Shown: positions 1 through 47,129 of the stretch, one piece after another
Layout: the number at the start of each line of letters is the position of its first letter
How positions within the stretch are numbered: the first letter of the stretch is position 1
Source: a virus
Length of the DNA stretch: 47,129 nucleotides
Virus record (IMG/VR): IMGVR_UViG_3300048591_000481
Span: 1-47,129 of that record
Direction: 5' to 3' (one strand)
Made by a program: the position numbers and the translations under genes
The notes under the pieces: model-generated
The model's input: only the letters and a program-made list of their open reading frames with translations
Told to the model about the DNA's origin: nothing
The model's database searches: none

Positions 1-7
1 ATATGAG

Positions 8-30
8 AATTATATACTTCGTATATAATT
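8..30. repeat. perfect short inverted repeat at left end
   Basis: Ten-base arms (8-17 and 21-30) are exact reverse complements around a three-base loop TTC. No T-run follows on either strand, so it is not a standard terminator. It may be an operator, a cruciform or an RNA hairpin in the leader of leftward transcripts. Confidence 0.6.
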
Positions 31-52
31 GTGGTAAAAGCTGGTTAATTAT

Positions 53-81
53 TATTATATATATTATGTATATATATAATA
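53..81. repeat. AT-only inverted repeat in the left control region
   Basis: Arms 53-63 and 71-81 are 11-base complements made only of A and T, around a seven-base loop. It lies in a highly AT-rich stretch (about 40-110) of the divergent control region. An easily melted origin or regulatory element is possible, but AT-rich DNA makes such repeats by chance. Confidence 0.35.
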
Positions 82-134
82 CAGTATAATATATAATTAA
101 TAAGATTGAATAAGTTTTGCGGGAATGACCCTCA

Positions 135-163
135 AAGGTAAGGAATAAAGAGAACAAAGTCAA
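135..163 (-). promoter_or_regulatory. possible leftward promoter
   Basis: On the minus strand a TTGACT box (158-163) is followed, after 17 bases, by TACCTT (135-140). The bases before the -35 box (TTTTTAACAGGTA) nearly match those before the strong minus-strand promoter at 41982-42010 and resemble those at 3673. The -10 box is weak. It would fire off the left end, into the minus-strand arm if the genome is circular. Confidence 0.4.
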
Positions 164-212
164 TACCTGTTAAAAATATATTATAAGATACAATTATATT
201 TTCTTTCATATA

Positions 213-241
213 TTGACAAGAATAGAATACGATATTATATT
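213..241 (+). promoter_or_regulatory. sigma70-type promoter for the rightward arm
   Basis: A consensus TTGACA (213-218), a 17-base spacer and TATATT (236-241) lie 27 bases before the first rightward gene. This is the best-placed promoter for the packaging and structural genes. Confidence 0.75.
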
Positions 242-267
242 TACAATTATAATTTATAGGAAGAGAT

Positions 268-567
268 ATGGAAACCAAAGATGTTAAATATATCAAATCA
301 GTATATGAAAGATTAGAGCAGTATTCAACACCTGCTTACAAGATTAAAACATTACAAGATGGTACTATCACAAAAGAATTTCCACCAAACTATTCAGAAT
401 ATGATAATCTTGAGAAAGCTAAGTATGAGTGGTTTTGTAAAGCGGTAAACTTCGATAAAGATATATGTGAAGCTATACTACATCCGAAAGCATGCTCATT
501 AAGATTGGAAGTACAAAGAATGAATTTAGCACATTTAATGGTAAAAGCAAGTGAATTTAACAGATAG
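268..567 (+). CDS. hypothetical protein, first gene of rightward arm
   Basis: A 99-residue mixed-charge protein without a recognised family. It starts at an ATG preceded by a GGAAGAG ribosome site. It is the first gene after the promoter at 213-241 and is followed, with overlap, by another small ORF and then the packaging genes. No membrane segment or metal motif is visible. By position it could be a terminase accessory or small-subunit protein, but nothing in the sequence shows that. Confidence 0.7.
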   Translation: METKDVKYIKSVYERLEQYSTPAYKIKTLQDGTITKEFPPNYSEYDNLEKAKYEWFCKAVNFDKDICEAILHPKACSLRLEVQRMNLAHLMVKASEFNR

Positions 568-733
568 AAAAGTAATAATAGATACTAAGGCGGTTATCAT
601 ATTATACACATATAATAACTGTTTATACGTTGCTCACCTTTATAATGGTAAAAATATCATAGTAAGTGGTATGTATGCTACTAAAGATGAAGCAATTAAT
701 TCTGTAAAAAATTATGAGGAAGTATGCGACTAA
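551..733 (+). CDS. small hypothetical protein (GTG start)
   Basis: A 60-residue ORF that starts at a GTG inside the last codons of the previous gene and ends ten bases into the next, so translation is probably coupled. The ribosome site is weak. The protein is rich in Ile, Val and Tyr and looks like a small beta/alpha fold with no recognised motif. The tight packing on both sides is the main support. Confidence 0.55.
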   Translation: MNLTDRKVIIDTKAVIILYTYNNCLYVAHLYNGKNIIVSGMYATKDEAINSVKNYEEVCD

Positions 734-1824
734 TTGATATTGATGCAATTAAATCTAAAGCAACGATTTATGAAACAGAGGCAGGTAAGTTAGTAAGATA
801 TGATAACTATGAGGAGTTTAGAATACATGAACCTGATGCTAAGGTAATTGAGAGTTACATAGATTTGATAATTATGATTAGAGATGAAAGTATCAACTTA
901 GAGTATAAGGTGGAAAGTACTTCTAATATAATCTATGTAGCTGATAAAAATGTATGGGTAAAAACAAATGATAAGTTTGTACCTGATTATGCTGATAATA
1001 ATATAGAAGTTACATACCAAACAGACTCACAAGGAAACCCTATCCCTACTGATGGATGTTATGTTAAGTTAATAGGCTTGCTAAGTTTAACACTTAAAAT
1101 TGTTTTATACCTATCAACAGGACTTGCTGAAGTTAATGTTAAACAATGGAATGTTACAGGAGCTGTTAGAACACAATTCAAAGCTCCTAAAACAGTACCC
1201 ACCAGAGGGGCGGGGTCATATCAAGCAGCATTGAAAAGAATATTAGGCAGAAGATACCCTGATGCTAATATGTATAAGTTTCTATTTGCTTTCTTACATC
1301 CAAGTTCTCCTGGGTTTATGGATATGAGACGCTCAAGAAAGCTGGGATTTAATAATAAAATAAGAGTAGAAGACATAGATAAAATATTTTTAACACCTTC
1401 ATTTAGGATAGCTATGACACAAGTAATTAAAATGTTAATGCCAGAATTAAAACAGGAAGTAAAGAAACAATTTACACCTGAACAGTTAGTAGGCATATTA
1501 GTACAAGCTGCAGAGAAAGCAGGTGGTGATAAAGGTTCTGTAAAAGAATTAATGGAAGTATTTGATAAAATTAAAAGCATTGGTTATGAGGAAGATGTAA
1601 CAATAGAAGATACAAGAGTAATGCTTCCAGATGCAAATTTATTGTCTAACTCTTCTTTTGGTAAACCACCAGAAGTTAAACCACTACAAGTCCAAGAGTA
1701 TGATGCCACAGAAGAAATATTAAATACACCTACACCTAATTTTACCTCTGAAGAATTAGAAGAGTTAAGAGATGATTTAGGAGGAGTTGAAGGCTTTACT
1801 ATGGATGATGAAGAGGATGACTAA
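724..1824 (+). CDS. hypothetical packaging-region protein, possible small terminase
   Basis: A 366-residue protein directly upstream of, and overlapping, the large terminase gene. The middle is basic and helix-rich (about residues 150-300: Arg/Lys clusters such as RRSRKLGFNNK), and the C-terminus is very acidic (ends in DDEEDD). A basic region plus acidic tail and this position suit a DNA-recognition subunit of the packaging motor, but it is longer than usual small terminases and no helix-turn-helix was recognised with certainty. GAGGAAG before the ATG serves as ribosome site. Function is inferred from position only. Confidence 0.75.
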   Translation: MRLIDIDAIKSKATIYETEAGKLVRYDNYEEFRIHEPDAKVIESYIDLIIMIRDESINLEYKVESTSNIIYVADKNVWVKTNDKFVPDYADNNIEVTYQTDSQGNPIPTDGCYVKLIGLLSLTLKIVLYLSTGLAEVNVKQWNVTGAVRTQFKAPKTVPTRGAGSYQAALKRILGRRYPDANMYKFLFAFLHPSSPGFMDMRRSRKLGFNNKIRVEDIDKIFLTPSFRIAMTQVIKMLMPELKQEVKKQFTPEQLVGILVQAAEKAGGDKGSVKELMEVFDKIKSIGYEEDVTIEDTRVMLPDANLLSNSSFGKPPEVKPLQVQEYDATEEILNTPTPNFTSEELEELRDDLGGVEGFTMDDEEDD

Positions 1825-3655
1825 ACTTCTCCCTGTGCGGAAGACACCAGGTAACAATTTATTACAATATCTGCCAAGATGGCAACAGAATAACTCACCT
1901 AAAAATTTAGGTATAGTCAGATTCTTATTTGATATGTATGAAATTAATAGACAACTTGGTAACCCTCCGTTAATCAGAGATTTCAAACCCGAATATGGTG
2001 TAGCCCCGTGGGCATCTGATGCTTTATCTTCTTGGTTTGATTATGAACCTGGAATGACTAAGGATGATTGGTGTCATGTCGTAGCTACCCATAGAGAAGC
2101 ATCTAAATCCACTTGGTATTCTTTCGTATTACCTATATACCTGATGTTAGTAGGTCAATATGGAATATATCATAATGATAATTTATTACCAGAATTTGAT
2201 TATACTGTTTTACGTGGTAAAAATAGCAAAGAAGCTCAAAAGCGTATTATGAATATAAGTAACTTCTTTAATAAGCCCATTATTAAATTACTATTCGGAG
2301 ATGTTAAACCTTCATACAAAGAAGTAAAAGAAAAAGAAGCTAAAGATACAGGTGGGTTGTTAATTCTTTCTAATGGATATATCTTTGAATGCTCAGGTAT
2401 AGAGCAACCATCCAGAGGATTAAACATATTCTCTGTTAGACCAAAACTATTTATATTTGATGACGTTCAGAATAAAGAAAATACTAAAACTGAAGAACGT
2501 AGAAGAGGTATAGATGAAGAAGTTATGATGGAATCCTTCGGAGCAGTAGCCGATGAAGGTAGTATGATATATATTGGCAATAAAGTACATAGAGCTGATA
2601 CATTAGGAAGACTATTAGACAAAGATAACCCAGTGTGGAAGAAACATTTCTACACATTGACTATGAGAAAGGAAGATGGTGTACTACTTCCAGGAGTTGG
2701 TGATTTAGCTAATGAGACTCCTATGTGGGGTAAGAGATGGACAATAGAAGCTGTTAAAAAACGTAAAGAATTTTATGAATCACAGCCAAATTTAGGTGGA
2801 TTAAAAGGATTTCTGAAAGAATATTATAATATTATTAAGTCTGATACAGATTATAAGATTAAATATTACCTTGCAACTTATGAATATACCCATAATATTA
2901 ACTGGTTGGTCTTTACAAAGCCAGATGGTAGTAAAGAATACAAGAATATTTTCGTTACCATCGGGTTTGACCCTGCTATTTCTGATAGAAAGCATGCTTG
3001 TGATAGTGCGATAACTGTTTTAGCTGTTGATAGCGACCATAATCGTTATATCTTAGAGCAAATTTATGGTAAATGGGATATACACGACAGATATTATGAT
3101 GGAGAAGAGAAAGTATTACCAATAGCTCTGCTACCTGAAGACCTTGTTAAAGTTAAAAGACGTGGTTCGGTGGAACAAGTAGCTCGTACAGCATTAAAAT
3201 GGCACGCAGATGCAATAGATGTGGAAACAGAAGTAGGAACTCAATGGACTTTCTATAATGAATTAGTAGAAACCCTTAAATCTGTTAATTTTACTAAGCA
3301 TCCAGTGCCAGAAAAAAGTCCTGCAGAAGGAAAATTAGAGAAATTAAAGCAAATCCCTTTGATGTATTTTGAATCTGGTAAATATAATCTGCCTGGTGTT
3401 ATAGATAAAAATGGTATGGTGAGTTGTAGAGAAGATATTAAACCATTTGAAAATGATGTAATAGCATTTCCTGATTGTGCTAAAGACAGATTAGATTCAG
3501 TATATTTAGCTGAACAAGTAATATCATATCCTCGCAGTATTCCTTTTAATCCACTTGGGTATCATAAAGAAGAAGAAGAAGATAAGAAGCATCAAGTAAA
3601 ACAATATAAAAAGAAAACATTACTAAATGAATTTGAAGCGTGGATAGTAGATTAA
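1805..3655 (+). CDS. terL: terminase large subunit
   Basis: ATPase and nuclease of the DNA packaging motor. The N-terminal ATPase has a Walker A-like segment THREASKSTW (about residue 97), like the R/K-rich P-loop of many phage terminases, and a Walker B segment LFIFDD (about residue 215). The C-terminal RNase H-like nuclease shows IGFDPAISD (about residue 385) and a late acidic RLDS motif (about residue 560). The protein is about 616 residues, a usual size. The frame is open from a TTG at 1787. ATG 1805 is chosen because an AAGG lies 11 bases upstream, but ATG 1808 or 1817 are also possible. The start overlaps the end of the previous gene. Confidence 0.92.
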   Translation: MMKRMTKLLPVRKTPGNNLLQYLPRWQQNNSPKNLGIVRFLFDMYEINRQLGNPPLIRDFKPEYGVAPWASDALSSWFDYEPGMTKDDWCHVVATHREASKSTWYSFVLPIYLMLVGQYGIYHNDNLLPEFDYTVLRGKNSKEAQKRIMNISNFFNKPIIKLLFGDVKPSYKEVKEKEAKDTGGLLILSNGYIFECSGIEQPSRGLNIFSVRPKLFIFDDVQNKENTKTEERRRGIDEEVMMESFGAVADEGSMIYIGNKVHRADTLGRLLDKDNPVWKKHFYTLTMRKEDGVLLPGVGDLANETPMWGKRWTIEAVKKRKEFYESQPNLGGLKGFLKEYYNIIKSDTDYKIKYYLATYEYTHNINWLVFTKPDGSKEYKNIFVTIGFDPAISDRKHACDSAITVLAVDSDHNRYILEQIYGKWDIHDRYYDGEEKVLPIALLPEDLVKVKRRGSVEQVARTALKWHADAIDVETEVGTQWTFYNELVETLKSVNFTKHPVPEKSPAEGKLEKLKQIPLMYFESGKYNLPGVIDKNGMVSCREDIKPFENDVIAFPDCAKDRLDSVYLAEQVISYPRSIPFNPLGYHKEEEEDKKHQVKQYKKKTLLNEFEAWIVD

Positions 3656-3672
3656 TTATTTTTTAACACCTA

Positions 3673-3701
3673 TTGACAAACGAATTTTTATTTAGTATGT
3701 T
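3673..3701 (+). promoter_or_regulatory. sigma70-type promoter before portal gene
   Basis: TTGACA (3673-3678), 17-base spacer, TATGTT (3696-3701), in an 87-base gap between terminase and portal. The upstream bases TTTTTTAACA resemble those of the minus-strand promoter at 42010, suggesting a shared extended promoter type. Confidence 0.6.
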
Positions 3702-3742
3702 TTAATTCATTAAAAAAACATTTCAATACAGGGTATGCACTG

Positions 3743-5692
3743 ATGTCCAAAGAGTGGAAAGAGGAATACCAAAAAGAGAATTACAAAGATTTCAGAGACA
3801 ATGCTAACCACCGTAATTCTTGGGAAAAAGACGCATCACGTTTTGAAAGGTTTAGATATGGTAGCCATTTCTCAACTTCAGAAGAAGCAGAACTATTAGC
3901 TTTTAGACAAGCCCCACTTCCTATATCAATAACAACCGCCATTTGCGATAGTGCCGAAGCAATGATGATTTCCTCCAAACCCGCCATAAAAGTCGCCCCT
4001 ATCATTCACCCATATAGAGAGGAATTGACCAACCGCTCTAAAAAAGTTGCACAAATCTATAACTATCTTATTTCAAAAAGCTGGTACGATTCGCTTGGCG
4101 GTTTGCAGTACGACAGAGTTATAAGGGATTCAAGTAATGTAGGGCATGGACTTTTTTATATAGTTCCACGTAATGAATATGGTGAATTTACGGTAGATAT
4201 TAAACATCTTAATTGGCGTAGTTTTTATCCTCATCCATTAACACGTTCTCCTTTCTATGAAGATTCAGACAATATGGTTATAGCAATGGAGATGTCTAAA
4301 TTAGCTGCATTTAGATTTGTTAAATCCATTGAACCTGACATAACAGAACAAAGATTTGAAGAAGACTTTGTAAAAGGTGCACCATCACCATTACAAGCAA
4401 CATCTTCTCGTTACTCACCAGCTTCTCAACGTAATGGTTCAGTATTATTTGTGCAGAAATTAGTTCTTGAAGAACAATTTATGCATATAATAATACCTAT
4501 GGTTAAAGATTTGAATTATGAAGAGTCTCAAGTAGGTTATAGAGTAGTGCAAGAATTAACTCCACAGCTTACTTCTATGGAGAGAGATGGTAAAATTAAA
4601 ATTGTTAAAGAACGCAGATTAGTTTTAACTGAATACACATCAATAGGGAGATTAGGATATAAAATAGTATATCCCATATCCAACTATAATATAGTCCCAC
4701 TTACTTATGACCACTTAGATAATCCTTATCCGCTTGGTCGTGTATGGTATATGTATCCTTTACAAAGAGCATTGAATAAATTTATGATGATAGCTCTTAT
4801 CAATGGTTCTTTAATGAACTCAATGAGAGTTGTATATGAAAAAGATTCTATACCTGATATAGATGAATGGAAGCGTAATTTTGCTAAACCAGGAGCTATG
4901 TTAGCATGGGAACAAAAGATTCCAGGTATGACAAAACCTCCTACAATACTTGAAAGTAAACCATTAACAGAAGCGTGGTTGTCAATGCCTAAATATATTA
5001 CATCTGTAATGGAATATGTAAGTGGTATATTTGGTGTTATGATGGGAGATGCTCAAAACTCACCTGATGTATTTAGTACAGTAGCTTCTTTACAATCGGC
5101 AGGTGGTAATAAAATTAAAAGAAGACTTGCGCAATCAGATGCGGCTCTATCTAAAGTAGGAAGTGTAGTAGCAGAATTTTATAAAGAGTATGCACCGCCT
5201 AATGGATTTTCGATAGCGATAGATGCTAACGGAGAGATGCAAGAAGCACAGAAGTATAATGTATTGAGAATGACTGAAGATAAACAAATAGAGATAGACC
5301 CTGAAACTGATTTAAGTCTTGGTTTCAAAGATGTAAGATTTACAACACAAGGTTCATCGGGATTTGAAAGTGGTACAGAAGCAGCATTAATGACAAACTT
5401 AGCAACGCAATTAAAAGTACCGCAACTGCTACCAGCTATATTAAGACGTATTAATATTCCAGATGTAGATAAGATTATAGAAGACATAAGCGTTGTAAAT
5501 CAGCAAAATGCTACAATAGAACAGCTACAAAAGATGGTGACAGACCTTGATAGTAAGAGCAAGATACTTGCTAATCAAGTACAGCAGAAAGGATTTGAAA
5601 CAGAAAATGCTAAGTTCTCTTCTAAATTAAAAGAGATTTTAACTGAAGTAAAAAATAATCCAGAATCAATTAACAATTACTTAGGAGTATAA
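3743..5692 (+). CDS. portal protein
   Basis: A 649-residue protein between large terminase and scaffold, the normal place for the portal. The portal is the dodecameric ring at the packaging vertex. Typical portal features are visible: an N-terminal region with a conserved basic/aromatic start, a central hydrophobic segment around GRVWYMYPLQRALNKFMMIALI (split: YPLQRALNK and MMIALI), and a helical C-terminus ending in a coiled coil (about residues 590-640: ATIEQLQKMVTDLDSK). Its length fits podoviral portals. The first 120 codons or so look slightly richer in GC than the rest. The call rests on synteny and general sequence type. Confidence 0.85.
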   Translation: MSKEWKEEYQKENYKDFRDNANHRNSWEKDASRFERFRYGSHFSTSEEAELLAFRQAPLPISITTAICDSAEAMMISSKPAIKVAPIIHPYREELTNRSKKVAQIYNYLISKSWYDSLGGLQYDRVIRDSSNVGHGLFYIVPRNEYGEFTVDIKHLNWRSFYPHPLTRSPFYEDSDNMVIAMEMSKLAAFRFVKSIEPDITEQRFEEDFVKGAPSPLQATSSRYSPASQRNGSVLFVQKLVLEEQFMHIIIPMVKDLNYEESQVGYRVVQELTPQLTSMERDGKIKIVKERRLVLTEYTSIGRLGYKIVYPISNYNIVPLTYDHLDNPYPLGRVWYMYPLQRALNKFMMIALINGSLMNSMRVVYEKDSIPDIDEWKRNFAKPGAMLAWEQKIPGMTKPPTILESKPLTEAWLSMPKYITSVMEYVSGIFGVMMGDAQNSPDVFSTVASLQSAGGNKIKRRLAQSDAALSKVGSVVAEFYKEYAPPNGFSIAIDANGEMQEAQKYNVLRMTEDKQIEIDPETDLSLGFKDVRFTTQGSSGFESGTEAALMTNLATQLKVPQLLPAILRRINIPDVDKIIEDISVVNQQNATIEQLQKMVTDLDSKSKILANQVQQKGFETENAKFSSKLKEILTEVKNNPESINNYLGV

Positions 5693-5694
5693 TA

Positions 5695-6855
5695 ATGGCT
5701 GAAGAAGCTGTGCAAAATGAAATAATAGAAGAAGAAGTATCGTCAGCAGAAACTGAAATAATACCTGTTGAAAAGAAAGCTATACGCAGTGGTGCAAGTA
5801 GAGAAATGGCTAATGCTAATAAATCTACTAAATCTACTGAAGTAGAAAATCCTGTTGAAAATAAAACTTATGATTATACTTACATCAAAGATTTATCTTC
5901 AGAAGATTATAAGAAGTACGAACCTATTAAATCTAAATATGGAGAAGACTTATATTATCAGACAGTAGTATTAGCAAATGATGTGAAGAAACAACAGCGT
6001 TTAGTGGCTGAAAGAGAGAGAGAATTAAACACTTATAAGTCTGCTAAACCTGAAGAAGAATTAAGCAAGTACAGAGAATTTACTGAAGGAATGCGTAAAG
6101 ATGCTATTGGAACATATAAGAGATTCCAGAAAGAATTTAATTTACCAGATTCTGATTTTCTTGAAAAGCAAATATCTTCAGGTAGTACACAAGACAGATT
6201 AGAACAATGGCAAGATAATGAATTAGTACCTAAGATAGAAAAAAGATTTAAGTTAGATGCTGATACATTTTTATATGACCCTTCAGAAGCATATAAAGCT
6301 GGTACTCCTTCATATGAGTATAGGGTAGCAACTGAAAGGAAAGAACAAGAATTTAATAATGAATACGAACAGACACAGAGCAGACAAAGAGAAGTAATTA
6401 CAACTGTTAAACAACAGCTTGATGAAGATATGAAATATCTTAAAGAAACTTTTTTTGCTCCGTCTAATTATGAAGTAAAAAATGAAACAGGAAGTGTTAT
6501 AAATGCTGAGGAAGCCAACAAGAAAGCTGATGAAATGTTCACAGCTTTTCTTACTAAACTTGATGAGAATCAGAATGCTATTAAAGAGGGGAAATTTTCT
6601 GCAGAGCAGAACCCGTATTCTTTAAGAGTTATATTCAGAGGAACGCATTTTGACGAGTTAGCTAAGGCACGTGAGGATAAAGCTATTGCTTCCATACATA
6701 AGCAATACAATGCTAAAGGTCTTTACTTGCCATCGAATGAGAATCCGACTGATGCTACTAAAGTTAAAAGTGAAAATATTAATGCACAATCAAATGAAAC
6801 AAGAAGAAAATTCAGCCCTGCATTCAGGGAAATTAGTAGAAATTCAAAGGAGTAA
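5695..6855 (+). CDS. scaffold protein
   Basis: A 386-residue, strongly charged, Glu/Lys/Gln-rich and mostly helical protein placed between portal and major coat protein. This composition and place are those of capsid scaffold proteins, which template head assembly and leave before packaging. The N-terminus is acidic (EEEV, EIIPVE) and the C-terminus is basic (RRKF...REISRNSKE), as in scaffolds that bind coat protein by a basic C-terminal end. The start has AGGAG seven bases upstream. The gene ends three bases before the coat gene start. Confidence 0.8.
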   Translation: MAEEAVQNEIIEEEVSSAETEIIPVEKKAIRSGASREMANANKSTKSTEVENPVENKTYDYTYIKDLSSEDYKKYEPIKSKYGEDLYYQTVVLANDVKKQQRLVAERERELNTYKSAKPEEELSKYREFTEGMRKDAIGTYKRFQKEFNLPDSDFLEKQISSGSTQDRLEQWQDNELVPKIEKRFKLDADTFLYDPSEAYKAGTPSYEYRVATERKEQEFNNEYEQTQSRQREVITTVKQQLDEDMKYLKETFFAPSNYEVKNETGSVINAEEANKKADEMFTAFLTKLDENQNAIKEGKFSAEQNPYSLRVIFRGTHFDELAKAREDKAIASIHKQYNAKGLYLPSNENPTDATKVKSENINAQSNETRRKFSPAFREISRNSKE

Positions 6856-6858
6856 ACA

Positions 6859-8262
6859 ATGGCAGGTTTAGATAATACCGTATATCGTGGATTTTATGAT
6901 AGTCCACACATACAAGACAGAGCCAGACAGTACGCTCAGCAAGGAGATTTATTCAAGTATTTTGCAATAAGAGAAATTAATCCACTGTCTATATTGACAG
7001 TCATCTCTGAAAAGCTCGGTACAGTTCCTGCTGATATGATTACAGATTGGCGTTTTAGATACCAAGAGTATGATGAATTAGATTACAAAGCAACACTTGA
7101 AGCTGCATCTGCACAACCAGCGAGTGGTTCTTTGATTGACTATGTAAAAATAAGAAATAATTTTGCAAGTGGTCTTCATACGAACTTTCGTTTAGCAACA
7201 GATAAGACATTTACTAAAGTGGCAGTAACAGCTCATACAGATGTATCAGCAACCTTTAGTCCTTCAACAGGTATTTATTTACCAGAAGTATTAAAGATAC
7301 TTGCTATTGGAGAGCCAGATAGTGCATTTGAAGGCAATGCAGGAGCAAGTGGTTTTTCTTGGCTCAAAGTAAAAAGAGCACACGGAGCGGCTACTGCAAC
7401 AACAGGACAGTTAATAGCAATACCAACAGGTACTACATTAACCATAGTGAACTCTGTAGCTAAAACCAATCAAAGACCAAATCCACCTATTACAAAGAAT
7501 GGAAGTTATCTTGAGAATTGCATTCAGATTACCAGAGAATCTTACGGTATCGGTGAGCATCTTACACAAGGTGGCGGTATCAAGACTTACTTAATGCAAA
7601 ATGGTGAAGACCAATTAGACTTGAATTTTACATTGAACATTACACGTTTAATGAAGACCATCGAAAGGAGTATCGTGATGGGTAAAAAGTCTATGGTTGA
7701 ATTTGGTAATGAATCAGAATATGAAACAGGTGGTATCTTAGAATTTATTCCTTCTGATAATTATATTAACGCTAATGGATTACTTAACATAAGCCGTATC
7801 AACAATATAGTAGCTCAAGCATTTGATGTTTCGGGTGTAAGAGAATTATATATGTTCGGTGGAAGTAGCTATACTAAAAACTTAGCTGCAGCTTACGAAG
7901 GTAAGCGTGGATTTGGTGATAATACTCAATTATCAGTTAATTATGGAATGAAAGTTAATACTATCGAAAGTACGGGTAGAGATGGAGTAATCCATTATAT
8001 TAATGCTCCTATTCTTTCTGAATTAGGTATGGATAATCAAGCATTAATTCTTAATTTAACTGAATATAATTACGGTGAAAAAGGCAAGTATGGTAGTTTC
8101 CAGATAGCGGAGAAAGTCCCTATGAGAGATGACCCAGAGGATGCTGATTCATACGAATCTAATTCAGGATTCAAAGGAACTTGGCGTGAGATGTATCATG
8201 CTTATGGTTTAGTTCGCAGATTAGCCAATACTCATTTCAAAGTATATGGTATTACAGAATAA
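6859..8262 (+). CDS. major capsid protein
   Basis: A 467-residue protein following scaffold. It is low in Cys and rich in beta and turn segments, and has features common in major coat proteins: an N-terminal arm (DNTVYRGFYDS), an insertion-rich middle, and a C-terminal region ending in an acidic DDPEDADSY loop. The coat protein of P22-like or N4-gp56-like podoviruses has a similar size and start. AAAGGAG precedes the ATG. Identity as coat is inferred from position, length and a strong ribosome site. Confidence 0.85.
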   Translation: MAGLDNTVYRGFYDSPHIQDRARQYAQQGDLFKYFAIREINPLSILTVISEKLGTVPADMITDWRFRYQEYDELDYKATLEAASAQPASGSLIDYVKIRNNFASGLHTNFRLATDKTFTKVAVTAHTDVSATFSPSTGIYLPEVLKILAIGEPDSAFEGNAGASGFSWLKVKRAHGAATATTGQLIAIPTGTTLTIVNSVAKTNQRPNPPITKNGSYLENCIQITRESYGIGEHLTQGGGIKTYLMQNGEDQLDLNFTLNITRLMKTIERSIVMGKKSMVEFGNESEYETGGILEFIPSDNYINANGLLNISRINNIVAQAFDVSGVRELYMFGGSSYTKNLAAAYEGKRGFGDNTQLSVNYGMKVNTIESTGRDGVIHYINAPILSELGMDNQALILNLTEYNYGEKGKYGSFQIAEKVPMRDDPEDADSYESNSGFKGTWREMYHAYGLVRRLANTHFKVYGITE

Positions 8263-8273
8263 AGGAGAATATT

Positions 8274-8624
8274 ATGCCAGAATCATTGTCATATAATAAA
8301 TTTGCATTAATACCAGTGGCATTAGAAAATGATGCCGATAGACCTGGAAGTTTATTAATGGAATATTTTGAAGTATCTGTTACCATTGGCACAAACACAG
8401 GTGATGTAGAAGTCCCGACAACACTTGGTGAAGTACTTGGTATTATACCATTTCATTCTTCTTCGGTGTTTGCGGCTGGTGATTCAATAAATAACTACAC
8501 AACTGATGGAGTTATAACAACAGGTGCAGTAACAGTAAGGGTAAATACAACTTCGATTGCTGATGGAGCTTTAGTAATCAAAGGATTTTTAATAGGTAGA
8601 AAAGCATTTACAGTGTTAAGCTAA
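8274..8624 (+). CDS. small head protein, possible capsid decoration
   Basis: A 116-residue, Gly/Thr/Val-rich, almost certainly all-beta protein directly after the coat gene, with AAGGAG before the ATG. Small beta proteins next to the coat gene often bind the capsid surface as decoration or head-stabilising proteins. No motif proves this. The neighbour at 8635 has the same size and composition, so the two may be related or act together. Confidence 0.72.
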   Translation: MPESLSYNKFALIPVALENDADRPGSLLMEYFEVSVTIGTNTGDVEVPTTLGEVLGIIPFHSSSVFAAGDSINNYTTDGVITTGAVTVRVNTTSIADGALVIKGFLIGRKAFTVLS

Positions 8625-8634
8625 GGAGGATGAT

Positions 8635-8955
8635 ATGCCAACTGATGCTAAAACATTACAGATTGGAACAGCTAATGAATTACTTGCTGACATAAGAAAT
8701 GCAGGAACACCATTTTATGAAAAGAATATTATGATATTCTCTCATAGATATGTTGCGGGCACGGATTACACAGTAGGTAATAATCTTACAATAACAGTAG
8801 ATGGTGCACAAGAAATACTATTTGCTGATATTAAAGAAGTGTTAGCGGCTACTAACAGTGCTTTGGGATTTTCAGAAACGAATAAAGTCCTAACAACTGC
8901 GGCTACTAATGGAAGCTCGTTAGCAATACAAGTAAACCTTATCGTTAAGGTCTAA
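8635..8955 (+). CDS. small head protein
   Basis: A 106-residue beta-rich protein with a strong ribosome site (AAGGAGG before the ATG). It starts ten bases after the previous gene. Ala, Thr and Asn are abundant, and charged residues lie mainly in the first half. It is likely a virion head or neck component expressed with the coat gene. Family not recognised. Confidence 0.7.
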   Translation: MPTDAKTLQIGTANELLADIRNAGTPFYEKNIMIFSHRYVAGTDYTVGNNLTITVDGAQEILFADIKEVLAATNSALGFSETNKVLTTAATNGSSLAIQVNLIVKV

Positions 8956-8958
8956 TAA

Positions 8959-9639
8959 ATGACCTTCGGTAATTTCATATTACAGTTAAGAGAGCGTCTG
9001 CAAGATTTAAGAAAAGCAGACGCATCTCTTATTACTCTCCCATCAGAAGATGGTGTTAGATGGACTGCAAGTAGTTTAATGAATATAGCGAATCAATCAT
9101 TTTTAGAATTAACAAGAATGATTTCGATACACATTAAAAGTCCTGCTATACGTCAAATGGTAGGCAATGAATTTTTTATATCCCCGAGTGTAACTCTTAC
9201 CACTGGTAGTAATGGCATTATAGCTTTAGGTTCTTCTGTATTATCAATTATTGAAATGGTAGTAATAGAAGGTGGTGTCAGCACTCCTGTAGTTTATGTA
9301 TCACCAACAGTTTATATAAGCTATTTATCTTCAGATACTAAACCGAGAAAAGAATCAAAATTCTTCACTATAATGTATGACGAAACAACATCGACACCAA
9401 ATATTTACACTATAAATGTTGGTGCAAGTAAGACAGTTACTATGACCTACATATTCAGAAAAGGTAATTATACTTCTGATAATTATAGCACATCAATATA
9501 TTTAACAGGTTTAGATGATTTATTATTAGATATGGCAGAAAGAGAATGTAGGGATAGAGAGCATAATTGGGAAAGGAGTAAGATGTTAGATGTAAGAATT
9601 ATGGCTAAGTTATCAATTAATATTAGGGAGATGCAATAA
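8959..9639 (+). CDS. head-tail connector / neck protein candidate
   Basis: A 226-residue protein. The N-terminal half is helical (LRERLQDLRKADASL; NIANQSFLELTRMI) and the C-terminal part ends in an acidic helix (LLLDMAERECRDRE). This pattern, and the place after small head proteins, match adaptor proteins that bind under the portal. It overlaps the next gene by one base (TAATG). The ribosome site is weak, so translation may be coupled to the previous gene, which ends three bases upstream. Confidence 0.7.
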   Translation: MTFGNFILQLRERLQDLRKADASLITLPSEDGVRWTASSLMNIANQSFLELTRMISIHIKSPAIRQMVGNEFFISPSVTLTTGSNGIIALGSSVLSIIEMVVIEGGVSTPVVYVSPTVYISYLSSDTKPRKESKFFTIMYDETTSTPNIYTINVGASKTVTMTYIFRKGNYTSDNYSTSIYLTGLDDLLLDMAERECRDREHNWERSKMLDVRIMAKLSINIREMQ

Positions 9640-10469
9640 TGGCTTTTATAAGCTCACAAACTATTTTAGCTAAAGATGTAATTGCTGAAGCTCAAGAGTT
9701 GGTAGGTATTGAAGAGGCAAGATTATCTTTATCTTCTGTAGGTCGTATTTTTTATAATATGGCTATATCAGACATACATACCTTACTTCTTTATATTGAT
9801 GTAGAAAGTTTATTATTAAAGGGCACATTAGAGGCAGGAGATGATTTAGCAGGTACTTCGTTTAGTTTTGTAGGCAAATTTCTTGAGATAGATTTAACAT
9901 CAAGTCCAGGACTTGAAATGTCAAATTTTGATAAAATATTATCATTAGAAATCGTTAATGGTAATGGCACTACAAAGACTGCATTAGAATCATTTCAGAT
10001 TCCTTTAAGAGAATTTATAAGACATAAATCTAAATATGCTTCAGGAGTACCTTCTGGTGCTGTTAGTCCATACGAAGAAGCAGTTATATATACGGTATCA
10101 GGTGAGAAGCTATTAATGTTATGGGGTAATAGTATTACTATTACTCTTACCAATATTTCAACAGGTGTCCAGACTTTAGGTTCTATATACTATACACGTC
10201 AGCCTGTACTATTAACTTCTGTTAATTTTAACACAGCTAAAATAGATATACCAGATAAATATTATTCATTACTTGTTAATAGAATTGCGGCTTATGCAGA
10301 ATTACGTTCGGGTATTACTGATAAAGCTGTTGTATTATCACAGAACAGTATGAATCAAATTATAGCTCCATTAGAACCACAACTACGAGCTAAGATTATG
10401 GATTCATTCCAGCTCAAACCTATATTCACTCCAAACGAAGATGGAGGGAAATTAAATTATGGCAAGTAA
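9639..10469 (+). CDS. neck or tail tube protein candidate
   Basis: A 276-residue protein whose start overlaps the stop of the previous gene and has AGGGAG upstream. It has a helical N-terminus (DVIAEAQELVGIEEARLSL), a beta-rich middle and a helical C-terminal region (VLSQNSMNQIIAPLE). The N-terminal helix pattern resembles that of the next protein (10459), suggesting a set of related neck/adaptor proteins. Exact role not shown. Confidence 0.68.
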   Translation: MAFISSQTILAKDVIAEAQELVGIEEARLSLSSVGRIFYNMAISDIHTLLLYIDVESLLLKGTLEAGDDLAGTSFSFVGKFLEIDLTSSPGLEMSNFDKILSLEIVNGNGTTKTALESFQIPLREFIRHKSKYASGVPSGAVSPYEEAVIYTVSGEKLLMLWGNSITITLTNISTGVQTLGSIYYTRQPVLLTSVNFNTAKIDIPDKYYSLLVNRIAAYAELRSGITDKAVVLSQNSMNQIIAPLEPQLRAKIMDSFQLKPIFTPNEDGGKLNYGK

Positions 10470-11229
10470 TTATGCTGATATAATTAATAGGATAGCAGAT
10501 AATCTTGGTAAAGATAATCAATCAGCAGTCTTTACTTCAATAGTAAAGAATGATATAGTAGATGCTCTTAATAAGATATACCGTAAAGGTGAACCTGTAA
10601 AAAAGGTTGTAGAATTTAATATTACTTCTGCAGACCCTGTTCCTGAAGGCAGTTATAATTATGAAATAGTTATGCCAACAGATTTTTTTATTCCAAGAGA
10701 AGTGTTATTCGTAACTAATCAAGAGCAACATTTCCCTGTTAAAGAATTAACTTATGAAGAGTTCCTTAGATGGTCTCCTTCAGTTATTGAAAGTGGTAGT
10801 TTTAATGATTTAGTAGAGACCCTTAATCCTGCTACACCAGTGCCATTATTAATGACAAAAGAAAATTTTGATTTAGATGGATATGTAGGATTTACATTTA
10901 GCGATACTTTTCCACAGAAATTATTATGGAAACCTTCAATTAATGGTAAGGTGAAAATATATTATTCAGCTTATATAGATGATTTTGATATTGAAGACAA
11001 CACCCACATACATGATTTATTTCTTTCTTTAATAGTTATAGATGTAACTCTTAAATATAAGATTAGACAATTAAGTTCTCCTGAATCGGACTTAAACTTA
11101 TATGGACTTAACAGACAGATAAGTGAATATAAAGAACAATACAAGGAAGTGTTAAAAGATTTTTTAGTTTATGTAAATACAAACGTTTCGACAACATTAA
11201 TAGAACCATTTGAATTATTAAATCAATAA
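10459..11229 (+). CDS. neck or tail adaptor protein candidate
   Basis: A 256-residue protein that overlaps the previous gene by 11 bases, with GGAGGG as ribosome site inside the previous coding end. It has a short helical start (NYADIINRIADNLG), a beta middle and a helical C-terminus (RQISEYKEQYKEVLKDFL). Size, order and overlap match adaptor / gp4-type connector proteins of short-tailed phages. No motif proves function. Confidence 0.68.
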   Translation: MASNYADIINRIADNLGKDNQSAVFTSIVKNDIVDALNKIYRKGEPVKKVVEFNITSADPVPEGSYNYEIVMPTDFFIPREVLFVTNQEQHFPVKELTYEEFLRWSPSVIESGSFNDLVETLNPATPVPLLMTKENFDLDGYVGFTFSDTFPQKLLWKPSINGKVKIYYSAYIDDFDIEDNTHIHDLFLSLIVIDVTLKYKIRQLSSPESDLNLYGLNRQISEYKEQYKEVLKDFLVYVNTNVSTTLIEPFELLNQ

Positions 11230-11239
11230 CGGAGGTAGT

Positions 11240-13750
11240 ATGTTCTTAGCCAAATATAGAGAACTGAAAGGATGGATTCCTTCTACCGATGTTGATGAAA
11301 TAGATGTGGCTAAGGAATATGCAAAAGAAGTTACTAATGTAGATTTTGAAAATGGTTTTATATCATCTGCTTCAGCCCCTATCAAAGTAAACTTACCAAG
11401 TGCAATTATAGCAATAATAGCTTCAGGTTATGAAATATTATCTTACAAATACTTTAAGCATTCAACTCAGGGTGATGTATATGTATGTGTAGCTTATAAA
11501 GCAGAAGGTACTGTCGTTGTTACTCATAACTTAAAGTTTTATATTAATGGAGTATTAACCTCAATAGATGAAATATCAGATGATGTTACCTTCGCTTCTA
11601 AGCCCACAAAGATAAGTTATGATTTAGTTAATGACCAATTAAAAATTAATCTTAACATAAATGCAACATATAGTTATGATTCTGCTTTTACTGCAGTATC
11701 TACTATATGCAATCTTACAGTTGCTTATTTAACAAGTAGAAGTTATAAAAATAGTACAGCATATATTAGGGGAGCAGGTTGGTATATAACTCCACGTTGG
11801 TTAAGCTGGGGATTAAAAAATACAGATACAGGAATAATATATGATGAAGCTGAAACAATACCAGGCGTAACAGAATTTATAGAAACTTGTAATGATGATA
11901 CTTTTGAAACACATTTTAATTTAGGTTCTGTATTTGCTTGGTCTGCTTTATCAGCACCATTTGCTTTATCGTCAATAGGGTTTTATAATAACTCAACAGT
12001 AGAGGGTAAGTGGGGATGGGTTAATATTGACAGCATAAAATTTTTAGAAAAAATAAAGTTCAAATGGGTGACAGGTTATCTTGTCAATGGTTATACACAT
12101 TTGAAAGTTGGTATAACAAATAATTCAGTTACAGCAAGTCCTGACAGCAATGTTTCGTGGGTAGAGATATGGAATAATTTATACTCTTCAACAGTCGATA
12201 ATGAAGTATTAACTTTTGAACAAATAGTTAATCTAACAGTTCAAAGTAATCCTAAAATTACTGAAAGTACTTTCAGATTATGGATAGGAATTGGTCTGCC
12301 AAGTAAAGATTCTGTTCAAGCTCCTTATACAACTATGAGAGATATTGAACTGACTTCAATACCTTATTGTGTATTGTCTTATAATGAAGATAAACAAAGG
12401 GCATTGATTAAAGGTGAAACTGAAGATGTAGAAGAACCTGTAAACAGAATAAGCATATTTGATAGTCCGATATTAAAATTACCAATAGTCAAAACAGATT
12501 GGCGTACTTCTAAATATGAACTCTATCTTAAATTAGACTTATATACTTTATATGCTGTTGCAGAAGTTAACGATGGATGGAATATAGTAAGTGGAACTTA
12601 TTTTGAAAAGTCTTTTACAGTTAATTCAGATTTCCCTAATGTGATAACAACATTAAATTTTAATTATGGAATAGGTGCAAGTGTAAGAGTAGATAACGCT
12701 AAACATATTTACAGAGAAATATCATATAGAAATCGTGTATATTTTGTTAAAGATGATGAAAGGATATATTATTCCCATATAAGCGGAACAGGGTTAGCAC
12801 AACCAGATAGCTTTCCTTATAGCGATGATAAACAATTTGGTTATTTAATCACAGAAAGTGATGAAGAGAATATGTCGTTAGCTGTTACTTCATTAGATGA
12901 AGTGATAGTTTTAACTAAAAAGAAGAGTTACATATATACGATAGATGGTATTGGTGAAGTAGTGTTCAGGCGTATTAAAGCTATTAATGGTGGCAAATCC
13001 ATTATGAATAATAATGCGATAATAACAGAAATTAATGGTGAATTAGCTACTAATATGCTTGTATGGTTTAATGAGTTTGGGGTATATGCTTATGCGGGTG
13101 GTAGAGAAATACCAATAGCAGTAACAGGATTAACACATAAAAACTATTGGCGTTTACTTAGCGGTAAAAGCAGTGCTGTTATGATTTACAATAAAGCAAA
13201 AAATGAAGTATGGATTCAGATAGATAGTAAAGTATTAATATATGAAATAGATACTAACACTTGGAAAAAGTATGAGTTGACTGTAACAATTAAAGATATT
13301 GTTGGCGTTATAAATGGATATACATATTTCTTAGATACGCTTAACGATATGTATAAAATAGACCCTGATGGTTCTACAAAGTTAGCAGGTATAATAGAGT
13401 TCTATGATATCCTTGATGAAGAACAAATGGAAATACAGGGGAAAGTATTACAAGAATTATATGCAACTATAAAATTAACTTCAACGGAATTAACCTCAAC
13501 GATAGAAGTTAAAATAATAATAGATGATAATACTTTAACGGAAAAAGTTTATATACCAGCCCATTATAAAAGATATAAAACTATTGCCCCTTATCAAGTA
13601 CAATACGGTCGTATTCGCTTGAGAATAGCCCTTCCTGCCCTTCAAATTAGTTTAAGGGAGATTGGTATAGCCTTTACAAAATTACCGCCTTACAATACGA
13701 ATATATCGATTGTAACGGAAGTTGAAGAGGGAGGAGACCCTGAATTATGA
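11240..13750 (+). CDS. large beta tail protein, tail nozzle-like
   Basis: An 836-residue protein, strong ribosome site CGGAGG. The last 350 residues contain repeated beta-blade segments with aromatic-rich strands (YRNRVYFVKDDERIYYS, FNEFGVYAYAGG, NKAKNEVWIQIDS, TYFLDTLNDMYKID), as expected for a beta-propeller. T7 gp12- and P22 gp10-type nozzle proteins have such a propeller, and the place after connector genes fits. The N-terminal 350 residues contain further beta domains. It is likely part of the short tail tube. The gene overlaps the next by four bases. Confidence 0.78.
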   Translation: MFLAKYRELKGWIPSTDVDEIDVAKEYAKEVTNVDFENGFISSASAPIKVNLPSAIIAIIASGYEILSYKYFKHSTQGDVYVCVAYKAEGTVVVTHNLKFYINGVLTSIDEISDDVTFASKPTKISYDLVNDQLKINLNINATYSYDSAFTAVSTICNLTVAYLTSRSYKNSTAYIRGAGWYITPRWLSWGLKNTDTGIIYDEAETIPGVTEFIETCNDDTFETHFNLGSVFAWSALSAPFALSSIGFYNNSTVEGKWGWVNIDSIKFLEKIKFKWVTGYLVNGYTHLKVGITNNSVTASPDSNVSWVEIWNNLYSSTVDNEVLTFEQIVNLTVQSNPKITESTFRLWIGIGLPSKDSVQAPYTTMRDIELTSIPYCVLSYNEDKQRALIKGETEDVEEPVNRISIFDSPILKLPIVKTDWRTSKYELYLKLDLYTLYAVAEVNDGWNIVSGTYFEKSFTVNSDFPNVITTLNFNYGIGASVRVDNAKHIYREISYRNRVYFVKDDERIYYSHISGTGLAQPDSFPYSDDKQFGYLITESDEENMSLAVTSLDEVIVLTKKKSYIYTIDGIGEVVFRRIKAINGGKSIMNNNAIITEINGELATNMLVWFNEFGVYAYAGGREIPIAVTGLTHKNYWRLLSGKSSAVMIYNKAKNEVWIQIDSKVLIYEIDTNTWKKYELTVTIKDIVGVINGYTYFLDTLNDMYKIDPDGSTKLAGIIEFYDILDEEQMEIQGKVLQELYATIKLTSTELTSTIEVKIIIDDNTLTEKVYIPAHYKRYKTIAPYQVQYGRIRLRIALPALQISLREIGIAFTKLPPYNTNISIVTEVEEGGDPEL

Positions 13751-14331
13751 GAGAATTAGTGAGCCTATTTAAGAGAGAAGTGTTTGATGATTACGATAGA
13801 TTTGATAAACCATCTACTGTATTAAAAGAATCAGAAGGTGCAACGGTGGCTAACATAGCAGAGAATGAAATATTTATAAATAATAGTAATGAGTTAATGG
13901 CACGTAGAGATGGTAAAGCTATTAAGATTTCATTTGGCAGTGGTTATCCTATACAAGGTGGTGCAAGTTCACAAGAGCCATCAAATCCTGCTCCGCTTGC
14001 TTCATATTTTATAGGTAAAAGATTTGATAAAGATTTAATAGGTGATTCCATACTTGGTATAGGTACAATCCCACAAGGTGCATTTCTAAAGAATATTTAC
14101 GTAACTATCACAGAACCGTTTGATGATACGATAACAATGAGATTAGATGATAGTTTAGAGAAAACACTTTTATATGAAGAAGAGGTGGACTTGACTATTG
14201 TGAATACAAATGTAAAAACTAATTTTAAGTATTATGAAAGTGAAGTTAATACAACAGCATATTTTGATGGTGTTGCAACAAAAGGTGAAGGGTTCATTAT
14301 TTTAGAAGTTATAAAGGTTCAGGGATTATGA
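13747..14331 (+). CDS. tail-associated protein
   Basis: A 194-residue protein between the nozzle-like protein and the fibre. It overlaps both neighbours by four bases, so the three are translated in series. The first 40 residues are charged and may bind the tail. A Gly/Ser/Pro linker (about residues 70-90) leads to a beta domain (about 95-194). This layout, small anchor plus beta domain, is common for fibre anchors or tail appendage proteins. Confidence 0.65.
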   Translation: MRELVSLFKREVFDDYDRFDKPSTVLKESEGATVANIAENEIFINNSNELMARRDGKAIKISFGSGYPIQGGASSQEPSNPAPLASYFIGKRFDKDLIGDSILGIGTIPQGAFLKNIYVTITEPFDDTITMRLDDSLEKTLLYEEEVDLTIVNTNVKTNFKYYESEVNTTAYFDGVATKGEGFIILEVIKVQGL

Positions 14332-16694
14332 AAAAGATAATATTATTTGCTGTAACATTTTTATTTTATATAAATATTTTTCCACAAACTGTGCCTGTAC
14401 CACGAGATAGTGTGTTCCGTACACAAAGTTTGGATGGAACGAACAGATTATGGTTCTTCTTAGGCAAGAAAAATGCAGGTGGAGCTTTATTCTGGGACAC
14501 AGCTGATAACAAGTTTAGAAGTTATTTTTATAATTCTGCTGTTGATAGTTTTGTAGTGAAGAATTTCTTTGATACTGCAACAAGTTATACTATCACAAAT
14601 GAGTGGAAATGGTTATTAGATAATCACGAAACTGTAAATAGAGCAATATATGTAGAGAATAAACGAGATAGTGTTGGCTCGGTATCAGACACTATGTACG
14701 GAATACAATCAATTATAAAAACTCCAAATTCAGGCAGTGGTTATGGCTATGCTATTTATGCTAAAGCCGATAAGCAAGGTGGGATATGGGATGCTTATGC
14801 AGGATATTTTGATGGCGATACATACTATAAAGGTAATCTTAAAGCTGATACATTAAAACTTACGCCTTCATATATCAAATTTGCTCCTTCATCAGGATAT
14901 TCTTTTTTACATTCTTCAGTAGAGCAAATAGGTACGAGAAGTATTTATAACAGTTTTATTTCGGGATGGTCTGGTTCGGGGTATAGGTTAGACTATGGAA
15001 TTAAGAATGCTAACAAATCAGAATTAGAATTAGACAATCTTACAGTACGAGGAAGATTATCAGTCTATGAATTATTACTAAGGCAAATAAGGGCTACAAA
15101 TGGTAATCTTTTTATTACATCTTCGGCAAAAGTAGATTCAGTTTATGGGAGTGGAGGTACTTATTATTTGAGATTTGATGACCCTTCAGGTTCAAACGTA
15201 TGTCCTTTCGCTGTAAATGATTTATTAAGGGCACAAAGATATTCACCAAATAAAACATTAATAAGATTATGTGAGATACAAGTAATCAATGTATCGGGTA
15301 GAGTTATCCAATATGTTTATAATACGGGGAGTGATTCTGTACAGCTTGGAGATGATTTTGTAAGAATAGGAAATACTACTGATGTTAGTAGAAGTTCAAG
15401 TATTTACTTAGCTTCAGATGATACTTATTCTCCCTATATAGATTTAATAGATTCAGTTCAATCATTTTCAGATTGGGGTACAAGTGGTAAAATTAAAGCA
15501 AGAATAGGGAAATTAGAGGGAATTACAGATAGTGATTTCGGAGGTGCATTATCTGGCTATGGTTTATATGCGGAAAATGTTTATCTGAAAGGCAAAATAA
15601 AGATAGATAGTAATAGTGATATTATTGGTTTAGTGATACCTTCTGCGAGCTATACAAGTGATACTACTTTCCCATCTTCTCCTGAAACAGGCGATTGGTT
15701 TTATTATATTACAACTGCAACTTGGTTCAGATATGGAGGTTCATCGTGGATTAGAATGTCCCCATCACAAACCTACATTGATGGAACAGGATTATATACA
15801 GGAACGATAATAGCGAATAAAGTTTTAAGTGGTTCATTTACAGGACAGACGTTTATAGGTGGTACGTTTATGGGAAATACTTTTACGGGTAGTACTTTCC
15901 AAACCGATACAACGGGTCAAAGAGTCGTAATAGATAATTCTAATTCTATCAAATTTTATGCGCCGGATAGCAGTTTGGTTTCTTCTATAATCGCATATTC
16001 CGATACTACTTATGTCCATAATTTTTTGAATATAAGTGGGAATGTTAATTTTAGCTCAACAGTTAATTCCGTTAAGTATGAAATTGGTGTTTCATCAGCT
16101 ACCAAATTTTGGGATGGGGTTATGGAACTTACGAGAATTGGTCTAAATTTCAATAAATCAGAAGCATACCCTGTTAGCTCACTTTATACAGCGACAAGGT
16201 TAGATACAGGTGGATTACATTTTTTTAATGGTACTTCCTTGTCTAAATTTTTATATGCAGATTTAGACACCCTTAAAACAGGGAAAACTTTCGATGCAAG
16301 CAAATATAAAATAGCAGGTTCAGTAGGCACGGCAGGTCAAGTACTTAGAAGTAATGGAACAACAGGGTTTGTAGCTTCTATAATTAACGCAAGTGATTTG
16401 CCAACTGCGATTGATGCGACAAAGATAGCGGATGGGAGTATTAGTAATACGGAGTTTCAATATCTCGATGGACTTGGAGGAAGAATAATCGATTTACTTG
16501 CCAATAAGGTGGATACAGGGAGCAGCTATTCAAATCCAAGTTGGCTAACAAGTTTAGCATTTAGCAAGATAACAGGGTTCGTTACTTCAGGGGGGACTTC
16601 GAGTTATTATGTTGCGACATCTTCAGGTGGCAGTCCTACAAAGCAATTAAGTTATTATGTTATAGATGGGCGTAAAATATTATATGTACCATAA
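14328..16694 (+). CDS. tail fibre / receptor-binding protein with an N-terminal signal-like segment
   Basis: A 788-residue, Ser/Thr/Gly/Tyr-rich fibre-like protein. The first 20 residues (MKKI...INIFPQ) look like a Sec signal peptide, unusual for a fibre. Residues around 500-535 form Thr/Phe/Gly repeats (SGSFTGQTFIGGTFMGNTF), likely a beta-solenoid. The last 150 residues have fibre-type motifs (GTAGQVLRSNGTTG; ADGSISNTEFQYLDGL), common in distal fibre regions. It probably binds the host surface. The GGGATTA upstream and four-base overlap with the previous gene fix the start at the signal-like segment. Confidence 0.8.
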   Translation: MKKIILFAVTFLFYINIFPQTVPVPRDSVFRTQSLDGTNRLWFFLGKKNAGGALFWDTADNKFRSYFYNSAVDSFVVKNFFDTATSYTITNEWKWLLDNHETVNRAIYVENKRDSVGSVSDTMYGIQSIIKTPNSGSGYGYAIYAKADKQGGIWDAYAGYFDGDTYYKGNLKADTLKLTPSYIKFAPSSGYSFLHSSVEQIGTRSIYNSFISGWSGSGYRLDYGIKNANKSELELDNLTVRGRLSVYELLLRQIRATNGNLFITSSAKVDSVYGSGGTYYLRFDDPSGSNVCPFAVNDLLRAQRYSPNKTLIRLCEIQVINVSGRVIQYVYNTGSDSVQLGDDFVRIGNTTDVSRSSSIYLASDDTYSPYIDLIDSVQSFSDWGTSGKIKARIGKLEGITDSDFGGALSGYGLYAENVYLKGKIKIDSNSDIIGLVIPSASYTSDTTFPSSPETGDWFYYITTATWFRYGGSSWIRMSPSQTYIDGTGLYTGTIIANKVLSGSFTGQTFIGGTFMGNTFTGSTFQTDTTGQRVVIDNSNSIKFYAPDSSLVSSIIAYSDTTYVHNFLNISGNVNFSSTVNSVKYEIGVSSATKFWDGVMELTRIGLNFNKSEAYPVSSLYTATRLDTGGLHFFNGTSLSKFLYADLDTLKTGKTFDASKYKIAGSVGTAGQVLRSNGTTGFVASIINASDLPTAIDATKIADGSISNTEFQYLDGLGGRIIDLLANKVDTGSSYSNPSWLTSLAFSKITGFVTSGGTSSYYVATSSGGSPTKQLSYYVIDGRKILYVP

Positions 16695-16707
16695 AAAAGG
16701 AAATTGT

Positions 16708-16971
16708 ATGAAAATCATTAAAGTATTATTAATCTTATTCTGTTTTGTAAGTATCACAAAAGCACAAGTTGATTCAACAGAGATTAAGTTATTAACATCT
16801 ATCGTGGAAGAGAAACAGAAAGAATTAGAAGAAATTGGAAAGAAAATAAGTGAAATGGAAATAACTATAAATAAGTTAAAAGGTGCTTACGAAAAAACAC
16901 AATATGATATTTACCTGTTTACTGAAAGAAAAAAGAAACTGATAGAAAACAAAATAGATAGAGAGAAATAA
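16708..16971 (+). CDS. small exported coiled-coil protein
   Basis: An 87-residue protein. The chosen ATG has AAAAGGAAA upstream; the frame is open 42 bases further back, but there is no ribosome site there. A clear signal peptide (about residues 1-19, MKIIKVLLILFCFVSITKAQ, cleavage expected near A-Q) is followed by a coiled coil (about 25-80, rich in Glu, Lys, Ile, Leu). It would sit in the periplasm or be membrane-attached during infection. It lies between the fibre and another exported protein. Confidence 0.72.
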   Translation: MKIIKVLLILFCFVSITKAQVDSTEIKLLTSIVEEKQKELEEIGKKISEMEITINKLKGAYEKTQYDIYLFTERKKKLIENKIDREK

Positions 16972-16972
16972 A

Positions 16973-17548
16973 ATGAAAAAGTTATTTTTAGTCTTATTTT
17001 TATTTACATCATTATTATCCGCACAAACCTTACAGTTGTTTTGGGATTTAGATGGTGATAAAAGTCCAGATATTAATTATACTTGTGAGAATGGTGATAC
17101 AATAACAGCAAGATTATACCTTAGTAATACTGATATAAGCAATGTTATAGCTGATTACCCTATATACGCATTTGAAGTACCTGTTATGTATGGGTATTAT
17201 AATAGATGGAGTACAAACGAAAATTATAGCAATATGCTTACATTTAACTCTGTTGTTTTTGATACTTCTGCTGTACTTGACTCAACAGGAATTTTTAATT
17301 TTGTTCATAATCCATCGTTCAAAAGATTCATATTAAGTTATAATGATAGTACAAGTTCAGCTATTGTAGCTGATAGTTGTTTAGCTATTTTTACATTTAT
17401 AGTAAATAAAACAGGTAAACAATTACTCGAATTTTATTATCTTGGTGAAGAAAATAATTATACAGCTTGGTATAATACTGCAGTGTTAGACAACAAACTA
17501 ATAAATTATTCTTTACAAGTTAGAAATTGTTTAATAACAGCAGAATAA
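16973..17548 (+). CDS. exported beta-sandwich protein, cohesin-like fold possible
   Basis: A 191-residue protein with a signal peptide (MKKLFLVLFLFTSLLSAQ, residues 1-18). It has an aspartate-rich start after the signal (FWDLDGDKSPDI), like dockerin/EF-type or secreted Ca sites, then a beta-rich region with a conserved-looking IVADSCLAIFTFIV strand, reminiscent of cohesin-like adhesive beta-sandwiches. The resemblance is weak and based on pattern only. It starts two bases after the previous stop and is expressed with the tail genes. Confidence 0.7.
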   Translation: MKKLFLVLFLFTSLLSAQTLQLFWDLDGDKSPDINYTCENGDTITARLYLSNTDISNVIADYPIYAFEVPVMYGYYNRWSTNENYSNMLTFNSVVFDTSAVLDSTGIFNFVHNPSFKRFILSYNDSTSSAIVADSCLAIFTFIVNKTGKQLLEFYYLGEENNYTAWYNTAVLDNKLINYSLQVRNCLITAE

Positions 17549-17557
17549 GGAGGATAT

Positions 17558-18196
17558 ATGCCAAATGTAATTGGTAGTACTTTAGGAGGAGCATCAACAG
17601 GAGCAGGAATTGGAAGTATAATACCAGGTGTTGGAACTGCAATCGGAGCTGGTGTTGGTGGGTTACTCGGATTAATGCAGGGAGTGTTTACTGAAGAAAG
17701 TCCATCCGAAGAAGCATACAATCAGATATTTGAAATGTTAAAAGATTATATGCCTGAGTTGAAACAAGAAGCATATAGCAAAGATGAAATACAAGGTATT
17801 GTAAATAATCTTATGCGTACTTATAGAGGTGCGGCTGATGTGTCGGCAGGTAAAATTGGTTCTGTTATTGGAGAATCAGGTGTAGCTAAGGGTGGTGGAT
17901 TTGCAGATTACTATATGCAATCATTAGCACCTGTAATAGCACAAGGAGAAGTAGGGGCGGCTAATGCACAACAATTCGGAGTTAATGCTTACTCAGCCAT
18001 TAAAGACCAGACTTCACAAAGGGTATTACAAGCTATGGGATTAATGAGTAATAATGCACAAGGGATGAATACTTTATCATCTGGACAACAAGGTATAATG
18101 GGGACATTACAAATGTTAAATTTATTGTCATCTGCTGGAGGTAATTTTGCAAGTATGTATAAAGACTTGAATCATAAATCAATAAGCAATAATTAA
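17558..18196 (+). CDS. ejection / internal virion protein with glycine zipper
   Basis: A 212-residue protein. The first 45 residues are a Gly/Ala/Ile membrane-active segment (GGASTGAGIGSIIPGVGTAI, then GAGVGGLLGLM), typical of ejection proteins that enter the host envelope. The rest is helical and rich in Ala, Gln and Met. AAGGAGG before the ATG is a strong ribosome site. With the next two genes it probably forms the set of proteins released with DNA, as P22 gp7, gp20 and gp16 do. The assignment is by composition and order. Confidence 0.72.
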   Translation: MPNVIGSTLGGASTGAGIGSIIPGVGTAIGAGVGGLLGLMQGVFTEESPSEEAYNQIFEMLKDYMPELKQEAYSKDEIQGIVNNLMRTYRGAADVSAGKIGSVIGESGVAKGGGFADYYMQSLAPVIAQGEVGAANAQQFGVNAYSAIKDQTSQRVLQAMGLMSNNAQGMNTLSSGQQGIMGTLQMLNLLSSAGGNFASMYKDLNHKSISNN

Positions 18197-18228
18197 CCAC
18201 CAGACAATAGTGGAAGAGGACACTAATT

Positions 18229-19632
18229 ATGCCAAATACATTCTTAGATGAATTAGCCAAAATAAACTCACAGAACTTCTTAGGTGGTCTTACTAAGATG
18301 GGTGAGTCTATAAAGGGTATTAGACAGAACGAAGCTGTTAATGATTTATATAATGAGTTTCGTATTAAAAATCAAGGTGTAAAAAGTACTGATGAACAAT
18401 TATCAGGATTGAATGAAGAGATGCTAAAGTCTATTGATTTTAGCAAGCCAGATGCTATTGAAAGATTTGGAGAAAAAACAGCTAACGCTACTGCCTATAT
18501 GAATAAGATATTAAATATGTCTGAATCTTACAGTAATATGTATCAACCGTTTATTACAGCATTTGCTACTTTAGGTGATGAAGGAGTTACAATAGCTAAT
18601 AGTTTATCACGTGAATTAGAGGGTAAGCAACAGTTATTGGAACAAAAGAGTAAGATACCATTAATGCAGGTACAGCAAGAAATGGAAAAGATACAATATG
18701 GTAGGACTATACAAGAGTATCGAATGAACGAAGAAGAATATGAGCAATATAAAAAGCAATTAAATACTAATAATGGTGTACAGCAACTTGAAGGTATTAT
18801 TCGTTCTTTACCAGAGTATAATAATATGCCTGACCAAACTCAAGTACATTCGTCACAAAAACTTGCTGTTTTTAATAAAGCAAAAAATGACGTAATAAGT
18901 AAGACACTACAAATTGCTAAGGAACGTGGATTAAACGTAAGTGAAGAAGCAATAGGGCTTGCATTCAAAAGTACGTTATCAACTGATAAAAAGTCTATCT
19001 TGTCGGAACTTAAACCTTCAGATTATCCTGTTAGTGAACAAGCACAAGCATCAGCCACTTATAAGAATATGTATGATAATTATAAAATATTAATGGAAAC
19101 TGCTACTAATAAATATTCTAATGTTTATAATAGTGCAATAGAAGATGAAGAGTCTTTGTTAATACGAGGTGCTTTAGAAAAATTAAGGGATGCTAATAAT
19201 GGAGGAAGAATTAATGCTTCAAAAGCATACGAGTTAATGGAAGCTGAGCAAATGACAAGAGAAGAGTATAATGCTTTATTTAATCCTACAAATGGATTTT
19301 ATACTTTATTTGCTCCTGGTGGATTATATGATACAGCACAAAATTGGATGAACCAAAATGTAATGGGATGGAATACTATGACAGATAAAAACGGTAATAA
19401 ACTACCTGCTGTGCCAGATACAGAAAATATTATGAGGTATAAGGGTCAAGGTGCAGCTATTAATTGGGATGGCTCTTGGGTACATAATCCAGCTGAAATT
19501 CTTCGTCAGCGTAAAATTAAACAGAATGAAGCAAAAGAATTAATGAATAAGAAAAGTAAAGAATCAGTTATTCCGAGAGGAGAAAAATCATCACTTCCAT
19601 CACGCCCATATTCTTGGATGAAATATGAGTAA
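18229..19632 (+). CDS. ejection / internal virion protein
   Basis: A 467-residue, helix-rich and Gln/Asn/Glu-rich protein with no membrane segment. It follows the glycine-zipper protein and overlaps the giant protein by eight bases. A long coiled region (about residues 125-190: LEQKSKIPLMQVQQEME and following) is seen. Such mid-size helical proteins form the internal core or channel of podoviral ejection systems. GGAAGAGG is the ribosome site. Confidence 0.68.
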   Translation: MPNTFLDELAKINSQNFLGGLTKMGESIKGIRQNEAVNDLYNEFRIKNQGVKSTDEQLSGLNEEMLKSIDFSKPDAIERFGEKTANATAYMNKILNMSESYSNMYQPFITAFATLGDEGVTIANSLSRELEGKQQLLEQKSKIPLMQVQQEMEKIQYGRTIQEYRMNEEEYEQYKKQLNTNNGVQQLEGIIRSLPEYNNMPDQTQVHSSQKLAVFNKAKNDVISKTLQIAKERGLNVSEEAIGLAFKSTLSTDKKSILSELKPSDYPVSEQAQASATYKNMYDNYKILMETATNKYSNVYNSAIEDEESLLIRGALEKLRDANNGGRINASKAYELMEAEQMTREEYNALFNPTNGFYTLFAPGGLYDTAQNWMNQNVMGWNTMTDKNGNKLPAVPDTENIMRYKGQGAAINWDGSWVHNPAEILRQRKIKQNEAKELMNKKSKESVIPRGEKSSLPSRPYSWMKYE

Positions 19633-22600
19633 GAAAATAAAACAATTAACTCCGAACCAGATGCCTATTACAGGTAGCTATAATATGGATTGGGGAGACG
19701 TTAAAATACAACCACGTGGAGTAGGGTTAGATGTAGAAAGCGATTTGCAAATTACACAGCAGAATGAACAGCTTATACAATACCTTACATCTCCTGAATA
19801 CCAGAAGCAACAGACACAAGAACTTAATAGAGTTCTTAAGACTGTAGTGGGTCGTAATTTATTCAATGAAGATAATACGATAGACACAACTTCTCAAGCA
19901 TTTACTGAAGAAGAAATGGGATTTATGGATTCTTCTCAGAAACCGTTTGCCAAAATATTTAATGATTTATATGAGAATAAAGGTGTAGTATATGAAGAAG
20001 ATTTAGCATCTAAGATGTTAAATAATTCTATGACAAATGGTTGGGTCAAGATGATTTCTGGTTATAGTATGGGAGATTCTATGCCAGATTTGAAACTTAC
20101 CAACAATGGATTTACTTATGAGGGCAAGCAATTAAAATTAGATGGTGATGAAAGTAAAGTATTATCAGATTATTATGAAACTAAAAAAGGGATAAACAGA
20201 GAAAAGTCCTTTATAGAAGATGTTGCAACAATAGCAGGTTCTTTAATAGTTGATTTACCCTTAATGTATCTTACAGGTGGAGCGGTTGGGGCAGGGATGA
20301 AGGCTGCAGGTACAATAGGTAAAGCAGGTATGGTAGCTAATAGTGGGTGGGCAGGTAGATTAGTTAATCAAGCCGTACAACAGTCTGTACAATTTAATGT
20401 TATGGGAATACCACAAACTGCTGAAGCATATCAAGATTCTGGTGCTGGTGGTGCGATAAATTCAGTATGGCATAATTCACAGATGGGTGTACTTGGTGCA
20501 AGCACAGGTTCTCTTGGCAGATTAACGTCAGCCAAAGCTATTGCAAAATTATTAAATGATAAACCTGCATTAGCTGAGGAGATAGGTGGTGTATTAGGAG
20601 CTTTTGGATTTGGTGCAGTTTCAAGCAAAATAAGTGGAGAGAGTTATAGGGATGCATTAGCATCTGGTTTAGCTATGGCAGGTACTCATTTTACTAATCC
20701 ATCAGCTATGAACAGAGTAATAGCAGAGCAGAAAAGAAGTGGCAAAGCTATCTATACAGAAGAATGGAATGGTAAAGGCAAACCAACTAATTTCTCACAA
20801 TCATATTTTATAGAGGAAAATGGTTCTTTATTCCAGATAGATGCACATAAAGTATTGTCAAAAGGGGTTATCGAAAAGACTTCTAAAGTTCCATTAAAAT
20901 TAACAGATAGTTATAAGAGATATAATGAAACTGAGAACCACGTGTTAATTACATTTGGTCAAGCATTAAGTAATGAAAGATTATCAAGAGAATCAAAAAA
21001 ATTATATGATAGATGGAGTAAAGAATTAGAACCTGAATATGTTAAAGCCAATGAAGACAAATTACAAATACTTTCATTAGCAACTGCAGGTCAAGTTATA
21101 GTTGGTAAAACTGAAAAGTTATTTAATAAAGTAAGCATACCAGAAGATGCAGTATTAAATGATAAGATAATAGAATTATCTAATAATTATGAGATACCAT
21201 ATTCAGATGTTAAGAAATACATCATTAGTAATATGCCAGAATATTTTGCTAATCCTGATAAATTAAAAAGTTTTATTAAGGGTACTTATGAACCAGAAGG
21301 TTCAAGACAGTTTAATGAGTTATATGATTATACTGCAGGTTTATTACTCAAGAAAGTAACTAACACTATCAATAGGGCTAAGATACAATATTCTGCAGAG
21401 AAGCTGATAGAATTTCAGAGTACACTTAGGGAAGAAGAATTACCAAGACAGGAAGCGATTAAGAAACCTTATGAGAAAATGCCAGCTTTAATTAATATAG
21501 AGAATGCAGTTGTTCCTAATAATATATTAATAAATAAAGATGGTATGCCATTAGAATCTACAAAATTAGCAGGGCTAACTGAACAAGAAAGAATAAACGC
21601 TAATAAGCCATTGTGGATTTATACAGGTATGGGAGAAGGGAAAGAAGTACCTGTTGCTTATGACGGCAGAAGAGTTACAATAGCAGGTGTAGAATTAAAT
21701 GAACGTCAGACAAAAGAAGTGATAGATAATAATAATCTGTTATCAAAGAGTGAATTTAACCAAGCTGATAAAAAAGCAGTTAAAGATGCTAAGATAAAGA
21801 ATGAACAATCAACACCTGTCGTAGGTTCTAAGATTACATATAAACTTGGTGATAAGAAAGTATCAGCAGAAATAACTGCAGTTAGGAATAATAGTTTATA
21901 TGTTGTAAAGAATGAAAAAGGTGAACAGACTACTGTAAGTCTTGATAACATTATTAAGGTTACAAACCCTAAGCCACCTAAAGCAACTGAAACTCCTAAA
22001 GAGCCAATTAAAACTGAATTAAAACCAGAAGAAGTTGTTCCAGAAACTGTTAAGCCAGAAGAGATTACTGTTGATAATAAAGAAGAAACTGTTCCTGTTA
22101 TAAAAGAACCTATCAGTGAAGAAGTTAAAGTAGCCACTGAAAAAGTTGAGGTAATAGATAAAGTTAAAGAACAGATTAATAAAGAATTAAGTGATGAAAA
22201 GTTACCAACTGAAGAAAAGGAAAAATTAGCCGAAATAATTACACAATTAGAAACAGAACAAAAAGAACTGATAGAAAAGCATAATATTAAAAAAGAAGAA
22301 AAAGTACCTGCAGAAGAGCCAAAAATCGTGCCTCAAATTGAGAATACGAACACAGAGCCTCAAGGCGAGGCGAGCGTTAAAAAGCCAATAGAAACTATTG
22401 ACAAGCCAACGAACGAGCCACCACGAGCTTCTATTAAAGCCGAAATTGAGGATAAATCTTATAATATTAGAACTGAAGCGGAAGGAATAGTATCTTCTTT
22501 AGAATCATCTAAAAGAAATAAATTAAACTATACTGAAACTCTTAAAGGTATTAATAGGGCTTATAAGATGGCAGAAGATTTAGCCGAAACACTTAATAAA

Positions 22601-25600
22601 CAACAAAAAGATGTTAAAGTAAAGCCTATCCATATAATGAATTGGTTATTACACTCACATGGATTATCTGATGTCCAGATAGAAGCATTATTAAAAGCAT
22701 CGAAAAAAGATTTTTTATCTGCTAAAGGGTTACAATCTAATAGAAAAAATAAAGTAGGTACTTTCTTAGAAGAAAATCTGGTTGGGAAAATAAAGCCCAG
22801 AAGTTTAGAAGTGAAAGATATTAGTGCAAATGAAGTAGCAACTACTGACTTATCAATTGTGAATAAAATCGGGTCTAACACTTATGAATCTGAAACAGAC
22901 CCTATTGTCAAATCAGCAATAGAAATAATGAAAGGGGAAGGATTAGACCCATTTAGTAAGAAAGATATTGAGGAAGCATCTCTTGCTGGACTTATAGAAG
23001 ATACAGAAAGAAAATATCTTCTCAAGAATTTGAGGACACCTAAAGTAACACCTAATAAATCATTAAGAGGTTTACCTGTTGAAGATATTAGACAGATTAA
23101 TGAAATGAAAAAGATGGTTGAAAAAGGTCAAATGAAACAGGAGGAATTTGACAGATTATTAAAAGAAGGATATGGAATTGAATCTTTAGAAGACCCTGCT
23201 AAAATAGAATATGAAAAAAATAAATCTGAAGTTAAAGATATATTAAATAGACCTGGAAGTTTTCCATCACAATTAGAAGCATTAGCACCATTAACTAAAA
23301 TGGGATTATACCATCTTGAGAGGATAGTAAAATCTGGTGTAGAGAAAGCAGGACATTTTAGCGAATGGGCTAAAGATATGATTAAAGAAGTAGGTGATAA
23401 AGTAATACCTTATCTGACTAAGATATGGAATAATATTAAAGCATATAGTACAGGTGAAAAAGCATTTCTTAATCCTAATACTTTAGGGATGATAGGTGGT
23501 GAATTAAAGAAAGAGAAAAAGACCATAATAGAAGTAATGAAAGATACTAAACCTGAAGCTGTAGAAGACCAAATGGAAATATTAGCTGAGATGCACGATA
23601 GATGGCAAGCAAGAAGAAAAATTCCAGGTGAAGATAATTCTACTTATGATAAATTCAGAAGTAATAAAATAGTACGTAAGTTATATAATATAGGTGATAC
23701 CTTAGTAAAAGCAGCTATCCAAAATCGTAATTGGGCAGACCAAAGAGATGCAACAACAGGTAAGTTAAAACATGAGTTTGGTAATAGGATGTATCATCAT
23801 CTCGAAAAAGGTATATTAGATGTTAAGCATGATATTAATACTTTACTTGAGAATAAAGAAGGATGGAATAAAGGTAAAGAGTTTGATGAATTAAGAGATG
23901 GTAAAGAAAGATATACATCTAAGAGAGGGAAATATTTTAATGATGTAGCAGATGGCAAAAGAGAAATTCTGGAAAGAGATGTAGAAAAAGGGGAAACCTT
24001 TGAAGCATTCATAGAAAGAGCTGGTAAAGAATTAGGAATGACTACTGAAGAAATAAATGTTGAGAAGCATTATCAAACTACTGCTAAACAAGCATATGAG
24101 AAACAAAAAGAAGGATATGGTGATTTCTTATTTAATTCTACTCAAGGTATGGACGGTAAAGAAACATTAGCTATGGGACTTTCAGATAAAGAAATTAAAA
24201 AAATATTTGGTGATAGCATAGATAATAAATTGAAAGGTGCAGAATTAGAAAAAGAAGCCAATAAGATACTCGGTAAAGATGAAGATTTGAAGAATAAAGT
24301 TGTGGATTATTTAACTGATAAATTATATCCTGAAAACAATGCATTATATAATAATGATGTTAGACCTTCAGACCCAAAAATATGGCAGATAAGAGGAAGT
24401 AAACCATTAGACGTTAAAGGAGAAATCGCTAAGACACCTGAAGAAATAGCAGAATGGCAGACGTTCCTTAGTTATGGGGAGAATGAAAAACAAGCTAAAC
24501 AAAAAGCTGATGAGCATATAAAATTAGGATTTTCTATCGACAGCATAGATAGAATAGGTGATATAATAAAAAGAGGTGAATATGATAAATTAACTGCCAA
24601 CCAATTAATGAACCTTGTTAATCTTGGTAATATTGAAGCTAACAATCCTGTTATACATTCTTTAATGAATGCTATTAAATCAGGTACATACGACCAGCAT
24701 AGAATAAAGAAAAGATATATACGAGGTATGCACCATACTCCAAAAGAGTTTGAATTAGGTGTAACGAGTTTAATTAATGAAGCAGTTAGTTCTTCTACAC
24801 GCAGATATAATTTATCAGAAGCACGTGATATGATAGCATCTTATCAAGACTTTCATAACGAGCAAATGAAATCTACCATTAAAACTAATGCAGAAAAAGA
24901 TAGAATGAAAAACGAACTTGAGTATTCTATACAGATGTATAATCAGGTTTCTCGTTCTGATAAATCTTTTATTGATGCTTGGAGACAAGGGGCTACTGCA
25001 TATTATATTGGTATGAAGCCAGCGTTTTGGTTTCAACAGGCAATGCAACCTTTACAGACTACTTTACCTGAAGCAATAGCAGAGGTTAAAGGTACTATTC
25101 TTAATGGAGCAGAAGTATGGAAAAATGCATTCGGTACTTCTATTGAATTATCTAAAGTGTTAAATGCAAAGCGTAAAGGTGAAAAATATGAGACTTCATT
25201 ATCTAAAGAATATTTAGAGATGTATGAGATAATGGATGCTAAAGAGATAATGGGTTCAGTAGGGATGGAAGAATTAACAGGTGGTGGCAGGGATACAGAA
25301 ATGAAATATGGTTCAGACTTATATAAGGGCTGGAATAAGATGTTAAAGATAATGAATCTTGGTGGAGCTGCAGTTGAAAAGTTTACAAGGTTTCAAGCAT
25401 TCTCTACATTTTATGAAATAGGTAAAGCTAAGAATTTATCAGGCAAAGAATTAGAAACTTATATTGAGACTAAAATACAAGATGTAATGAGTTCGTGGGG
25501 AGCAATAGATAGACCTGCTGTATTTCAGTCTAAACAGTTAGGGAAGAGTGAACAGAAAGTATTGAAGGCTATTGATAAAGCATTCTTCACTTTTAGAACG

Positions 25601-26488
25601 TTCTCTAATGCTAATACAGGACAATATGACAGACTATATAGAAATAATAATATGGGGATAGCAGGACTAAAATTATTAGTTGGTACAGGTATGCATGGAG
25701 TTACCAAAGTACCATTTGCGGCTACTGTATTTGCTTTAATTGATTTATTTACTGAAGATGATTCTGAATATGAAACATTGAAATTGTTAGATGAATTAAA
25801 CGAAAAAGTGGGATTCAGAATGGGTTCAATTATAGGCAAAGGTGTCCCATCAGCTTTTGGTGAAATAAACTTTCAGAACTTATTCGATGAACGTTCTTCA
25901 TTCGCAACAGATGTATATGTACAAACAAGGTCAAAAAGCGTTGAAGGTAAATTAGCAGATGCTATGTTCGGTGCACCTTATGGATTAAGTAAAGATATAT
26001 TAGAAGGAAGCACTGCATTAGCTAAAGTATTGCAACAACAGATTAGAGAAGATGTTACGATAGATGAAGAAGAAAAGAGAAGAGCAATTAATACCAGCAG
26101 AAAATTATTACCATTATCATTAAGAAATATATTAGCTTCAATGTCGTTAGCGAAAGATGGTGTGGAAGTTAAAGGTAAATCTTTAATTAAAGCTGAAGAT
26201 ATATCTTGGTCTGATGTAGTATATAAAGCATTAAGTTTCAATCCTGCTAAAGTATCTGATGCTTATGAATATCAATTTAATGGTACGCCAGCTAAACTTT
26301 CACGTATCAAAGGTAAACAGATAGAAATAAAAAGAATCAGAAAAGAAATATTACAATCAGAAGATTATACACCTGAAGAAAAAAGACGACAAGTAAAAAT
26401 AGCAAATGAAAAATTAAAAGAAGCACAAGTAAGAGAAGCTGAATTAACTAAACAACTAAAAATGGAACAAAGGAGAAACAAAAAATGA
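19625..26488 (+). CDS. giant ejection / polyvalent internal virion protein
   Basis: A 2287-residue protein, about 15% of the window. From the N-terminus: a soluble region (1-195); a hydrophobic Gly/Ala-rich segment (about 205-360) that may insert in membrane; a helical region (about 430-640); an SH3-like beta segment (about 735-785: VVGSKITYKLGDKKV); a Pro/Glu/Lys-rich low-complexity linker (about 785-950); helical domains including a WAKDMI...VIPYLTKIW motif (about 1245) seen in large phage polyvalent proteins; and a C-terminal part with hydrophobic helices (about 1785-2050) and a basic coiled end. It is presumably packaged in the capsid and injected. No lysozyme, protease or polymerase motif was recognised. 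Confidence 0.75.
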   Translation: MSKKIKQLTPNQMPITGSYNMDWGDVKIQPRGVGLDVESDLQITQQNEQLIQYLTSPEYQKQQTQELNRVLKTVVGRNLFNEDNTIDTTSQAFTEEEMGFMDSSQKPFAKIFNDLYENKGVVYEEDLASKMLNNSMTNGWVKMISGYSMGDSMPDLKLTNNGFTYEGKQLKLDGDESKVLSDYYETKKGINREKSFIEDVATIAGSLIVDLPLMYLTGGAVGAGMKAAGTIGKAGMVANSGWAGRLVNQAVQQSVQFNVMGIPQTAEAYQDSGAGGAINSVWHNSQMGVLGASTGSLGRLTSAKAIAKLLNDKPALAEEIGGVLGAFGFGAVSSKISGESYRDALASGLAMAGTHFTNPSAMNRVIAEQKRSGKAIYTEEWNGKGKPTNFSQSYFIEENGSLFQIDAHKVLSKGVIEKTSKVPLKLTDSYKRYNETENHVLITFGQALSNERLSRESKKLYDRWSKELEPEYVKANEDKLQILSLATAGQVIVGKTEKLFNKVSIPEDAVLNDKIIELSNNYEIPYSDVKKYIISNMPEYFANPDKLKSFIKGTYEPEGSRQFNELYDYTAGLLLKKVTNTINRAKIQYSAEKLIEFQSTLREEELPRQEAIKKPYEKMPALINIENAVVPNNILINKDGMPLESTKLAGLTEQERINANKPLWIYTGMGEGKEVPVAYDGRRVTIAGVELNERQTKEVIDNNNLLSKSEFNQADKKAVKDAKIKNEQSTPVVGSKITYKLGDKKVSAEITAVRNNSLYVVKNEKGEQTTVSLDNIIKVTNPKPPKATETPKEPIKTELKPEEVVPETVKPEEITVDNKEETVPVIKEPISEEVKVATEKVEVIDKVKEQINKELSDEKLPTEEKEKLAEIITQLETEQKELIEKHNIKKEEKVPAEEPKIVPQIENTNTEPQGEASVKKPIETIDKPTNEPPRASIKAEIEDKSYNIRTEAEGIVSSLESSKRNKLNYTETLKGINRAYKMAEDLAETLNKQQKDVKVKPIHIMNWLLHSHGLSDVQIEALLKASKKDFLSAKGLQSNRKNKVGTFLEENLVGKIKPRSLEVKDISANEVATTDLSIVNKIGSNTYESETDPIVKSAIEIMKGEGLDPFSKKDIEEASLAGLIEDTERKYLLKNLRTPKVTPNKSLRGLPVEDIRQINEMKKMVEKGQMKQEEFDRLLKEGYGIESLEDPAKIEYEKNKSEVKDILNRPGSFPSQLEALAPLTKMGLYHLERIVKSGVEKAGHFSEWAKDMIKEVGDKVIPYLTKIWNNIKAYSTGEKAFLNPNTLGMIGGELKKEKKTIIEVMKDTKPEAVEDQMEILAEMHDRWQARRKIPGEDNSTYDKFRSNKIVRKLYNIGDTLVKAAIQNRNWADQRDATTGKLKHEFGNRMYHHLEKGILDVKHDINTLLENKEGWNKGKEFDELRDGKERYTSKRGKYFNDVADGKREILERDVEKGETFEAFIERAGKELGMTTEEINVEKHYQTTAKQAYEKQKEGYGDFLFNSTQGMDGKETLAMGLSDKEIKKIFGDSIDNKLKGAELEKEANKILGKDEDLKNKVVDYLTDKLYPENNALYNNDVRPSDPKIWQIRGSKPLDVKGEIAKTPEEIAEWQTFLSYGENEKQAKQKADEHIKLGFSIDSIDRIGDIIKRGEYDKLTANQLMNLVNLGNIEANNPVIHSLMNAIKSGTYDQHRIKKRYIRGMHHTPKEFELGVTSLINEAVSSSTRRYNLSEARDMIASYQDFHNEQMKSTIKTNAEKDRMKNELEYSIQMYNQVSRSDKSFIDAWRQGATAYYIGMKPAFWFQQAMQPLQTTLPEAIAEVKGTILNGAEVWKNAFGTSIELSKVLNAKRKGEKYETSLSKEYLEMYEIMDAKEIMGSVGMEELTGGGRDTEMKYGSDLYKGWNKMLKIMNLGGAAVEKFTRFQAFSTFYEIGKAKNLSGKELETYIETKIQDVMSSWGAIDRPAVFQSKQLGKSEQKVLKAIDKAFFTFRTFSNANTGQYDRLYRNNNMGIAGLKLLVGTGMHGVTKVPFAATVFALIDLFTEDDSEYETLKLLDELNEKVGFRMGSIIGKGVPSAFGEINFQNLFDERSSFATDVYVQTRSKSVEGKLADAMFGAPYGLSKDILEGSTALAKVLQQQIREDVTIDEEEKRRAINTSRKLLPLSLRNILASMSLAKDGVEVKGKSLIKAEDISWSDVVYKALSFNPAKVSDAYEYQFNGTPAKLSRIKGKQIEIKRIRKEILQSEDYTPEEKRRQVKIANEKLKEAQVREAELTKQLKMEQRRNKK

Positions 26489-27042
26489 AGAAGTTAATAT
26501 TGCTGTTATTCTTTATATCAGCACCAATGTTTGCTCAATCGTTATGGTGGGCTGATACAACTTCAGATGGGAAAGAGGTGAAAGTCTTTCTTGGTAATTA
26601 TAATAAAATTACAGGTGGTATAAGGCATGCACCATTACCAGTGTCCTTTCCTTCTGAAAGTATCCAAAATACTACTGTGTCTAATCCCTATGTTACTTTT
26701 GTCGATTCAATTAAAGGTGCAGATACATCAAGTTATAATTTCAATAAGTTATATGGTTATGGCTATTTGGGTATTAAAAGTAGTGGAAGTGCCGATACAT
26801 TAGTAATCGAATATAAAAGTACAGCTATGGATACTTGGACTTCACAAGCGATTGGATTTAGGGATGTTTATGATAATAACCTATTCTTACCTGATAATAC
26901 AACTGTTGTAATTGGTGCAGGATTAATTAAAAGATTCTTAGTCAATCTTGCAAGACCTGAAGAAATCAGAGTACGATGGAAAACCAACATTGGCAAATCT
27001 GCAAGGAATTTAAGAATAACATTTGAGGGAGTGAACTTATAA
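26485..27042 (+). CDS. exported beta protein next to the lectin
   Basis: A 185-residue protein with a signal peptide (MKKLILLLFFISAPMFAQ) and then a mature beta-rich domain with Trp, Tyr and Thr. GGAG lies upstream; the start overlaps the stop of the giant protein by four bases and its own stop overlaps the lectin start. Coupling to the lectin gene suggests they act together, perhaps as adaptor and receptor-binding head. No family recognised. Confidence 0.7.
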   Translation: MKKLILLLFFISAPMFAQSLWWADTTSDGKEVKVFLGNYNKITGGIRHAPLPVSFPSESIQNTTVSNPYVTFVDSIKGADTSSYNFNKLYGYGYLGIKSSGSADTLVIEYKSTAMDTWTSQAIGFRDVYDNNLFLPDNTTVVIGAGLIKRFLVNLARPEEIRVRWKTNIGKSARNLRITFEGVNL

Positions 27043-28595
27043 TGAATATGATTAAGAAAATACTATTACTTAGTTTATTCTTAGTGATAAACTTACAGGC
27101 ACAATTCTTTGATAGTCCATCAGTTTTTAAGGTAGTTAATGGAAAAATAATCCCTGTTGGTTCAACGTGGCGTATGGATTCAACTTATATAAATGGATTA
27201 CCGCCTATGTTTGGTGCAGAGTTCATTAAGGGTAATGGGTACTATGCTAATAATCAGAAGATTGTGGCGCATCCTTTTCTTTCTAATAATTATTTGATTA
27301 GGGATAGGTGGGGTAATTATAATGCAATGGTTTATATCCCACAATTTAATTGGACACCTACTTTAGAATTTAGTGCGGTAGGTAGAGCTTCTGAAACGTT
27401 CGGGGCTAATTTAGACCAAGATTCTGTTATTATTAATGCTTCTGCATCTGCGGTGAATGATGCTTACAAAGATTGCTACATAGTTTATAATGGTGAATGG
27501 AGATTGATTAAGAGCTACATAGGTGCTACGAAGAAGGCAGTAATAGATTCGTTTTCAGTTAGACCAACTGTGGCTAATAGCTATGTGATTCATGCCGTCC
27601 ATCCTGCATTTATTGTGGATAATACGATAATAAAAGGGTTCTATATTGGGAAATATGAGGCATCGATTGTTAGTAATGTAGGGGCTATTCAGACTTTTAC
27701 AACTTCTTATGGTGGTGCGAGTTGGGATACTCCTGCGGAATGGGTAACAGCGAATAAGGGTGCTCATTCAAGGGCTAATGTAGAACCGCAAGTGAGTATT
27801 GATTATGATGCGGCTAAGGCAGCTTGTGAGGCGTTAAATGCGGATGCAGATAATATTGCCACGACTGGGAAGTTTTATTTGCAATCGAATGCTATGTGGG
27901 CGGCAGTTGCAATATGGGTAAGGCAACAAGCTGTTACATTGAGTTTAGGTTGGGTACGAGGGAATAATTTATATGGTACTGATGTAGATGACAGGACTGT
28001 TACGTTTTCACATAATATTGACAATCCACTTATTGGCGTATCGGGAAATTCAAGGGCGTTGGCAGGTAGTGGAGGTGTGAAAACTTCTCATAATAAGGAG
28101 GAGAGCGGTATCTATGATATGAATGGAAATGTGTGGGAATGGGTATCGGGATATAAAGCAGTAGATGGTAAAATATTTGTGGCAGGTAATAGTAATACAG
28201 GTGCAAAGGGAGAGGGTAATAGTATAGAAGCTACTGAAGCAAATTATTATGATACAGGTATATATTATAATTGGGATGGAACGGCTTCTACTTTTACTTT
28301 CAGCTCGGCTAATCGAGGTACTGATATGGGTGCTTCTTATAAGTCTCAAGGGTTTAATTTAACTAACGCAAATGCGACAGGTACATTGAAAAGATTAGCA
28401 ATAGCTCCAAATACGCAAGGGGGGGATTATGGGAGTGATTATTACTACACAAGGAATTATGGTGAGCGGGTCCCGCGTCGTGGTGGGAATTGGGGCTACA
28501 ACGCGGATGCGGGGGTGTTCTGCTTGTACGTGAACAGCGAACGTGCGAACGTGGCCGGCACCGTTGGTTTCCGTCTTGCTTTTGTAAAAAAGTAG
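27042..28595 (+). CDS. DGR target protein, C-type lectin / FGE-sulfatase fold with variable region
   Basis: A 517-residue protein with a signal peptide (about residues 1-21, ending LQAQ). Residues about 185-517 carry the FGE-sulfatase/C-type-lectin pattern: GFYIGKYEAS, then IYDMNGNVWEWVSG, then a C-terminal RRGGNWGYNADAG...VGFRLAFVKK. The end is the classic variable region of diversity-generating retroelements: GFRLA at the C-terminus and many NNC codons (GGC, TAC, AAC, TTC, TGC, AGC, GCC, ACC) in a low-GC genome, as expected from adenine mutagenesis of AAC codons. It likely binds host surface ligands. The signal peptide is odd for a virion protein. Start at 27042 has GAGGGAG upstream. Confidence 0.88.
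   Translation: MNMIKKILLLSLFLVINLQAQFFDSPSVFKVVNGKIIPVGSTWRMDSTYINGLPPMFGAEFIKGNGYYANNQKIVAHPFLSNNYLIRDRWGNYNAMVYIPQFNWTPTLEFSAVGRASETFGANLDQDSVIINASASAVNDAYKDCYIVYNGEWRLIKSYIGATKKAVIDSFSVRPTVANSYVIHAVHPAFIVDNTIIKGFYIGKYEASIVSNVGAIQTFTTSYGGASWDTPAEWVTANKGAHSRANVEPQVSIDYDAAKAACEALNADADNIATTGKFYLQSNAMWAAVAIWVRQQAVTLSLGWVRGNNLYGTDVDDRTVTFSHNIDNPLIGVSGNSRALAGSGGVKTSHNKEESGIYDMNGNVWEWVSGYKAVDGKIFVAGNSNTGAKGEGNSIEATEANYYDTGIYYNWDGTASTFTFSSANRGTDMGASYKSQGFNLTNANATGTLKRLAIAPNTQGGDYGSDYYYTRNYGERVPRRGGNWGYNADAGVFCLYVNSERANVAGTVGFRLAFVKK
28470..28582 (+). other. DGR variable region (VR)
   Basis: A GC-rich segment at the 3' end of the lectin gene, sharply different from the flanking low-GC DNA. Codons at likely ligand-binding sites are nearly all NNC, while other codons are ordinary. 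This is the footprint of adenine-specific retromutagenesis from a template with AAC codons. No template repeat or reverse transcriptase is visible in the window. Confidence 0.8.
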
Positions 28596-28675
28596 TTGGC
28601 TTTTGTGAAATCTAAAAATCTGGGTATCTGAATGGTTGATGAATTAATAATATATCAGAAATTATTGGAGGAAAT

Positions 28676-28942
28676 ATGTATAAATTAAAAAGTGGTGAAA
28701 TTATAACAGACCCTATGTATATCATGCCTGATGAATGGGTGAATGATAGGGTAGTGGAAAAGATAAGAAGTAGATATGGGCTTAATGAAGAATTGAAATT
28801 AATTCGATTAGGGGCAATGGATTCGAGGAATGCAGATTTTATCGAATATGCACTTTATGTTGAAACATGCAGAGAATGGGGGAAAATGGAAAAGAAGATG
28901 TATCAGGAAAGAAGGGATAATGTAGATGTTATTCTGGATTAA
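28676..28942 (+). CDS. hypothetical protein after DGR target
   Basis: An 88-residue charged protein with a strong ribosome site (TGGAGG). It has no signal peptide, membrane segment or metal motif. It overlaps the following zincin gene by 17 bases and is probably translated with it. Not an accessory variability determinant of a recognised type. Confidence 0.62.
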   Translation: MYKLKSGEIITDPMYIMPDEWVNDRVVEKIRSRYGLNEELKLIRLGAMDSRNADFIEYALYVETCREWGKMEKKMYQERRDNVDVILD

Positions 28943-29294
28943 TTTCATCATCTGGAATTACTTTGGTAAGAATAAGGGTATCTATGCTAATAAGGATATT
29001 ACAATTTACTTATCAGATAATTTTCCATTTTTTGTACAGGGCAAATTCACAGGGCATAGTTCAGCATTTGTCAATCGGGTAGAGTATAAAAATACTGATA
29101 TTAATTCTTATAAGGACACCGAAGATGTGATGAAACATGAATATGCTCATTTGATACAAAGAAATAAATATGGATTTGTAAGATTTTGGTACTACATCAT
29201 TAGGGATTATGCGATGTTCTGGGTTAAACACGATGATAAGTTTATTGAGAAAGAAGCTAACCAAATAAAAAATTCACTATCTGTATGGGAGTAA
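28926..29294 (+). CDS. small zincin-like metalloprotease
   Basis: A 122-residue protein with a hydrophobic start (LFWINFIIWNYF) and a HEYAH motif (His71, Glu72, His75). About 33 residues on, FIEKEAN (Glu108/Glu110) offers the third zinc ligand in the style of gluzincins. It would be a very small peptidase, or an inactive relative, anchored near the membrane. It lies between the lectin gene and the lysis cassette, so envelope or tail maturation and lysis are both possible jobs. Start ATG overlaps the previous gene. Confidence 0.65.
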   Translation: MLFWINFIIWNYFGKNKGIYANKDITIYLSDNFPFFVQGKFTGHSSAFVNRVEYKNTDINSYKDTEDVMKHEYAHLIQRNKYGFVRFWYYIIRDYAMFWVKHDDKFIEKEANQIKNSLSVWE

Positions 29295-29300
29295 CAGAAT

Positions 29301-29597
29301 ATGAAGGGTACGGAACACAATAATCATAACGAAGATGTATTAGAGTCTTTATCAAGAGACATTAAAGAGATTAAGGATAACATAACTAATCTTAGAACTG
29401 ATATGCAACAGTATAATACTATTCGCATAAAAAATGGTGGTGGCAGAAAAGTACTTTTTGAAAGAGATGAATTTTTTCAAATGATATATGATAAAGGGAA
29501 ATTCAAAAATGCAGTAAGGGATATAAGTTGGTGGATAGAAAGAGCCGTACCTTTCTTTACGCTGATAGGTGTTTTGTATGCAGTATTTTCTAAATAA
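29301..29597 (+). CDS. coiled-coil membrane protein of the lysis cassette
   Basis: A 98-residue protein with a heptad-rich first half (about residues 12-40: LESLSRDIKEIKDNI) and a single membrane helix at the C-terminus (about 76-95: ERAVPFFTLIGVLYAVF). This layout resembles XhlA-type proteins that work with holins. GGGAG lies ten bases upstream of the ATG. It is the first of four genes that look like a lysis unit. Confidence 0.7.
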   Translation: MKGTEHNNHNEDVLESLSRDIKEIKDNITNLRTDMQQYNTIRIKNGGGRKVLFERDEFFQMIYDKGKFKNAVRDISWWIERAVPFFTLIGVLYAVFSK

Positions 29598-29615
29598 TAA
29601 AAAGGGGTTCAAAAA

Positions 29616-29957
29616 ATGGAACAAATAATAAGAGACACTTTTGGTCAAACGGGATATTTTGTTATCCCTATAATTTCAGGGATATTGATTAGTTTCCTTG
29701 CTGAAGCATTAAATAAGATTACACCACAAATAATTAATAATCACTTATTACTTTTCATAATCAACATAGCAACTACCACATTAGTCATATTCACTTTCCC
29801 AAGTTACTTTGAAAATGATATTGCTGAACTAATCTTTGCATTTGTTATAAACTTATCATTCGCTTATGTGTTCTATTACACATTAGGGAAGAAAGTAATC
29901 GAAGCGATAATGAAATCAGTAGAAAAAAAAATAATTAAAGAAGATGAGAAAGAATAA
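29616..29957 (+). CDS. holin candidate
   Basis: A 113-residue protein with three predicted membrane helices (about residues 14-35, 47-65 and 68-92) and a highly charged C-terminal tail (EKKIIKEDEKE). Three helices and a charged tail are the pattern of class I holins, which form the hole that releases endolysin. AAGGGG lies upstream. It overlaps the next gene by one base. Confidence 0.72.
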   Translation: MEQIIRDTFGQTGYFVIPIISGILISFLAEALNKITPQIINNHLLLFIINIATTTLVIFTFPSYFENDIAELIFAFVINLSFAYVFYYTLGKKVIEAIMKSVEKKIIKEDEKE

Positions 29958-30472
29958 TGAGCAAGGAAAATTTAGTAAAGCTGTTCTTTTTATTAGTAAC
30001 TGTACTAATACTTTCAGTTTTAATAAGTGATATATTTAAGAGTTGTTCGAGAAATGATAAACCTAATATTATAGTTATGACTGATACTGTATGGGCGAAA
30101 CCAGATACTGTCCGTATTCCTAAATATTTATCTGCTGATAAAGTCCCTGCTAAAATTGATACAGTATTCATAGATAATGAAGCGATTGAATATGCTATCA
30201 GTGATACTGTAACTTTTTATGATAGCAGTAAAATATGGGTAAGATATTATTCACCGCCATTAAATGTATTTGATATAGAGGCTGATATAAAAGAAAAAGT
30301 GATAACCAAAAGTTCTTACATAACTAAAACTATTGAGATAGAGAAGCCAACTACATTTTGGGACAGGTTTAATTGGACTATATATGCAGGACAAGGATAT
30401 GATATAATTCATAAAGATTATAGTATTAGTGTAGGTGTAGGAATAGGATTTAATTTAGGTAAAATATTTTAA
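29957..30472 (+). CDS. spanin-like / envelope-spanning protein
   Basis: A 171-residue protein with one N-terminal membrane helix (about residues 8-27) and then a periplasmic region with repeated DTV-type segments (TDTVWAKPDTVRIP; KIDTVFID). It ends in a short beta-like Gly/Phe segment (GVGIGFNLGKIF), similar to outer-membrane strand ends. Position between holin and lysozyme and the single anchor suit an i-spanin, which disrupts the outer membrane. No separate lipoprotein partner was seen. Similar proteins occur in phages of Bacteroidota. Confidence 0.62.
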   Translation: MSKENLVKLFFLLVTVLILSVLISDIFKSCSRNDKPNIIVMTDTVWAKPDTVRIPKYLSADKVPAKIDTVFIDNEAIEYAISDTVTFYDSSKIWVRYYSPPLNVFDIEADIKEKVITKSSYITKTIEIEKPTTFWDRFNWTIYAGQGYDIIHKDYSISVGVGIGFNLGKIF

Positions 30473-30483
30473 GGAAATTTAAT

Positions 30484-31017
30484 ATGTTCACAAAAAAAGA
30501 AGTGTTTGATATGTGTAATATAGTAGCACCACAGTTTGGTTTTGAACCTTCATTGATTAAAGCTGTGTGTTTACAAGAAGGTGGCAAGAATAAAGATGGA
30601 ACTTTTGCACCTGATAGAGCAAGATTAGAGCAGGGCTTCTATATAAGATATGTAGAAAATAAAAATGAATTAGCCACTACTTCTGAAGTATTATTATCTG
30701 CAAGTTATGGTGTAATGCAGATGATGGGACTATCATTAAAGGAGGCAGGTTATTTTGATTTCTACTTTAACCAATCTTCTATGCAGAATATTCTCGGTTC
30801 ACCATTATCACAATTTGCTATACCTTCTGCATTAGATGAATATTGTGTTAATCTTAAATGGCAAATTGAATGGGGATGTAAATGGTTACAGAAGAAAAAG
30901 GCTTTAGCAAAAGGTGATATTAATAAGACATTATCATTATGGAATGGTGATATGACAGGTAAATATGCCAATGAAGTGTTAGGCAAGAAGAACAGATTAA
31001 ATATTATTCTTGCATAA
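30484..31017 (+). CDS. SLT-type lysozyme endolysin
   Basis: A 177-residue protein of the lysozyme-like transglycosylase superfamily, which cleaves peptidoglycan. Catalytic Glu32 sits in KAVCLQEGG, and the SLT motif ASYGVMQMMG follows (about residues 73-82). A third aromatic helix (WQIEWGCKWLQ) completes the usual fold. There is no signal peptide, so release needs the holin. AAGGAA lies before the ATG. It is the last gene of the rightward arm and is followed by a terminator. Confidence 0.85.
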   Translation: MFTKKEVFDMCNIVAPQFGFEPSLIKAVCLQEGGKNKDGTFAPDRARLEQGFYIRYVENKNELATTSEVLLSASYGVMQMMGLSLKEAGYFDFYFNQSSMQNILGSPLSQFAIPSALDEYCVNLKWQIEWGCKWLQKKKALAKGDINKTLSLWNGDMTGKYANEVLGKKNRLNIILA

Positions 31018-31052
31018 TCTATTAGGTTAGATTTACAAAGCGGGATAATATG

Positions 31053-31087
31053 AGCCAGCAATTCCTAAACAGAATGCTGGCTTTTTT
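31053..31087 (+). terminator. intrinsic terminator of rightward arm
   Basis: A strong hairpin with arms AGCCAGC and GCTGGCT, extended by ATTC/GAAT with one bulged A, and loop CTAAACA, followed by a T6 run (31082-31087). It lies 35 bases after the lysozyme stop, between convergent arms. On the minus strand there is no equivalent T-run, so it serves the plus strand. Confidence 0.88.
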
Positions 31088-31088
31088 A

Positions 31089-31325
31089 TTATTGTTGCAA
31101 AGCAACTAAATGTACTATTTCATAATTATCATATAAGGTGAATATAGGTTTGCCTGTTGCTTTAGACATACTTTCTTTCTTAATCATATTATGGGTATCA
31201 CTAAAATTACTTATAATATCTTCAGTGGTAATATCTCCCACCTTAAATGTCTTAGCTATTTCAGATTTAGTATCAAGGTCAATCATTAATCTTACATAAC
31301 TAATTACATATTTCTTATCTTCCAT
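31089..31325 (-). CDS. hypothetical protein, last gene of leftward arm
   Basis: A 78-residue charged protein. The start at ATG 31325 is chosen because GGAG lies eight bases upstream; a TTG further up is unlikely. It overlaps the previous gene by 11 bases. No motif recognised. It is the last gene before the convergent terminator. Confidence 0.62.
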   Translation of the reverse strand: MEDKKYVISYVRLMIDLDTKSEIAKTFKVGDITTEDIISNFSDTHNMIKKESMSKATGKPIFTLYDNYEIVHLVALQQ

Positions 31326-32040
31326 TTGTTTCTCCAAATATTCTTTTGAATTTATGTCTTAGATGCCTTTTAACTTTAGCAGGGAATATCCAATTAAACC
31401 AACTTGTCGGGTCTTTTATGTTAAACTTTACAGGGTCTCTCTGATACAAGTAAGCAAAAGATATATGATAATACCCCGCAACACCTGCAAGTTTCTTGTA
31501 ACGCAAAGACCCACCCAATTTGACCTGTCCATAAATCCAAACCATATAATCATAAAAAGCCCAATATATGTGTTGATTGTAATAACTGCTAATAACGTTA
31601 CCTAATTCTGAATTTCTTACAGTTGTAGTAAACACTATAAAATGCTCAACATCAGATTTAGTTTTCGGGTTAGCATAAGAATAAACTTCTTTTCTAAATC
31701 TGCAATAACCATCTTTTGTTCGTTTATACTTTTCCACTATCAGTTCGTAGTACTCATCAAAATAGAACGCTACATCTTCCTTGCCCCTGAATTTATCCAT
31801 AATAACTTTCCAAGAATAATTACCATCAATGAATCCTAATCCTTGTCCACATTCAATCAAGAAATGTGTAAAGCCAATATCCTTAGCAACCATATAAGTG
31901 TTATACATTCTATTAGATAATACAATCGGGTCATCATTCGCATGTTCGTGTATCGAAATGAACAGTCCCCTGAACCCTTCATCATACAATTCTTTTAGAT
32001 GTGTTGCCCTATAATCTCCATCACAAATTCCAAGTATCAT
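31315..32040 (-). CDS. TIM-barrel-like protein of unknown function, paralogue 1
   Basis: A 241-residue protein that shares a C-terminal half with the protein at 34505: WIYGQVKLGGSLRYK, YLYQRDPVKFNIKDPTSW, WIFPAKVKRHLR. The N-terminal half has beta-alpha repeats (MILGICDGDYRATHL; GFRGLFISIHEHA; GFTHFLIECGQG), suggesting a barrel like glycosidase or polysaccharide-enzyme proteins. Basic residues fill the C-terminus (HKFKRIFG). GGGAG precedes the start. No catalytic residue can be named. Confidence 0.7.
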   Translation of the reverse strand: MILGICDGDYRATHLKELYDEGFRGLFISIHEHANDDPIVLSNRMYNTYMVAKDIGFTHFLIECGQGLGFIDGNYSWKVIMDKFRGKEDVAFYFDEYYELIVEKYKRTKDGYCRFRKEVYSYANPKTKSDVEHFIVFTTTVRNSELGNVISSYYNQHIYWAFYDYMVWIYGQVKLGGSLRYKKLAGVAGYYHISFAYLYQRDPVKFNIKDPTSWFNWIFPAKVKRHLRHKFKRIFGETNGR

Positions 32041-32456
32041 TTCATTTCTCCCTTTAATAATTCTGGATTATCGTGGATATTACCGAATACTTCATCTATA
32101 TTTGATTGTATCATATATTTAATTGGAGTGTCAAATACTTCAGCAAGATTAGCTCTCCCATAGTCAGAGTCTTTCTTTATCACCACCACCGTACCTGTTA
32201 AAGGAGGATTGTCTGTGTTTAATGGAGTCTCATCTTCCACTCCTACTATTATATAATTCTCTTCAGGTTTATATTTCTCTTTACATTCTTTACATAAAGA
32301 ATCTTCTAAAAACCCTACAATTTGTTTATGATATTTATCCATATCAATAGTTGGCTCTCCTTGTGGAGTATATTCAGATGCTAATAAAATTTCAGCATCT
32401 TCTGCTTTGTAGCAAATACGGCATATTCTTTTCACTAATGCTATTTTGTTTTTCAT
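32037..32456 (-). CDS. small zinc-binding protein
   Basis: A 139-residue protein with CRICYK near the N-terminus (about residues 12-17) and CKECKEK (about residues 55-61). The two pairs make a likely four-Cys zinc site. The rest is acidic. It may be a regulator or adaptor. It overlaps the following gene by four bases (ATGA), so expression is coupled. GAGGGG lies before the start. Confidence 0.65.
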   Translation of the reverse strand: MKNKIALVKRICRICYKAEDAEILLASEYTPQGEPTIDMDKYHKQIVGFLEDSLCKECKEKYKPEENYIIVGVEDETPLNTDNPPLTGTVVVIKKDSDYGRANLAEVFDTPIKYMIQSNIDEVFGNIHDNPELLKGEMK

Positions 32457-32647
32457 TACACTGCCCCTCTGATATTCTTTGATTTAACTCTCAAACTTAT
32501 TTTACTACATACAACTTTAGTATTATCTAAAGTGTGGTTCGGAGCTAATACAGTACCTGTTATAATATTATTCTTATCATAGTTATCACGTGCCCAAGAG
32601 ACCATCTTTCTATAACCATCTTCTTCAGTGAAATTATTCCTTTTCAT
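32456..32647 (-). CDS. small hypothetical protein
   Basis: A 63-residue basic protein with no clear motif. GAGGTG precedes the ATG at 32647. It overlaps both neighbours (14 bases upstream, one base downstream), typical of the packed leftward operon. Confidence 0.58.
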   Translation of the reverse strand: MKRNNFTEEDGYRKMVSWARDNYDKNNIITGTVLAPNHTLDNTKVVCSKISLRVKSKNIRGAV

Positions 32648-32936
32648 TTTGCACCTCGAATTCTTTAACCAAAAATTCTAAACCTTTTAAGTTCTCTTTA
32701 TGTATATCACAAACATGGTTTATTATAGGTATCACTTCTGGCATACGAAGTTTCACGCTTGAGTCTAATGCTATATTATAATAAGATATTCTTTTCTTGA
32801 TAGTGTTGATTAACGATTTAATCATCTCTGCAATAACTTCATTAGTCTTCTCCATTTCAATATCATTTTCTTTTAACTTCCTGTAAATATCTAATGCGAG
32901 CATTTGTTCTTCTATTGTTATATTAGTAAATTCCAT
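32634..32936 (-). CDS. small helical hypothetical protein
   Basis: A 100-residue protein, largely helical, with charged Glu/Lys segments. AGGAGG is a strong ribosome site. It overlaps the MazG-like gene's end by 14 bases and the next gene's start. No family recognised. Confidence 0.62.
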   Translation of the reverse strand: MEFTNITIEEQMLALDIYRKLKENDIEMEKTNEVIAEMIKSLINTIKKRISYYNIALDSSVKLRMPEVIPIINHVCDIHKENLKGLEFLVKEFEVQNEKE

Positions 32937-33222
32937 CTTTTGCCTCCTGAATTATTTTTTTTAATCTGGTTAGTTTAGCATTAATCTTATTACCTAATTC
33001 ATTTCTATCAAACATTAGTGATAATTGATTTACCATAATAATTACATCTGCCAACTCTTCTATGACAGATGATGTTAATCTTTCTTTACTATAATCATTC
33101 TTATTTATTCTGAGTTTGACTATTGCCTGTGTTAATTCTGCCATCTCCTCTACTGCTTTGAGTAGCTGAACTTCTTTCCCAAATACCTTTATTGCTTCAA
33201 TGTAAATATTTTCTTTTTCCAT
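32923..33222 (-). CDS. MazG-like nucleotide pyrophosphohydrolase
   Basis: A 99-residue all-helical protein with the MazG/dUTPase-2 metal motif: VEEMAEL (Glu25, Glu26, Glu29) and, about 27 residues on, EELADV (Glu55, Glu56, Asp59). Such enzymes cleave NTP or dNTP to the monophosphate and may adjust nucleotide pools or (p)ppGpp in infection. The upstream ATG lacks a good ribosome site, and a TATAAT-like box lies just before it, so leaderless expression is conceivable. Confidence 0.75.
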   Translation of the reverse strand: MEKENIYIEAIKVFGKEVQLLKAVEEMAELTQAIVKLRINKNDYSKERLTSSVIEELADVIIMVNQLSLMFDRNELGNKINAKLTRLKKIIQEAKDGIY

Positions 33223-33297
33223 TAATTATACCCTATAAAATTTGATATAGCTTATTGATTAATTTTCGATTTAAGCCCTCTAATAAGCTTGTTACAA

Positions 33298-33345
33298 GAC
33301 TTTATTTCTTTACCCAATATAAACTAAGGATTATTAAATAAAGTC
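33298..33345. repeat. 10-bp inverted repeat between genes
   Basis: Arms GACTTTATTT (33298-33307) and AAATAAAGTC (33336-33345) are exact reverse complements separated by 28 bases. It covers the 111-base gap before the MazG-like gene and the stop of the AT-hook-like gene. A protein binding site for the neighbouring DNA-binding protein, or an mRNA hairpin, is possible. Confidence 0.45.
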
Positions 33346-33654
33346 TCTTATAACGCCTTTATTGCGTTCCTCTATGATTTTCTTTAACTCTTCACCGTAT
33401 TCTTTTTTGATAGATTTACCTGTCATCAGTTTGATAGCTTCATTATTTAACAGACTACTTGCAACTTTTTTAATAGCATCATTAAAGTTATGTGCATATA
33501 TCCCTGTTACTTTTTCTAAATCTTTCTGTTTAGTCCCTGTTAAATAACTATATACTAAGATTTCATTATGTTTCATCATCTCAATTTGTCTATCGACAGA
33601 TGGTCTGCCACGTTTATTCCTTTTTATCTCAGTGTTCAATGTAATGACTTTCAT
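33334..33654 (-). CDS. AT-hook-like DNA-binding protein
   Basis: A 106-residue basic protein. The ATG at 33654 has GGAGGG upstream, so the GTG 18 bases before it is not used. RNKRGRPSVDRQ (about residues 13-24) contains the RGRP core of an AT-hook, which binds the minor groove of AT-rich DNA. A helical region follows (EILVYSYLTGTKQKDLEKVTGIY) that may form a small helix-turn-helix. It is a likely phage regulator; the inverted repeat at 33298-33345 overlaps its 3' end. Confidence 0.65.
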   Translation of the reverse strand: MKVITLNTEIKRNKRGRPSVDRQIEMMKHNEILVYSYLTGTKQKDLEKVTGIYAHNFNDAIKKVASSLLNNEAIKLMTGKSIKKEYGEELKKIIEERNKGVIRDFI

Positions 33655-33772
33655 CTTTATTACCCTCCGCACAATCTCTTGATGACCTTAACACAACATA
33701 CACAACACCCATTACAATTATAAATAATGCTGCTAAAACTATATACCCTATTATATACGCTATATGGCTCAT
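33629..33772 (-). CDS. 47-residue single-span membrane protein
   Basis: Not long enough for routine ORF lists. ATG 33772 has GGAG eight bases upstream. One membrane helix (about residues 5-29: IAYIIGYIVLAALFIIVM) is followed by a polar charged tail (RSSRDCAEGNKDE). It overlaps the start of the AT-hook-like gene. Two similar tiny proteins are at 35259 and 45509. Confidence 0.55.
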   Translation of the reverse strand: MSHIAYIIGYIVLAALFIIVMGVVYVVLRSSRDCAEGNKDESHYIEH

Positions 33773-33784
33773 TTCATACTCCAT

Positions 33785-34270
33785 TTAATATTTGAAATCA
33801 GTTATTGTTATTTCAGTTCTTGGTGGTTCAGCAGGTAAATATAACAACCTACTCCCATCATGACTACCTATGAATCTAACAGAATCATCTTCTAATATTT
33901 GATATAGATGACCTGGTACTGAATCCTTTAATACCCCCGACCTACCTGTTAATACATCCTGTACCCCTTCATATAATGCTGAAAGGTCTATTACTCTATT
34001 TTCATTTGTATAGAAAATACATTTCAGATTATATTTATCTGTTAAGGGAAAAGTTAATTTCTGCTTTGACTTAAACACTATTACAGATTGTATAGCTTTC
34101 TTAGCCCACTCAACATACGCTTTAGAATAATAAGTAACAGGTGTAAACCTACCCTTACTGTCCATACGTATTTTTAATGAACCAAACTTATCTTTATAAA
34201 TGTAAGACACAGTCATAGAATTTTTCTTTACTCTGGCTATGCCAGGAAATATTATTTTAATTTCATTCAT
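33785..34270 (-). CDS. rusA: RusA-like Holliday junction resolvase
   Basis: A 161-residue protein of the RusA endodeoxyribonuclease family, which cuts Holliday and branched DNA. Near its middle, VIDLSALYEGVQDVL has the Asp/Asp spacing of the catalytic site, and ILEDDSV (about residue 127) provides the next acidic pair. It ends in PAEPPRTEITI, as RusA proteins do. With ERF and exonuclease it completes a recombination set. The start overlaps the previous gene by eight bases. Confidence 0.85.
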   Translation of the reverse strand: MNEIKIIFPGIARVKKNSMTVSYIYKDKFGSLKIRMDSKGRFTPVTYYSKAYVEWAKKAIQSVIVFKSKQKLTFPLTDKYNLKCIFYTNENRVIDLSALYEGVQDVLTGRSGVLKDSVPGHLYQILEDDSVRFIGSHDGSRLLYLPAEPPRTEITITDFKY

Positions 34271-34499
34271 TTATTTTTCTTTCCCCATCTATTTTTTTAT
34301 TCTTTCTTGTTTGTATAATGTTAATTAGTTTTTCTGATTCCTCTGGTGTAAATGAACCAAACTCTAATGATATTTCTTCTTTACCTAATTGACGAATCTG
34401 TCCAAATAAACTATATCCTAAAGGATTAGATATGCTACATTCAAGTTCTATCTTATCTAATGTTTTTCTAAGTTTTTTATCTTTAATAATAAATAACAT
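34263..34499 (-). CDS. small hypothetical protein
   Basis: A 78-residue protein. The ATG at 34499 is preferred over a GTG nine bases earlier because AGGTGAG lies before it. It overlaps RusA by eight bases. It is charged, with no metal or membrane motif. Confidence 0.6.
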   Translation of the reverse strand: MLFIIKDKKLRKTLDKIELECSISNPLGYSLFGQIRQLGKEEISLEFGSFTPEESEKLINIIQTRKNKKIDGERKINE

Positions 34500-34504
34500 A
34501 TTAC

Positions 34505-35278
34505 TCACCTAAATATTTTAATAAATCTTTTTCTTAAATATGTATTAATTGTTTTAGGAAATATCCACGTTAAATATGTAGTTGGATTTTTAATATCAAA
34601 TTTAATAGGGTCTCCCTGATATAAATAAAACTTAGTAATGTTATGTTTATCTGCATGCTTCTTCAGTGTTTTATATCTTAAAGAACCACCTATTTTTAAT
34701 TGACCATATATCCACACGAAAGGCATATCTTTATTCCATAGTTTATGTTGTCCCCAGTAGCTCGATATAGCGAGTTCACATTGGAATGCAATTGAGAAGT
34801 AATCATAGTTACGAGCAGTGCAATCAAATTTGAATGTATTATCATACATTAATCTTCTTCGCATTAATTCCGCTACTTCTGTTCTACTCCAACATTTACC
34901 ATTGTTAGCTTGTTTATATTCCTGCCTTTCATAGAACTGTTCAGGAAATTCACCTGCATACATATGGTACACAGCCATGTTATGTTTATCCTTATCGAAT
35001 TTATCTGATACTAATTCCCATATAGCGTCAAGTTCATTAATTCCCCATCCACCTGCTTCTAACAGAAATTCTTTACATCCTAATTTCTGTAACCTTAAAT
35101 ATGTATTATGATATTCTCTGATAGCATAATTAATATTAGGTCTATAATACGAGTAATAAGGATTGAAAGGTAATAATATCCCATCAAATCCTTGACTAAG
35201 CATTTTTCTTGCTTCTTCTTCTGTGAAATTATTAATCCATATACCTGTTATATTTTTTTTATTTTTTATAGTTATCAT
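34505..35278 (-). CDS. TIM-barrel-like protein of unknown function, paralogue 2
   Basis: A 257-residue protein clearly paralogous to 31315-32040: shared motifs WIYGQLKIGGSLRYK, LYQGDPIKFDIKNPT, LTWIFP and a basic C-terminal helix. The N-terminal half (GIWINNFTEEEARKML, GFDGILLPFNPYY, CKEFLLEAGGWG) has beta-alpha repeats. It lies about 2.5 kb from its partner on the same strand. Extra aromatic and Tyr-rich loops suggest carbohydrate binding, but no catalytic residues can be proven. Confidence 0.72.
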   Translation of the reverse strand: MITIKNKKNITGIWINNFTEEEARKMLSQGFDGILLPFNPYYSYYRPNINYAIREYHNTYLRLQKLGCKEFLLEAGGWGINELDAIWELVSDKFDKDKHNMAVYHMYAGEFPEQFYERQEYKQANNGKCWSRTEVAELMRRRLMYDNTFKFDCTARNYDYFSIAFQCELAISSYWGQHKLWNKDMPFVWIYGQLKIGGSLRYKTLKKHADKHNITKFYLYQGDPIKFDIKNPTTYLTWIFPKTINTYLRKRFIKIFR

Positions 35279-35402
35279 CTCTTTCTTCCTTGTAAATTTT
35301 TAATGTTATATAAGTAAGAATAAGTATCACAAATAAACCTGTAATTATTAAAGCACCAATAAATATTATTATATAATAACCTATACTTAAAATGTCTTCC
35401 AT
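35259..35402 (-). CDS. 47-residue single-span membrane protein
   Basis: ATG 35402 has AGGAGA upstream. A single long hydrophobic helix (about residues 5-35: ILSIGYYIIIFIGALIITG) is followed by a charged tail (KIYKEERDDNYKK). It overlaps the next gene (34505-35278) by 20 bases. Similar in design to 33629 and 45509. Confidence 0.55.
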   Translation of the reverse strand: MEDILSIGYYIIIFIGALIITGLFVILILTYITLKIYKEERDDNYKK

Positions 35403-35403
35403 T

Positions 35404-35715
35404 TTATTTCTCCTCTCTCCACTCAAGTGGATGAATTTTATTTTTTATATCACCCATAACTGCAAAATGAACGATAGTTGTTCCATCATCATTCAGATTA
35501 TCTAAGTCATAGACTTTACCTGTTCCTAAGTCTAATATCTCACCCTCAAGCAAACCAACCATTTCTTCTTGTTGATATACTGTTTCTTTTATTTTGTTAT
35601 AACATTTTACTAACTCTTTTAGAGAATCTGAAGTGTGAGTTAGTATAGTTGTCAGAGATTGTGGTTCACAAGAGTTCTTGCAAAACAACAAATATCTTTT
35701 GCTGGATTTCTTCAT
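35404..35715 (-). CDS. small hypothetical protein
   Basis: A 103-residue protein with strong AAGGAG ribosome site. It begins with a basic segment (MKKSSKRYLLF) and ends acidic. Some beta-type patterns follow residue 50 (VGLLEGEILDLGTGKVYDL), like a small OB or SH3 fold. Function unknown. Confidence 0.6.
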   Translation of the reverse strand: MKKSSKRYLLFCKNSCEPQSLTTILTHTSDSLKELVKCYNKIKETVYQQEEMVGLLEGEILDLGTGKVYDLDNLNDDGTTIVHFAVMGDIKNKIHPLEWREEK

Positions 35716-35727
35716 TTTAGTTCTCCT

Positions 35728-36072
35728 TTATTTCCCTTCGTAGATGTTGCCGATTACTTCGCAATAGTTTGTTATGATGTAAAGAGGTAGTATCATAGAC
35801 GGAAGCTCTTGTTCTTTAAGTTGTCCGGCAAAACATCCTTTATCAAATATGACTTCACATACACCTGTACTTTGTCCCTTTATTCTATCTCCCTCATAAA
35901 TCTCTTTGCCATTTTTATCGGTTAGTCCAGTAAATTGCATAAGTGTGAGGTGACTATACCCGCTATTATTATTTTTACCCATAACGACAAAATTAAAATT
36001 ACTTGTTTTGTGGATATTGCTTATCATTAAATTTCTTCTGCTATCCCAACATCTAAACTTTATCTCTCTCAT
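35728..36072 (-). CDS. YopX-family protein
   Basis: About 114 residues from the ATG at 36072, chosen because AGGAG lies eight bases upstream. The YopX hallmark is clear: MREIKFRCWDS at the start and FTGLTDKNGKEIYEGDRI in the middle, then the CEVIFDKG and TNYCEVIGNIYEG strands. YopX proteins are small phage and plasmid proteins of unknown molecular function, often in replication-region clusters. Confidence 0.88.
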   Translation of the reverse strand: MREIKFRCWDSRRNLMISNIHKTSNFNFVVMGKNNNSGYSHLTLMQFTGLTDKNGKEIYEGDRIKGQSTGVCEVIFDKGCFAGQLKEQELPSMILPLYIITNYCEVIGNIYEGK

Positions 36073-36082
36073 TTTAGTTCTC

Positions 36083-36904
36083 CTAATAACCAAATAGATT
36101 AGTCTGTGCATTAATATTTTTGATTCTGTTTAATATGGTATTAAAATGTTTCTCATCTTTTTCAATTATAATATATCTTCTGCCTGTCTTTATAGCTACT
36201 TCAGCTAAAGTACCTGAACCACCGAATGGGTCAAGTATAGTATCAGATGATTTAGTATAATGTAATACTAATTGAGTAATCAGACCAAGTGGTTTAATGG
36301 TTGGATGTTTCCAAGTTTTAGAAGGTACTGTATTATATTCTAATGCATCATAATTCCAAGAACTATCTTCATCAAAGTTTCTTTTAGTCTTGTCAACATC
36401 TTTTGTAAATATTAATATTGGTTCTACAGAATACCATATACGATTATTAGAAGCACCAGCGAACTGACTTCCCTTTGGCTTGTTCCAGAAATGCTGTCTA
36501 AAAAAATTGATTGGTTTTGTATTAGCGAATATATACGGTAACATCTTACTTGCACAAAACCATACTACTGTGTGTCCTGTTACCCTTAAACATTCTTGAA
36601 TCCATATTTTAATCTGTTCCTTAAATAGTTCTGTTTCATCCCACTCTTCTTTTTTCCTTACACCATAAGGTGGGTCTGTTATAACTACAAGATTTTCATT
36701 ATTACTTTTCATTCTAAATAATACATCCATCATATCCTCATTCCATAACCAACCATTTGTATTCCAATTAGTCTCATCTATTTCCTTATCACATTTAATA
36801 CATTTATGATGATAAGTCCACTTAGGAAACGTATGGGAAACTTCGGTTAATTCAATAGCATTACAATGAGGACATATAATAGTTTCATAATGGAAATTTT
36901 TCAT
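36083..36904 (-). CDS. DNA methyltransferase with N-terminal zinc ribbon
   Basis: A 273-residue amino-methyltransferase. The catalytic DPPY is at residues 77-80 and the AdoMet motif DPFGGSGT at 225-232, so the order is motif IV before motif I (beta class). HPTIKP (about 200-205) is the usual segment before motif I. A four-Cys zinc ribbon (CPHC at 11-14, CIKC at 35-38) precedes the catalytic domain. It probably makes N6-adenine (or N4-cytosine) marks. No cognate restriction gene is near, so a role in protecting phage DNA is likely. It overlaps the next gene by four bases. Confidence 0.86.
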   Translation of the reverse strand: MKNFHYETIICPHCNAIELTEVSHTFPKWTYHHKCIKCDKEIDETNWNTNGWLWNEDMMDVLFRMKSNNENLVVITDPPYGVRKKEEWDETELFKEQIKIWIQECLRVTGHTVVWFCASKMLPYIFANTKPINFFRQHFWNKPKGSQFAGASNNRIWYSVEPILIFTKDVDKTKRNFDEDSSWNYDALEYNTVPSKTWKHPTIKPLGLITQLVLHYTKSSDTILDPFGGSGTLAEVAIKTGRRYIIIEKDEKHFNTILNRIKNINAQTNLFGY

Positions 36905-37143
36905 TTGACACCTTTCGCAAATCCTGCTACTAAATTAATACGCATAATAGTTTTAGTGGTAGGATGTATTTTTAAGATTGGTTCATATTCAGTACCAGAT
37001 AATTTTGAAACATCATCTACATATTCAAATGCTCCGAACACCACCATATATTCGTGTAGTATTCTAAGCACTTCTACATCATCCTCTGACATAGCTAATA
37101 CAATAGCTTTTGTTTCATCTTTTTTACTTCTTAATATTTTCAT
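36901..37143 (-). CDS. small hypothetical protein
   Basis: An 80-residue protein between helicase and methyltransferase, overlapping each by four bases. Acidic first half (EDDVEVL) and basic end (RINLVAGFAKGVK). No motif recognised. Confidence 0.6.
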   Translation of the reverse strand: MKILRSKKDETKAIVLAMSEDDVEVLRILHEYMVVFGAFEYVDDVSKLSGTEYEPILKIHPTTKTIMRINLVAGFAKGVK

Positions 37144-38537
37144 TCAAATAATCCTTTTTCTTCTGGTGGTGTATAATCTTGATTTTTCACATGTTCAGCA
37201 TCCATAAAGGTAGCGTATTCAGGATTATACAATAACTTCACTTTACCTATGCTGGTAAAAGAAGATTTCTCAACACTCATTCTTATATCATTTACAGAGA
37301 AATTCCCTGTTTGTATTCCCATAGCATTATCATCTTGGTCTTTATAGGGATACCATAATGCTAAGAACTCTCTGCTCGCCTGATATAAAACAGATGAACC
37401 ATAAGCATCCCAATAACGTGGTGCTTTGATTAACCTTTCAGAACGTTGTATCTCTTTATCATTTACCTGCGATAGATTAATTATCACTTGATGCCGTTGT
37501 TTCGCTTGACGTTTTTCAAAGTCAATTACGGCAGGTATATTCCCTATCATTCGCATTAGAAAATCTCCTGTTCCTGGATAGTCTATCGCCTGTAAATGGT
37601 CTATTACTATCTTATCAGTTTTAATACTATTCATTAACTCTAACACTTCTTTATACTTTGTAGCTTCATCATATATAAACAACCTATCAGCTAATATCTC
37701 CTTGACGTGTTTAATATTTTCTTCTGTTATTAAAGCTGTCTTTTGTCGCATAGCCGTTGTAGGTATCTTACATATCATAGCTATAATTCTTCTCCATCTG
37801 GTTGAAGCACTCTCTTCAGGAGATATTATTGAAGCACTGCTTATCTTACCCGATAACAAAGACTGCACAGTATCATAATCAATCCACGTAGATTTAGTAT
37901 GTCCAGACTTGGCTATTAATGTAGCTATATACCCACGTGTCCATCCACCTATTAATGAATTAAGTTTTTGTGATGACGTTCTAACATATTCATCGGTAGC
38001 ATTTACTAAACTCATTGTTTCTTCTAACTGATTTCTCTTTGTTTCTATTCTACCATTCAATATATCATGCACCTTGATAATACTTCTGCAAGCACCTACA
38101 ATAATATTATTATTCTGTCCTGGTCTGGCGTTCTGATATTGTATATCAGTTATCCTATCCTGTACATAGCGTGCAAACGCATAATTAATAATATACTTTT
38201 TTGCTTGCTCAAATAAATCTGGACTTGCACTAATTTCCGTATCATATATCATACTATATATAACACTTTCATCTGGTCTTTTGGATTTATGTTTACGGAG
38301 GAAGTTTTCTAATGCTTGGTCGTTCGATGTGATATAAAGAACTAAATTAGGTACTGTTATTTCAACTTTTTGTTCTGTTAGTTTCTTCATTGCAAATATG
38401 ATAATGCGTTTTGTTGGGTCTAAAAATGTAGCAGGTAATGTTTGTTCTAAATATTTCTCCCTAAGTTCAGGTTTATGAAAGAGCCATACAATATATGCTT
38501 TCTCAAAGATTTCAGAATTTGGATAGTCTTTAGCCAT
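37140..38537 (-). CDS. DnaB-like replicative helicase
   Basis: About 465 residues from the ATG at 38537. The N-terminal part (1-150) looks like a DnaB N-domain (helical, EKAYIVWLFHKPEL; PATFLDPTKRII). A RecA-fold ATPase follows: SLIGGWTRGYIATLIAKSGHTKST (split: LIAKSGHTKST, about 207-217) as P-loop, where the last Gly of the Walker A is replaced by Thr; Walker B in DKIVIDHLQAID (about 320); and QVIINLSQVND (about 365), the H3-like strand. It probably unwinds the fork. The degenerate P-loop is unusual. A GTG 18 bases upstream is an alternative start. Confidence 0.82.
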   Translation of the reverse strand: MAKDYPNSEIFEKAYIVWLFHKPELREKYLEQTLPATFLDPTKRIIIFAMKKLTEQKVEITVPNLVLYITSNDQALENFLRKHKSKRPDESVIYSMIYDTEISASPDLFEQAKKYIINYAFARYVQDRITDIQYQNARPGQNNNIIVGACRSIIKVHDILNGRIETKRNQLEETMSLVNATDEYVRTSSQKLNSLIGGWTRGYIATLIAKSGHTKSTWIDYDTVQSLLSGKISSASIISPEESASTRWRRIIAMICKIPTTAMRQKTALITEENIKHVKEILADRLFIYDEATKYKEVLELMNSIKTDKIVIDHLQAIDYPGTGDFLMRMIGNIPAVIDFEKRQAKQRHQVIINLSQVNDKEIQRSERLIKAPRYWDAYGSSVLYQASREFLALWYPYKDQDDNAMGIQTGNFSVNDIRMSVEKSSFTSIGKVKLLYNPEYATFMDAEHVKNQDYTPPEEKGLFE

Positions 38538-38538
38538 T

Positions 38539-38886
38539 TCATTTCTTGCTCCCACACCAAAATTTACAGGTGTTGGTAACTATCTCTGTTAATGTGGGGA
38601 ATACTTTTTTACCGTTTATTATAGCTATATCATAAGGGTATTCACAAGTACGTGTAATACTTTCACGTGAAAATATAGCGTGTTCTATTGCTTCTGGTAA
38701 TGAGTTAAATATTTTATCACCCACTTCTAAACGTTTATATCCACAACCACCGCATTTACTATCATAAAGCATAATCTTTGTTTGATATGGCATGTCATAG
38801 GAATTACTGTATGCTTCATCATCTATGGGTATTCCCTTTAATATCTCTTCCATATCTTTGCTGACTTTACTATTATCTAATGGCAT
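38539..38886 (-). CDS. small Cys-containing hypothetical protein
   Basis: A 115-residue protein with a CGGCGY pair (about residues 45-50) and a C-terminal Cys pair (TCKFWCGSKK). These could bind zinc. TAGGAG lies before the ATG. It overlaps the helicase reading frame region only at its end. Function unknown; position suggests replication. Confidence 0.6.
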   Translation of the reverse strand: MPLDNSKVSKDMEEILKGIPIDDEAYSNSYDMPYQTKIMLYDSKCGGCGYKRLEVGDKIFNSLPEAIEHAIFSRESITRTCEYPYDIAIINGKKVFPTLTEIVTNTCKFWCGSKK

Positions 38887-38894
38887 TTGTTCTC

Positions 38895-39101
38895 CTAAAA
38901 TGGTTTTTCATATAAGTTTTTTAACCACTCAATTTCGACTTTAGATAACTGAATAAACTCTTTTCCATCACGTCTAATGATTTCTCGTTTAGATATAATG
39001 GAATCGAGTAAATTCAGCTTTTCTCTTTTATCAACATTTTGAGCGTAACATTTTTTCCATATCTTTAATAGTCCTTCTAAAGGTAATGGAATATATGTCA
39101 T
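38895..39101 (-). CDS. small hypothetical protein
   Basis: A 68-residue basic helical protein. It overlaps the SSB-like gene end by four bases. No motif recognised. Confidence 0.58.
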   Translation of the reverse strand: MTYIPLPLEGLLKIWKKCYAQNVDKREKLNLLDSIISKREIIRRDGKEFIQLSKVEIEWLKNLYEKPF

Positions 39102-39817
39102 GATAAAAATTCATTTTCCATTTCAGAAAAGTCTGCTTCTGGTGCTTCTGCATTTGGAACTTCATCTTTTTTGTCACGGTCAGCACGTTCTGATTCTAAC
39201 AATGAGTTAAATTTACCTTCTAACTTTCCCATTAGTTCAAATGGAATCCTATTGGAAACATCTCCCATAAGTTTGATGGAAGCCATATAAGGACTACCTT
39301 TTTTCTCACCAATTTCAATCTTGAAACTGATTGGCATACCATAATACAAAGGGAATGCTCTAACATTTGTAAACTTCTCAGTCATCTTCGCAGGGTTAAC
39401 TGTTACTAATTTACTATTTTCAATTCCAGGTAATGACCAACTTTCAAATTTCTGATGTATTGCCCATTGCCATTTAGGGTCTGTACTTATCATAAAAGGA
39501 AAATACAAATGCGAAGAAGGCGTATTAGTTGGTATCGTTGCATCTTCACCATTAAACTGTACTACCTTTTTCTTCTGTTCAATGTTATTTCCCAAAAATT
39601 CTGTTATCCATAAGGTTGCGGTATAATGAGATAGATGTGCACCTATATCCGTAGGTTCACATTTCTTTTCATTAATATCTTTGTACTTAGGAATCAGTTT
39701 ACCAAACACTCCGTGATATACACCTGCAGGATGTTTGTAGTATTCAAAACCTTCACTTTTTATGGGCTTTGCTTCTTCTGGTAATTCATATCCCATATCT
39801 TCATAGAAGTCTGTCAT
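39098..39817 (-). CDS. ssDNA-binding protein candidate
   Basis: A 239-residue protein next to ERF and exonuclease. Beta-rich middle with aromatics (LYFPFMISTDPKWQWA; YYGMPISFKIEIG) suits an OB-fold. The acidic Asp/Glu-rich C-terminal tail ends in DFSEMENEFLS, similar to the acidic tip of phage SSBs that recruits replication partners. AAGGAG precedes the ATG and it overlaps ERF by four bases. The assignment rests on context and tail type, not on a proven domain. Confidence 0.65.
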   Translation of the reverse strand: MTDFYEDMGYELPEEAKPIKSEGFEYYKHPAGVYHGVFGKLIPKYKDINEKKCEPTDIGAHLSHYTATLWITEFLGNNIEQKKKVVQFNGEDATIPTNTPSSHLYFPFMISTDPKWQWAIHQKFESWSLPGIENSKLVTVNPAKMTEKFTNVRAFPLYYGMPISFKIEIGEKKGSPYMASIKLMGDVSNRIPFELMGKLEGKFNSLLESERADRDKKDEVPNAEAPEADFSEMENEFLS

Positions 39818-40656
39818 TTTGTTTCTCCTTTTTTGTTTAATGCTGTTTCATATTTGTTTAAGTAATTATCTACTGTGCTTCTATTCTGCTTTACAAAGTC
39901 CAGCCAATATTTTGATTTAAGATTATCAGGTACTTTTTCTGATAGCTCTTTCATTTTATTAAATGAATCAATAGAAGGGAGCATTTCATTTAGCCATTTC
40001 TCAAATGTGCTTTTCTTTTCAATAGTAGCTGATAGTTTATATAAATACTCATGCACACTTTTATGTGCTACCTCTAAGTATGGTTCAAGTTTATCGGTTA
40101 TAATCTCATCTGACATTCCATCTGTATCATCATCTTGTGTCATAATACCAAAGGCATCGCAGAACGCATAACGTTTACAAAATGTTATTGTACCTGCTGT
40201 TACTTGAGCATCCGACATTACACCTGTTTTAGTGAGTAAAGGCATTTCTACCATACTTGTTTCACTATGTCCACGTATATGTCTGACTTCACAAAATGCT
40301 CTAACTTTACCTTCAGGAAATTCTGTTTTAATTAAATAACTAAATCCACATTCACTTCTTAATTCCTTTGTCTGTCCTTCTATATTCTCAATAGGTGCAT
40401 AGTAATATGCTACTTGTCCATCTTTAGTTACACCACCACGCTTAGTCTTTTTAATAGCAGGACATTCAGATTGGAATTTGGACATAGCTTCATCAAATGC
40501 TTTACGAGCTTCCTGAGAGTCCCATTCCTTTTTCAATACCATTAGTCTTTCAAGATGTTCTATGCTTAATCCCTTATCAATAGCTGACTCAATCCAACTG
40601 TCTGGTTGAGATATGGCATCTTGTTTGACAATGGAATTTATTTTGACATCTTCCAT
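39814..40656 (-). CDS. ERF-family ssDNA annealing protein
   Basis: A 280-residue member of the ERF family of single-strand annealing recombinases. The family core is visible: KAFDEAMSKFQSECP (about 53-67), a KRGGVT...YYYAPIENI segment, EVRHIRGHSE, and the conserved end CKRYAFCDAFGIMTQDDDTDG (split: KRYAFCDAFGI and DDDTDG). It promotes pairing of single strands and works with an exonuclease and SSB, both adjacent. AAGGAC is the ribosome site. Confidence 0.88.
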   Translation of the reverse strand: MEDVKINSIVKQDAISQPDSWIESAIDKGLSIEHLERLMVLKKEWDSQEARKAFDEAMSKFQSECPAIKKTKRGGVTKDGQVAYYYAPIENIEGQTKELRSECGFSYLIKTEFPEGKVRAFCEVRHIRGHSETSMVEMPLLTKTGVMSDAQVTAGTITFCKRYAFCDAFGIMTQDDDTDGMSDEIITDKLEPYLEVAHKSVHEYLYKLSATIEKKSTFEKWLNEMLPSIDSFNKMKELSEKVPDNLKSKYWLDFVKQNRSTVDNYLNKYETALNKKGETK

Positions 40657-41348
40657 TAAATAAGTCCTTCTATTTTATTATAGATGCTATAAGATTGAGC
40701 AACATCTAATTTATTTTTATTAATGATTGTTTCCATTTGACCTTGCTCATACCAACCACCAATTTTATTGCCATCTCTTTGTAGAGAATCTGATAGTCCT
40801 AATCTATATGACCATTCTACCAATGAACCTGAACCCAACCAATTATATAAATCAAGATGTGGAGTGTTCTTATATTTCATTAAGTAATTATTCATATCGA
40901 TACGTTTCATAGTGGAGTCAATTTCAGCATTAACTATCAGTGTTCTTTTAATTATAAATGGTAAGTCAAATTCTTTACCATTATATGTAACTAAGATGGA
41001 ATCATTTATTCCAAACCACGCAAACAATTTCCAGAATGCAGTGAGTATATGTCTCTCTTCACCTACAAGCCCCATATAATAAACTTCTTTATTGTCAATA
41101 AGGTATTTACTGAAATCATTTTCGTTCAGCGGTGGGACTTTATCAGTTAATAACCCGATAAGAATAATCTTACCTGTTAATGGTGATAAAGCAAATTTAT
41201 CTGATTCTTTACTTTTTTGTTCTGTTACATATCTTTCAATAGCAGATGGGTCTTTATAATTACTTGGAGCTGATACATTACTCAGTTTCCAATTAGTATA
41301 ATTAACATCTGATAAATCTTTATATGTTTCAATATCTAATACCAGCAT
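40656..41348 (-). CDS. DnaQ/PolB-type 3'-5' exonuclease
   Basis: About 230 residues from the ATG at 41348, chosen for the AGGAG before it; a further ATG at 41366 lies in the terminator. RNase H-fold exonuclease: DIET (Asp5/Glu7) at the N-terminus, YNGKEFDLPFII in the middle, and later acidic residues in HLDLYNW and KLDVAQSYSIY. The pattern is that of standalone DEDDy exonucleases related to PolB exonuclease domains. It probably processes ends for ERF recombination. Confidence 0.82.
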   Translation of the reverse strand: MLVLDIETYKDLSDVNYTNWKLSNVSAPSNYKDPSAIERYVTEQKSKESDKFALSPLTGKIILIGLLTDKVPPLNENDFSKYLIDNKEVYYMGLVGEERHILTAFWKLFAWFGINDSILVTYNGKEFDLPFIIKRTLIVNAEIDSTMKRIDMNNYLMKYKNTPHLDLYNWLGSGSLVEWSYRLGLSDSLQRDGNKIGGWYEQGQMETIINKNKLDVAQSYSIYNKIEGLI

Positions 41349-41361
41349 ATAGTCTCCTATA

Positions 41362-41389
41362 AACAAAAAAAGGAACAGAAATCTGTTCC
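41362..41389 (-). terminator. intrinsic terminator
   Basis: On the minus strand a hairpin GGAACAGA / TCTGTTCC with a two-base loop (41372-41389) is followed by a T7 run (41365-41371). It lies after the 41416 gene and just before the exonuclease gene. It would reduce read-through into the recombination genes. Confidence 0.82.
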
Positions 41390-41415
41390 CCTTTATGTAA
41401 TTTTATGTTAATAAA

Positions 41416-41892
41416 TTATTCTGTAACCTGAACTTCAGGCTTAGCTTTTAATCTTGGTATTGCAAATGATACTCTTGCACCTGTCATCAAGCTGTTTAAC
41501 TGTTTACTAATATCATATATCTGATTGACCAATCTGATATACTCTTCAACATTCTCTGATGATACAGAACGTTCTTCAGCACCTTCAACTGTATTAAGAC
41601 GTGTAGAAGAACCAGATGTCCCTGTTCTTTCTTTTTTAGATGATTTCATAAATCCTGTTTTATCAAGATACTGTTGAAAATCTTCTGGATTAACATCAGG
41701 ATTCTTTTCATAGAATTTTGGTAACTCACTTTCAAATAAGAATATACCATTATTCTTTCTGACAAATTCTGCATTAACTACAGCTCTTTCAAGATTTTCT
41801 TCAGGTGTACTTCCTAATAATCCACCTGTGTACATTTCATAAAAAGATTTAATTGTACCTAACCGCACTTCCAACTTATCACGTTTAGCCAT
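41416..41892 (-). CDS. hypothetical protein with its own promoter
   Basis: A 158-residue protein. The first 80 residues are charged and helical, a Ser/Thr/Gly-rich linker follows (about 85-110: KERTGTSGSSTRLN), and a helical second part (EEYIRLVNQIYDISKQL). AAAGGAAG is the ribosome site. It has a consensus promoter upstream and a terminator downstream, so it is a separate strongly expressed unit next to the ubiquitin-like genes. Function unknown. Confidence 0.68.
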   Translation of the reverse strand: MAKRDKLEVRLGTIKSFYEMYTGGLLGSTPEENLERAVVNAEFVRKNNGIFLFESELPKFYEKNPDVNPEDFQQYLDKTGFMKSSKKERTGTSGSSTRLNTVEGAEERSVSSENVEEYIRLVNQIYDISKQLNSLMTGARVSFAIPRLKAKPEVQVTE

Positions 41893-41981
41893 TTCTACTT
41901 CCTTTTGTTTAGTTTATGTATGTTATTTAATATATACTTATAAGATTAATAAAAATTATAAGTATTAAAAAGACTATCACT

Positions 41982-42010
41982 AATATAATAGTCAATATAA
42001 ATCTTGTCAA
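41982..42010 (-). promoter_or_regulatory. consensus sigma70-type promoter
   Basis: On the minus strand TTGACA (42005-42010), a 17-base spacer and TATATT (41982-41987). Upstream TTTTTTAGCAGGTA is shared with the leftward site at 163. It drives the gene at 41416-41892. Confidence 0.8.
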
Positions 42011-42027
42011 TACCTGCTAAAAAATAT

Positions 42028-42918
42028 TTATTGTTTCAGCAATTCAATAATGTTTTTAGATGGTTCTGGTAAATTACTTTTAGTATAGAATATTCTTACA
42101 GCATCATTAATAGAGGTGTATATAATGCTATTAAATTTTAATTCATTTTTTCTGGTGTTGTATAATATTGTATCACCTGTGTAAACACTCACTATTGAAA
42201 TAGTATGTGATGATTCATATTTTTCAACTAAATATTCCATTTCATTTGCAATCTCTTTTAAGATTTCAGCAATCTTAAAATCACCTTTAATATATGAACT
42301 AAAATCTCTTCTGGGTGGTGTATAATCTTTAGATACTCTATTATAATAACCTTCATAATTAGGAGTAGAAAATCTGGTAGGTGTATAAGCTGTTACTCTC
42401 TCTTCAATTATTTTCTTCTCAGGTCTTCTACATTTAGCTAATACCTCTTTAGATATTTTATCATTATCATAATATCTGATTAATTCTAAATTAATCGTAA
42501 CGGGTTCTGTTAATTCTATTCCACCACATCCTTCTATTTTAACTGTATCAAGACGTGCTGAATATTCACCTTTACAATTCACAATTATTGTGATAATCGA
42601 AGGCATTATTTTTAACATTTGTTTAATGTTTCCTAAATCACCATATTCTCCTGAAGGAGTGCAGGACATATCTACGTGGCTATGCCATTGTACTAACATA
42701 TCCGACATATCATAATTAATATCATTCATTATGTCGTTAGGGAAGTTATTCACTTCACTTCCCTCTACAATCTGTTCGCATAAAGGGGCAAGTTTATATA
42801 TGCCCCTGTCATTATTGTAATGACCCCATCCTGCAATTTCAGAACTAAAATGTTTTTTAGCATAGAATGCGTATTCAAACATTTGCTGAAATACTTCATC
42901 TTTTATTTTAATTTTCAT
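42028..42918 (-). CDS. JAB/JAMM isopeptidase
   Basis: A 296-residue protein. Residues 1-130 are a JAB/MPN domain: Glu27 (SSEIAGWG), then QWHSHVDMSCTPSG with His79 and His81, Ser89 and Asp94. The usual spacing Ser-x2-Asp is stretched to Ser-x4-Asp, with Glu91 between. Such enzymes remove ubiquitin-like modifiers from targets. A second part (about 140-296) is unrecognised: linker (PTRFSTPNYEGYY) then helical region. It overlaps the E1-like gene by four bases, so deconjugation is expressed with activation. Confidence 0.85.
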   Translation of the reverse strand: MKIKIKDEVFQQMFEYAFYAKKHFSSEIAGWGHYNNDRGIYKLAPLCEQIVEGSEVNNFPNDIMNDINYDMSDMLVQWHSHVDMSCTPSGEYGDLGNIKQMLKIMPSIITIIVNCKGEYSARLDTVKIEGCGGIELTEPVTINLELIRYYDNDKISKEVLAKCRRPEKKIIEERVTAYTPTRFSTPNYEGYYNRVSKDYTPPRRDFSSYIKGDFKIAEILKEIANEMEYLVEKYESSHTISIVSVYTGDTILYNTRKNELKFNSIIYTSINDAVRIFYTKSNLPEPSKNIIELLKQ

Positions 42919-43682
42919 ATTTTTGCTATATTCTCCTTTGTTAAGGGCATTGTACCATTCTGTTCTGTTGCATTATTTTCTCGTGCAGTCATAATCCACG
43001 CTTGACCTGTGCTATAATCGTGGAAACTATGTAAAGCAGGATGGTATTTCTCCATAGCTAATGTCCTATAACGTCCGATTAATTCTGCACTTACTGCCAT
43101 ACTTGTGTCAATTATTGATTGACCTGAACAGGGTAACTGTATTGCTTCTTCGTTTGTATGAAGTGTTTTCTCATAGAACTGACATTCTTTCTTAACCCAT
43201 AACCTAATTCCATAAATATTTGCATATAATCCTCCTGTTCTGCTATCTAATAAGATAGTTCTTGTCCCTCTGTAATTCTTAAAAATATTTTTTCTGCTTT
43301 CCATATCATCTACCGCAGTGATAACAGTTGTGATTTTTCTATAATTTCTCAGGAAATCTGGTGGTATTTCTTCATACTTACCATTAAATGTGTTGATAGT
43401 AACATCTTTTACTATCAAATTTATGGTAGTCTTTAACACTTCTACCTTGAATAAGTCATCTGTTAAATCTAAAGATTCAGCAAAAAACTGATTTGGCAAA
43501 TTATGTGCTTCTACAATATCATAATCTACAAGTGTTAACTGTTTAACACCCATTCTTGCTAATCCAAATGCTGTGTAAGAGCCGATTGCTCCAGCTCCTA
43601 CTATTAAAACGTGTGCATCTTTGTCCCGCAATGGGTCGTAAAAATTTAACCCACGCCATGAATCTGCTATAATTTTTCCCAT
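42915..43682 (-). CDS. E1/ThiF-like modifier-activating enzyme
   Basis: A 255-residue Rossmann-fold adenylating enzyme. The ATP site GAGAIGS (29-35) follows VLIV, LVDYD (51-55) holds the ribose/Mg acidic residues, and TAVDDMESR (122-130) is the usual second Asp region. The Arg-finger position reads NLPNQ (61-65) rather than N-x-x-R-Q. Cys185 in LPCSGQSIIDTS is a candidate thioester Cys, followed by the usual helix. No Ubl-recruiting extra domain is fused. It activates a modifier by C-terminal adenylation. AAGGAG precedes the ATG; it ends in the JAB start. Confidence 0.88.
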   Translation of the reverse strand: MGKIIADSWRGLNFYDPLRDKDAHVLIVGAGAIGSYTAFGLARMGVKQLTLVDYDIVEAHNLPNQFFAESLDLTDDLFKVEVLKTTINLIVKDVTINTFNGKYEEIPPDFLRNYRKITTVITAVDDMESRKNIFKNYRGTRTILLDSRTGGLYANIYGIRLWVKKECQFYEKTLHTNEEAIQLPCSGQSIIDTSMAVSAELIGRYRTLAMEKYHPALHSFHDYSTGQAWIMTARENNATEQNGTMPLTKENIAKI

Positions 43683-43683
43683 T

Positions 43684-44706
43684 TTATGCTCCTTGTGTTT
43701 GTGTATTAATTTGTGTATTACATTGTGGATTTGAACATTCTCCTAAATACATATATGAATTGCATCTTGTACATAATGTTTCTCCCACAGATTGTGTATT
43801 AAAAAATTCTTTACTTGTTTTACCCGATTTAGGTAAAGCATATTTCATAAATAATAAAATTTTACTAATGTCTGTTATGCTGATAAAAGGATTCTCAGGG
43901 TAATAACTTCTTACTGAAGTATTAATCAAGTCAACTATAAAAGCATAATTTTTATTATTTATATAATTCTCCATATCTCCTGTTCTATTGCCGTAACATA
44001 TAGAACCACTTATATGTGGATGTAGGGTACGACTAAAACCAAACCATTCCCTCCATTCCCTGTCATAATACCAGTCATTGAAATAATACTTGACGTTTAA
44101 TAGGTTAAAATCACTATTAAATGTTAATATTATCTTTTTATAATTGATATATCCTTCTGCTTCATTGCCAATACAAACCTTATTAAATTCCATATCAAAT
44201 TCTCCATTACTTTCATTTAGAGTGAATTTAATACGGTATTTTTTACAATACTTATGAAGCTCTTTATAATCAAATGGTTTGTAATCTTGCATCTCACCAT
44301 ATTTAACAGCTATATTCTTCTGGATTGAAATTATCTCTTCAACCCAGCTTTGTATTATATTATATCTGGTTCTATTATTTGCAAAAATTTCCCCAGAACG
44401 TTTAGCTTCAGAGTTTGATAATCCCTGTATCCTTGATATAATATATATAAGTAAATCACTCTCTGCTTCTGCATATGCAGTATAATATATATCTTTTTCA
44501 GTGTCTCTTACTATATAATATTGGTTGTCACTTGACATTAAAACATTTCCTTTCAGTCTCACTGAAGAAGCCATCTCTCTAAAAGATGTTTCGGATACTA
44601 TATGTATCTTTTTTGCTATTTCATCTACATATTGGTAAGATTCACGTAAATGGAATGCAATGTTAATTTTAATTTTTTCATTAAAATTAATTCTTTCACT
44701 TAACAT
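43684..44706 (-). CDS. E2-like conjugating enzyme with C-terminal zinc knuckle
   Basis: A 340-residue protein from the ATG at 44706, which has a perfect GGAGG upstream. Residues about 140-300 have the E2 pattern: the strands INYKKIILTFNSDFN and WREWFGFSRT, then HPHISGSIC (229-237) with Cys237 as the likely catalytic residue, and the following YGNRTGDM. In E2s the HP(N/H) and GxIC segments are the hallmark. A four-Cys zinc knuckle closes it: CTRC (312-315), CSNPQC (324-329). The first 135 residues are a helical domain of unknown role. It would carry the modifier to a substrate. Confidence 0.78.
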   Translation of the reverse strand: MLSERINFNEKIKINIAFHLRESYQYVDEIAKKIHIVSETSFREMASSVRLKGNVLMSSDNQYYIVRDTEKDIYYTAYAEAESDLLIYIISRIQGLSNSEAKRSGEIFANNRTRYNIIQSWVEEIISIQKNIAVKYGEMQDYKPFDYKELHKYCKKYRIKFTLNESNGEFDMEFNKVCIGNEAEGYINYKKIILTFNSDFNLLNVKYYFNDWYYDREWREWFGFSRTLHPHISGSICYGNRTGDMENYINNKNYAFIVDLINTSVRSYYPENPFISITDISKILLFMKYALPKSGKTSKEFFNTQSVGETLCTRCNSYMYLGECSNPQCNTQINTQTQGA

Positions 44707-44717
44707 TTTTCCTCCAT

Positions 44718-44749
44718 AAAAAAAAGGCATCACGATTAAGCAATGCCTT
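44718..44749 (-). terminator. intrinsic terminator between modifier and enzyme genes
   Basis: On the minus strand a hairpin AAGGCAT / ATGCCTT (arms 44743-44749 and 44724-44730), extendable by C-G and G-U pairs, then a T-run (44718-44725, partly in the stem). It begins 13 bases after the modifier stop and lies just before the GGAGG of the E2-like gene. Confidence 0.82.
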
Positions 44750-44761
44750 GTTAATTAATTA

Positions 44762-45052
44762 TCAGTTATTCTTAGTTTTTACACCGATTCTGATAATGTC
44801 CTCTTTACTTAATGGTGTCTCGAAGTCTTGGACTGGTATTCCATTGACGCTGACTTCATAACCAGCGATGTTCATATCCTCAACGAATTCTTTAATCGTT
44901 GTGCCAGCTTTTACTGTTAAAATTTCTGGCAATTTAGCTGGACATTGGAAATTAACTTTGAATGTCTTAGCTTTGAATGTCTTAGCTTTGACAGTTTTAG
45001 CCACTTTAGTAGTGGTCTTTTTTGGAGCTGTTGCTTTTTTTGTGGTAGCCAT
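44762..45052 (-). CDS. ubiquitin-like beta-grasp modifier
   Basis: A 96-residue protein. Residues 1-32 are a Lys/Ala/Thr-rich basic tail with a KAKTF repeat. Residues 33-96 fit a beta-grasp fold: TFKVNFQCP, ILTVKAGTTIKEFVEDMNI (helix), YEVSVNGIPVQDFETPL, SKEDIIRIG. The VNG and the ...EDIIRIG strand match the ThiS/MoaD/ubiquitin-like order. The C-terminus is VKTKNN; where ThiS ends in GG, this ends in NN, so the usual di-Gly is absent. GGAG lies before the ATG. It is the first of four genes with E2, E1 and JAB partners. Confidence 0.75.
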   Translation of the reverse strand: MATTKKATAPKKTTTKVAKTVKAKTFKAKTFKVNFQCPAKLPEILTVKAGTTIKEFVEDMNIAGYEVSVNGIPVQDFETPLSKEDIIRIGVKTKNN

Positions 45053-45081
45053 CTCTGGACTCCTATTATTTATTAATAAAT

Positions 45082-45097
45082 CCCATCTTCTGATGGG
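45082..45097 (-). promoter_or_regulatory. stable hairpin upstream of the modifier gene
   Basis: CCCATC and GATGGG (45082-45087, 45092-45097) form a perfect 6-bp stem with a four-base loop, 30 bases before the modifier ATG. No T-run follows. It may protect the mRNA 5' end after cleavage of the tRNA-like element beside it. Confidence 0.5.
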
Positions 45098-45100
45098 TAG

Positions 45101-45151
45101 AGATGCATTTGGTTTGAACCTACAGACTGCTAATTAGCAACTGATGCATCT
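45101..45151 (-). ncRNA. short tRNA-like element (D)
   Basis: On the minus strand an 8-bp acceptor-like stem (AGATGCAT / ATGCATCT) closes 51 bases. Inside are one hairpin (TTGC/GCAG around TAATTA) and a T-arm-like GGTTCAAACC. There is no D-arm, and the T-stem is weak. It overlaps the end of a tiny ORF (45130-45159). It may be a degenerate tRNA or a tRNA-like processing signal. Confidence 0.35.
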
Positions 45152-45159
45152 AAATTCAT
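45130..45159 (-). CDS. tiny ORF, nine residues
   Basis: ATG overlaps the stop of the previous tiny ORF in ATGA form. The frame reads MNLDASVAN and a TAG. It could be translated by coupling to the upstream strong ribosome site. Too short to prove; it lies in the tRNA-like element D. Confidence 0.2.
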   Translation of the reverse strand: MNLDASVAN

Positions 45160-45182
45160 GCCTCTAAACCCTCTTTAGTCAT
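45156..45182 (-). CDS. tiny ORF, eight residues, strong ribosome site
   Basis: GGAGG (45188-45192) five bases before ATG, then MTKEGLEA and TGA overlapping the next ATG. A strong ribosome site before so short a frame suggests a leader peptide or a translation-coupling device for the modifier transcript. Confidence 0.3.
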   Translation of the reverse strand: MTKEGLEA

Positions 45183-45211
45183 TTTAACCTCCATTATATT
45201 GATAAAAAATA

Positions 45212-45351
45212 GGATATGGCAGGACTCGAACCTGCATTGTCTCTTATCATAGACTACTGAGTGTTGGCAACCCTCGAAGCGCACAGGCTTCACTCATTCC
45301 ATCCACTGTAATCAGTATGATAACAGAGTTTTATCATTAAATTACATATCC
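45212..45351 (-). tRNA. 140-nt tRNA-like element with extended anticodon arm (C)
   Basis: On the minus strand: 7-bp acceptor GGATATG / CATATCC (10 bp if flanks are included), a D-arm-like ATTTAATGATAAAAC, a five-base variable loop and a perfect T-arm GCAGG-TTCGAGT-CCTGC. Where the anticodon arm should be, a long helix CTCT(G)TTATCATA / TATGATAAGAG encloses about 63 bases with an inner GAAGC/GCTTC hairpin. The CAT in the ATCATAC segment resembles an anticodon loop but cannot be closed normally. No CCA is encoded. It might be a tRNA with an insertion or a tmRNA-like RNA. Confidence 0.5.
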
Positions 45352-45419
45352 TATATTGCTTAACTTTCATACAGACTTGCTCTCAGGTTATACCTTTGTC
45401 AATTCTGTGCTCTGTTAAG

Positions 45420-45446
45420 GTTTTACATTAAATTACATACTCTTAT
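45420..45446 (-). repeat. degenerate copy of the 5' part of element C
   Basis: The segment GTTTTACATTAAATTACATA (45420-45439, plus strand) with the bases after it nearly repeats 45328-45354, with small indels. This is the acceptor/D-arm part of element C. No 3' half follows, so it looks like a remnant of a duplication. Confidence 0.5.
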
Positions 45447-45508
45447 ATTTCATACAATAAATCGCATGTTCCTGAGTGAACATACAGTTATACCTATCGG
45501 TATCTGGT

Positions 45509-45655
45509 TTATCTTATGAAATAGTAAATTAAATGCGCACCAAAATAAATAGCGCATACTATAAACATTATGTAAGTAAATTTCATTAAATATCTGTCAA
45601 GTTCAGATTCTTCTGAACTTAGATATTCATAAATTAATTTCTTCAGTTTTTCCAT
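45509..45655 (-). CDS. 48-residue single-span membrane protein
   Basis: ATG 45655 has GGAGTG eight bases upstream. The first 22 residues are charged (MEKLKKLIYEYLSSEESEL), and then one hydrophobic helix (about 25-45: TYIMFIVCAIYFGAHLIYY). It lies between tRNA-like elements with two strong hairpins before its ribosome site. Confidence 0.55.
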   Translation of the reverse strand: MEKLKKLIYEYLSSEESELDRYLMKFTYIMFIVCAIYFGAHLIYYFIR

Positions 45656-45673
45656 TTTACACTCCATAATTTT

Positions 45674-45728
45674 AGCCCATTGGGATATGAGGGTATCCCG
45701 CAGGGCTTACGGTGTCTTAGAAAACACC
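45674..45728 (-). promoter_or_regulatory. two strong hairpins before the 48-residue ORF
   Basis: Hairpin 1: AGCCC/GGGCT outer (45674-45678, 45703-45707) and GGGATA/TATCCC inner (45682-45687, 45694-45699). Hairpin 2: GGTGT/ACACC (45711-45715, 45724-45728), followed on the plus strand by a T-rich run. On the minus transcript they precede the ORF's ribosome site and could regulate its translation. No known riboswitch class was recognised. Confidence 0.4.
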
Positions 45729-45907
45729 TATTTTTAGTTTTGTCTCAATTCTAAGATAGTACGATTAATATAAAACTTGATTTAAGGCGTCAAATAAACT
45801 CCGTGTGCCCTTAATATACCTTACCTATACGTTTATATTGGCTTTATAAATTAAGAGCCACACAGGGCTTTATTTAACAATCCTTTAACCTTTAAGTTAG
45901 TATATAG
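45729..45907. other. non-coding stretch
   Basis: No ORF with a ribosome site. A 6-base complement (TTAAGG / CCTTAA) and small GGCT/AGCC hairpins are present. It is part of the gap between the 48-residue ORF and the 45975 gene. Confidence 0.5.
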
Positions 45908-45968
45908 AAGTGGAACGGGAATCGAACCCTATACCCAGCGATTAATGCTCGGGCTACCATATCCACTT
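45908..45968 (-). tRNA. D-armless tRNA-like element (B)
   Basis: On the minus strand a 7-bp acceptor AAGTGGA / TCCACTT closes 61 bases. A hairpin CCC-G-AGC / GCT-GGG with a 7-base loop ATTAATC places TAA at anticodon positions after T33. A T-loop TTCGATT lies in a weak 3-bp stem (GGG/CCC). The 5' D-stem is missing; TGGTAG is left of it. It may be a degenerate or unusual tRNA, or a punctuation signal after the 45975 gene. Confidence 0.45.
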
Positions 45969-45974
45969 TACCTT

Positions 45975-46538
45975 TTATGATAACAACTCTGATTCTGGTG
46001 TTATTGGAGCTAACTTCCAATAATTATGGCTTAAACCTGCCATACCTTTAGCAGATGGTGTTAAGCCTAATTGTTCTGTATGAAACAACTCAGTTAACCG
46101 AGATGGAAATAATAACGTTCCGTCAGCGTTTTTAACTCTGTTTCCTTCTGCCACAGTATATATTTCTGAATAAACACCACCGTGTTCCATTCTAACAATG
46201 TCACCAATGTTGAATTTTGGAACATAGTTTCCTGTTGAACGAGATGCTCTAACATCTGCAGGCATTTCATATAAACTGTCTTCAAATAAGAAGACTTTTT
46301 TGCCTTTTAATGTTTCAGGACAGGTCTCAAGTTTAGCTTTTTCAAGCTGTCTTTGTAAATTGACCATTTCCACACTCAAATTTACCACGTCAGCTTCTGG
46401 TTCGGTAAATTCGAGTTTGAGCATTTCAATTTTTTGCTGAATGTCAGCCACTTTTATAGCTTTCAATTCAGCAAAATTATTGCGATAATGTTGCAACGCA
46501 ATAACATATTCTGAGTATGATTTTACTTCTTGCATCAT
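45975..46538 (-). CDS. hypothetical coiled-coil plus beta-domain protein
   Basis: A 187-residue protein. The first 75 residues are a coiled coil (ELKAIKVADIQQKIEMLKL; VNLQRQLEKAKLE). A beta-rich region follows with an SH3/KOW-like pattern (NIGDIVRMEHGGVYSEIYTV, split across about 115-135). Codon use looks a bit more GC-rich than the neighbours. AAAAGGAAA lies before the ATG. It is first in the leftward arm; function unknown. Confidence 0.7.
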   Translation of the reverse strand: MMQEVKSYSEYVIALQHYRNNFAELKAIKVADIQQKIEMLKLEFTEPEADVVNLSVEMVNLQRQLEKAKLETCPETLKGKKVFLFEDSLYEMPADVRASRSTGNYVPKFNIGDIVRMEHGGVYSEIYTVAEGNRVKNADGTLLFPSRLTELFHTEQLGLTPSAKGMAGLSHNYWKLAPITPESELLS

Positions 46539-46630
46539 TTTTTTCCTTTTAGTTTGTGGTTAGTGGTGTATAGCAATTGAATGCCCACGTCTTAAACGTA
46601 CACCATTTTATTTATTATCAGAAATACACC

Positions 46631-46678
46631 TCATAAGGTTTTAAGAATCCATTCGTGAATGTTATAAGTTTCGTTCAT
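46631..46678 (-). CDS. possible 15-residue leader peptide
   Basis: AAGGGG lies six bases before ATG 46678, then MNETYNIHEWILKTL and TGA. It precedes the 45975 gene by about 90 bases. Could be a leader peptide or chance. Confidence 0.25.
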   Translation of the reverse strand: MNETYNIHEWILKTL

Positions 46679-46706
46679 CTTATACCCCTTTTTGTTGTTT
46701 AGTTAG

Positions 46707-46774
46707 AGATGGTACAGGAATTGAACCTGTTAGGTTTTACCCTACTTTGTCGAGTTAACGACCCTTGACCATCT
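46707..46774 (-). tRNA. 68-nt tRNA-like element (A)
   Basis: On the minus strand a perfect 7-bp acceptor AGATGGT / ACCATCT and a perfect T-arm ACAGG-TTCAATT-CCTGT. Between them are two small hairpins, GTCG/CGAC around TTAACT and TAGG/CCTA around GTAAAA. Neither fits a normal D- or anticodon arm with U33 and a five-base variable loop. No CCA is encoded. A degenerate or atypical tRNA is the best description. Confidence 0.5.
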
Positions 46775-47129
46775 TACCATCAAACAAAAGGTAAAATGAT
46801 TTTTCTGACGTGCATAACACGCCCATCGGTATGTCAAAGAACCTGAGGATATACAGTTTATTTGATGTACCTGTCTAATTGGTTAGATTAGGCAAAATAC
46901 TGATATTTTAGCTATATTATACCCTTAAAAATAAGTATAATATTGGCTTAGATATACTCAAATTCAATCTGTAAAGAACTTATAAGGTATCTTAGACTAT
47001 ATACTAAATCTTATACCTTATACTATAATAAAATACCTGTAATATCCTAAGTTTAGTTTTATAAAATTCGTCATGAAATATTAATATAGGGGGGTATATA
47101 TATTAAGTACCTGTTAAATGGGTGTTATA
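46775..47129. other. non-coding right end
   Basis: No supported gene in this 355-base stretch. On the minus strand TTGAGT and TATACT boxes with a 16-base spacer occur near 46931-46961 and may be a promoter for the leftward arm. A G6 run lies at about 47087-47094. AACAGGTA near 47108-47115 resembles the element upstream of other promoters. Confidence 0.4.

Follow-up and report, generated by a model that had tools for sequence, protein, structure and literature searches.

A probable orphaned DGR target in a 47-kb virus contig: a lectin variable region beside the probable scar of its lost machinery

A variable region (VR) of a diversity-generating retroelement (DGR) that stands alone, without a template repeat (TR) or reverse transcriptase (RT), raises the question of whether it is still being rewritten, and from where. 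Such a VR had been predicted at the C terminus of a lectin gene in IMGVR_UViG_3300048591_000481, a linear virus contig of 47,129 bases without end repeats, possibly incomplete, which was analysed over its whole length and is referred to here as the window. Three options had been left for the locus: machinery lying outside the window, diversification provided in trans, or a variable region that is now fixed. The features of the locus discussed below are collected in Table 1.

Table 1. Features of the lectin locus, with positions in the window
Feature	Position	Strand	Basis or remark
Lectin-like variable protein, 517 aa	27042..28595	+	FGE-sulfatase/C-type-lectin domain
VR, 32 codons, RGGNW...GFR	28479..28574	+	Codon-by-codon alignment to VRs and TRs of relatives
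Three-unit CTG-type array, 8-nt steps	28607..28631	+	Matches the element 3' of the VRs of relatives
Putative avd start fossil, MVDELIIYQK	28632..28661	+	Matrix of the avd N termini of 12 relatives
Inferred deletion junction	28662..28675	+	avd fragment abuts the ribosome-binding site of gene X
Gene X, 88 aa	28676..28942	+	Homologue of the gene after the RT in L081

The record encodes terminase, portal, tail-fibre, helicase and ERF genes, and scans with its 2287-aa protein, terminase and portal found no close relative of the phage. Five genes of the virion region (starting at 14328, 16666, 16973, 26485 and 27042, all on the + strand and including the target lectin) have starts that look by eye like signal peptides, and in four of the five the stretch ends in AQ, again by eye. 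Signal-peptide-like stretches of such an AQ-ending style are found in Bacteroidota, and a Bacteroidota-type host is suggested, by eye only. Elsewhere in the record, the region 42028-45052 (-) codes for a ThiF/E1-like protein adjoining a weak JAB match (42028-42918), a 349-aa protein without credible family match and a 96-aa protein of ubiquitin-like look (by eye), and is possibly a ubiquitin-like modification module in a phage. Two proteins without Pfam match, encoded at 31315-32040 (-) and 34505-35278 (-), resemble paralogues by eye and have in common IYGQ.K.GGSLRYK and the C terminus. The last 2 kb (45060-47129) are poor in open reading frames and hold one tRNA-Gly, the end of which was placed differently by Rfam, together with two more tRNA-like stretches seen by eye near 45905-45970 and 46715-46785.

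The product of the lectin gene (27042-28595) begins with a signal-peptide-like stretch, as judged by eye, and ends in RGGNWGYNADAGVFCLYVNSERANVAGTVGFRLAFVKK. It matched phrog_2889 with an E value of 1.7e-54 and PF03781 with an E value of 3.7e-4, under the cut-off of the latter family. When the PDB was searched with the sequence, the sole match at E 0.01 was 5vf4 (E 4.4e-17), that is TaqVP, the DGR variable protein of Thermus aquaticus. An AlphaFold2 model built from 16 sequences was of low confidence (mean pLDDT 59.6, pTM 0.67), and the top three PDB matches obtained with it in Foldseek were all chains of 5vf4 (E 2e-17 to 1e-16). The lectin matches a solved DGR variable protein in sequence and, according to the model, in fold.

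A protein search yielded relatives of the lectin, which were then searched for the VR frame of 32 codons. In the templates of these relatives (RGGNWNN..NAGVF..), AAY codons recur at set columns, and 11 such columns were picked by eye; at column 14 only some of the templates have AAY. At these 11 columns the window has AAT, GGC, TAC, GAT, TGC, TAC, AAC, AGC, AAC, GCC and ACC, all of them NNY and nine of them NNC, compared with NNC at 4 of the 21 other VR columns and in 6.2% of the other 485 lectin codons (binomial 6.5e-10). Thus, the original prediction of a DGR variable region at the lectin C terminus was borne out, and the NNC codon signature on which it had been built proved to be real. An unrelated stretch of 32 codons in the portal gene contains 13 NNC codons, equal to the raw count in the VR, so that it is the match to the template columns, not the raw count, that counts. 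The portal stretch speaks for an ordinary lectin C terminus that became VR-like by non-DGR descent or by codon bias; such an origin is extremely unlikely, being already contradicted by the template columns together with the array and the avd start described below.

The base composition of the VR was also compared with that of the relatives. The GC peak of the record is found in the 100 bases from 28464 (66% vs 32%), and the GC3 of the fixed VR codons was 0.67, close to the 0.71 predicted from RT-bearing relatives. The GC excess of the VR over its own genome, 0.29, was the highest of the rows listed, followed by that of the RT-bearing L027 with 0.28. Given these nearly equal values, the GC-rich VR was rejected as proof of foreign origin.

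No template was found in the 47-kb record. An adenine-tolerant alignment of the VR reached scores of 13.1 (+) and 12.4 (-), compared to 12.2 to 14.4 in 6 shuffles and 86 to 99 in five known VR/TR pairs, and a template hidden within the window was rejected on account of these shuffle-level scores. A PF00078 profile search of the record for an RT returned 0 candidates. Applied to three sets of relatives, the same search found an RT in 32 of 49 records, in 21 of 40 (20 of them above the cut-off) and in 18 of 34, which makes it unlikely that an RT was overlooked through poor sensitivity. RT-less records are common in the lectin family, and many of them are short. The absence from the window of both a near-copy of the VR and an RT, as originally noted, was therefore upheld. 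The avd family (phrog_3206) had no match in the record either. Of a complete DGR, the record contains the VR and lacks the TR, the RT and an avd gene.

The fixed bases of the VR were also sought outside the record. Their pattern had no match in the viral contig collection, and both the single match of a looser pattern there (L061) and the single match in a species-genome collection (L052) were attributed to chance. A blastn search with the VR against phages and plasmids gave no match. The closest of 80 TRs in the relatives has at least 19 non-A mismatches to the window VR, and the template of the window therefore came from none of those sampled systems. The GC-rich GRNA hairpin (described by Guo et al. 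2011, PMC3240598) is likewise absent in the window. Its absence says little, since perfect GRNA hairpins were present in just 10 of the 31 VR rows of RT-bearing records, and it was rejected as proof of decay.

While the original prediction was right about the VR and the missing TR and RT, it had missed two elements 3' of the lectin, an array and the start of avd, an accessory gene of DGRs. The array follows the VR after a gap of 32 bases, and its first unit reads ATCTA instead of ATCTG. In the relatives the consensus consists of [G]WAATCTG units 7 or 8 bases apart. When the record was scanned with a weight matrix made from the relatives only, position 28607 was the top of 94,242 positions on both strands, with 21.1 bits (next, 13.4); in an earlier ad hoc test, the P value relative to shuffles had been 0.0002 and the count among genome windows 34 of 5,536.

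Within the 60 bases behind the VRs in the loci of the relatives, an array (at least three CTG in a chain) was found 3' of 42 of 65 non-redundant VRs, where 0.48 were expected from shuffles, and it was seen in none of 45 template flanks. The spacing between units was seven bases in 71 cases, eight in 49 and another value in 8, and as background 53 of 68,038 windows elsewhere in the loci of the relatives reached three units at a spacing of 7 to 8. Excluded from this count were flanks shorter than 55 bases, VR-like rows in which six to eight codons were AAY, and any row that did not reach a stop within 12 codons; flanks at least 75% identical to a kept one were also dropped. After these steps there were 123 rows, of which 66 were non-redundant, and these 66 included the window and one altered L018 template. 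Wherever a GRNA hairpin was seen behind an array, the array lay between VR and hairpin; in BPP-1 and Pseudomonas phage Bise the array is absent and the hairpin comes almost directly.

In the literature searched, outside of which most subscription journals lie, we found no description of this array, and the word CTG does not occur in the text of Guo et al. 2011 (PMC3240598). Of the present findings, the array has the best claim to being new. Unexplained direct repeats of the heptamer TAACTGA are reported from Beggiatoaceae, Cyanobacteria and Bacteroidetes (PMC4679880); they resemble some of the arrays (AACTG, period 7), with no link shown. Also in the window, GCTTTTGT occurs twice within 28578-28606, 21 bases apart, once where the VR gene ends and once immediately ahead of the array, and many relatives have a single copy directly before the array. 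The doubling is possibly a duplication or a misplaced homing junction.

Directly behind the array, the ATG at 28632 opens a frame, MVDELIIYQKLLEEICIN, which is followed by a stop. After the avd-like residues this frame continues as LLEEICIN up to the stop at 28688, overlapping gene X. The peptide DELIIYQK was the top of 94,206 six-frame 8-mers, with a score of 20.3 (next, 16.9; training peptides, 18.3 to 26.2), and when the intergenic stretch was shuffled 20,000 times that score was never reached. The match had first been seen by eye and the matrix was made afterwards, with the window left out of it. In the relatives avd starts shortly 3' of the array; in the window, the remnant comprises the first 10 codons only.

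Gene X starts 14 bases after the avd fossil. A tblastn search matched it to L081 at 5554-5730, within an ORF at 5503-5817 (41% over 59 aa, E 7e-7), and among the loci of relatives compared L081 was the only one with a homologue. There the order is lectin (2618-3877), avd (3922-4251), TR (4260), RT (4511-5527) and the homologue of gene X (from 5503), with avd and RT both matching their families, so that about 1.5 kb, made up of all of avd beyond its start together with the TR and the RT, separates the points that match the junction of the window. In accordance with this order, such a stretch appears to have been deleted in the window. L081 is a distant relative, and within the 9.9 kb compared its matches to the window are the lectin and gene X only.

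The avd fossil also bears on the first of the three options. In that case, a working DGR would lie elsewhere in the phage genome, outside a record that may be incomplete and has no end repeats, and the VR would be a remote second target. Remote second VRs do exist: L117 and L131 are in one record, and the remote L131 VR, behind which array-type units and a hairpin are found and no avd motif, agrees with the L117 TR at every non-A site. However, the fossil lies right behind the VR of the window, which marks a primary locus rather than a remote target, whereas no avd motif was detected behind the remote VRs L131 and L022 (2849) by a simple motif test that also missed the avd start of L103. Against a remote target stands also the presence in the record of the terminase, portal, tail-fibre, helicase and ERF genes. 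A remote target is, on this evidence, quite improbable.

The avd fragment and the array beside the VR, with the avd-TR-RT site closed, argue for a resident cassette that was lost and not for a target built to be served in trans. The window is thus probably an orphaned DGR target, its machinery deleted and its VR frozen. The sequence itself shows a VR, an array, an avd start and a closed junction together, in a record from which TR and RT are absent. The ancestral order would have been lectin with VR, array, avd, TR, RT and gene X. A deletion in this lineage would have removed avd from approximately its 11th codon through the TR and RT, joining the avd start to gene X. With the VR now presumably fixed, the lectin would keep the last specificity installed, and further change would be limited to ordinary mutation and exchange with other phages. 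As the GC3 of the fixed VR codons is nearly that of RT-bearing relatives, the machinery may have been lost fairly recently. On the other side, the avd fragment is just 10 codons long, and the composition of the VR also fits ongoing rewriting. Of the three options initially left, a form of the third, a fixed VR, is favoured by the avd fragment, the array and the closed site, and machinery outside the window or acting in trans is less favoured.

Incomplete DGR loci are already known (PMC10907252), and several relatives had decayed or RT-less loci. The closest lectins found, L077 and L078, are 43% identical to that of the window. They have kept the array, and their avd is down to 17 codons followed by a stop; no TR was found in the 13 kb compared, and neither an RT nor an avd-family match came from their 33- and 29-kb records. 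Not one of the 96 VR bases differs between the two, compared with 30 bases in the 200 codons upstream, as expected of a frozen VR. A loss common by descent to these two and the window is not claimed, as a different gene lies behind the scar. L002 represents a different stage, with an intact avd and a template remnant (a 36-base alignment) about 30 bases behind it, with no RT in its 16-kb record. L079, which ends inside an avd-like frame, was left out of the RT-less count.

A different pattern was given by the RT-less pair L012 and L028: their VRs have 15 differences at first or second positions and none at the 32 third positions, compared to 40 of 200 third positions upstream. This indicates that the VR was rewritten after the lineages split, and hence that an RT-less contig need not mean a frozen VR; these contigs (19.8 and 10.4 kb) may miss the RT. 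Between the RT-less records of Vibrio phage 1.137 and pYD38-B, third positions differ at 3 of 32 in the VR vs 167 of 422. In the Vibrio phages 1.137, 1.119 and 1.127, all partial-genome records, the VR is identical and no RT is present in the record.

Other RT-less phages had a VR that fits the template of another. The L109 VR has 0 of 75 non-A mismatches to the L163 TR, with 13 of 21 template A positions changed, and the L082 VR has 0 of 75 to the L159 TR; L163 and L159 bear an RT, and L109 and L082 have no RT in the record and no TR in the parts compared. These matches agree with a VR that is still diversified in trans by the RT and TR of another phage, a prophage or the host, the array being part of the target site. 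So do the little-ameliorated composition of the window VR (GC3, as given above), the retention of the array in the window, and the in-genome trans activity reported for Thiohalocapsa (PMC10907252). However, the L109-L163 match continues past the VR at 95 to 100%, for about 100 columns on the upstream side and 80 on the downstream side, before falling off sharply, and exchange of the whole cassette explains it equally well, so that perfect TR-VR matches of RT-less phages were not accepted as proof of action in trans. Against such an action in the window stand, in addition, the avd fossil, which marks a former resident cassette, and the lack of a true match to the fixed VR bases in the viral and species-genome collections. 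Diversification of the window VR in trans is therefore considered unlikely.

One template is common, at all 75 non-A sites, to L109 (RT-less), L091 (a truncated contig that ends about 0.5 kb after its own VR) and L163 (RT-bearing). All three carry the metagenome id 3300033998, and they offer a setting in which trans-diversification or cassette exchange could be tested.

The function of the array was considered separately. A part in avd expression is weakly disfavoured, as L022 (2849) and L131 have the array and no avd motif behind it. The array is also found in L004, L012, L082 and L109, whose records have no avd-family match and which are possibly decayed loci. As a tentative proposal, somewhat short of an even chance, the array might be a recognition element, so far undescribed, of lectin-type DGR targets, the window then being a natural target-only construct of VR plus array. 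If so, the DGR of a co-infecting phage could still rewrite the VR of the window even with its machinery gone. Its presence behind 42 of 65 VRs and in none of the template flanks makes the array a testable candidate for the element by which the machinery discriminates target from template.

Under the preferred reading of an orphaned target, the window would show what remains after a phage drops its hypermutation machinery: a diversified lectin and a readable scar. Scars of this kind make it possible to ask with what frequency receptor-binding variants become locked in among phages, and they bear on whether targets without machinery borrow the retroelement of another phage.

Among known systems, the window resembles Vibrio phage VHML, Faecalibacterium phage FP_Lagaffe, Bacillus phage BalMu-1, L081 and L027 in its FGE-sulfatase/lectin target with a C-terminal VR. 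As in the window, an array follows the VR in FP_Lagaffe, BalMu-1 and L081, with two units in VHML and L027. The first three of these also have an avd behind the VR, whereas the window retains 10 avd codons only; all five have an RT in their records, unlike the window, and TRs were identified in VHML, L027 and L081 and none in the window. With BPP-1 (mtd, avd, brt) the window shares a receptor-binding protein gene whose 3' end bears an adenine-specific VR signature. However, BPP-1 possesses avd, TR and RT, and its mtd stop is followed at once by a hairpin, without a CTG array, whereas the window has neither the machinery nor such a hairpin. Similarly to the Vibrio phages 1.137, 1.119 and 1.127 and to pYD38-B, the window carries a lectin with a VR and no RT in the record; in 1.137 and pYD38-B, the two tested, the VR is not followed by a CTG array, unlike in the window. 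Finally, Thiohalocapsa PB-PSB1 likewise has VRs at loci without complete machinery of their own (PMC10907252); there, other DGRs of the genome provide what is missing for some of the VRs, whereas the window record has no second DGR.

Follow-up and report, generated by a model that had tools for sequence, protein, structure and literature searches.

A phage gene cassette probably encoding a reversible ubiquitin-like conjugation system

Based on the whole analysis, it was concluded that four adjacent genes of a phage genome very probably encode a reversible ubiquitin-like conjugation system of the phage itself. The set consists of a ubiquitin-like modifier (Ubl), an E2-like protein, an E1/ThiF-like activating enzyme and a JAB/JAMM metalloprotease. 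The conclusion was drawn from the genes, their homology, their catalytic residues, their recurrence in other phages and the attenuator-like hairpins, and the chemistry and the target of the system were predicted from these data. The window analyzed was the whole IMG/VR phage record IMGVR_UViG_3300048591_000481 of 47,129 nt.

The initial annotation had placed the four open reading frames on the minus strand, and their coordinates proved correct (Table 1). All four frames were intact, closely spaced, preceded by ribosome-binding sites and had kept their catalytic residues; the JAB start overlapped the E1 stop by 4 nt. When profiles were built without the window, each cassette gene was the best of the 345 six-frame ORFs (E-values of 2.5e-5 for the Ubl, 7.6e-12 for the E2 core, 7e-13 for the JAB and 4e-29 for the E1), therefore the assignments were not due to chance. 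The neighboring genes encoded an exonuclease, Erf and a DnaB-like helicase, and the claim that a full set is carried by a phage within its replication arm, away from the tail genes, was supported. The 158-aa gene possibly belongs to the same operon, its membership being uncertain, and a strong terminator-like hairpin was located 3' of it (41394-41367). A HECT match of this gene (E=0.039) was rejected as noise.

Table 1. Features of the cassette and its flank in the window
Feature	Coordinates	Strand	Characteristics
Ubl modifier, 96 aa	44762..45052	-	beta-grasp; profile without the window, E=2.5e-5
Terminator-like hairpin (intrinsic type) in the Ubl/E2 gap	44724..44749	-	10-bp stem, then T run; dG -12.5, z -2.8
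E2-like (UBC) protein, 340 aa	43684..44706	-	HPHISGSIC, active-site Cys237; leave-one-out E=7.6e-12
Putative zinc-binding Cys cluster, E2 C-terminus (CTRC...CSNPQC)	43720..43773	-	predicted from sequence
E1/ThiF-like activating enzyme, 255 aa	42915..43682	-	GAGAIGS, DYD, NLPNQ, Cys185
JAB/JAMM metalloprotease, 296 aa	42028..42918	-	Glu27, HSH (79-81), Ser89, Asp94
Gene with no assigned function, 158 aa	41416..41892	-	same strand as the cassette

The E1 assignment, made from the GAGAIGS motif and Cys185, was confirmed by a match to the ThiF family PF00899 (E=2.8e-26). Cys185 was invariant in an alignment of seven phage E1s (A5), and each of the 19 listed phage E1s had a Cys-[S/T/G] motif. The phage E1 profile matched UBA5, ThiF, E1 and MccB in the PDB. 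The Arg of the NxxRQ motif was absent from all phage E1s, hence their ATP handling may differ. In the phylogeny the phage E1s formed one clade (98/93), separate from the plasmid PRTRC clade (100/99) and from ordinary ThiF, and the window E1 had a long branch of 2.0 changes per site. The PADLOC E1-E2 models matched only the E1 of the phage set. Among 34 loci with E1 relatives in GTDB genomes, none carried the phage-type E1, JAB and E2 set by motif, in a pattern-limited search after which chromosomes may still carry one.

In the JAB alignment of 18 phages, residues H79, S80, H81, S89 and D94 were invariant, and Glu27 of the window protein aligned with the Glu of the non-crAss members. The phage JAB profile matched RPN11 (1.8e-10) and also JAMM1 in the PDB. 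The catalytic residues named earlier (Glu27, His79, His81 and Asp94) were present in the window protein, with one correction: a two-residue insertion precedes Asp94 in the window JAB, following Ser89.

The window Ubl showed a ThiS/SAMP2-like pattern, AGTTIKEFVEDM...VNG...LSKEDIIRIGVKTKNN, preceded by a basic N-terminal tail. A profile of 12 phage Ubls matched SAMP2 in the PDB (3.6e-5), and some members matched the ThiS family at 9e-5. Matches of the window Ubl to DNA methylases were discarded as noise. The window Ubl had no C-terminal Gly and ended with VKTKNN. Related phage Ubls ended with KGG, SGG or KGN or carried tails; KGN was the end found in group A, apart from two members with NA or NG, while GG ends occurred on other phage Ubls within the same E1 clade. 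Bacterial Ubl families without a terminal Gly have been reported (Iyer 2006), hence the KNN end lowers the claim that the set works as an ordinary Ubl system and does not exclude it.

The E2 gene most likely starts at ATG 44706, which is preceded by GGAGG, and from this start the Cys of HPHISGSIC is residue 237, in agreement with the numbering of the initial annotation. Almost every other aligned phage E2 shared the HPH...C motif. When the phage E2 profile was searched against the PDB, UBE2T was the sole match at E<5, a weak one, over the HPN-Cys and NPDDP stretch. The window E2 core alone was modeled by AlphaFold2 with a pLDDT of 52, and Foldseek of that low-confidence model was uninformative. 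Because this model was poor, folding was turned to a homologous group A phage E2 that had a denser alignment, which resulted in a pLDDT of 90. Ubiquitin E2s made up 49 of the best 50 PDB matches of the group A model in Foldseek, no single match being significant, and the group A E2 was homologous to the window-group E2s by hhalign (E=1.7e-9). The proposed UBC fold was therefore supported through the homologous phage E2, while the window protein's own model was of low confidence. Taken with the conserved HPH...C motif, this indirect evidence points to a predicted UBC fold with an active-site Cys in the window E2. The Cys cluster at its C-terminus possibly binds zinc, as judged from the sequence; Cys-rich C-termini were also present in the phage E2s of L004 and L008.

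No phage E2 exceeded the gathering cut-off of the Pfam E2 families (UQ_con, Prok-E2), with one member matching UQ_con at E=0.022, and none of 16 phage E2s was matched by the NCBIfam PRTRC_B model. In tblastn, neither the window E2 nor the L001 E2 had a match among 50,697 phage records. As DNA patterns in IMG/VR, the window-type E2 motif was not found and the group A motif was found only in already known contigs.

A search for the four-gene neighborhood, which had been suggested as a check, recovered the cassette from about 17 divergent phages, among them crAss-like, Flavobacterium and jumbo Xanthomonas members; L021, which had an E1 only and a very long branch, was left out of the count. The annotation of cr126_1 records ThiF and metalloprotease homologs for phiCrAss001. 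The gene orders were Ubl-E2-E1-JAB, Ubl-E2-JAB-E1 and Ubl-E1-JAB-E2. Such recurrence in varied order indicates that the four genes appear to be held together by function. Pfam gave no match for 8 of 10 neighbor proteins in the related loci, the two matches being DNA polymerase A (L001) and an AAA domain (L012). An association of the cassette with replication genes in general is thus suggested by some loci only. No description of this cassette-bearing phage family was found in the open literature consulted.

Twelve of 17 cassettes carried a terminator-like hairpin 3' of the Ubl gene, compared with 5 of 56 control gaps. This suggests that the Ubl/E2 hairpin is a predicted attenuator that yields surplus Ubl. 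A strong hairpin was also seen 3' of the Ubl gene in one PRTRC plasmid.

We proposed that the hairpin would restrict read-through to the enzyme genes, so that Ubl would be made in surplus. The E1 would adenylate the Ubl C-terminus and then hold the Ubl as a thioester on Cys185, from which it would be handed to Cys237 of the E2. The E2 would attach the Ubl to an amino group on a target protein, and the JAB would trim the Ubl where it is tailed and strip it from targets. Considering the replication-arm position of the genes, the targets would most likely be proteins met in genome replication or early takeover, either the phage's own recombination and replication proteins or host proteins, including those of defence. 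The roles raised in the initial annotation, namely tagging of host or virion proteins, action against a Bil-like system and a part in replication, are candidate roles.

Alternatively, the set may be a counter-defence decoy, which does not tag targets of its own and instead disrupts a Bil- or PRTRC-like system of the host, either with a rival Ubl or with a JAB that deconjugates. Bil operons, likened here by description and carried by hosts, likewise combine E1, E2 and Ubl conjugation with a deconjugating peptidase. Host Bil systems reportedly conjugate the Ubl to phage structural proteins (Hor et al. 2024, cited in PMC13373217), and a JAB alone could remove such tags. However, such a role would need no more than a JAB, yet about 17 phages kept a complete E1-E2-Ubl set whose active sites are conserved, and the phage E1s formed a deep clade of their own rather than a recent capture from a host set. 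Hence the decoy was regarded as unlikely.

It was considered very unlikely that the genes serve sulfur-carrier or cofactor chemistry of the ThiS/MoaD/CysO kind, with the Ubl as a thiocarboxylate carrier activated by the E1, the JAB releasing the product and the E2-like protein as an accessory. The Ubl and E1 do resemble ThiS/SAMP2 and ThiF, and clusters of ThiS, E1 and JAB are known from sulfur assimilation (Table 1 in PMC1779556). Nevertheless, nearly all cassettes included an E2 of UBC fold whose His and Cys are conserved, and no rhodanese, sulfur transferase or biosynthetic genes were seen near the window cassette, the neighbors being replication genes.

As little credit was given to MccB-like chemistry, in which activation by the E1 takes place at the Asn that ends the Ubl, possibly via a succinimide, and the Ubl becomes nucleotidylated or unusually bonded. 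MccB acts on a C-terminal Asn by a succinimide route and forms no thioester (PMC12250964). An Asn was terminal or near-terminal in the window Ubl (NN) and the group A Ubls (KGN), the phage E1 profile had MccB among its PDB matches, and all phage E1s lacked the NxxRQ Arg. In contrast, other phage Ubls within that E1 clade ended with GG, two group A Ubls ended with NA or NG, and the phage E1s retained the Cys and were accompanied by an E2. Equally improbable was a dead or vestigial cassette in the window phage, for although the KNN end and the JAB loop insertion depart from the relatives and the E1 branch is long, the four tightly packed frames were intact with ribosome-binding sites and catalytic residues.

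For the conjugation system, it was judged about evenly balanced whether it represents a separate, old, phage-specific class spread across unrelated phages (crAss-like, Flavobacterium, jumbo and others). Such a class would be marked by its own E1 clade without the NxxRQ Arg, an HPH-Cys E2, an attenuator between Ubl and enzymes and some Asn-ended modifiers, and would serve the phage infection cycle rather than being a captured defence. In bacteria, Ubl conjugation has mostly been described as machinery of the host, some of it directed at phages. Similar sets in many unrelated phages suggest that viruses of bacteria, beside their hosts, use ubiquitin-like tagging; if so, bacterial viruses, including gut crAss-like phages, would tag proteins too. 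Candidate functions are thereby offered for genes of cultured phages labelled 'thiamine biosynthesis protein ThiF', 'metalloprotease' or 'hypothetical', and direct tests are opened of the proteins tagged in infection, the effect of deletion and the use of an Asn-ended modifier by E1 and E2.

Among known kinds, the set comes closest to the Ubl-E2-JAB-E1 operon of bacteria (type 6d, PRTRC), minus the further genes of that operon. In the type 6d operon (Iyer et al. 2006) and in plasmid PRTRC (genes C, B, A and ThiF) the Ubl, E2, JAB and E1 are likewise four separate neighboring genes, and the PRTRC order C-(F)-B-A-ThiF resembles the Ubl-E2-JAB-E1 order of several related phages. The PRTRC relation noted initially held for the E1 (profile match of 8e-19), the JAB (1.8e-5) and this gene order. 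It did not extend as well to the E2, which matched only at a short C-x-G-N (E=0.008), or to the Ubl, where no profile match was obtained and the likeness was the K-G end alone, which PRTRC Ubls carry at or near the C-terminus. Furthermore, 6d E2s lack the classical His, whereas phage E2s retain the HPH motif; the PRTRC_ThiF model scored the phage E1 at 21.7 against a cut-off of 144.75, the clades being separate. No ParB-related, E or F-like genes were seen among the window cassette neighbors, the neighbors of related loci being listed and partly annotated.

The archaeal SAMP2/UbaA/JAMM1 system supplied the best match of the phage Ubl profile (SAMP2) and a match of the JAB profile (JAMM1). No E2 is known for that system, whereas the phage set includes one. 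A Ubl and a JAB are also phage-borne in the lambda tail assembly proteins I and K, but that pair is without E1 or E2 and lies in the tail module.

The initial annotation had read four adjacent genes of the window as a complete Ubl, E2, E1 and JAB set, and this reading was confirmed. Single-sequence searches gave clear support for the window E1 (PF00899, 2.8e-26), weak support for JAB and none at all for E2 and Ubl. The identity of the genes was settled by comparison with relatives; one such relative, the IMG/VR phage L001, contained the same four genes in a different order. Profiles were built from alignments of the phage loci and searched against the PDB. The JAB profile matched RPN11/CSN5/JAMM1 (1.8e-10), the Ubl profile matched SAMP2 (3.6e-5), and the E1 profile matched UBA5/ThiF/E1, with MccB also among the matches. 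For the E2 profile, UBE2T gave the only hits below E=5 (E=1.8); the alignment placed HPH...C on HPN...C and continued across NPDDP. When the profiles were rebuilt without the window sequence and run on 345 window ORF segments, each cassette gene was the best of the 345 (Ubl 2.5e-5, E2 core 7.6e-12, JAB 7e-13, E1 4.1e-29).

The window was an IMG/VR virus record in full (47,129 bases). Its plus strand carried the large terminase and portal genes; a 2,287-aa protein at 19625-26488 (+) had no PHROG match. The cassette was located directly upstream of the minus-strand replication arm (methyltransferase, DnaB-like helicase, Erf annealing protein and exonuclease genes), in agreement with the placement proposed earlier. 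The E2, E1 and JAB genes were closely spaced, with a 4-nt E1/JAB overlap, and the ribosome-binding-like stretches GGAGG and GGAG preceded E2 and E1, respectively. Just upstream of the Ubl gene, a tRNA-Gly(GCC) gene was found at 45211-45304 (-), as was a second tRNA-like stretch with GGTTCAAACC (~45175-45098, -), which was not called by ARAGORN.

Cassette genes of the window in order of transcription
Gene	Position	Strand	Type
Ubl	45052-44762	-	window ORF
E2	44706-43684	-	window ORF
E1	43682-42915	-	window ORF
JAB	42918-42028	-	window ORF

The E2 fold was supported through a homologous member. The core of the window E2 was poorly predicted (pLDDT 52), while the homologous E2 of L020, a group A phage, gave a model of pLDDT 90.1 and pTM 0.86 with the order helix, strand meander, HPH-Cys and two helices. 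Of the 50 PDB structures that matched this model best, 49 were ubiquitin-conjugating enzymes (best E 0.026); among predicted viral proteins, the best matches (E up to 0.0016) were unnamed or uncharacterised. Homology of the window-group and group A E2s was established by profile comparison (E=1.7e-9). None of the Pfam and NCBIfam E2 models matched the phage E2s at its cut-off. Cys-rich C-terminal stretches were seen in several phage E2s (loci L004:1822-4500 and L008:3772-4932; window 43720-43773); they are probably zinc-binding and could serve as a target-binding or E3-like binding site.

Further, the four-gene neighbourhood was found widely, which broadens the initial observation to a widespread, phage-borne Ubl conjugation cassette. 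The set was present in the crAss-like phages cr126_1 and cr85_1, Flavobacterium phage Fpv3, one human-fecal phage, a series of IMG/VR contigs and jumbo Xanthomonas phage PhiXhv-15, where a separate JAB gene was not seen within the stretch read. Three main gene orders were recorded: Ubl-E1-JAB-E2, Ubl-E2-JAB-E1 and, as in the window, Ubl-E2-E1-JAB. The crAss-like and Flavobacterium phages encoded a Ubl-like domain with a long C-terminal extension and an E2-like protein with HSH...C, both assigned from position and motif only. The domain was N-terminal in these longer proteins (L006:817-1743, L007:1460-2116, L003:1107-1976, L026:3413-3949) and ended in KxIRSGA, KSGG or similar, as if they might be cut there. 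The 2021 jumbo-phage review mentioned no JAB, ThiF or Ubl, and no description of a cassette-bearing phage family was found in the open-access papers searched; closed papers and preprints lay outside this search, and an earlier description is possible.

Separate Ubl, JAB, E1 and E2 genes are known from bacterial operon type 6d (Iyer et al. 2006, PMC1779556), and PRTRC plasmids have the order C-F-B-A-ThiF. Kinship with PRTRC, an antecedent named in the initial annotation, was evident for E1 (8e-19) and JAB (1.8e-5) in profile matches. However, the E2s had only C-x-G-N in common (0.008), the Ubls were alike only at the K-G end, and no ParB, E or F neighbours were seen near the window cassette. 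The window set would work like the 6d/PRTRC core but falls short of PRTRC membership. Direct comparison took in PRTRC, not Bil or Bub. A maximum-likelihood tree was built from phage, PRTRC and other bacterial ThiF sequences (Bil and CBASS E1s left out). In it, 19 phage E1s, including that of the window, grouped together (98/93), separately from both the PRTRC sequences (100/99) and the remaining bacterial ThiF (94/90); the row of the window was long and its precise position uncertain. The Arg of NxxRQ, retained in PRTRC and typical ThiF, was replaced by N, G, S or C in all 19. A PRTRC-like set was also observed in a Nitrospira MAG (L078:7337-9598, -), whose E2 reads HPNGAVCFGNATA; other PRTRC B proteins resemble the window-type HPHISGSICYGN less closely.

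It is very likely that phage cassettes of this kind perform the predicted conjugation chemistry. The window Ubl ended in VKTKNN, where relatives had KKKGG, KVKGG, ASGG or AKGN; the L005 Ubl likewise had no Gly at its C-terminal end. As judged from its sequence, proteolytic maturation could not expose a Gly at the usual place in the window Ubl. The E1-like enzyme MccB works on a C-terminal Asn (PMC12250964), so Asn activation by an E1-like fold has a precedent, albeit one in which no thioester is formed. In the window JAB, the sequence HSHVDMSCTPSGEYGD has two more residues ahead of Asp than any of the 17 relatives.

In the window, the gap separating the Ubl stop from the following gene contained a 10-bp hairpin with a T run (dG -12.5, z -2.8). 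A similar arrangement was recorded in 12 of 17 cassettes, a few of them with weak T runs, versus 5 of 56 other co-directional gaps of the same loci (Fisher p=1.4e-6, which is optimistic because related cassettes are not independent), and in 1% of shuffled sequences. The hairpins with T runs of L011 and L014 were missed by the strict rule. We propose that, because of the terminator-like hairpin behind its gene, the modifier would be produced in excess of its enzymes, which would fit the needs of a consumed tag. Another strong terminator-like hairpin, with a 12-bp stem, was observed at 41367-41394 (-), behind the 41416-41892 gene.
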